A DNA stretch of 33,015 nucleotides from Methanobacteriota archaeon (lineage in GTDB: Archaea; Thermoplasmatota; Poseidoniia; Poseidoniales; Poseidoniaceae). Position numbers and translations under genes: made by a program. The notes below the pieces were generated by a model. That model saw nothing but the letters and a program-made list of their open reading frames with translations. It did no database searches and was not told where the DNA came from. Shown piece after piece: positions 1 through 33,015 of this stretch. Positions within the stretch are counted from its first letter, which is position 1. The number at the start of each line of letters is the position of its first letter. The stretch lies in NCBI GenBank assembly GCA_002710205.1, contig PAJN01000054.1, positions 1 to 33,015 on the forward strand, in the 5' to 3' direction.

Positions 1-2490
1 GGAGATGTAATTTCACATTCAGGACTATTCAGCGATTCGGTTAACTCCAATCTTTCAGTAATGGGAGATGTGCTATGGACTTCTTGTCAAAGCGACCTCA
101 TGTTGTACAATTTGCACGTTAGTGGCGATGTACAGTTAGATAATTCCTGTAGAGTTACAATCAATTCAGGAAGCGTTTCACCAAATGTTAGTGTTGGAGT
201 TGGCGCATCTCTGGAAATAGTCAACACTCTACATGTATCGGTTGTTGACAAAGGAGAAGCCGTCCAAGGTGCTACCATTACAATAGATGGTCAGAGCGTT
301 ACTACTGATTCTAATGGCGAGGCTAGCAAATCAACAACTTCTCTGCTAGTAGACTCTACTGGAACAGTAACCACTGGGTTAATGCAAGTCGAGATGCAAT
401 GGGGGCAGATTTCTGATTTGATGGCTTGGGACACATCTAGTTCTATGGAGCACACATTCATTGCATCAACAATTGACTCAGGAGAAATTAGCGATTGGCT
501 AATTCTAGAAAAATTGTGGAGTCCATATCATCTGACTGGCGATTTAGTTGTACCTCAAGGCTATACAATGACAATCAACGATGGCGCACATTTGCGAATT
601 GCAGACCAAGTAACAATTACAGTTGAAGGAACATTCTCTTCTGGCGTTTCTACAATATCTTCAATGGGCGATGGTGCTAGATGGGGCGGATTGTTAGTTG
701 GCGATAATGCCGAAACCTCTGTACAAATACTGGGGACTAGTTTGGTTGAAGGCTCTCCATTAATGACATTTAATGGCGATGCTGATGTAATTTTTAGCTA
801 TGCAACATTGGCACGCTCAAGCAGTGCAGAACCGCTAATCAGGACAACAAATTCAGCTCAAGGGACTCTTCATCTAGTATCTACGACCTTCACCGATTCA
901 GCATCGCATTGCATTGAGTCTCAAGGTTCAGTTTCAATCACAATAGAAAATGTAGAGATGCAAAATTGCCAATCAGACGCGATTTGGGCCCAAGGAGTAA
1001 ATCTAGAAATTGACGGTCTAACTGTCACAGAACCAGTTAGTTTGGGGGCAGTACAAGGACACTTGTCAAACTTTGACGGAGCAGACTTAGTCGTGAACAA
1101 TCTAGATGGTTTCGAAATGAATAATCTGAATATTACATCTTTGAGTGGTAATGATAATAGAGAGATAATCCTCGATGTAGCCAATATTGATGGCGCACCA
1201 GCAATCGATTTAGATAATTCAGCAGGTATTTTGTCTAACCTGGATATTGATTGCGGAGGTAGTGGAACTGCCATAACTGCTCACCACGGTAGATCGTCAG
1301 CATCACTGACAGTTTCCGATTCTGTTATCGCTTCCTGTACTAAGGGAGTTGATTTGCATACTGATGGAGAATCGGCTCCAATGATTCTAATGAATGTACA
1401 CATCGACTCAATGATTGCAATTGCAAGTGATGGCGCAGGAGTTACAGTACACGATGGAATACTAAACGGAACAGTTGATATCGATTCTGCTATCGCCAAC
1501 CTCTATGATGTGTCACCAACATCAGAGTCTACATCATTTGGCGAAATTAGAATATGGGCAACTCATATTTTCGATGTTAGACTAAATGGCAACTCTCAGA
1601 ATGCAGACATTGTCTTCGAAGTCGAAGAATACTGGTCTGGCGAAGCACAAGGTAGCAGTGTTCAAGTTTCTCTGCCTGCAAAGATTGTTGATGACTCGGG
1701 CACGAGAGATTATTCTACAGTTAGAGTGATTGCCTCAGCGAATGGCTTACCAGATACAGATGCCAACTTTTCGTTCGGAATTAGTGTAGATGAAATCATA
1801 CAAGTCGACATGATTGAGAATCAGGCACCTGATGTAGAGATAATTATTCCAGATGATGGATTTAGAATAATGGAAAGCCTACCGATTGAAATTAGAGCGG
1901 TAATCAGTGACGATTTAGATTCAAATGCCGAATTGCAAATTGTATGGAGCGTAGTAGTTGGTCAAACTGAAATGATGCAGCTTTCAGGTGAATGGAACAA
2001 CATAACAGATTTACAAGCTGGATTCTATGTCTTGTCACTGGATGTCACCGATACTCAAGGAAAAACATCTAGTGATTCACTGAGTTTTGAAATCACTCTG
2101 CTAGATTCAGATGAAGATTGGAGCATAACTTGCAACTCAGAGACTTGGTTCGATAAAGAAGAGAACTTGTATTGTGGACCAGACATCTATGATACTGATG
2201 ATGATAATGATGGCTCATTAGACGTTAGAGATGCATGGCCTAATGATCCATGTGCAAGTATTGACACAGATAACGATGGCCAGCCCGACGATTTGCATTG
2301 TCCTTTGGGAGTAACAACCTGGCTAACTGTAGACCCAGATGATGACGGAGACGGAATTCCGGACATTTCAGAAGGAGCAGATTCAGGAGAAGATTCAGAG
2401 AGCAGTTCTGTTGGTACTGTGATATTTGTTCTAATATTCCTCGGAGCAGCAGCTTACATGTTGATGCGTAGGAAGCAGGGCGTGGAGTGA
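1..2490 (+). CDS. Large surface protein, beta-helix plus calcium-repeat stalk, 5'-truncated
   Basis: The reading frame is open from base 1, so the N-terminus lies outside the window; 829 residues are visible. An internal ATG at 61 is not taken as the start because the 20 upstream codons are open and similar in composition. Roughly residues 150-500 are a run of short Asn/Asp/Ser-rich beta strands of the kind found in right-handed parallel beta-helix proteins. An Ig-like segment follows near residues 610-700. Next come acidic repeats resembling thrombospondin type-3/calcium-binding loops (DTDDDNDG near 731, TDNDGQPDD near 756, DPDDDGDG near 779). The protein ends with one hydrophobic helix (about 805-822) and the basic stop-transfer MRRK, so it is probably anchored outside the membrane with a very short cytoplasmic tail. 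Its ligand or role cannot be told from sequence. The stop codon overlaps the next start. Confidence 0.85.
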   Translation, partial: GDVISHSGLFSDSVNSNLSVMGDVLWTSCQSDLMLYNLHVSGDVQLDNSCRVTINSGSVSPNVSVGVGASLEIVNTLHVSVVDKGEAVQGATITIDGQSVTTDSNGEASKSTTSLLVDSTGTVTTGLMQVEMQWGQISDLMAWDTSSSMEHTFIASTIDSGEISDWLILEKLWSPYHLTGDLVVPQGYTMTINDGAHLRIADQVTITVEGTFSSGVSTISSMGDGARWGGLLVGDNAETSVQILGTSLVEGSPLMTFNGDADVIFSYATLARSSSAEPLIRTTNSAQGTLHLVSTTFTDSASHCIESQGSVSITIENVEMQNCQSDAIWAQGVNLEIDGLTVTEPVSLGAVQGHLSNFDGADLVVNNLDGFEMNNLNITSLSGNDNREIILDVANIDGAPAIDLDNSAGILSNLDIDCGGSGTAITAHHGRSSASLTVSDSVIASCTKGVDLHTDGESAPMILMNVHIDSMIAIASDGAGVTVHDGILNGTVDIDSAIANLYDVSPTSESTSFGEIRIWATHIFDVRLNGNSQNADIVFEVEEYWSGEAQGSSVQVSLPAKIVDDSGTRDYSTVRVIASANGLPDTDANFSFGISVDEIIQVDMIENQAPDVEIIIPDDGFRIMESLPIEIRAVISDDLDSNAELQIVWSVVVGQTEMMQLSGEWNNITDLQAGFYVLSLDVTDTQGKTSSDSLSFEITLLDSDEDWSITCNSETWFDKEENLYCGPDIYDTDDDNDGSLDVRDAWPNDPCASIDTDNDGQPDDLHCPLGVTTWLTVDPDDDGDGIPDISEGADSGEDSESSSVGTVIFVLIFLGAAAYMLMRRKQGVE

Positions 2491-3029
2491 TGGCAGAAGT
2501 TACCAGCGCATTACCTGACCCAGAGACAATGGCTCAGTTTTGCGTTGCAGTATTAGCAATCATCGTTGCTTGGGATGCATGGTGGCTAGGCCGTCAACGA
2601 ATAGATATCCCGAAACTTGGTGAACTATCTAATGGTGGATATGCTTGGGAATCTAATCAATCACAGGAAGTCTCGCGTCAATGGGCGAATTTGTTGACTA
2701 TGGGCGCAATGATGGTTCTCCCGTGGATGTTGGCAGAGCTATCCAATACTCCAATAATTTGGGTTTGGATTTGGGATATATTACTCGCAATTCACTTGGT
2801 ATCTCTACTGATTCCCAAGAGATACGCAGTTACGAATACACACTTATTTGCTGATGGCCAAAGATATGAGTGGAATAGATTGAAGTTGGCTAAGAAGCAG
2901 CCAAAGAAGAGAATAATGTTGTTGCGCAAGGGGTGGGGCCCTTTCGGACCCCTACCCCTTGGCGGCGACAGAGATGCGCTTGACAAAGCAGCAAATCTGA
3001 TAGTCACAATTCTTCAAGAAGAAGAGTGA
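2490..3029 (+). CDS. Small membrane protein, unknown function
   Basis: A protein of 179 residues whose ATG shares its A with the TGA of the upstream surface-protein gene (TGATG), implying translational coupling; a GTG one codon earlier is an alternative start. Three hydrophobic stretches (near residues 15-33, 68-86 and 90-110) look like membrane helices, followed by a basic cytoplasmic-type C-terminal region of about 65 residues with a KKQPKKR patch and a Gly/Pro-rich turn (GWGPFGPLPLGG). I do not recognise the family. Its coupling to the preceding gene suggests a role with that surface protein, but this is inference. The gene converges on the rhodopsin gene with only two bases between the stop codons. 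Confidence 0.75.
   Translation: MAEVTSALPDPETMAQFCVAVLAIIVAWDAWWLGRQRIDIPKLGELSNGGYAWESNQSQEVSRQWANLLTMGAMMVLPWMLAELSNTPIIWVWIWDILLAIHLVSLLIPKRYAVTNTHLFADGQRYEWNRLKLAKKQPKKRIMLLRKGWGPFGPLPLGGDRDALDKAANLIVTILQEEE
2928..2960 (+). repeat. GC-rich inverted repeat inside a gene
   Basis: Bases 2928-2938 (AAGGGGTGGGG) and 2950-2960 (CCCTACCCCTT) can pair over 11 positions with one G-T wobble around an 11-base loop. It lies 70 bases before the stop codon of the small membrane protein gene and stands out against the AT-rich surroundings. It may simply reflect the Gly/Pro codons of the GWGPFGPLPLGG segment. Confidence 0.5.
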
Positions 3030-3031
3030 TT

Positions 3032-3841
3032 TCATTCCTCAGATGAGGAAGCTTTGGTGTCCATAGTTGCTGCATACCAGACCATCAAACCGAAAGCAGT
3101 CTTGTTGACTACGTCAGCGATGTTGTACAGTATGTTCAAGCGGTCGATACCGCTGTCACCAGCATCTTGTCCTAGGATCCAACCCAATGGGTAAATTGCC
3201 CATCCGATTGTTAGGATTCCAGCCATTGCCTTGAAAGCGAATTGTGTACCTTCGCTTGCTTCTCCGACCTTCTCCTTTGCTTCTCCAGCCCAAAGCTCGT
3301 AGATGATGTAAGCCCATGCTATACATCCTACGATGAATAGGGGCCATTCCATGCCATCCACGGCATCGATATCAGCTTCGGACAAAAATCCGGTAACTAG
3401 CATAATGATGGATGCTCCGAAAAGTCTCCAGAATAGTACCGCAGATGCTGCACCGATCGCTGCTAGGATTAGGTAGAACTCGGATACCTGGAGAGGCACT
3501 GTGATCAACCAATCGATGTAACGCATTACCAGTGGAGATTCTCCGGTTGCTACCCAGTGCTCACGCATGTAGGTGTAGTGGTACCAGGCGATACCAGTCA
3601 CCAATGCTGCAACGGTCATGGATGTCTTCCACTTAGGCGCTACGTTGTTTCTTTCTAAGATGAAGAACACAGTTGATGCCAGCATCATAGCAGTTGCAAT
3701 CCAGAATGAAACTCCGACCATGTCGGTTTCTTTCAGCATTCCATTTGTGCTAGAGCTAGCAGCCACGCTACTAAGAGTTAGTAGACTTAGTGCTCCCACC
3801 AGTGTCAGGCTTGATGTTCTAATTAACGTAGATTTATTCAT
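3032..3841 (-). CDS. Proteorhodopsin, light-driven proton pump, blue-tuned
   Basis: A 269-residue seven-helix retinal protein of the proteorhodopsin family, expected to pump protons outward on absorbing light. Residues visible by alignment to the well-known green proteorhodopsin: Schiff-base lysine K247 (NKTAF), proton acceptor D110, T114 and proton donor E121, giving the DTE pumping motif in RYIDWLITVPLQVSEFYLIL, plus the conserved H88 partner of the acceptor. The spectral-tuning position (105 in green proteorhodopsin) is Gln, Q118, which in characterised proteins gives blue absorption. The first 28 or so residues look like a cleavable signal peptide, typical of the family. The start at 3841 was chosen over an in-frame codon 18 residues upstream because it fits the signal peptide and sits 26 bases from a TATA box. 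No retinal or carotenoid synthesis gene is present nearby. Confidence 0.97.
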   Translation of the reverse strand: MNKSTLIRTSSLTLVGALSLLTLSSVAASSSTNGMLKETDMVGVSFWIATAMMLASTVFFILERNNVAPKWKTSMTVAALVTGIAWYHYTYMREHWVATGESPLVMRYIDWLITVPLQVSEFYLILAAIGAASAVLFWRLFGASIIMLVTGFLSEADIDAVDGMEWPLFIVGCIAWAYIIYELWAGEAKEKVGEASEGTQFAFKAMAGILTIGWAIYPLGWILGQDAGDSGIDRLNILYNIADVVNKTAFGLMVWYAATMDTKASSSEE

Positions 3842-3863
3842 CAAATATCCGTAATTCCTTGTG

Positions 3864-3871
3864 TATATAAT
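3864..3871 (-). promoter_or_regulatory. TATA box of the rhodopsin gene
   Basis: On the minus strand the sequence AATTATATACAC lies with its centre about 26 bases before the ATG at 3841, the normal archaeal distance from TATA box to transcription start. Transcription would begin at or next to the start codon, giving a leaderless mRNA. This allows rhodopsin to be expressed separately from the ABC transporter gene upstream. Confidence 0.6.
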
Positions 3872-3897
3872 TGACTGTATTTTTTCTTTACACATTC

Positions 3898-5670
3898 TCA
3901 GACAATTTTACCAGTTTGAACTGCCCACATTCGGGCGTACGTGCCACGGTTAGCAACTAGCCCTTCATGCGCCCCATCTTCAATAATTTCTCCATTTTCT
4001 AACACAATAATTCTTTCAGCATTCCTGATTGTTGATAAGCGGTGAGCGATAATTATGGCCGTTCTGCCACTAGAAATCTTGTTGATTGATCTTTGTAAAG
4101 CCGCCTCAGTTTCATTATCAACTGCAGAGGTTGCCTCATCTAGAATTAGAACAGGGGCATCTTTCAGCACAGCTCTAGCGATTGCCAAGCGTTGCCTTTG
4201 ACCTCCAGATAATCTATGGCCGCCTTCACCAACTAATGTTTCCCAAGCATCAGGCAACTCTTCGATAAAACCCGATGCTTCGGCTACCAGCCCTGCTGCC
4301 TTTACTTGTTCATCACTAGCAGTAGGATTTCCATATCGAATATTTTCTAGAATTGTAGTTGGGAATAGGGTGATGTGCTGGTCTACTAAAGACATCGATG
4401 AACGCAACCTTTCAAGATTCCATTCATGTAGTGCTTTACCTGCCCATTTTATCTCTCCACCTTTTGGTTCTGCAAATCTTAGTAATAATCTGATCAATGT
4501 TGTTTTTCCTGAACCTGTGGCGCCTACAATACCGATAGTATCTCCTGATTTGATTGTTAGATTCAGATTTTCAAACACATTTTCTCTACCCCTATAGGCG
4601 AATGAGACACCATTTAGTTCGATGTCTGAGCTAAAAATATCAGCATCATCGGGTGCAAAATCACCCTGGCTGATTTCAGTAGGAGATGATAGGACATCAA
4701 GCACTCTTGTTGACGAAGCCATGGCTCTCTGATAGAGGTCGAAGGTTTCTCCTAAGCGTGTTAATGGCCATAACAATCTCTGTGTCATAAACACTAGAAC
4801 AGAGTACGCTCCAATAGCTAGAACGCCTTCCAAAGTAAGCCATCCTCCAAGAAGTAACGTTGCAGTAAAACCACAAAGAATCGCCATTCTAATCATTGGA
4901 ACGAATGCTACAGAGAGTCTGATTGCCTTCTTGTTCGCATTTCTGTATTCATTACTCAATTCTTCTACTCGTTTCAATTCTCTATCTTCTGCTGTAAAAG
5001 ATTGGATGGTGGACATTCCGGACAAATCGTTTTCTAGAAGGGCATTCAATCTACCCGCAGTATTACGGACCTCGGCATATCTTGGCTCTAGACTTCTCTG
5101 GTATAGGAAAGAGCCCCAGATGATTATGGGTATTGGAAGAACTGCAAATAGAGCGACCTTCCATGAGATCGCAAGGAATACAGCGCCTACAACAATAACA
5201 GTAGTCGTTACCTGTAAGAGGTCATTTGCACCCTTATCCAAGAAACGCTCCAACTGATTTATGTCATCATTTAGAATAGCCAAAATATCTCCTTTTTGTC
5301 TTTCATCGAACCACCCCATCCCTTGTTTTTGCACATGACTGAAGGTTTCGAGGCGTAATTCATGCTGCACGGTTTGTGCAAGATTTCTCCACAAAATGCC
5401 ATAAAAATACTCAAACAAGGATTCTAATCCCCAGATAATGAATGTTAGGACAGAGAGTAAAATCAACTGATGCCATGCATCTTCCACTCCGAATCCTGCA
5501 AGAAACGACTCTTCGCGCTGGACGACTACATCAACTGCTAAGCCGATTAGCAACGGTGGAGCCAAATCCCAAATTTTGTTGAGGACAGAACAAAGTGTTG
5601 CAAGCCGAATTGTGCCTTTGTGAGGCGACATATATCGTAACAATCTTCTGAACGGACCTCCCTCACTCAT
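3898..5670 (-). CDS. ABC exporter, fused membrane and ATPase domains (MsbA/LmrA type)
   Basis: A 590-residue half-transporter expected to act as a homodimer exporting lipids, drugs or peptides; the substrate cannot be assigned. The N-terminal half (about 15-310) holds six hydrophobic helices of the type I exporter fold. The C-terminal ATPase domain shows Walker A (GATGSGKTT, near 383), Q-loop (SLVDQHITLF), ABC signature (LSGGQRQRLAIARA, near 488), Walker B (VLILDEATSAVD) and the H-loop (IIIAHRLSTIR), so it should be active. The start is placed at 5670 (MSEGGPF) because the helix-I lead-in aligns there and it leaves 97 bases of divergent promoter space; ATGs at 5739 and 5769 are open in frame, but the latter would overlap the start codon of the divergent gene. 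It is 56 bases upstream of the rhodopsin gene. Confidence 0.93.
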   Translation of the reverse strand: MSEGGPFRRLLRYMSPHKGTIRLATLCSVLNKIWDLAPPLLIGLAVDVVVQREESFLAGFGVEDAWHQLILLSVLTFIIWGLESLFEYFYGILWRNLAQTVQHELRLETFSHVQKQGMGWFDERQKGDILAILNDDINQLERFLDKGANDLLQVTTTVIVVGAVFLAISWKVALFAVLPIPIIIWGSFLYQRSLEPRYAEVRNTAGRLNALLENDLSGMSTIQSFTAEDRELKRVEELSNEYRNANKKAIRLSVAFVPMIRMAILCGFTATLLLGGWLTLEGVLAIGAYSVLVFMTQRLLWPLTRLGETFDLYQRAMASSTRVLDVLSSPTEISQGDFAPDDADIFSSDIELNGVSFAYRGRENVFENLNLTIKSGDTIGIVGATGSGKTTLIRLLLRFAEPKGGEIKWAGKALHEWNLERLRSSMSLVDQHITLFPTTILENIRYGNPTASDEQVKAAGLVAEASGFIEELPDAWETLVGEGGHRLSGGQRQRLAIARAVLKDAPVLILDEATSAVDNETEAALQRSINKISSGRTAIIIAHRLSTIRNAERIIVLENGEIIEDGAHEGLVANRGTYARMWAVQTGKIV

Positions 5671-5767
5671 ACTTGGGCCACGGGTGTTGAGTATGAGAAT
5701 GCTCGTCTTGTAAACGAGTTCAAATTTTGAGATAACCATAATTGAGCCCCGCCCAATCGGACAAAAC

Positions 5768-6196
5768 ATGGAATGGACGCGCAGCGGCGAAGATCTGTTT
5801 GTCAGAATCGATTCAGGCGATGAAATCCATGCTTCACTTCAACGCCTTGCAGACGAAGTTGGTTTTGATGCTGCAGCAATAACCAGCGGAATTGGAAGGA
5901 CGAGAGATACCTTGTATGGTTACATGAATGAAGACGGTGTATACATTCGTAGGCAACTAGAATCGCCATCTGAATTAGTTAGTTTGTCGGGAAACATTGC
6001 CAGGAAACAGGATGGTAAAGCCTTCACACACATTCATTGTTGCTGGTCAGATGATGACAACAATGTCCATGCAGGGCATATGTTTCAGAGCGTAGTTCAT
6101 GTTGTTGCGGAAATCCACATTCGTATTCTTACACATGCTATAATGACGCGCTGTCCGCTGCCAGATGTCGAACTTTTAGGATTAGAATTTTCGTGA
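5768..6196 (+). CDS. PPC/DUF296 domain protein
   Basis: A 142-residue protein consisting of one PPC (plants and prokaryotes conserved, DUF296) domain. The family signature is visible: SLSGNIARK followed by a THIHC motif, an aspartate-rich turn (SDDDNN) and AGHMF. The His-x-His and Gly-His residues are those that bind a metal in prokaryotic structures. In bacteria and archaea the domain is a stand-alone trimer of uncertain role; in plants it is fused to AT-hooks. There is no AT-hook here, so DNA binding should not be assumed. It diverges from the ABC exporter gene and is 31 bases upstream of the DNA ligase gene, probably co-transcribed. Confidence 0.85.
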   Translation: MEWTRSGEDLFVRIDSGDEIHASLQRLADEVGFDAAAITSGIGRTRDTLYGYMNEDGVYIRRQLESPSELVSLSGNIARKQDGKAFTHIHCCWSDDDNNVHAGHMFQSVVHVVAEIHIRILTHAIMTRCPLPDVELLGLEFS

Positions 6197-6227
6197 CATT
6201 GATAGCCATTGGCATAGGTGTATATTC

Positions 6228-8240
6228 ATGGCCGGAGAAGATCGAATCAAGTATCTGGCCGATGCGGTGAGATATCATAGGGAATTGTACTACAATCATT
6301 CCGCACCTGAAATTTCTGATGGCGAATTTGATTCACTTTGGGATGAGTTGAAGACTCTCGATCCTAACAATGCAGTATTGCATGAAGTAGGGCCTGAACC
6401 ACTTCCTGGAACTGTAAAGGTTGAACACATGTTTCCAATGCGTTCTTTGGACAAGGGAACATCAGATGAAGACATCATTCACTTCGTAACGCAATCCACT
6501 TTCGGCGGGAAGAGATACATTGCTCAGCCGAAATTGGACGGTTCTGCGCTGTCATTGGAGTATGTTGCCGGCAATCTACATCGAGCGGCTACAAGAGGTA
6601 GTGGAGAGAGAGGAGAAGACGTCACATTGAATGCCAAACTGGTGGCCAATGTTCCAACAAGACTGAACTTGGCAATCGATTGTCACGTACGTGGAGAAGT
6701 GGTAATGCCGCTGGCTGTTTTCGAAGAAAAATACAGAGAAGTTTCTCCAAATCCCCGTAATCTATGTTCTGGGGCTCTTAGGCAAAAACACGGTGATGGA
6801 AAAGCCGATGCTTCTGATTTAGTGTTCTGCGCGTATGATGTAAAGTTTCCAAATCAAAGTCCAGAAGCTGTGAATGATAGTGAACTACTAACTTGGTTAC
6901 AAGAAGCAGGTATAGAACCTGCTCCTTGGGAGATTTTTGATTCAGATTCTCCACAAAAAGAAATGATTGAATATACATCTAGATGGAGTGCAAAGCGTTC
7001 ATCTTATGAATTTGAAATCGACGGTATTGTGTTCAAATTAGACAATTTGGAACAGCGAGAAAATCTGGGTATGACTGCACATCATCCTAGGTGGGCACTT
7101 GCATGGAAATTCCCATCTCAAGAGGCAACTTCTGTTCTGTTAGATGTTGATTGGCAAACAGGAAGGACTGGGGCGGTAACTCCTGTTGCTAGGATTGCTC
7201 CTCAGATGGTTGGCGGAGTAACAGTTGAAAATGTTACATTGCACAATGTGGGGGAAGTAGAACGTTTAGGAATTAAGATTGGAGACAAAGTCAAAATTAC
7301 TCGCAGAGGAGATGTTATTCCAAAAATCATAGAGAATTTGGGCGAAGCATCTTCAATAGATTTGGAGGGCAGATTCCATGCTGATGGCACTCAGTTTAGT
7401 GGAGATTTGTTAGTTCAAAGCGTCGAAATTCCGAATGATTGCCCGGCCTGTGGTCGAGATTTGATCATGGAAGGCGCCTTTTTGCGTTGTATTGCGCTAG
7501 AATGCGATGCAAGAACAGCGAGAGCATTGACCTACTGGTGTAGAACACTTGAGATGGATGGCATCGGTGAAAAATTAATCGAAGCCTTACTTGATAACGG
7601 ATTAGTTGAATCAATAACAGATTTGTATCGCCTGAATCACTCTCAAATTTCCAATTTGGAAAGGATGGGAGACAAAAGCGCTTACAACGTCCTGGATGAA
7701 CTTGCTAAAACAAGAAAACTCAATCTTGCAAAATTCCTCCACGCCTTAGGAATAGAGAGAATTGGTCCGGAAGTTGCAACAACAATTTCACAATATTTCA
7801 CCTCACTTGAGAAGTTATTACTCTGGGTCGATGAAGGTCAAATCGAAGAACTAACAACAATTGATGGTATTGGCGACAAGGTTGCTACAATCTTTCGAGA
7901 AGGAATTTCCAAGCGTAGAGAATTGATTGATGAGCTTTCAGAAATAATCAATGTGAGCGATGAAACAGAATCCGCAAGTGGAGTTTTCGACGGTAAATCC
8001 TTCTGCATAACCGGATCATTGTCTCGCCCAAGAAAAGAAATTGCACTGGCAATCAAGAATGCGGGAGGCAAGGTTGTTGGAAATGTGAGTGGCAATCTCG
8101 ATATTTTGGTAGCAGGAGAGAAAGCAGGAAGCAAATTAGCAAAGGCGGAATCCCTGAATGTTGAGGTGTGGAGCGAAGAAAAATTGTTCATGCAGATTTC
8201 AGAACCAAGAAAAGGTCCCAAGACCTTGTTTGAATTCTGA
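6228..8240 (+). CDS. ligA: NAD-dependent DNA ligase LigA
   Basis: A 670-residue full-length NAD-dependent DNA ligase, which seals nicks using NAD as AMP donor. Domains in order: Ia NMN-binding region (residues 15-45, LYYNHSAPEISDGEFD), adenylation domain with catalytic lysine K102 in PKLDGSAL, TRGSGERGED, NPRN, EIDGIVFKLDN and WKFPSQE; OB domain (GRTGAVTPVARI, GDVIPKI); a four-Cys zinc finger (CPACGRD ... RCIALEC); helix-hairpin-helix region (about 435-570); C-terminal BRCT domain (about 585-655). The residue two before the catalytic lysine is Gln (Q100) where E. coli has Glu113. The enzyme is bacterial-type; most archaea rely on an ATP-dependent ligase, so lateral acquisition is likely. Confidence 0.97.
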   Translation: MAGEDRIKYLADAVRYHRELYYNHSAPEISDGEFDSLWDELKTLDPNNAVLHEVGPEPLPGTVKVEHMFPMRSLDKGTSDEDIIHFVTQSTFGGKRYIAQPKLDGSALSLEYVAGNLHRAATRGSGERGEDVTLNAKLVANVPTRLNLAIDCHVRGEVVMPLAVFEEKYREVSPNPRNLCSGALRQKHGDGKADASDLVFCAYDVKFPNQSPEAVNDSELLTWLQEAGIEPAPWEIFDSDSPQKEMIEYTSRWSAKRSSYEFEIDGIVFKLDNLEQRENLGMTAHHPRWALAWKFPSQEATSVLLDVDWQTGRTGAVTPVARIAPQMVGGVTVENVTLHNVGEVERLGIKIGDKVKITRRGDVIPKIIENLGEASSIDLEGRFHADGTQFSGDLLVQSVEIPNDCPACGRDLIMEGAFLRCIALECDARTARALTYWCRTLEMDGIGEKLIEALLDNGLVESITDLYRLNHSQISNLERMGDKSAYNVLDELAKTRKLNLAKFLHALGIERIGPEVATTISQYFTSLEKLLLWVDEGQIEELTTIDGIGDKVATIFREGISKRRELIDELSEIINVSDETESASGVFDGKSFCITGSLSRPRKEIALAIKNAGGKVVGNVSGNLDILVAGEKAGSKLAKAESLNVEVWSEEKLFMQISEPRKGPKTLFEF

Positions 8241-8256
8241 CGGTGAACACATGATA

Positions 8257-8264
8257 CTAAAAAC
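8257..8264 (+). promoter_or_regulatory. TATA-like box of the Cys-His cassette
   Basis: CTAAAAAC is centred about 26 bases before the ATG at 8286 in the 45-base gap after the ligase gene. The spacing suggests a leaderless transcript that begins with the three-gene cassette 8286-12325. Confidence 0.4.
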
Positions 8265-8285
8265 ACACCAAACCTAGTAGCGCAC

Positions 8286-10715
8286 ATGCGTATGAAGATA
8301 GCATCACTTTTGTTAGTGTCTATTTTGTTGGCATCAACTGTCCCTACATCCATTGGATATAGTAATGGGGTATACAAACGAGGCAGCAGCGGATGTAATT
8401 GTCACGGATACAACACGGTAACAATTTCAATGAGTGGCCAACCTTCATCATACACTCCAGGAACTACCTATACTCTACAGATTTCTGTTAGCACCGGAAG
8501 TTCTGGTAATGGCGGATTTAGTTTGGATGTGAATAAAGGAACACTATCAGCTGGCGGCGTTGGAATTATGGCTGTGAAGGTAAACTCCGCAGGAGACAGC
8601 GCAACACACACTACCAATAGTCACCGTAGTTGGAGCGTTGATTGGACTGCACCTTCTGCTGGTTCAGGCTCAGTACAGTTCGATATATCGGCGGTTTCAG
8701 CAAATGGAAACGGAGGAACAGGTGGAGATGTTTGGGGCGACACTACAATCACAGTACCCGAAGGCGGAACTCCACCGTCTAACAATCCCCCGTCCGTATC
8801 ATCGGTCCTTCTGAGCCCTGCGAACCCAGTAACCACAGATAATTTAATCCTGACTTATACTTATCAGGACCCAGATGGTGACGCTGAATCTGGAACAATG
8901 ATTCGTTGGTATAAGGACGGATTGCTAGAATCTTCGAGAAATGACCAGACAACCGTCCCATCATCTCTAACTTCGAAAGGAGAATATTGGAATGTTACAG
9001 TTACTCCAAGTGATGGAACAGATGATGGCAGCCCAGTTCACTCATCCAATTTACTAGTCGTTAACTCGATTCCGTTCGTAAATTCAGCTGAAATTACTCC
9101 AACAGATGCGTTGGAATCAGATGATTTAACGCTAATTCACTTATCTTCTGATGCTGACAATGATGTCGTAGCAGTCAGCGATACAGAATGGTATGTAGAC
9201 GGATCCAAGGTTTCAGCATTTGATGGAGATACAACAATTCCTTCTGTTGCAATTCGAGACGGGGACGTTTGGTATGCCAAGATAAGAGTAAATGATGGAG
9301 AGGTAGACAGCGACTGGTTTACAACGCAAGATATCACAATTGGTAGCGATAATACGCCTCCTACAATGGTAAGTGTATCTCTCTCCGGCGGGCCGTTCAC
9401 GACAATAGACGATTTACAAGCCACTGCACAAGCAACAGATGCCGATAATGACGCTCTAACCTATGAATGGGACTGGCCTGCAACAAATGGCGCTGTTTCA
9501 TCATCTACATTACCCTCATTTTACACCGAAAAGGGAGAATCCTGGACTGTGAGGTGTAGAGTTACTGATGGAGTTGTATATTCAGATTGGATGGAAAGTA
9601 GCGCAGTGATTATTCAAAACACTGCCCCGGTGTTGAATGAGTTGAACATCGATCAAGATACTGTATTCTTCGATACTGAGGCAACTTATTCTTACGACGC
9701 ATCAGATATAGATGGAGACGCCCTTTCCACTTCAGAAACTTGGGATATCACTGGGGATATTTTGACTCTGACTCTGTCCGTATACGATGATGAAATGGCT
9801 TATTCCAACACATTAAGCGACACTGTGCAAATTGTCAATTCATTGCCAACCCTTTCGTATGATGGACCATTATCTCAAAGCGCCCTAATTCCACTTAGCC
9901 CAACAATTCAATCTGATGATGCCAATGGAGATACAGTTACAACATCCTGGCAATGGATGAGAAACGGATTCATGACTGATGAAAATGGAAGCACAATTTC
10001 TGAGAGTAAATTGGGCGCAGGCGATATATGGACAGCAATGGTTACTCCGAACGATGGCCAAGACGATGGACCTGTTTTGATGATTGATTTCACTATTTCA
10101 AATACCGCTCCAACAGCGAGTATTACCGCGCCAGAATCTCTCATCCAAGGGGCGATGGTGACCTTCTCTGCAATGAGCTCATCCGATATTGACGGGGCAG
10201 TTGTAAATGCAATATGGAGCATCGACGGTACTGTAATGCATAACGGTATGACTTTCACTACAATTATGACTCAGCAACTAGATCTGCAAGTAAAAGTAAT
10301 CGATGATTTGGGTGCAGACGATGTTTATTCACAGACTTTTACTGGAACACAGGCTCCAAAGGCAACCAATACACAGGTCAAATTGGATGGCAGCGATGTG
10401 ATCATCACTTGGGAAGGAGAATCTCAAGAATGGGCAGTCGTACATAATGGGCAATTAATTGACACTACTTCTGAACTGAAGTATCGCCATACACCAACTA
10501 TGGAAGGCCAACATGTCTACAGCGTGATGCCTGTTATTGATGGCCAAACAATCCAAGACGGCAGCATGGGTTCAACCGATTCGGTTGAATTAACCTCGAG
10601 CCTTGTTCCAGAAGCTCCGGGGCCTAGTGACACTGCGGGATTAGTTTTCAGCATCATTTTGTTATTGGTGGGATTAATTGGTGTGGCATTTTCATTCCTT
10701 CCTAGGAGGGATTGA
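8286..10715 (+). CDS. Secreted, TM-anchored Ig-repeat protein with N-terminal CxCH and Reeler-like domain
   Basis: An 809-residue protein with an N-terminal signal peptide (residues 1-25). Directly after it is GSSGCNCHGYN, a Cys-x-Cys-His motif, followed by a domain to about 155 that resembles the choice-of-anchor V/Reeler group (SYTPGTTYTLQI, HRSWSVDWTAP, GSVQFDISAVSANGNG). Bacterial relatives usually have Cys-x-x-Cys-His here. Then come about six tandem Ig/cadherin-like modules of some 80-95 residues (about 165-700), each with a D-x-D-x-D type loop such as DPDGDAES, DADNDVV, DADNDAL and DIDGDAL that may bind calcium. One membrane helix near the C-terminus ends in LPRRD. Two ATGs (8286 and 8292) are possible starts. 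The stop is immediately followed by the next ATG. Heme or metal binding by the motif is speculative. Confidence 0.82.
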   Translation: MRMKIASLLLVSILLASTVPTSIGYSNGVYKRGSSGCNCHGYNTVTISMSGQPSSYTPGTTYTLQISVSTGSSGNGGFSLDVNKGTLSAGGVGIMAVKVNSAGDSATHTTNSHRSWSVDWTAPSAGSGSVQFDISAVSANGNGGTGGDVWGDTTITVPEGGTPPSNNPPSVSSVLLSPANPVTTDNLILTYTYQDPDGDAESGTMIRWYKDGLLESSRNDQTTVPSSLTSKGEYWNVTVTPSDGTDDGSPVHSSNLLVVNSIPFVNSAEITPTDALESDDLTLIHLSSDADNDVVAVSDTEWYVDGSKVSAFDGDTTIPSVAIRDGDVWYAKIRVNDGEVDSDWFTTQDITIGSDNTPPTMVSVSLSGGPFTTIDDLQATAQATDADNDALTYEWDWPATNGAVSSSTLPSFYTEKGESWTVRCRVTDGVVYSDWMESSAVIIQNTAPVLNELNIDQDTVFFDTEATYSYDASDIDGDALSTSETWDITGDILTLTLSVYDDEMAYSNTLSDTVQIVNSLPTLSYDGPLSQSALIPLSPTIQSDDANGDTVTTSWQWMRNGFMTDENGSTISESKLGAGDIWTAMVTPNDGQDDGPVLMIDFTISNTAPTASITAPESLIQGAMVTFSAMSSSDIDGAVVNAIWSIDGTVMHNGMTFTTIMTQQLDLQVKVIDDLGADDVYSQTFTGTQAPKATNTQVKLDGSDVIITWEGESQEWAVVHNGQLIDTTSELKYRHTPTMEGQHVYSVMPVIDGQTIQDGSMGSTDSVELTSSLVPEAPGPSDTAGLVFSIILLLVGLIGVAFSFLPRRD

Positions 10716-11819
10716 ATGAGATTCAAAGTAGCCTTGGTACTGTTATTGATGATTCTGTCAACTACAATTTCTACTGCGAACCCCGGCGGTAAAGGCGATT
10801 CAGTACGCTCAAGAGACTGTGCCGGTTCTTGTCATGGCTCATCCTCAACGAACGGCGTATCTGGTGCTGAGTTAGATATTCAGTACCCTGATGAAGTCTA
10901 TGCGGGACTACTAATGGAAATTGAAACTACGATTAGTTTCGCAGAAGTTAGTTCGAATAATATGGTTGGAATGACGCTATTGGTCAATGAAGATGGTGCT
11001 AAAGATTTGCCAGCAAATGATGGCTGGGGAGTAGTTACCGATCCCAATGGTGGGACCAACAATTATGTTGAGATCATCGATTCATTTTCGATAAATAGCA
11101 TGGTTGAGCGAACATGGACATTACGTGCTCCATCTAGCCCAGGAGTATACGAATTATACCTCGCAGTACAGCACGGAACTCCTGATGGCGGTGTAGCAAT
11201 GACCGGAATTTCCGACGCCAAGCAGGTTGTAGTCAGTGAAGTCCCAGAGAACCTTCCACGTCTATCTCCAGATTGGGAGCCTGTGAATACTAGACTAATT
11301 GGGGAAGCGACAGAGATTACATTACAGACACTAAATACAGATTCTGTAACTGTAGAGTTGAAAAACGGTGGCGAAGTAATTACAATTCCAGTTGTTGATG
11401 ACAAATTCACAATTCCCGCAGCAGTGAACCCCGGTGTAGTTGAATGGAGGGTAATCATGGAAGGCGAAGGACCTACACAACAATCACCATGGTTCAGAAT
11501 TACAGCTCAAGAACCTGGCTGGGAAGTAGACGAATTTGCATTATATCTCCAAGGATTTGCTCTTTTCATTCTCTGCATTGGATTAGTTGTTTTACAAAGG
11601 CCGAAGGGCAAAGAAATCGAATCGAGCAAGTATGACAATACAGCAGATGTAACATCACAATTTGGTAGAATCCAGGGCTCATCTCCTGCTATGGTTGACT
11701 TGCCCACTACGGGCCCTCCGGTTCCAGAAGGAGGGCTTCCTGAAGGCTGGACAATGGAACAATGGGAATATTATGGGCAAGAACATCTCGATAATTTAGC
11801 AAGAGGTGGTCAACAATGA
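10716..11819 (+). CDS. Secreted, TM-anchored protein with CxxxCH motif and GWT-EQW-YG tail
   Basis: A 367-residue protein starting on the base after the previous stop codon. A signal peptide (1-21) precedes GGKGDSVRSRDCAGSCHGSSS, which holds a Cys-x-x-x-Cys-His motif at about 35-40, then a beta-sandwich domain (to about 170) of the same general type as the preceding protein, including SSPGVYELYLAVQHG. A second beta domain runs to about 265. A membrane helix (about 273-292, FALYLQGFALFILCIGLVVL) leads to a cytoplasmic region of about 75 residues that ends in LPEGWTMEQWEYYGQEHLDN, a short Trp/Tyr motif after a Pro/Gly linker. The paired Cys-His proteins and the coupled membrane protein downstream suggest one extracytoplasmic complex; the reaction is unknown. 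Confidence 0.8.
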   Translation: MRFKVALVLLLMILSTTISTANPGGKGDSVRSRDCAGSCHGSSSTNGVSGAELDIQYPDEVYAGLLMEIETTISFAEVSSNNMVGMTLLVNEDGAKDLPANDGWGVVTDPNGGTNNYVEIIDSFSINSMVERTWTLRAPSSPGVYELYLAVQHGTPDGGVAMTGISDAKQVVVSEVPENLPRLSPDWEPVNTRLIGEATEITLQTLNTDSVTVELKNGGEVITIPVVDDKFTIPAAVNPGVVEWRVIMEGEGPTQQSPWFRITAQEPGWEVDEFALYLQGFALFILCIGLVVLQRPKGKEIESSKYDNTADVTSQFGRIQGSSPAMVDLPTTGPPVPEGGLPEGWTMEQWEYYGQEHLDNLARGGQQ

Positions 11820-12325
11820 TTTCCGCTGGTACTTTCCATGTAATTTCTACCGAACTGACAATTGGAATGTTTGCTTTGGCCGGAGTAGCCTTCTTACTTT
11901 GCGCAATTCAAAAGGGACCGATGTCGAGAGAGTCTGTTGCCCATTGGGCTTTACTTGGCGGTTTGATAGCAACCCCTTTCGCAATAATCAGTGGAGTAAA
12001 TGCAGTTCCAAGTGAAGGGATAGACGACCCAATTTTGGCCAACAAGCTATTGCTATCTATGGCTTCTGCAGGACTGGCAGTAGGCATTCTGCTACGAAGG
12101 AAATGGGGTGGAGAAGTTGACATTCGACATTCTAGTATCGGTATGATCTCAGTTGGCTTAATGCTTGCAACAGCAGGCATGGGTGGAGAATATTCACGTG
12201 GAGAAACCCTTCTGCTATTCATCCCAAAGGAAACAGTCATGCTGTTCCCAATTTGGGCCAGCATCGTATTGCTAATAATCGGGATGGCGATAGTTGGAAA
12301 ATCAGCCATAGAGCATAGAAGCTGA
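11816..12325 (+). CDS. Four-helix membrane protein, DUF2231-like
   Basis: A 169-residue membrane protein with four hydrophobic helices (about 8-30, 43-62, 77-95, 103-123) and a fifth C-terminal one (about 141-161). The order of features resembles DUF2231 proteins: an N-terminal histidine before helix 1 (FHVISTELTIG), a Gly/Pro helix (GLIATPFAIISGV), and a TAGMGGEYSRGE segment like the family's glycine-rich loop. DUF2231 proteins often sit with cytochromes or redox genes, though their function is not established. The ATG overlaps the previous stop (ATGA), so it is coupled to the two Cys-His proteins. Its C-terminal 24 bases overlap the convergent PAC2 gene. Confidence 0.72.
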   Translation: MISAGTFHVISTELTIGMFALAGVAFLLCAIQKGPMSRESVAHWALLGGLIATPFAIISGVNAVPSEGIDDPILANKLLLSMASAGLAVGILLRRKWGGEVDIRHSSIGMISVGLMLATAGMGGEYSRGETLLLFIPKETVMLFPIWASIVLLIIGMAIVGKSAIEHRS

Positions 12326-13102
12326 AGATGGAGAAGGCTCAGAATCAGCACCTTCCATCATACTTCGAATTTGATCTTCCAATTGTTGAGCTTCGGCAAG
12401 CAGTGGTTCATGGTCCAAATCTGCAACAGGTAACATCTTGTTTAGATGCTCAATAATTACTGCAGCTGCCCTAGCATCAGGGAACCTAGGGTCTGCTTCA
12501 ACCATGATGCTCATGATATTTCTTCCCCGACTAGAACCCTCACTGAGCATTGCCCCAGTCATTCCTTTGATTACCCCTTGTTCTAACAATTTGATATCCA
12601 TTCCTTGTAGAATTTCAGCCATCTTTGGCGTTGCTGCAACTCCTAAAACATCAACGTCTTCAGTATCTTCGTATTCAACTAAAGGCTCGTTTCCATTTAG
12701 TCCACCTTTCATGCCTTTCATTGCGAAAGCATCGATTAGAATACCCATTGCTGCATTCTGCTCTTTTGACCATTCGAATAGAGAACTAACAATCTCGTGA
12801 ACCAGTGGGTCAGGAACAATCAATTCACTCATTAGTAGAAGCACTTTGTCACATACTCCTTCCAATTTGCAAATAGGCTCACCGGCATATGCTCGGATTG
12901 GAGGCAGTGGAACGCCATCTTGGACTAAGCAAATAGCTGGGAGTTTGGGATGTGCAACTCCGCCTACGAATTCTAGGTTTAGATGATCAATCAAGAAATG
13001 TGCAACCACACTAGATACCATTCCAACACTAGGAAAACAGCATACTACTAATGCGTCTTCGATGTCAATGTTCTTGTCGAGCCATACTTTTGCTCCTTCC
13101 AT
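12302..13102 (-). CDS. PAC2 family protein (proteasome assembly chaperone-like), copy 1
   Basis: A 266-residue soluble protein of the PAC2 family, whose eukaryotic members help assemble proteasomes and whose archaeal members are of uncertain function. Family features visible are ALVVCCFPSVGMVSSVVAHFL near the N-terminus (a Gly-Phe/Pro-x-x-Gly-x-x-Gly type loop), KLPAICLVQDGVPLPPIRAY, and the C-terminal VEADPRFPDARAAAVIIEHL. The tail is Ser/Pro-rich. The start at 13102 (MEGAKVW) is preferred over the longer open frame because it aligns with the family and lies about 26 bases from a TATA box. It is a paralogue of the gene at 24750 (shared V-G-M-V, the A-x-x-x-P-x-[FY]-P-D-A-R-A-A-A motif and LED-x-x-R). 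Confidence 0.88.
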   Translation of the reverse strand: MEGAKVWLDKNIDIEDALVVCCFPSVGMVSSVVAHFLIDHLNLEFVGGVAHPKLPAICLVQDGVPLPPIRAYAGEPICKLEGVCDKVLLLMSELIVPDPLVHEIVSSLFEWSKEQNAAMGILIDAFAMKGMKGGLNGNEPLVEYEDTEDVDVLGVAATPKMAEILQGMDIKLLEQGVIKGMTGAMLSEGSSRGRNIMSIMVEADPRFPDARAAAVIIEHLNKMLPVADLDHEPLLAEAQQLEDQIRSMMEGADSEPSPSSASMLYG

Positions 13103-13124
13103 GAATTGATGACAGACCTCCTTG

Positions 13125-13132
13125 TGTATAAT
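13125..13132 (-). promoter_or_regulatory. TATA box of PAC2 copy 1
   Basis: The minus strand reads GATTATACACAAGGAGG, with the TATA element centred about 26 bases before the ATG at 13102, so the transcript is likely leaderless. Twelve bases (TATACACAAGGA) are identical to the rhodopsin promoter at nearly the same distance from the start codon. Confidence 0.5.
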
Positions 13133-13195
13133 CTCGCCCCCTATATTGCTCAATGTTACCCCAAGCAATTTGAAGTCGAGCACGCAAGCCTGCTT

Positions 13196-14341
13196 ATGGG
13201 CGGGGAAAGACCACACACATTGTCCCCCTCTGCGTGGAATAGGTACGAAACATGCCCGCGCATGTATTGGTTAAGTCGGCAAAAATTGCCTAGAAAAGCT
13301 GGGATGGCAGCAAGTCTTGGAACTGCAGTCCATGCATCGGTTGAAGATTTATTGCAAATAGATTTGACTGGGCGAGAGTCGAGCGAGACACACTGGTTAC
13401 CCGAGATGGCTGAGAAATTTTTGAAAGAAAGATGGGAGGAAGAAAAAGAGATTTTCTTTGCAACACCTAGAAGGCCAATGTGGAAAGAGAAAGAATGGGA
13501 CAAAGCGAAAAGGATGCAAAGAGGTGCAATCAAAATGCTTCTTGAATTCGTTGGTGCTGCTGGAGTAACTCCTCTAAAAACACCCGTTGGAATCTGGAGA
13601 AACTTATTGTCAAGAGTTATAGCAGTTGAAGGCGAATTAAGAACCAGTGATAATCGATTAATGGGTAGACTAGACATGCTTTTTGCCGATGTAGACTCGA
13701 ATGGCGAATTGCAGGGGTGGGTTGTTGCTGATCTCAAAACTGGCCGTGCGCCAAATGAAAATCTAAAGCCAGAAGTACAACGACAGTTATTGCTCTACAG
13801 AGATATTCTGCTATCAAATAACCCGAATGCACCTCCGGTTAAAACAGAAGGATGGTACACAGAAAATGCGACTAGGTACACCGCATCAGGAGGCTCTGTC
13901 ATGGAAGCGGCTCTCAAAGCGTGGGAAGAAACACAACCGAGCGAATCTCCGCTGGAAGCAACTCCTGGACAATCCTCTTGTGGAGGGTTTTGTGATTGGA
14001 AAGCATGGTGCCCACACTGGTGGAATTGGAGACTAGAAAACGGAACATTGGGCACTGAAGATTTCTCTGATTCTGTGATCTTGTTGCATCACTTCGATGA
14101 AATGAATGGTTCTGGAGTTGCTGAAATCTGTGAACCAGCAAATGCTGAAGGAAGAGCCATGCCGACAGGAATTCAAGTACCGATTAACTTCGATGGCCGT
14201 GGAAAAGAAGCGTTGCAAGAACTACTTGCAACGGGACACCAAGGTCCAATCTTCATTGGTAGTGCTATGACTAACAGAGGCACATGGAGAGTTGGACATT
14301 GGTGCGATGTATTAGCCTGGTCACCCATTCCGGATGCTTGA
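13196..14341 (+). CDS. RecB-like PD-(D/E)XK nuclease with Fe-S-type cysteines
   Basis: A 381-residue nuclease of the RecB/Cas4/AddB-like PD-(D/E)XK group. N-terminal LSPSAWNRYETCPRMYWL is typical of the family. Catalytic elements: H46 (GTAVHASVEDLL), E145, D160 (MGRLDMLFADV), D179-x-K181 (VVADLKTGRA) and the QxxxY motif Q197-Y201 (QLLLYRDI). Four cysteines, C20 plus C262, C266 and C272 (CGGFCDWKAWC), are placed as in Fe-S cluster nucleases, though the first spacing is three residues rather than the usual two. A C-terminal extension of about 95 residues follows the cluster and is not recognised. The start at 13196 was chosen because the longer frame overlaps the divergent PAC2 start. No cas genes are nearby, so a repair or recombination role is more likely than CRISPR adaptation. 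Confidence 0.88.
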   Translation: MGGERPHTLSPSAWNRYETCPRMYWLSRQKLPRKAGMAASLGTAVHASVEDLLQIDLTGRESSETHWLPEMAEKFLKERWEEEKEIFFATPRRPMWKEKEWDKAKRMQRGAIKMLLEFVGAAGVTPLKTPVGIWRNLLSRVIAVEGELRTSDNRLMGRLDMLFADVDSNGELQGWVVADLKTGRAPNENLKPEVQRQLLLYRDILLSNNPNAPPVKTEGWYTENATRYTASGGSVMEAALKAWEETQPSESPLEATPGQSSCGGFCDWKAWCPHWWNWRLENGTLGTEDFSDSVILLHHFDEMNGSGVAEICEPANAEGRAMPTGIQVPINFDGRGKEALQELLATGHQGPIFIGSAMTNRGTWRVGHWCDVLAWSPIPDA

Positions 14342-15148
14342 AACTAGTTGCCGCAAAATCTCTCTAGCGGATTCATCTTCTATTCCATTTGATGAGATTA
14401 ACCAGTCGACATATCGTGGGTCTTCTCTTTCAATACTCTGCAAATCTTTCCCCCGATGTCTTCCGAATGCAACAATATAGGCGCCTTCGTCGATTCTAAT
14501 CCTGCCATTCTTGTCTAGAGACTCAAGGTCTGTTAGAGCCCTGCCCAATTCACTCTCGTCTTTACGAACTTCTCCGCTAATCAACCATTCTTCAATCTCT
14601 TGCAGTGAACGTCTAAAGCTGGAAGGATGATCTCTCATCACTTTCCACAATAACAACAAGCAAGCAGCAGCGTCAGCAGCAGCATTGTGGGCATTTGACA
14701 AATCAATTCCATGTCTTGCACATTGTGCTCCAAGGTTGTGAGGTCTTGGAATTTTCAATCTTCTAACGGCCTCCAGGGTATCTAGAACAACCAATGGCCT
14801 TGGCGGAGTAATCCCACATCTGTAGAATTCGTTTTGGAGAAGAGGCATGTCGAATTTTCTAGCATTATGGCCAACTATTACGGACCCCTCCATCAATTCA
14901 GATAATTCGCTAGCACACTCTTTGAAAATTGGTTTGCCACGAACATCCTGGTCGTAAATTCCATGCACCCTTGAAGCCTCACGGGGTATGGGTCTTTGCG
15001 GGTTAACAATAACGTCGTGATGTATTGGATTTCCGTCTGAATCTGCACCAATCAATGCCACCTGAACAATCCTGTCATTATTGGTAGAAATTCCAGTCGT
15101 TTCTAAGTCGAATGCCAGAACTCTGTGCCCATCCAAAACATCGACCAT
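14321..15148 (-). CDS. DnaQ-like 3'-5' exonuclease with ExoX-type C-terminal domain
   Basis: A 275-residue DEDDh exonuclease. Catalytic residues visible: D14 and E16 (FDLETTG), D100 (VGHNARKFDMPLL), H154 and D159 (HNAAADAAA). Residues about 222-252 (AYIVAFGRHRGKDLQSIE and PRYVDWLIS) form the small domain seen at the end of exonuclease X-like proteins. This suggests DNA repair or proofreading in trans rather than a polymerase subunit, but the substrate cannot be told. The start at 15148 is preferred to an upstream TTG at 15190; it is preceded by a run of eight cytosines on its own strand. The 3' end overlaps the convergent RecB-like nuclease by 21 bases. Confidence 0.9.
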   Translation of the reverse strand: MVDVLDGHRVLAFDLETTGISTNNDRIVQVALIGADSDGNPIHHDVIVNPQRPIPREASRVHGIYDQDVRGKPIFKECASELSELMEGSVIVGHNARKFDMPLLQNEFYRCGITPPRPLVVLDTLEAVRRLKIPRPHNLGAQCARHGIDLSNAHNAAADAAACLLLLWKVMRDHPSSFRRSLQEIEEWLISGEVRKDESELGRALTDLESLDKNGRIRIDEGAYIVAFGRHRGKDLQSIEREDPRYVDWLISSNGIEDESAREILRQLVSSIRNG

Positions 15149-15222
15149 GGGGGGGGCTGAAGGCCGAATCAAATGAACATCACTACACAATTTCTATTTT
15201 CATTATCCTGCCATAGGCGTTC

Positions 15223-15555
15223 ATGGGTATCCGAGATTGGTTCAAGAAAAAGCCTGATGAGCCTGAAGAAATCGTTCACGAGCCGGTCGACTTGCCGGAA
15301 TTAGACAAGGAAGAATTGCTCGAAGAAACCTTGTCCGCACTAGAATCAGCAGAGGTTCAGTTAACCGAAACAGAGGCGGTAGAAGCAACCCCCGAATATG
15401 ACACCGGATTTGTTGAAGTGGAAGATTTGCTCGACGATGAAATGGAATCAAATTATGAACTGAATACAGTTGAAGAAACAGAATTTGATGATTTGTTAGA
15501 GGGAGCTGAGATTATTGGAGATTTACCCTCTGAGGTCGATTTTGAATCGAATTAA
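15223..15555 (+). CDS. Small acidic protein, unknown
   Basis: A 110-residue, very acidic protein. The first ten residues (MGIRDWFKKK) are basic and amphipathic, as in membrane-surface-attaching N-termini; the rest is Glu/Asp-rich with heptad-like leucines (LDKEELLEETLSALESAEV) and probably largely disordered. No cysteines and no known motif. A weak TATA-like stretch (TATTTTCAT, about 15195-15203) lies 26 bases upstream. I do not recognise the family. Codon use resembles the neighbours, so it is probably real. Confidence 0.65.
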   Translation: MGIRDWFKKKPDEPEEIVHEPVDLPELDKEELLEETLSALESAEVQLTETEAVEATPEYDTGFVEVEDLLDDEMESNYELNTVEETEFDDLLEGAEIIGDLPSEVDFESN

Positions 15556-15606
15556 TTTGGTCCATTGAAGGGACAGAGTTAGATAATAAGCACATTAGCG
15601 AGAGTT

Positions 15607-16770
15607 ATGAACAGCAAGCGGCCGTTATTTATCGGGGCTCTCTTGCTAGTTCAACTTCTGACAGGTTGTACAGGTGTTTTGGAATCTACTGTGGAGCCAA
15701 GAGCGGCTCTTACGGCAACACCTACTGAAATACAGCAAGGCGAAGAGGTAACTTTCGATGCTAGGGCATCAGATGCGATTGAAGGAGTCATTACCGAATA
15801 TAGCTGGGATTTTGGAGATGGTGTGGAAACAACCACCATAACGGGCTTTACATCACACCAATTCTTGAAATCAGGACAGTTCAATGTTAGGTTGACTGTC
15901 ACTAACGACCAAGGCGGCACCGATTCAACTACAGCACTGGTTAGAGTAAATGGTGCGCCGCAAATCAATTTGTCAATTCCTGATATAGTCCGTAGTGGCG
16001 ATATCATACTTCTTGATGCATCGAAAACAGTTGACCCAGAAGGAGGTCCTATGGAATTCATGTGGGATTTGAATTTCTTGGAAGACAGTGACGGTGATGG
16101 AGATACTAGAAATGACGTTGACTCATCTGATGAAATTGTATACTTGCCAACTGAAAGCAGTGGTACGATCATGGGTTCATTAACCGTAGATGATGGAGTA
16201 GGTGGTGTGGTATCCGAGCAATTCACAATCGAAATACAACCACGCAGATACAAGGTTTCATGGATCCAGAACACATTGGAATGGAACTATGACGAGTACC
16301 TAGCACAAGGTGATACTTGGAGCGACAACATGACTCCGGGCTTAGATGTCAGAATTATTGCATACGATGCTGTCTTAGAATTAGACCAAGATTTAGTATT
16401 CCCTCCCGATAATTTCACTCTTTCACTAAACATAATTGATGATGGGCACAGGCGCAGTGCTCAAACCAGCCCTGGAAATATCACTAGAAACGAATCTACT
16501 ATAGCTGAACTAAATGATAGCAAATTGAATCCTACTGGCGAACCGGGAGTTTATGATGCTGATAGTGAAGAAGAACTCCTGAGAAGTTTGCTAAACGAGC
16601 CAGGAGCCAGATTTGGCCAAGGTGAATGGGTGTGGACAGTAGTTGCTCAAAACGCAGACCCTGATTCAATCATTCCGGGCGCACCAGATCCAGATGGTGG
16701 TAACGATTGGACACTAACAATCGTAATTACAGTGCTAACTCCGATACTTACCGAAGTTGCGTATGAGTGA
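15607..16770 (+). CDS. Secreted lipoprotein with PKD domains
   Basis: A 387-residue predicted lipoprotein: signal peptide with a good lipobox (LLTGC, Cys21). Residues about 32-115 are a PKD domain with the characteristic YSWDFGDG and SHQFLKSGQFNVRLTV. A second PKD-like module (about 118-212) contains an acidic loop DSDGDGDTRNDVD likely to bind calcium. The remaining 170 residues are not recognised and are rich in aromatic and acidic residues (SWIQNTLEWNYDEYLAQGDTW). There is no C-terminal membrane helix. An AGATAATAAG stretch 22 bases upstream may be the TATA box. Probable role in surface binding or polymer recognition, without clear substrate. The stop lies one base before the convergent stop of the next gene. 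Confidence 0.85.
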   Translation: MNSKRPLFIGALLLVQLLTGCTGVLESTVEPRAALTATPTEIQQGEEVTFDARASDAIEGVITEYSWDFGDGVETTTITGFTSHQFLKSGQFNVRLTVTNDQGGTDSTTALVRVNGAPQINLSIPDIVRSGDIILLDASKTVDPEGGPMEFMWDLNFLEDSDGDGDTRNDVDSSDEIVYLPTESSGTIMGSLTVDDGVGGVVSEQFTIEIQPRRYKVSWIQNTLEWNYDEYLAQGDTWSDNMTPGLDVRIIAYDAVLELDQDLVFPPDNFTLSLNIIDDGHRRSAQTSPGNITRNESTIAELNDSKLNPTGEPGVYDADSEEELLRSLLNEPGARFGQGEWVWTVVAQNADPDSIIPGAPDPDGGNDWTLTIVITVLTPILTEVAYE

Positions 16771-16771
16771 T

Positions 16772-17134
16772 TCAGCTAAACTGTATAGGCTGGACGGTTT
16801 TCCAATTTGAGTTAGCAAGTTTCTTTGCCTTTCCATCAGCAATAATTGGATGAATATGATTTAGCCTTCCATGCATACCGTGGACACCAAATTTGACTCT
16901 GAGTTCAACTTGGCGGTCCCTTTCAGCAGCCTCCATCTGTTCTTCATCAAGCTCAATAGTGGCCATCTCTTTTCCATTGGTGGCCGATGAGATAGAGAAT
17001 CGATTACCATTGATGTGAGTCCGTGGCTTGAAATCCATGTCGTCAGGATCATTCATCCACACTTCGACGTCAATAGACAAGTAATTACGAATTCCTACTC
17101 GCTTGATTTCAACCGAATCTACCATGTTGACCAA
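16772..17134 (-). CDS. Conserved-looking hypothetical protein, 120 residues
   Basis: A 120-residue soluble protein with no signal peptide or membrane helix. It has alternating beta-strand character (SVEIKRVGIRNYLSIDVEVWM), a charged helix (IELDEEQMEAAERDRQVELRV) and a His/Gly-rich segment (KFGVHGMHGRLNHIHP) that could bind metal. ATGs at 17134 and 17125 are both possible. I do not recognise the family. Codon use matches the neighbours and the gene fills the space exactly between two others, so it is probably real. Confidence 0.6.
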   Translation of the reverse strand: MVNMVDSVEIKRVGIRNYLSIDVEVWMNDPDDMDFKPRTHINGNRFSISSATNGKEMATIELDEEQMEAAERDRQVELRVKFGVHGMHGRLNHIHPIIADGKAKKLANSNWKTVQPIQFS

Positions 17135-17200
17135 TGCATGCGAGAGGCCGGGGATTCAAAATCCCTCGCATTAATCGGGACTCGTGGGTATTCGACCTAG
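17129..17200 (+). other. tRNA-Leu(CAA)-like fragment or fortuitous hairpin
   Basis: Bases 17150-17166 form a good anticodon arm: stem GGGGA/TCCCT, loop TTCAAAA with anticodon CAA. Downstream, CGTGGGTATTCGACCTA loosely resembles a T-arm, but its loop does not fit and no matching acceptor stem or D-loop GG is present. It is therefore not a functional tRNA as read. It overlaps or abuts the start of the minus-strand hypothetical gene. Confidence 0.2.
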
Positions 17201-17233
17201 TCTTTGATATGGGTTGATTGTGATTTTGTGCTT

Positions 17234-17503
17234 ATGTCGCCACCAACAAGAGGTAAAGGGACTCAGAAAAAAGCGAGACTGCAACGGCTTAAAGATGAAA
17301 TCAAACGATTTGTTTTTGCAAACCCTGGTTGTAGTGCGCAAACAATTGTAGCACATCTAACTCATGATAAGAAATTGAAGAATCACGGCCTTACACCGAG
17401 GAAAGTTGGCTTCTTTATTCCTAGGCATTTGAATTCGCAACTTGTCTGGTGGCAGGACCATGTGGCAGGACGCCGAGTTTACGGTCCAGAAGATAGTGAA
17501 TAG
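17234..17503 (+). CDS. Small basic protein, winged-helix-like
   Basis: An 89-residue basic protein. Residues about 14-50 (LQRLKDEIKRFVFANPGCSAQTIVAHL) fit the start of a winged helix-turn-helix, with a recognition-helix-like LTPRKVGFFI and a wing-like WWQDHVAGRRVYG at the C-terminus. DNA binding is plausible, not proven. The start at 17234 is preferred to an ATG at 17204 because basic MSPPTRGKG fits the domain edge and a TTTGATATG element sits 26 bases upstream. It lies 38 bases before the HAD phosphatase gene and may be co-transcribed. Confidence 0.6.
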   Translation: MSPPTRGKGTQKKARLQRLKDEIKRFVFANPGCSAQTIVAHLTHDKKLKNHGLTPRKVGFFIPRHLNSQLVWWQDHVAGRRVYGPEDSE

Positions 17504-17541
17504 GCGACAGTGTGAAGGGCAACCTTCGCTGCCATGACATC

Positions 17542-18204
17542 ATGGCTGGTGTTACAGCATACTTCGATCTGGATGGTACCCTGTTGGATGCATCTAGCGA
17601 AAAAAGCCTCACAGCAATGCTTTCTCGTCGCCGTCCTTGGAGAATTCCATTAGGTGCAACCATGTGGAGTCTCGGGTTCTTAGGAAATTTATTGCGAGGA
17701 AGATCCATTTACGATGCTGCGAGAAATCGTGGCCATTTGGCATTATGTAATTGGGAAACCTTGCGCAAATATTCTGCTGAATTAGTTGAAACTAAACTTT
17801 CGAAAAGAGTCAGTGGTGAAGCACTTCAACGATTGGAATGGCATCGTGAACTAGGGCACCGTCTAGTTCTTGTTACAGCTACTGTAATGCCTATGGCACA
17901 AGCGATGTCAGATTATCTAGGAATGGATGCAGTCTATGGTTGTGGTCCGAAGGACATGACCGGAATCATGAGTGGGTCTGAGCGAGGATGGAGTGTGCCT
18001 CGAAGAAAAGGAAAGGTTCCAATTGTAGAATCGGATGCTGAAAGTCTTAACCACAATTTATCTGATTGTTGGGGATATGGGAATACTCATGCAGATTCAT
18101 ATTTCATGTCCATTACAGGAAACCCAGTTGCAGTAAATGCTGAGGGGCGCCTCAAGAGAATGGCTAAAGAGAGAGATTGGCTTCAATTTGAATGGCGTGT
18201 TTGA
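17542..18204 (+). CDS. HAD superfamily (subfamily IB) phosphatase
   Basis: A 220-residue HAD hydrolase of the phosphoserine phosphatase-like IB group. Motif I is FDLDGTLLD with nucleophile D9 and D11; motif II is LVLVTAT (T112); motif III lysine is in RRKGKVPIV (K156 or K158); motif IV is GYGNTHAD ending in D185. The first acid of motif IV is Asn, a form found in some IB proteins. A helical cap region (about 25-90) follows motif I. The substrate, perhaps a phospholipid-derived or amino-acid phosphate, cannot be assigned. The ATG at 17542 is chosen over a GTG at 17512 because the first beta strand starts right after it. Confidence 0.85.
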   Translation: MAGVTAYFDLDGTLLDASSEKSLTAMLSRRRPWRIPLGATMWSLGFLGNLLRGRSIYDAARNRGHLALCNWETLRKYSAELVETKLSKRVSGEALQRLEWHRELGHRLVLVTATVMPMAQAMSDYLGMDAVYGCGPKDMTGIMSGSERGWSVPRRKGKVPIVESDAESLNHNLSDCWGYGNTHADSYFMSITGNPVAVNAEGRLKRMAKERDWLQFEWRV

Positions 18205-18217
18205 TGCGCCCGTCGCG

Positions 18218-18225
18218 CTTAAATG
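18218..18225 (+). promoter_or_regulatory. TATA-like box of tRNA-Arg
   Basis: CTTAAATG is centred about 31 bases upstream of the mature tRNA 5' end in the 48-base gap after the phosphatase gene, leaving room for a precursor leader of about five bases. Confidence 0.4.
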
Positions 18226-18252
18226 CGGAAGGCAGGTCGCCGAGTTTACACT

Positions 18253-18326
18253 GGCCCCATAGTGTAGCCTGGATATCACAGTGGCTTGCGGAGCCACGAA
18301 CCCGTGTTCGAATCGCGGTGGGGCCG
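18253..18326 (+). tRNA. tRNA-Arg (anticodon GCG)
   Basis: Cloverleaf read by eye: acceptor GGCCCCA (18253-18259) pairs with TGGGGCC (18319-18325); D-arm with GCCTGGAT loop; anticodon arm GTGGC/GCCAC with loop TTGCGGA, anticodon GCG reading CGC and CGU arginine codons; variable loop GAAC; T-arm CCGTG/CGCGG with loop TTCGAAT; discriminator G at 18326. The bases CCA follow at 18327-18329, so the tail appears encoded. No intron. The stop codon of the convergent membrane-protein gene begins at the very next base. Confidence 0.95.
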
Positions 18327-18329
18327 CCA

Positions 18330-18950
18330 TCACTCTTCTTCATTGACAAGAGTCACATTTTCGTTTAGTGCAGCACGAGCAGAGGCATTGAGTATCGGTA
18401 GGGCTGCTAATGCAACACACATGAACATACAAACTCCACAAAGATATGACATAAGTTCAGTAATTGTTGTGACTTCTTTAGGAAGCAACTCATCTGAAAC
18501 CTGCACCATCATCCAAGTGCCACCGAACCCACCTATAAGCCCGATTAAGGATCCTGCAAGAGATAACTTAACTCCAAGCATATTGAGTCTAAACAGAAGG
18601 ACACCTCCAGATAGGACTAGCAATCCTCCGATTAACAACGAGTATCCTCGAACCGAATATGCTCCATCATCTCGCACTTCGTCGTGATAGTCTTGATATT
18701 CTTCTTCTGTGATATTGATGTCTTGATTCTGATAGTTCCCTAATATCGCATCTAGGTCAGCATCAGGAAAATCATCAGCCATTGAATTTTGGAAGTCGCC
18801 CCATCCTACCAACAGCATCAAAATCGAACCCAATACGAGTAAAATAGCGATGGTTTTCGGCCCCTTTTTGTCAGGCCGAGGAGCAAAAAGGAAAGCAGGA
18901 GGCGCCAAACTATCTTCACTGTTCATTCTAATTGATACATCATCATTCAT
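18330..18950 (-). CDS. Four-helix membrane protein, unknown
   Basis: A 206-residue protein with hydrophobic helices near residues 33-50, 101-120, 126-150 and 163-187. An acidic loop of about 45 residues lies between helices 1 and 2 (NYQNQDINITEEEYQDYHDE). The N-terminal 28 residues are hydrophilic. I do not recognise the family. It is the last gene of a minus-strand operon: its ATG at 18950 overlaps the thioesterase stop by eight bases, which supports this start. No sign of enzymatic motifs. Confidence 0.75.
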   Translation of the reverse strand: MNDDVSIRMNSEDSLAPPAFLFAPRPDKKGPKTIAILLVLGSILMLLVGWGDFQNSMADDFPDADLDAILGNYQNQDINITEEEYQDYHDEVRDDGAYSVRGYSLLIGGLLVLSGGVLLFRLNMLGVKLSLAGSLIGLIGGFGGTWMMVQVSDELLPKEVTTITELMSYLCGVCMFMCVALAALPILNASARAALNENVTLVNEEE

Positions 18951-19356
18951 CTGAGCATGCCTCCAGGCCTGAACGTAACTCCGAGGGTATTGGTAATGAT
19001 TCCATGTTTTTCATACTGACACAAACAGTAACTTGTTCACTCGACCACAACAAATCGTCATTTTGGTTGAAGAACCTGTATTGCCATGTACAAGATTTAA
19101 TTCCAACTTTCGAAATCCAAATTTTAGCATTAATCGTGTCTCCATATCTAAACGGTGAATGGAACTCCGACTTTATGTCAACGACTGGAAAACCGATTTC
19201 CATTTCTTGAATAATGTGGGGGTAGCTAATTCCACACATTACTTCCCAGGCTTCTTCGAAGAAGCGATGAGCCAAATCAAAAATTCTCGGATAGAAGGCG
19301 ATACCTGCCATATCAAGCATTGGGAAGTCAACGCGTCGAGTTAGCATTACTGCCAT
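18943..19356 (-). CDS. Hotdog-fold acyl-CoA thioesterase (4HBT/YbgC type)
   Basis: A 137-residue hotdog-fold thioesterase expected to hydrolyse an acyl-CoA or related thioester. The N-terminal signature RRVDFPMLDMAGIAFYPRIF holds the catalytic-type Asp of the 4-hydroxybenzoyl-CoA thioesterase family (D15), followed by a helix (DLAHRFFEEAWEVM). The later strands (PVVDIKSEFHSPFRYGDTI, IKSCTWQYRFFN) complete the fold. Length is normal for the family. The substrate is unknown. It lies 25 bases after the pentapeptide gene and overlaps the next gene by eight bases, so it is in the same operon. ATGs at 19356 and 19347 are both possible. Confidence 0.88.
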   Translation of the reverse strand: MAVMLTRRVDFPMLDMAGIAFYPRIFDLAHRFFEEAWEVMCGISYPHIIQEMEIGFPVVDIKSEFHSPFRYGDTINAKIWISKVGIKSCTWQYRFFNQNDDLLWSSEQVTVCVSMKNMESLPIPSELRSGLEACSDE

Positions 19357-19381
19357 GGGCTAGCGTGAGGGCTATACTTCT

Positions 19382-19804
19382 TCAAGCATCCTCGGGCTTG
19401 GGCCACTTCTTTGCTAAAATTTTAGCAAGGTCATCATCTAATTTGGCATTCCACCAATCAGTTCCCTGCCATATAGCATAACGGCCACGAATACCTCTTA
19501 TGTCGGCTCCTTCGAAAGAACAATTTCTGAAATTTGAAAGGTTTAGGCGAGCTTTGCGTAAATCTGCTCCTCGAAAATCACAATTGTCAAATGCTGATTT
19601 CATCAAATCTACTTCTACCATCGAAGCACGTCTAAAATCTGATTCGACAAAGTTACCCTCGGTCAAATCTGCATTGTCTAGAATGCATCTTTTGAAGTTA
19701 GAACGAGGGTGATTTCCTCTTCTGAGTAATTCACCTGCGTGGTTTTGAAATGACCAATCCAGCGATACCTCTTCTTCGTCGGTACTACTGCCCGACATTA
19801 CCAT
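19382..19804 (-). CDS. Pentapeptide-repeat protein
   Basis: A 140-residue protein with about fourteen consecutive pentapeptide repeats (around residues 36-106) of the A(D/N)LXX type, for example NADLTEGNF, SDFRRASM, NCDFRGADLRKARL and NCSFEGADIRG, which fold into a right-handed square beta-helix. Acidic N-terminus and a C-terminal helix (LDDDLAKILAKKWPKPEDA). Some family members mimic DNA and inhibit gyrase, but most have no known role and nothing here points to that activity. Starts at 19804 or 19798. It is ten bases or fewer from the upstream regulator-like gene, so co-transcribed. Confidence 0.88.
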   Translation of the reverse strand: MVMSGSSTDEEEVSLDWSFQNHAGELLRRGNHPRSNFKRCILDNADLTEGNFVESDFRRASMVEVDLMKSAFDNCDFRGADLRKARLNLSNFRNCSFEGADIRGIRGRYAIWQGTDWWNAKLDDDLAKILAKKWPKPEDA

Positions 19805-19813
19805 ACAAACACC

Positions 19814-20314
19814 TCAATATCGGCTGCGCTTATCTAAATGCGCTCTTCCTTCAGGAGTTAGAATAGCGTAACGGTTCTTCTCTTTAGCAGAAGGAGGCGT
19901 CACTAAGAAGCCGCGTTCGCGTAATCTGTTCAGATAGAGAGAAAGGTTGCCAGGAGGTTCCAGGCCCGCATCTTCGAATAATTGATCAATAACTCTAGGG
20001 GGGCTGTCGTTGACACCTTCTACGTCACGTAGGTATTGAATCGCACCCAAGACCTGGTCGGGCTTGCGGATAAGGCTACAGTTCTCGATTAGGGCTCTAA
20101 ATGCAGAACCACGCTCTGGAAGTCCAGCTTCTCTTGCGGCTTCAACTGCAGCTTCAATTGCTCTTTCTCTAGCGTTACGAATTCTTGATAGAGCGATTGA
20201 CCAGGTGTCATCTTCTTTCACTCTAGTGAGGCGCTCGTGAACACTTGTTTGTGCGCCAGAAAGATCGATTTCAACGTTGCCCGCTCTGATTAATACTCTT
20301 GCTTCATCATCCAT
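19814..20314 (-). CDS. Winged-helix DNA-binding-like protein, first gene of operon
   Basis: A 166-residue protein. The N-terminal part holds a long charged helix (SIALSRIRNARERAIEAAVE) and the C-terminal part (about 110-160) looks like a winged helix: PRVIDQLFEDAGLEPPGNLSLYLN, then LRERGFLVTPPSAKEKNRYAILTPEGRAHL, as in archaeal transcription regulators. The start at 20314 is chosen over 20338 because a GGAGGG ribosome site lies six bases before it. It is the promoter-proximal gene of a four-gene operon and faces a palindrome-rich region shared with the large surface protein gene, so autoregulation is plausible but untested. Confidence 0.72.
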   Translation of the reverse strand: MDDEARVLIRAGNVEIDLSGAQTSVHERLTRVKEDDTWSIALSRIRNARERAIEAAVEAAREAGLPERGSAFRALIENCSLIRKPDQVLGAIQYLRDVEGVNDSPPRVIDQLFEDAGLEPPGNLSLYLNRLRERGFLVTPPSAKEKNRYAILTPEGRAHLDKRSRY

Positions 20315-20320
20315 TTTCGA

Positions 20321-20326
20321 CCCTCC
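20321..20326 (-). promoter_or_regulatory. Ribosome binding site of the winged-helix gene
   Basis: On the minus strand GGAGGG ends six bases before the ATG at 20314. It decides between the two in-frame ATGs and shows that this mRNA has a leader, unlike the leaderless genes nearby. Confidence 0.6.
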
Positions 20327-20442
20327 AATTTGCGCCACCTTGCACCCGTAGATAACTATTACATTAGTTCGTTTTAGCGACTTGAATGCAACAGTTGCTG
20401 AGTGAATGTTTGTATTAAAGGCCTGTTTGTCCCAACAATATA

Positions 20443-20471
20443 TGTTATTTAACTACTCTAGATAAATAACA
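20443..20471. repeat. Perfect 9-base inverted repeat, candidate operator
   Basis: TGTTATTTA (20443-20451) and TAAATAACA (20463-20471) are exact reverse complements separated by 11 bases, in the divergent intergenic region 20315-20575. The spacing (about two helical turns centre to centre) suits a dimeric DNA-binding protein. It is AT-rich and could also contain TATA elements. Confidence 0.5.
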
Positions 20472-20495
20472 CGCCGGTTATTCAAAAATCTAGAG
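20456..20495. repeat. Perfect 8-base inverted repeat interleaved with the previous one
   Basis: CTCTAGAT (20456-20463) and ATCTAGAG (20488-20495) are exact reverse complements 24 bases apart. The left arm lies in the spacer of the 20443-20471 repeat, so the two structures are mutually overlapping. Confidence 0.45.
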
Positions 20496-20498
20496 GAA

Positions 20499-20510
20499 AT
20501 CGATATCGAT
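20499..20510. repeat. 12-base perfect palindrome
   Basis: ATCGATATCGAT is a perfect palindrome, four bases after the preceding repeat arm and about 66 bases before the surface-protein ATG. Candidate regulator binding site. Confidence 0.5.
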
Positions 20511-20545
20511 AATTCACAATCTAGGATAAGGCACTTGAAGGGGCG

Positions 20546-20553
20546 TCATATTC
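20546..20553 (+). promoter_or_regulatory. TATA box of the large surface protein gene
   Basis: TCATATTC is centred 26-27 bases before the ATG at 20576, consistent with a leaderless transcript. It lies downstream of the palindrome cluster, so proteins bound there would act upstream of the core promoter. The rest of the 261-base gap holds no gene. Confidence 0.45.
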
Positions 20554-20575
20554 ATTCAATCCCTCGGGTGCTCAT

Positions 20576-23500
20576 ATGCGACGCTTTTCCCCTGTTTTAG
20601 TCATGCTTTTGTTGATTGGCTCTTGTGTCCCAATAGGTCTTGTTACGGCTTCTGGCGAGTCGACTACCATCAACTCATTTAGCGGTGGTTTTGCAACCGT
20701 AGACGTGACACTGCAAGGAGGCGTTACGAATTCTTCAGCGACAATTGAGGTTCCAAGGAATGTGACATTCACAAATGCTGGATTCCAAGTTAGTGTAGAG
20801 GAAAGCGAGAATAGCCCGGGCCAAGTATGGATTGACTTGGATGAGGATGGAGTCTTTGAATGGGAATTTGCTGCTACGGGATATGGTGACATTGGGCACC
20901 AGAACCATTTCTATGATGGCAATGATTGGTATGTCTCAAATGTGAACGCAGGCACATCTTCAGCACCCGGTATTATGCTACCTTCTTCTGCAACTATTCA
21001 GTCTTCTAATCTGAATGTCAGTTTCTCTCCAGAAGCAAGTGGCGGCTTCTATGCAATTGGAGGCCATCAGCAAGTTATTGAGTCCGATCACGATAATGAC
21101 GGGAATCCAGAACCTGTATTCTTATCGAATATTCAATCGAACAATTCTACGTCGATTGTGTGGGCAGATTGGACCGCTTCAGGAGGAATAACCACCTCGA
21201 CTCCAATCCAAACATGTGATAACGCATCATCAATTTCCGTCGGTGATATTAACGGAGACGGAGCGGACGATATTGTATCATTTTCACTCAATTCTGGTAT
21301 GGCATGTATTCACATGGCAAATGGGTCATCTTACGACCCTCTTCAGAACCAAACCGTAAGTAGTGGCCTCATTGCTGCAGAATTAGGTGACATAGACTCT
21401 GATGGCGTTGCAGAAATAATCTCGATCAGTTCAGGTGGTTCACTATCTTATCAATCGTGGAATAACTCCACAGGCCTAACGTATGTTTCTAATCAGACGG
21501 TTGGAATGAATGGATCATCAGGAATGCCAGCAGGTCTGAATTCATTGTATGTGGGCGACTTTTTCGGAACTGGAGATATATCTGCTTTAATCATGGATCA
21601 AACTGGACACTGGACGCTCTGGCAAGATTTCAACGGCATGTGGGGAGGGCCAATTACGAGGTTCGATGACATAAGCATGAACGAGATGCTGGCCGATTTG
21701 GACGGAGATGGAGATATCGATGTTATTGGCCTTAATGAGCAGGGATTTGCCTTCAGAATAAATGATGGAAGTAAGTGGGATTTGAACACCTTCCAATCTC
21801 AAATAAATTTACTCAATTCTACAATTGTTGATTTCGATAATGATGGAACCTTAGAATTGATGAACCCTAATTCTGGAATTTCGGATGGCATCGCTTCTAC
21901 TGTTGAAGGTAACATATCTTTGAGTACAATTAATGCAACCAACATTAGCGCTGTATCAAACTTAGAATTACAGCCATGGTCCGTTCCAACTTCGATTGTT
22001 ACGATGGACATGGATGGCGATGGAGTAGTTGAGCACGTGGTTTCTGCAGGAGAATCATCTCTTGGAGTATTTATTGGGGGTTGGCATACAATCGAACTGG
22101 ACGCTGATGGAGACAACTATGTCGAGATGAGCAGAACTGGATATGCAGGAGATTCATCAAACGGATTAGAACCTTTGACTATGATTGATGACATGAATGG
22201 AATTAGAGATGACTTATCGACATTGGTTGCTAATCAACCATCAACGGTTGACGGTTTTGGCATTTCGATGGTGAATTATTCAATGAATGTAAAATCAACT
22301 GGTGATGGCGCATTTAACTTCACAAATATGGACATTGGATATGACTGTACTTTTTATGTCAGTCCTAACCCGCATGTTTCAGGAAATTTGACAAATGTTC
22401 TCAATCAAGGCATGACTGCTGGAACTGGAAATTACACAGTTAGTATACCAGTCAATTCAACCAAAGCTGGTACAATTTCTTTGACCAATATTGCGGCAAA
22501 CTACATACCTGGCGCTCCTAACCTGTCTTTGCCAACCACTCCAACTCTGGTACTGCTTTCTGCAACATCTGAACAAATTTCAATTGGATGGAACGATCCT
22601 GTTGAATTTGGATTAGATCTTGTTGAGTTTGAAGTGTTTAGATTAGAATCTGCAAATGCAACAGTCAGCCTAATTGATGTATATAATTCGACTAGAGACA
22701 ATCAATCAATCGATTCCAACGTTTCTGTTGGTTCGACTTATTGGTATCTTGTACGCTCAGTCCACAATTTTGGAATCGCCTCAAATCTGTCTAATTTGTT
22801 ACAAGTAACGGTTCCTTATCCTTCACCTCCTTCAGCTATTTCCGGCTTGGAATTGAATGATGTAGGAGCAGACCAAGGCGGAGTACTAGAATTATCTTGG
22901 AATCATTCTCAGGATGATTTTACCAATTACGAGGTGTATCTCGAGACTTCTCAGTTTACGAGTATTTCAGGATTGTATCCAATAATGAACATTTCAAGTT
23001 CTCTTAATTCTACGATTATATCGAACCTAACCGATGGACAGGAGCATTGGGCTGCAGTTGTTGCAGTAGATCAATATGGAAACAAAACTACCGCAGTATC
23101 TTCTGTAGGCCCCGCTTATCCTAGAAACGATGATCCCTCAGCAGTAAACCTTCAACTAGATGTAAGCCCACAAACCTCCCTAGGTTCTCCATTCAGTTTG
23201 ACCCTAACCGCTGAGGTTGAGGGCGTACAGACAACTCCTGATGGAACCATCTCGATTTCGATGCAAACCAGCACGGGCTCCTACCCAATTGCAAACAATT
23301 GGGATTCAATTAATTTGAGCGATTTCTCCGAGCTAGTATCTTTTGCTGGCGACATTAGTGGAGAAGTAACATTCTGGGCTAACTATAGTGGAGATGCAGG
23401 AGATGAACAGAATAGGCCTATTGCTGCTGCATCAACTTCTGCATCAACTACGGTTACCGTAGGAGCAAACTTCACAGCAACAGAATCGGTGTATGAATTG

Positions 23501-24709
23501 GATTGGGAGAATGAAACTAGCGTCAGAGTAGACTTAATTGCTCTTTACCAAGACCAACAGAACTTGCTCGAAGGAGCGACATTCACATGGACAGCATACA
23601 ACAATACAACACAATCTTCCAGTACGGGAACTGAAGTAATCAGTAATGGATTCAAGCAATTCATAGTGAATTTCTCAGAACCTGGCACGCTATTTATCAA
23701 TTTGACGAGCCCATCATGGATAGACACGGGAGCGGATTCATTGGAGATTCCACTGGTCTTGTATGGAACGGTTATAGAAGAAAACAATACAGAAGAGAAT
23801 GAAACTGAAATCCCATGGGCTCCAGAATTTATGTTGGACGTAACCCTAAATTGTGGAACTGTAATTATTGATCCATCTATCGACCAAGATTTAGATTGTA
23901 CAATCTTTAATCCAAACAACTACACAATTGATGTGTCTCTAGAAGCCGATGGTTGGTCTCAATGGGACTCATTTATCTTGTTTGAACCTAGTTCAGGGCA
24001 GAGTGAATTTAATTTGACAGATTCCGAGTCAAGAACGATTGAGATTAGAGTTGAGATTATTCAGGATCTTTCAGAAAATGGTTTGCTAAACGGATTGATT
24101 CAGATTGATTTACGACAAGGCCCTTCGGAATATACCAGCCCGGGAGATAAGCCACTCACGTTCGAAATCCAATGGACATTAAAGGGCGAAGACCCAGTAG
24201 TCGTCCCTCCATCAGAGGATAACAATAGCAATCAGACCACTAGCGCTACAGATGACTCATCTTCCGGAAATACAATGCTGATAGTAGGTGGTATAATTGG
24301 CGTCGCAGTTCTTGGATTGGTGATATTCATTGTTTTGAGAATAAGAAATAGCGATTTGGAAGATTGGGAAGAAGATGATTTGGACTTTGAACCTGAAGTT
24401 GAAGAATCTGGACGGATATCGAAGCCACTTCCTGTAGGCGTGGCATTAGATGAATTTGAGGACAAGACAATTGTTGATGATTCTCCTGATAGGCCAGATG
24501 TGATTTCAGAATTTGATGAAGAAGAGGCATACGAAGAATATGAGGAAGAGGAGTATGAAGAAGATACCTCTGCCGAATATGAAGAAGCCACGGACGAAGA
24601 TTCAGGCATCACTGTCGATGAACATGGTACCGAGTGGTATGAAGACGAAGTCGGAGTTTGGTGGTTCAGAGATCCTGGAGAGGAAGACTGGTCTGAATAC
24701 GTAGAGTGA
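20576..24709 (+). CDS. Giant surface protein: FG-GAP/VCBS repeats, FN3 domains, TM anchor, acidic tail
   Basis: A 1377-residue membrane-anchored exoprotein. A signal peptide covers residues 1-26; a weak lipobox (IGSC) is present, but the hydrophobic stretch continues past it. Between about 170 and 490 are at least six FG-GAP/VCBS-like calcium loops (DNDGNPEP, GDINGDGADD, GDIDSDGVAE, ADLDGDGDID, VDFDNDGTLE, MDMDGDGVVE), suggesting a beta-propeller. Two FN3-type domains follow (about 643-745 and 750-850), then further beta-sandwich modules to about 1190 and many Asn-x-Ser/Thr sites. A membrane helix (about 1234-1256) precedes a very acidic cytoplasmic tail of some 120 residues with Glu/Tyr runs, ending in a WW-like segment (GTEWYEDEVGVWWFRDPG). 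Likely adhesion or polymer binding outside, with unknown partners for the tail. It is followed 40 bases later by a PAC2 gene. Confidence 0.88.
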   Translation: MRRFSPVLVMLLLIGSCVPIGLVTASGESTTINSFSGGFATVDVTLQGGVTNSSATIEVPRNVTFTNAGFQVSVEESENSPGQVWIDLDEDGVFEWEFAATGYGDIGHQNHFYDGNDWYVSNVNAGTSSAPGIMLPSSATIQSSNLNVSFSPEASGGFYAIGGHQQVIESDHDNDGNPEPVFLSNIQSNNSTSIVWADWTASGGITTSTPIQTCDNASSISVGDINGDGADDIVSFSLNSGMACIHMANGSSYDPLQNQTVSSGLIAAELGDIDSDGVAEIISISSGGSLSYQSWNNSTGLTYVSNQTVGMNGSSGMPAGLNSLYVGDFFGTGDISALIMDQTGHWTLWQDFNGMWGGPITRFDDISMNEMLADLDGDGDIDVIGLNEQGFAFRINDGSKWDLNTFQSQINLLNSTIVDFDNDGTLELMNPNSGISDGIASTVEGNISLSTINATNISAVSNLELQPWSVPTSIVTMDMDGDGVVEHVVSAGESSLGVFIGGWHTIELDADGDNYVEMSRTGYAGDSSNGLEPLTMIDDMNGIRDDLSTLVANQPSTVDGFGISMVNYSMNVKSTGDGAFNFTNMDIGYDCTFYVSPNPHVSGNLTNVLNQGMTAGTGNYTVSIPVNSTKAGTISLTNIAANYIPGAPNLSLPTTPTLVLLSATSEQISIGWNDPVEFGLDLVEFEVFRLESANATVSLIDVYNSTRDNQSIDSNVSVGSTYWYLVRSVHNFGIASNLSNLLQVTVPYPSPPSAISGLELNDVGADQGGVLELSWNHSQDDFTNYEVYLETSQFTSISGLYPIMNISSSLNSTIISNLTDGQEHWAAVVAVDQYGNKTTAVSSVGPAYPRNDDPSAVNLQLDVSPQTSLGSPFSLTLTAEVEGVQTTPDGTISISMQTSTGSYPIANNWDSINLSDFSELVSFAGDISGEVTFWANYSGDAGDEQNRPIAAASTSASTTVTVGANFTATESVYELDWENETSVRVDLIALYQDQQNLLEGATFTWTAYNNTTQSSSTGTEVISNGFKQFIVNFSEPGTLFINLTSPSWIDTGADSLEIPLVLYGTVIEENNTEENETEIPWAPEFMLDVTLNCGTVIIDPSIDQDLDCTIFNPNNYTIDVSLEADGWSQWDSFILFEPSSGQSEFNLTDSESRTIEIRVEIIQDLSENGLLNGLIQIDLRQGPSEYTSPGDKPLTFEIQWTLKGEDPVVVPPSEDNNSNQTTSATDDSSSGNTMLIVGGIIGVAVLGLVIFIVLRIRNSDLEDWEEDDLDFEPEVEESGRISKPLPVGVALDEFEDKTIVDDSPDRPDVISEFDEEEAYEEYEEEEYEEDTSAEYEEATDEDSGITVDEHGTEWYEDEVGVWWFRDPGEEDWSEYVE

Positions 24710-24736
24710 TTTCGTAATACCTTTGAATGAGGCAAT

Positions 24737-24743
24737 AGGAGGG
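24737..24743 (+). promoter_or_regulatory. Ribosome binding site of PAC2 copy 2
   Basis: AGGAGGG ends six bases before the ATG at 24750. It favours this start over an in-frame TTG at 24723 and suggests internal translation initiation on a transcript shared with the surface protein. Confidence 0.7.
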
Positions 24744-24749
24744 TCATAT

Positions 24750-25493
24750 ATGGCGGGTCAATCAACATACGATTTAGTGTTGCATAAGGACGCAGATCCA
24801 TCGACTAGTGGAGTGGCTATCTGCGGCTTTTCGACAGTTGGGATGGTTGGAGTTATTGCCGCATCCCATATGATTAGCCAATTGAATTTGAAACAATTGG
24901 GAACAGTTCTGAATGCTGAATTCCCTGCCATGGCATTAGTACATCATGAGGTTCCTAAGCATCCAGTAAGGGTGTATCAGGGAGATGGTGTTGGCGTTTT
25001 CACTGCCGAAGTTAGATTTGGTCCTGAACGCGATGTATTGTTTGCAAATACTGTTCTGGAATGGTTTACTAAAGGCGGATTCGATCAGTTGATTGTTATC
25101 GATGGTGTAGCACGAGAAAATATGGATGATAGGGAAGATTCCCTGTATGGAGTAAGCTCATCTCTTGCAGGTCGAGACCAGTTGAAGAAGGCTGGGATCG
25201 AACCGGTACGACAGGGTATTGTTGCTGGAATTGCTGGGTATCTTATCGCAGAAGGAGATCGTCTCGGGCTAGATGTAACGGCTATCTTAGCCGACTGTAA
25301 TCCCATGTATCCTGATGCTAGGGCTGCAGCATTGGCTGTTGAAGCAGTTTCGGATTTGACAGGTATTGATATTCCTCTATCATCACTTCTTGAAGATGCT
25401 AGAAAAATTGAGGATAGTGTTCGTGAAGTCTTTGAGAACTCGCAAACGATGTTGCCTGCGCCCGACGATGAAATCGACCCCTCATTCGGCTAA
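24750..25493 (+). CDS. PAC2 family protein (proteasome assembly chaperone-like), copy 2
   Basis: A 247-residue PAC2-family protein. Visible features: VAICGFSTVGMVGVIAASHM (the nucleotide-like Gly-Phe-x-x-x-Gly loop), EFPAMALVHHEVPKHPVRVY, IDGVARENMDDRE, and the C-terminal DCNPMYPDARAAALAVEAV with the helix LLEDARKIEDSVREV. It is a clear paralogue of the gene at 12302-13102, sharing the motif order, but differs in the middle region. Function of archaeal members is unproven; proteasome assembly is inferred from eukaryotic homologues only. The last 12 bases overlap the convergent Trm1 gene. Confidence 0.9.
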   Translation: MAGQSTYDLVLHKDADPSTSGVAICGFSTVGMVGVIAASHMISQLNLKQLGTVLNAEFPAMALVHHEVPKHPVRVYQGDGVGVFTAEVRFGPERDVLFANTVLEWFTKGGFDQLIVIDGVARENMDDREDSLYGVSSSLAGRDQLKKAGIEPVRQGIVAGIAGYLIAEGDRLGLDVTAILADCNPMYPDARAAALAVEAVSDLTGIDIPLSSLLEDARKIEDSVREVFENSQTMLPAPDDEIDPSFG

Positions 25494-26768
25494 TCTGGTT
25501 ACTTCTAGGACTGTATTCCAATCGGCATCAGTAGCAAACATTGGCTCTGGCATGTGACACCTTGCCATCCGATAGCCTCTTTCTTCGAGTCCTGATTTTA
25601 GTTTCTTCATGGAGGGGATCTGTCCGACTCCTGCGGCGATTCCCAATTCATCAATTGCCACTAACAGGTGGTCGCCTGAAAGCAGTTCAGCTGATTCAGA
25701 TATGTGCCTGACACTTCTCTCGATTTCTCTCTGAGAGTGTTCAATATCCAGTTCACTCCAGTCATCAGGGTAGTCTTCTTTCCTTCCCGCACACAACTTA
25801 ATCGCTCTTTCAATAGTCATCCTTCCAGCGATATCAGAATCGAATATAGGGCCCGTCCACATTGGACCTGAGAATTCTCCAGAAGGCTGGTCTGCGAAGT
25901 GATATGGCTCAGATCTAATTCTATATCCAATATGCTTGTTCCAGTCTGATGCTACTTCCTTTGAACGTTTCAATAAGACACTGACTCGCACATGGTGGCC
26001 GTCAAATAGTGAAAGAATAGGAATCATCGTTTTGTCGTGCATAGCAGCGATTCTTGCGATTACACCCAGCAGAATACGAGTGGCATCGTCATGCATGTAA
26101 GCATCAGTAATTCCTGTTGAGCCATAACGTCTAGCCGCACTTGTTTTTGCAGAGCCGCATAGAGCGGCAGTATCCGTTGCAGTCACCTCAAGGACGCCAA
26201 CACGAGAGATGGATTGTATTGCAGAGTCTAGGAAGGAAACTGGAGAGCCAAAAGGGTCCAAGTCAATCCATTGAAACGGTGCTTCAGTCATAAGTTTCTT
26301 CGCATCCCCATTTGTCCATTGAATCCCATCTTCGACACAATCTTCTGGTTTTGCTTCGAAACGACTGGGCTCTGGAGTCCAAGTGACGCCATCACCTATC
26401 GGATGGGTTTCATGGGACCTCTGGCCCCATTGTAATGCGTCTGAATCTAGGTCATTTGCAGTAATTCGAAGTCTTGATTGTTCAGGGATTTCCTTTCTCC
26501 ATCTTCTAGGCCTTACACCTGTTGCACATAGCGCATCTAAGATTCTAACATCCTTTCCTTCTGGAACCAACCAATGGTTCTCTAAAGCATCTGCTAGAAG
26601 CATTACTGATCGTGTTCTGGCGGGAGCCATGGCTGGATTGAGAAAACCCTCTCCTGTTTTGGCAGCGGGGCCTCGGGGCATGTGAGAAGGTCGCGTTTGA
26701 TGATTCTTCAAATGAACAGAAGTTCTACCTTCTAACCAGATATGACCAGGCCAGCCTTCCGGTTCCAT
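25482..26768 (-). CDS. trm1: tRNA (guanine-26 N2)-dimethyltransferase Trm1
   Basis: A 428-residue Trm1 protein, which uses S-adenosylmethionine to dimethylate G26 of many tRNAs. Family motifs: FLNPAMAPARTRSVMLL near residue 42, SAM-binding DALCATGVRPRRW, ITANDLDSDAL, and the catalytic region WIDLDPFGSPVSFLDSAI followed by VLEVTATDTAALCGSAKTS and ARRYGS. The C-terminal third carries the conserved HVRVSVLLKR and a C-terminal winged region. Length and order are normal for archaea. It starts nine bases after the PurM stop and is the last gene of the esterase-PurM-Trm1 run. Confidence 0.95.
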   Translation of the reverse strand: MEPEGWPGHIWLEGRTSVHLKNHQTRPSHMPRGPAAKTGEGFLNPAMAPARTRSVMLLADALENHWLVPEGKDVRILDALCATGVRPRRWRKEIPEQSRLRITANDLDSDALQWGQRSHETHPIGDGVTWTPEPSRFEAKPEDCVEDGIQWTNGDAKKLMTEAPFQWIDLDPFGSPVSFLDSAIQSISRVGVLEVTATDTAALCGSAKTSAARRYGSTGITDAYMHDDATRILLGVIARIAAMHDKTMIPILSLFDGHHVRVSVLLKRSKEVASDWNKHIGYRIRSEPYHFADQPSGEFSGPMWTGPIFDSDIAGRMTIERAIKLCAGRKEDYPDDWSELDIEHSQREIERSVRHISESAELLSGDHLLVAIDELGIAAGVGQIPSMKKLKSGLEERGYRMARCHMPEPMFATDADWNTVLEVTRLAE

Positions 26769-26777
26769 ATTTGTCCC

Positions 26778-27872
26778 TCAATAGTGTTCGAAGATAACAT
26801 CGGGATTCGAATGAGTTACCTTGCGTCCATTATCGACAACTGTACCGATTATTGAACATCCATCCATCTTTTCAGATAGCCATTCGCATACAGTATGGGC
26901 AACACTAGAATCGACCGCTAGAATCATGCCACATCCCATGTTAAATGTTCGATACATTTCTCTATCGTCCACATTTCCATTTTTCTGGATCCAATCAAAT
27001 TCTGGGAGGACTGGCAGGGGGTCACTAATGTGCCATCCTAAGGAATCGTGTAGACGAAGTAGATTCGAGAGGCCTCCTCCTGTAACATGACAAATTGCAT
27101 GAATTGCACTGGAAGCACATGGGCCGTCTTGAATAAGATCTACAACAGGGTCGCAGTATATCCTTGTGGGATTAAGGAAGATTTCTCCCAAGGTAACATC
27201 GCCTTCACTAAATCTCTCAATCCTATTTTCATCGACTGAGAATGGTGCTGTATCATTCCAATCTGCACCACAATGTGAAACAACATTTCTGACAAGAGAG
27301 TATCCGTTAGAGTGAACTCCTGATGAAGGCAAACCAATCAAGATATCTCCTTCTTTGAGATTAGCACCGGTGATTTCAGCACCTTTGGGTAACCAACCTA
27401 ATGCTGTACCTGACAAATCCAATTCAGTAACAATGCCGGGGAGGCTTGCAGTTTCTCCGCCAGCTAGAGTAACCCTTGCTCTTTTGCAAGCCTCTGCAAG
27501 GCTTGCTCCAAGAGCAGCATGAATTTCTGGGTCGGGTTTTGGAACTGCAATATAATCGACAAATGCGATAGGCTCAGCACCAACACATAGCAAATCATTG
27601 ACATTCATTGCCATACAGTCAATTCCAACTCCTGCCCATTGGCCTAACTTCGTTGCGATTGACAATTTTGAGCCAACCCCATCTGTGGCTAATGCAAGAT
27701 AGTTGTCGCCGAATTCGACCAATCCTCCGAATCCACCGGGTAAATCAACGGGTGCACCAGGCATCCCCGGTTTCCTTACAGAGCGAGATAGTGCGCCAAC
27801 TAAGGCGCCAACAGCATTTCCTTCAAGATCAATATCTACGCCGCTACCAGCATAGTCCAGACCTTCTGCCAT
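26778..27872 (-). CDS. purM: Phosphoribosylformylglycinamidine cyclo-ligase (AIR synthetase) PurM
   Basis: A 364-residue PurM, which converts FGAM to AIR with ATP in step five of purine synthesis. Motifs: N-terminal LDYAGSGVDIDLEGNAV, ATP-binding PGGFGGLVEF and LATDGVGSKLSIA, AMNVNDLLCVGAEPIAFVDY, AGGETASLPGIV, SSGVHSNGYSLVRNV and HVTGGGLSNLLRL. Length is typical. The start at 27872 (MAEGLDY) is the first ATG that fits; a GTG at 27896 would add eight residues unlike the family. It sits 30 bases after the esterase gene and nine before Trm1, so they are probably co-transcribed. Confidence 0.96.
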   Translation of the reverse strand: MAEGLDYAGSGVDIDLEGNAVGALVGALSRSVRKPGMPGAPVDLPGGFGGLVEFGDNYLALATDGVGSKLSIATKLGQWAGVGIDCMAMNVNDLLCVGAEPIAFVDYIAVPKPDPEIHAALGASLAEACKRARVTLAGGETASLPGIVTELDLSGTALGWLPKGAEITGANLKEGDILIGLPSSGVHSNGYSLVRNVVSHCGADWNDTAPFSVDENRIERFSEGDVTLGEIFLNPTRIYCDPVVDLIQDGPCASSAIHAICHVTGGGLSNLLRLHDSLGWHISDPLPVLPEFDWIQKNGNVDDREMYRTFNMGCGMILAVDSSVAHTVCEWLSEKMDGCSIIGTVVDNGRKVTHSNPDVIFEHY

Positions 27873-27902
27873 GGCATGTCCACCCCTGCTAAACACATTA
27901 AC

Positions 27903-28862
27903 TCAATTGTTGCAAATTTGCGATGCAATCCATGGTAATGACAAATCCAATCTGTGATCTATACCGCTATGAGTTCCAGGAAATTCTTCCCACTCATGCT
28001 TGATTTCTAATTCCGTCATTCTTTTGTGAAGTTGTCTTAACCCGTATTGGATATTGTATTGGTCACTATCTCCAACATCAATCCAGCAAGGGGGAAGGTT
28101 TTGATGTTCTTCAATCATAGTTAGCGGGTCCCATGATTTCCATTCTGCCCATTTGTCATCATCAAATTTGCAATTTTCATTGACAGGAAGAGTGCCATCG
28201 CTGTATGTTGCTGCCATCGCTAACATCATCAAAGTGTGAAAATCATCACCCTTCAATGAAGATGTTTGTTTAACGTATTCAAGGAATTGGTCAACTCCGC
28301 CATGAGGCATTATTTCAGTTAGAGTGGTTGCCATTTCGATACCAAATAGCAATTCAAAACCACAGTCACCAGAGTGGCAAGCTACAGCATCCCAGCAATC
28401 ATCGAGCATTCCTCGAACTAGGGCTCCATATCCCCCGCTTGATTTTCCGACGAGCCCGTATCCGCTAATGTTGTATCGCGAATTGAGTTCTGAACGCAGA
28501 TCTTCTCTCAGCCATGTTCCCCATTTACCCATAGTTTCAGAATCGATAAACTGATTACCTCCTAGACTGGTGAAAGTATCAGGCATTACAAGGATACTTG
28601 GCGGCATTTTGCCCTCTCTAACAAGCCTCTCATGTCTTTGAGGAAGTGTTTCTGCAAACGCTTTCCAATTAGCTCTAGCGAAACCTGTACCCGTAAATGG
28701 TGCCAGATAAATTATGCATGGCATTGGACCTTCCGAATTCGGAGGAATGTGAACAACAATTTCCCTCTCAATAGGGTCGCCAAGTTGGTTATCGAGGTTT
28801 GGAGAAGAAAATGAAAATCTCTCAAAAATTCCTCTGATGGGTTCAAAAGAGTGCGCGGGCAT
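27903..28862 (-). CDS. Esterase D-like alpha/beta hydrolase
   Basis: A 319-residue alpha/beta hydrolase of the esterase D/putative esterase group. The nucleophile elbow is GKSSGGYGALV, with catalytic acid likely in the IDVGDSDQYN segment and His in PGTHSGIDHR. Strand-rich N-terminus (EREIVVHIPPN) and MPPSILVMPDTFTSLGG fit the family. No signal peptide, so cytoplasmic; an S-formylglutathione hydrolase-like or other ester substrate is possible but not assignable. The start is uncertain: ATG at 28862 is used, but an in-frame TTG at 28907 lies about 35 bases downstream of a TATA-like GGAATAAAACC (28936-28946). Confidence 0.85.
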   Translation of the reverse strand: MPAHSFEPIRGIFERFSFSSPNLDNQLGDPIEREIVVHIPPNSEGPMPCIIYLAPFTGTGFARANWKAFAETLPQRHERLVREGKMPPSILVMPDTFTSLGGNQFIDSETMGKWGTWLREDLRSELNSRYNISGYGLVGKSSGGYGALVRGMLDDCWDAVACHSGDCGFELLFGIEMATTLTEIMPHGGVDQFLEYVKQTSSLKGDDFHTLMMLAMAATYSDGTLPVNENCKFDDDKWAEWKSWDPLTMIEEHQNLPPCWIDVGDSDQYNIQYGLRQLHKRMTELEIKHEWEEFPGTHSGIDHRLDLSLPWIASQICNN

Positions 28863-28981
28863 GATACGGCGATGGGCTTCAAGGAAATGTGCTTGGCGGT
28901 ATTCCAATGGAAGCCGGTGGAGGTTGAATGATGCGGTTTTATTCCAGTGGAAATGAAGGGGAAGAAGTGGACTATGTCAAT

Positions 28982-28990
28982 GATTATATG
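28982..28990 (+). promoter_or_regulatory. TATA box and ribosome site upstream of MCM
   Basis: GATTATATG lies about 46 bases before the MCM ATG, so transcription would start near 29012, leaving a leader of roughly 20 bases. That leader contains GGAGG (29020-29024), seven bases from the ATG at 29032. The gene is thus leadered and probably uses a Shine-Dalgarno site. Confidence 0.5.
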
Positions 28991-29031
28991 CGGTCGACAA
29001 TGGCTGATAATGTCCGGTTGGAGGTTTTGGC

Positions 29032-31146
29032 ATGACTATTCAGGAATTTGACCTGCCCGCAAGATGGAGAACATTGCTGCTTGAAAACTACAGTGAAGCA
29101 ATCCACAACCTCGAGGTGACTTGGCCTGATGTTCAGTCTTTACAAGTTTCATATCGTGATATCGAATCCTTTGATCCAGACTTCGCATTATCGATTATTG
29201 AAGAGCCTGAAAATAATACACAGGCTGCAAATCAAGCTCTTGGGTTACTACTTTCAGAATTAGGCGCATCCCGCATAGTCGCTTTTGTTAGAATCATCGA
29301 ATTACCACCTGACTCTCATCGGACAGTTAGGCAATTACGAAGTGAGGATTTAGGCTCAATGATTTCAGTTGACGCTATTGCCACAAAGATTGGTAAAGTT
29401 TTACCAAGAACTTACGAGGGAGTTTTCGTTTGTGCAGCATGTGGTCATTCTTGTCGTGTAAATCAACCCAATGAGCAAGAATTGGTCGAACCCATAGAAT
29501 GTTTCGAAATCGATGGTGGATGTGGAAGGAAGAAGAACCAGACCAAATTCGTTCAAAGAGTAGAAGAATCGATTTTGATTGATACACAGTTTATCGAATT
29601 ACAAGAACCTCCTGAAAATCTTCGGGGTGGAGTTCAGCCAGAGAGAATTTTGTGTATCGCAGAGCACGATATTGCGGGAAAATTAAACCCCGGAGATCGA
29701 GTAACTGCTAACGGAATGCTGTTTGTTCGCTCACAAAGGAAATCCGGCAAAGACACACCAATTTTTGATATCTTTATGAGAATTCACAGCATCCAAAGAG
29801 AGAATATTCCTCTAGAAGAAATTCAAATCTCAGAAGACGAGGAGAGAGAAATCAAAGAATTGGCAAGAAGAGATGATATTCACGATCTCTTAACAAAATC
29901 AATAGCACCATCCATTTTTGGAATGACTAGACAAAAAGAATCATTGATGCTTCAACTGTTTGGAGGTGTAGCATCGAAGGCAAAGGATGGAACGAGGCTG
30001 AGGGGCGACATCCATATTTTGCTAATGGGAGATCCCGGTGTTGCTAAGTCGCAATTATTGTCGTACATGTCACAGATATCACCACGTGGCCGATTTACTT
30101 CTGGAATGTCTGCTTCGGCTGCTGGTTTAACAGCGGCCGCAGTACAAGATTCAGCTGCTGATGGACGTTGGACGCTGGAAGCAGGTGCTCTTGCTTTAGC
30201 CGATTTAGGATTGGCTGCGATTGACGAATTCGATAAGATGAATGAGAACGATAGATCTTCCATGCACGAGGCGATGGAGCAACAGAGGATTTCTGTTTCA
30301 AAGGCTGGAATTAACGCTACACTATCTACAAGATGTGCAATTTTAGCAGCTGCTAACCCTAAAGCAGGTAGATTCCAATCTGTTTCAGAGGTCCCATTTA
30401 CACAACAAATCAATCTCAAACCAGCATTGATTTCACGATTCGATGTAATTTGGCTGCTGACTGACCAACCTGCTGCAGATCACGATTCACAAATTGCTAA
30501 CCATATCATGAGTAACCGCGCTGAATCAACACCCGAGATTTTGATTGAGCAAGGTAGTGAAGTTGACCCCTCAAAATCTGCTCGACACGAGGGAATTGAT
30601 GACTCTAAAGGTATTGTAAATCAGGAATTGATTATGAAGTATGTTGCTTATGCGAAAAGAACAATTCATCCTCGACTTACCGATGAAGCGAGAGAAGCAC
30701 TCAGAGAATTCTATGTTGAAACAAGAAGAAAGGGCGGGGAATCTCACGATTCAATAGCCATTTCTGCAAGAGCAATCGAAGGATTGTACCGCTTAGCCCA
30801 AGCATCTGCAAGAGTCAGGCTTTCGAACACGGCAAGCATCGAGGATGCTGAGAGATCGGTTCGCCTTACAAAGCTCTGGAGACATGAATTGATGGGCGAG
30901 AACTTTGATGAGACCACTCTACACTCTGGGAAGAAACCAACAACTCGAAACCGAGAAAGAACTCTTCTAGAAATTGTCAGAAGAATCTTCCATGAAACAG
31001 GAACCACGGTTAATTTAGCTGATGTCTTAACCGAAGCCGGAAGATTAGACATTAACCGTGATACAGCAGAAGACATCATCGAAGCATTGTGCAGGGATGG
31101 GAGATTGATGCGCCCAGGTGGATACGATACCTTACAGCCGGTATGA
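29032..31146 (+). CDS. mcm: MCM replicative DNA helicase
   Basis: A 704-residue minichromosome maintenance protein, the hexameric replicative helicase of archaea. N-terminal OB region with a zinc-binding set of cysteines (CAACGHSC near 134, then a Cys pair in CFEIDGGCG), followed by the AAA+ domain: Walker A GDPGVAKSQLL (near 333), Walker B LAAIDEFDKM (near 395), sensor 1 AAANPKAGRF and arginine finger ISRFDV. The C-terminal 75 residues form a winged helix (IVRRIFHETGTTVNLADVL). No intein is inserted at the usual sites. An acidic/Ser-rich linker near 505-530 (EVDPSKSARHEGIDDSKG) sits in the AAA+ lid and may be a lineage feature. Followed by GatE after 40 bases. Confidence 0.97.
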   Translation: MTIQEFDLPARWRTLLLENYSEAIHNLEVTWPDVQSLQVSYRDIESFDPDFALSIIEEPENNTQAANQALGLLLSELGASRIVAFVRIIELPPDSHRTVRQLRSEDLGSMISVDAIATKIGKVLPRTYEGVFVCAACGHSCRVNQPNEQELVEPIECFEIDGGCGRKKNQTKFVQRVEESILIDTQFIELQEPPENLRGGVQPERILCIAEHDIAGKLNPGDRVTANGMLFVRSQRKSGKDTPIFDIFMRIHSIQRENIPLEEIQISEDEEREIKELARRDDIHDLLTKSIAPSIFGMTRQKESLMLQLFGGVASKAKDGTRLRGDIHILLMGDPGVAKSQLLSYMSQISPRGRFTSGMSASAAGLTAAAVQDSAADGRWTLEAGALALADLGLAAIDEFDKMNENDRSSMHEAMEQQRISVSKAGINATLSTRCAILAAANPKAGRFQSVSEVPFTQQINLKPALISRFDVIWLLTDQPAADHDSQIANHIMSNRAESTPEILIEQGSEVDPSKSARHEGIDDSKGIVNQELIMKYVAYAKRTIHPRLTDEAREALREFYVETRRKGGESHDSIAISARAIEGLYRLAQASARVRLSNTASIEDAERSVRLTKLWRHELMGENFDETTLHSGKKPTTRNRERTLLEIVRRIFHETGTTVNLADVLTEAGRLDINRDTAEDIIEALCRDGRLMRPGGYDTLQPV

Positions 31147-31186
31147 AACGATGCGCTCATATTGAGGACATATCTCAGGTGAGAAC

Positions 31187-33015
31187 ATGGAACCGGAAGG
31201 CGATGTGGCAAATCCTGCATTGCTAGACCCCGAGGGTCTTGGTTTCATGTGTGGGATTGAAGTTCACCAACAGTTGGCCACAGGGAAATTGCATTCTCGT
31301 CAGCCAGGTGAACTTCACGACATAACAATCGATACTTTACCTGAAGATTGGCCGAAGTTTCATCGAAAACTTAGGTCTTCTAGCGGAGAAGGCGGTGCAA
31401 TAGATGTCGCTGCAAGGTTTGAAGCCAGGAGGAACCGATCATTCGTATATTGCCAGTCTCCAAATGCTGGACTGATTGAATTAGATGAGCAACCACCTTT
31501 GCCACATGACATTGATGCTTTGGATATTTCATTGACGGTTTCAGGAATGTTGAATGCACACCCAGTGCCCCTTTTACAGACTATGAGGAAGACAGTTGTT
31601 GATGGTTCAAACACTAGCGGTTTTCAACGCACTACGCTGGTTGCTACAGCAGGAGTTCTTGAGACAGACGGAGGTCCAGTTGGCATAGATGTTCTATGCT
31701 TAGAAGAAGATTCTGCTCGCAAGTTAACCAGTGAGTTGACGCCTGACGGTGAAGTCGTAACCTGGAACTTAGACAGATTAGGAATCCCTCTAATCGAAAT
31801 AGCAACTGCTCCGGATATCAAAACTCCAGACCACGCTAAGCAAACGTCGATTGCTTTGGGTAGAACCTTGAGAGATACTAGAAGAGTAAGAAGAGGTCTT
31901 GGAAGTATTAGACAGGACCTCAACGTATCGATTATGTGCGGAGACAGAGTTGAGATTAAGGGTTGTCAAGACCTCGAGTGGATACCTAAAATCATACGCT
32001 GTGAGATGGCTCGGCAACTACATTTCTATCGACTTGCAAATCAACTACGAGCATCTCACGATTTACCGACATTATCCAATGATAGGAGAGTAGAATCTGC
32101 TTCGGTACAAGATGAAGTTGCTAATATTTTACAATTGAATTTAGTTGATGTTTCTTCTCAATTTGTGGATTGTGAATCTAAGAGAGTGAAAGAGGGATTG
32201 GAGAATAAATCCGTAATGTTAGCTCTACCTCTTCCCGGGTTTAGTGGGTTTATTGGAACTAAAGAATTCGATTCCGATGGAGCTCAGTTGCCTAGACTTG
32301 GTAGAGAACTTGCTGGTGCAGCAAAACTGGCAGGAGTGGCAGGAGTATACCATTCCGACGAACTTCCAGCATACGGCATTGAGCAAGATTTTGTTGATGC
32401 TACTAGAGAGGCGCTGGGTGGTACAGACGCATTTGTGCTGTGCCTTGCGCCGCAATGGCAAGCAGAGTTAGCATTAGAAAGCGTACTAAACAGAGCAAGG
32501 ATGGCATTCGAAAGAATCCCACAAGAGGTACGAAATGTTGTGATTCGCAAAGGTTCTCCCGAAGATGGAACAACAACTCCTATGCGCCCATTGCCTGGTG
32601 GGGCAAGGATGTATCCGGAAACAGATATTCCGCCATTAACAATCTCCGCAGACATCTGGAGTAACGTCATGGACAACCTCCCAATGACACAAACAGAAAG
32701 GTTAGAGAGATTGAATAATTTTGAAATTAGTGATGATCAAATCAAACAGTTACTTTCAAGAGAATTGGATGATCATTTCGTATCGCATTCAGAGGGTCTT
32801 CCACAAAAAGCATGGGCGACAATGTTGCTAGAAAATGAAGGGGATATCGGATTGATGGCTCTCGTTTTAGCAACCAAAGAAGAAGGTCATGTAACAAGAG
32901 AAGGAATGAGCGCCTTGATTCAAGAATTTGCAGGACAGAATCCAAGCATGGATCAATTATCTTCCAAGGCAGAGGAACTAGGACTGAAGCCGGCTGATGT
33001 CGGAGATTTGGCGAC
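31187..33015 (+). CDS. gatE: Glu-tRNA(Gln) amidotransferase subunit E (GatE), 3'-truncated
   Basis: Open from ATG 31187 to the right edge (609 complete codons), so nearly complete but cut off. GatE, with GatD, converts Glu-tRNA(Gln) to Gln-tRNA(Gln) in archaea. Motifs: LGFMCGIEVHQQLATGKLHS, VVDGSNTSGFQRTTLVA, CLEEDSARKL, LDRLGIPLIEIATAPDI, GLGSIRQDLNVSI, RVEIKGCQDLEWI, and the later PGGARMYPETDIPPL and LPLPGFSGFIG. The start is supported by AGGTGAG a few bases upstream. The region after PETDIPPL is the helical tail domain shared with GatB. Its glutamine amidohydrolase partner GatD is not in the window. Confidence 0.95.
   Translation, partial: MEPEGDVANPALLDPEGLGFMCGIEVHQQLATGKLHSRQPGELHDITIDTLPEDWPKFHRKLRSSSGEGGAIDVAARFEARRNRSFVYCQSPNAGLIELDEQPPLPHDIDALDISLTVSGMLNAHPVPLLQTMRKTVVDGSNTSGFQRTTLVATAGVLETDGGPVGIDVLCLEEDSARKLTSELTPDGEVVTWNLDRLGIPLIEIATAPDIKTPDHAKQTSIALGRTLRDTRRVRRGLGSIRQDLNVSIMCGDRVEIKGCQDLEWIPKIIRCEMARQLHFYRLANQLRASHDLPTLSNDRRVESASVQDEVANILQLNLVDVSSQFVDCESKRVKEGLENKSVMLALPLPGFSGFIGTKEFDSDGAQLPRLGRELAGAAKLAGVAGVYHSDELPAYGIEQDFVDATREALGGTDAFVLCLAPQWQAELALESVLNRARMAFERIPQEVRNVVIRKGSPEDGTTTPMRPLPGGARMYPETDIPPLTISADIWSNVMDNLPMTQTERLERLNNFEISDDQIKQLLSRELDDHFVSHSEGLPQKAWATMLLENEGDIGLMALVLATKEEGHVTREGMSALIQEFAGQNPSMDQLSSKAEELGLKPADVGDLA

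Follow-up and report, generated by a model that had tools for sequence, protein, structure and literature searches.

A proteorhodopsin of predicted blue type and its exchangeable genomic slot in a Marine Group II archaeon

What would a proteorhodopsin do in an archaeon, which light would it absorb, how did its gene come to be there, and from where would its retinal be obtained? These questions are raised by a gene in the 33,015-nucleotide stretch of DNA that was analysed here as a whole (referred to as the window; contig PAJN01000054.1, assembly GCA_002710205.1). The host is an archaeon, as the initial annotation of the window had claimed. It belongs to Marine Group II (Ca. Poseidoniaceae), and its assembly (G000) amounts to 1.67 Mb and is 78% complete.

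The gene occupies 3032..3841 on the minus strand and encodes 269 amino acids. The initial annotation had the open reading frame and its start right and gave no strand; the plus strand across 3032-3841 is full of stops. An alternative ATG at 3895 would give a protein of 287 amino acids. Since the Met at 3841 is common to the relatives and the sequence up to 3895 is not, the former is probably the better start and the upstream ATG probably not a start. A gap of 56 bp (3842..3897, minus strand) separates the end of the neighbouring ABC exporter gene from the start of the rhodopsin gene.

The protein matched PF01036 with 165 bits (E 2e-48; cut-off 24.6). Its best relatives of solved structure were the green proteorhodopsin GPR (8cqc, E 3e-75) and the blue proteorhodopsins BPR-Med12 (4jq6) and BPR-HOT75 (4kly), with identities of 54.7%, 55.8%, and 52.7%, respectively. 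Folding from the single sequence was poor (pLDDT 52) and was set aside. An AlphaFold2 model built from a 30-sequence alignment (mean pLDDT 82.6) had the seven-helix rhodopsin fold, and its top PDB match was 4kly, with a TM score of 0.94 by target length. The two blue proteins share fold, motif, and Gln105 with the window protein, although they stand on a separate branch of the tree described below. Haloarchaeal bacteriorhodopsin, likewise a retinal proton pump in an archaeon, is a much more remote relative (about 47 bits, where GPR scored 257).

When the protein was aligned to GPR, D110 corresponded to D97, T114 to T101, Q118 to L105, E121 to E108, and the retinal-binding lysine K247 to K231. 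The pump residues and the blue-type glutamine named in the initial annotation are thus all at the positions given there. The counter-ion partners are also in place (H88 for H75 and D243 for D227 of GPR), and all seven residues are invariant in the 30-sequence archaeal alignment. The Asp acceptor, the Thr, and the carboxylate donor of proton-pumping proteorhodopsins are represented by D110, T114, and E121. Q118 and E121 supply the Gln105 and Glu108 that define the archaeal deep photic (DP) type, or Clade A; at the positions where Clade B has Met105 and Lys108, Gln and Glu are found instead. The identity of 53–56% and the residue map to characterised pumps, together with the invariant motif and the fold match to 4kly, point to a pump of a known family. 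We are highly confident in reading the protein as an ordinary pump of the deep photic/Clade A type that moves protons outward when driven by light, probably absorbing blue light at ~490-500 nm. In such a pump, light would isomerise the retinal bound to K247, D110, partnered by H88, would take up the proton, and E121 would re-protonate the Schiff base from the inside.

Sensory rhodopsins exist in general, and beyond this nothing spoke for a light sensor or another non-pumping rhodopsin at this locus. Such a function is extremely improbable: donor Glu121 and acceptor Asp110 are both present, whereas in published sensors Phe or Ser takes the place of the donor (PMC6461757). Next to the gene, an ABC exporter and a protein of unknown family are encoded rather than a transducer, and in a tree with bacterial and Marine Group II sequences, as the initial annotation had proposed, the protein fell among the pumps and not in a non-pumping clade.

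The shift of absorption to the blue would be brought about by Q118, and a blue maximum is likely as predicted from this residue. It is not certain, because exceptions have been published: a Red Sea screen, with MGII-like proteins among those tested, yielded three Gln105 clones with green absorption, for two of which a change in the E-F loop was held responsible (PMC5859045). The window protein also differs from GPR at S154, where GPR has G141. A pump of the same clade that absorbs green despite Q118, other residues overriding position 105, nevertheless seems unlikely. In a study of 2,840 proteorhodopsins by NMR and QM/MM, position 105 was dominant and robust to the sequence background (PMC10807816); Gln was fixed in every archaeal relative of Clade A type that we examined; and a published survey found the deep photic type commoner in deeper photic water (PMC6461757).

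The history of the gene was examined in a tree of 109 sequences. This was a quick search with SH-aLRT support only, in which three characterised proteorhodopsins, none of them from SAR11, were the only close bacterial relatives; the labels DP and SP (shallow photic) were given from motif and host, not from published reference sequences. All 73 of the 73 archaeal D-T-Q-E proteins, those of Marine Group III included, formed one group (support 90), sister to GPR and the two blue proteorhodopsins (support 98). The green archaeal type, with the motif D-T-M-K, formed a separate group (support 99). The window protein lies with the deep photic sequences of Poseidoniia, apart from the shallow photic ones, and its closest relative is archaeal and 94% identical (G016, UBA10). 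Being quick and poor in bacterial sequences, the tree supports the placement, not a direction of transfer.

The initial annotation had considered lateral exchange likely. Exchange is indeed supported, but not in the sense of a bacterial gene out of place: the clade is all-archaeal, the nearest relative is the 94% identical one, and a bacteriorhodopsin-family gene is carried by 147 of the 244 Poseidoniia genomes. The rhodopsin is the expected type for such an archaeon, in its usual host. Both the blue deep photic (Clade A) and the green shallow photic (Clade B) rhodopsins have been ascribed to old bacterial transfer (PMC6461757, PMC6336850), and most likely the family entered Poseidoniia from bacteria long ago. 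Any bacterial transfer was old and class-wide; the recent exchange seen here is from archaeon to archaeon in a fixed slot.

A recent and direct transfer from a bacterium into the host lineage would fit two facts, namely that, outside Poseidoniia, the characterised proteins closest to the window protein are bacterial and 53–56% identical, and that close relatives occur in two genome records labelled bacterial. It is very improbable all the same, as the nearest sequences are all archaeal and the 73 proteins group together with Marine Group III. Moreover, one of the two records (L127, NZVP01000059.1, filed under the Flammeovirgaceae MAG NAT63) holds the slot of the host genus and is, judged by its flanking genes, a mis-binned archaeal contig, its 180-aa protein being 99% and its ABC exporter 87% identical to those of G000. 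In the other (L178, PATO01000040.1, filed as Actinomycetota SAT1582), an archaeal-type DP rhodopsin stands beside the genome's own, different rhodopsin, which may reflect either mis-binning or transfer. No close relatives of the rhodopsin were found among viruses in IMG/VR, and a search of plasmids gave only distant bacteriorhodopsins of 24-35% identity.

Most of this agrees with earlier work. The clade, the blue assignment, the interdomain origin, and the lack of a retinal-forming gene in most MGII genomes have already been published (PMC6461757, PMC6336850); Clades A and B are separated by Q or M at position 105, and blh is missing in most MGII genomes (PMC6336850). PMC6461757 and PMC6336850 credit Frigaard et al. 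2006 with the first report of the DP/Clade A rhodopsins. The window protein shares with the published ones the host group, the D97/Q105/E108 motif, the all-archaeal clade, the replacement at the slot, and the usual absence of blh (PMC6461757, PMC6336850). There is no difference of substance: it is one more sequence, a well-preserved member of a known clade that confirms the published work. What is added here is a survey of the slot as blue, green, or empty in 19 assemblies, and the state of the blh sites in G000.

The slot is bordered by a gene for a 180-aa protein of unknown family (2487..3029, plus strand), convergent with the rhodopsin gene, and by an ABC transporter gene (permease and ATPase; 3898..5769, minus strand), upstream of the rhodopsin gene on the same strand. 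In several further genera of the family, the ABC transporter likewise adjoins rhodopsin. When both flanks were searched for, the slot could be read in 19 assemblies of the genus; the two flanks did not turn up together in G002, G004, G005, or G021. The slot held the blue type in eight assemblies (G000, G003, G010, G013, G016, G018, G019, G020) and the green type in nine (G007, G008, G009, G011, G015, G017, G023, G024, G025; the contig of G024 ends within the rhodopsin gene), and it was empty in two (G014, G022), with the flanks ~25 bp apart. The green rhodopsins are of the SP/Clade B type, predicted to absorb green from their motif; they share genus and slot with the blue type, yet are only 30-35% identical to it.

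In a tree of the flanking genes, to which the mis-binned L127 was added, the slot content needs 6 changes where the minimum is 2, and G017, of the green type, falls into one group with G000, G016, and G020 (98/98). Rhodopsin identity was uncoupled from flank identity (Spearman -0.10, n = 8). Compared with G000 at the protein level, G017 has flanks of 92-96% and a rhodopsin of 34% identity, and G020 has flanks of 94% and a rhodopsin of 78%; for G010 the flanks are 73-81% and the rhodopsin 86% identical, and in L127 the rhodopsin is 74% identical beside the near-identical 180-aa protein. In the blue-type loci whose flanks are close to those of G000 (G003, G018, G020, and L127), DNA identity to G000 falls within the rhodopsin gene, to rise again over its last 50 bases and in the neighbour gene.

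This pattern is what the published overwrite model, demonstrated for genera O1 and N1, predicts (PMC6461757). In this genus, the slot gene has time and again given way to other archaeal rhodopsins or disappeared, and the replacement probably proceeded by homologous recombination in the flanks. Some of the swaps could be assembly chimeras, most of the genomes being MAGs; this doubt is lessened because the pattern recurs across independent assemblies and because G003 is apparently a single-cell genome. The genus offers a compact natural experiment, in which flanks that resemble one another enclose a blue pump, a green one, or none, and the set of slots makes the overwrite model testable at single loci.

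The source of the retinal was examined separately. The window contains no retinal-forming gene, as the initial annotation had observed. It had concluded that the chromophore must come from elsewhere in the genome or from the environment. When the full genome was searched for a beta-carotene cleavage gene, no Blh-family gene was found in the 78%-complete G000. An RPE65-type enzyme was rejected as the source, as no gene for it occurs in the 27 genomes of the genus, G000 included. The lycopene cyclase of the congeners likewise found no match in G000. On contig C19 of G000, a gene of the phytoene synthase family and one of the CrtI family lie side by side, so that some carotenoid may be made.

Seven congeners have a crtI-crtB-crtY-blh cassette, whole or in part, at either of two sites. 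Site 1 lies between an aldo-keto reductase gene and a cupin gene (G009, G015, G016, G019, G020; in G016 the contig is cut before blh could show), and site 2 between a gene for a 199-aa protein and SurE (G001, G010). In this set of cassettes (L106-L114), blh or its vicinity is where several of the contigs break off. The presence of two insertion sites within one genus suggests separate gains of the cassette. A minority of the genus has the cassette, at one or the other of these separate sites, so that the gain and loss of chromophore synthesis may have been independent of the rhodopsin.

A plain assembly hole was weighed as the explanation for the missing blh. On contig C22 of G000, site 2 is closed: a CoaBC-like gene, the gene for the 199-aa protein, and SurE are adjacent, without a cassette. 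At site 1 of G000, the spacer that G020 has on the blh side is matched by the 60 bp preceding the cupin gene. Past this match a different gene end follows, found also upstream of the aldo-keto reductase gene in G006; no blh adjoins the cupin gene, and the contig stops ~200 bp above it. Hence blh is likely absent from the known sites in G000, genome-wide absence being unproven in an assembly that is 78% complete. The probable source of the retinal is uptake, or else synthesis by a gene outside the assembly.

In the class as a whole, blh was detected in 26 of the 244 Poseidoniia genomes. It was commoner among rhodopsin carriers (22 of 147) than among non-carriers (4 of 97), with an odds ratio of 4.1 and p = 0.01, not corrected for kinship. 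That it is detectable in only 22 of the 147 carriers makes the retinal gap a real question. A bacterium without the known genes still makes retinal (PMC7734400). It is conceivable, if somewhat short of an even chance, that none of the known retinal-forming enzymes is in fact present in the lineage, which would yet keep a working pump by means of scavenged retinal or an undescribed retinal synthase.

As for the other genes of the window, the informational genes around the rhodopsin had been described as all archaeal. This does not hold for all of them: 6228-8240 (plus strand), about 2.3 kb from the rhodopsin gene, encodes the NAD-dependent DNA ligase LigA (TIGR00575, 547 bits), a type of ligase usual in bacteria. 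It is followed at 8286-11819 (plus strand) by two genes in succession for secreted proteins whose N-terminal domain is of the choice-of-anchor V type, the match being only weak in the second; both are Cys-rich, with CxCH/CxxxCH motifs. Two PAC2-family proteins, resembling proteasome assembly chaperones, are encoded at 12302-13216 (minus strand) and 24723-25493 (plus strand).
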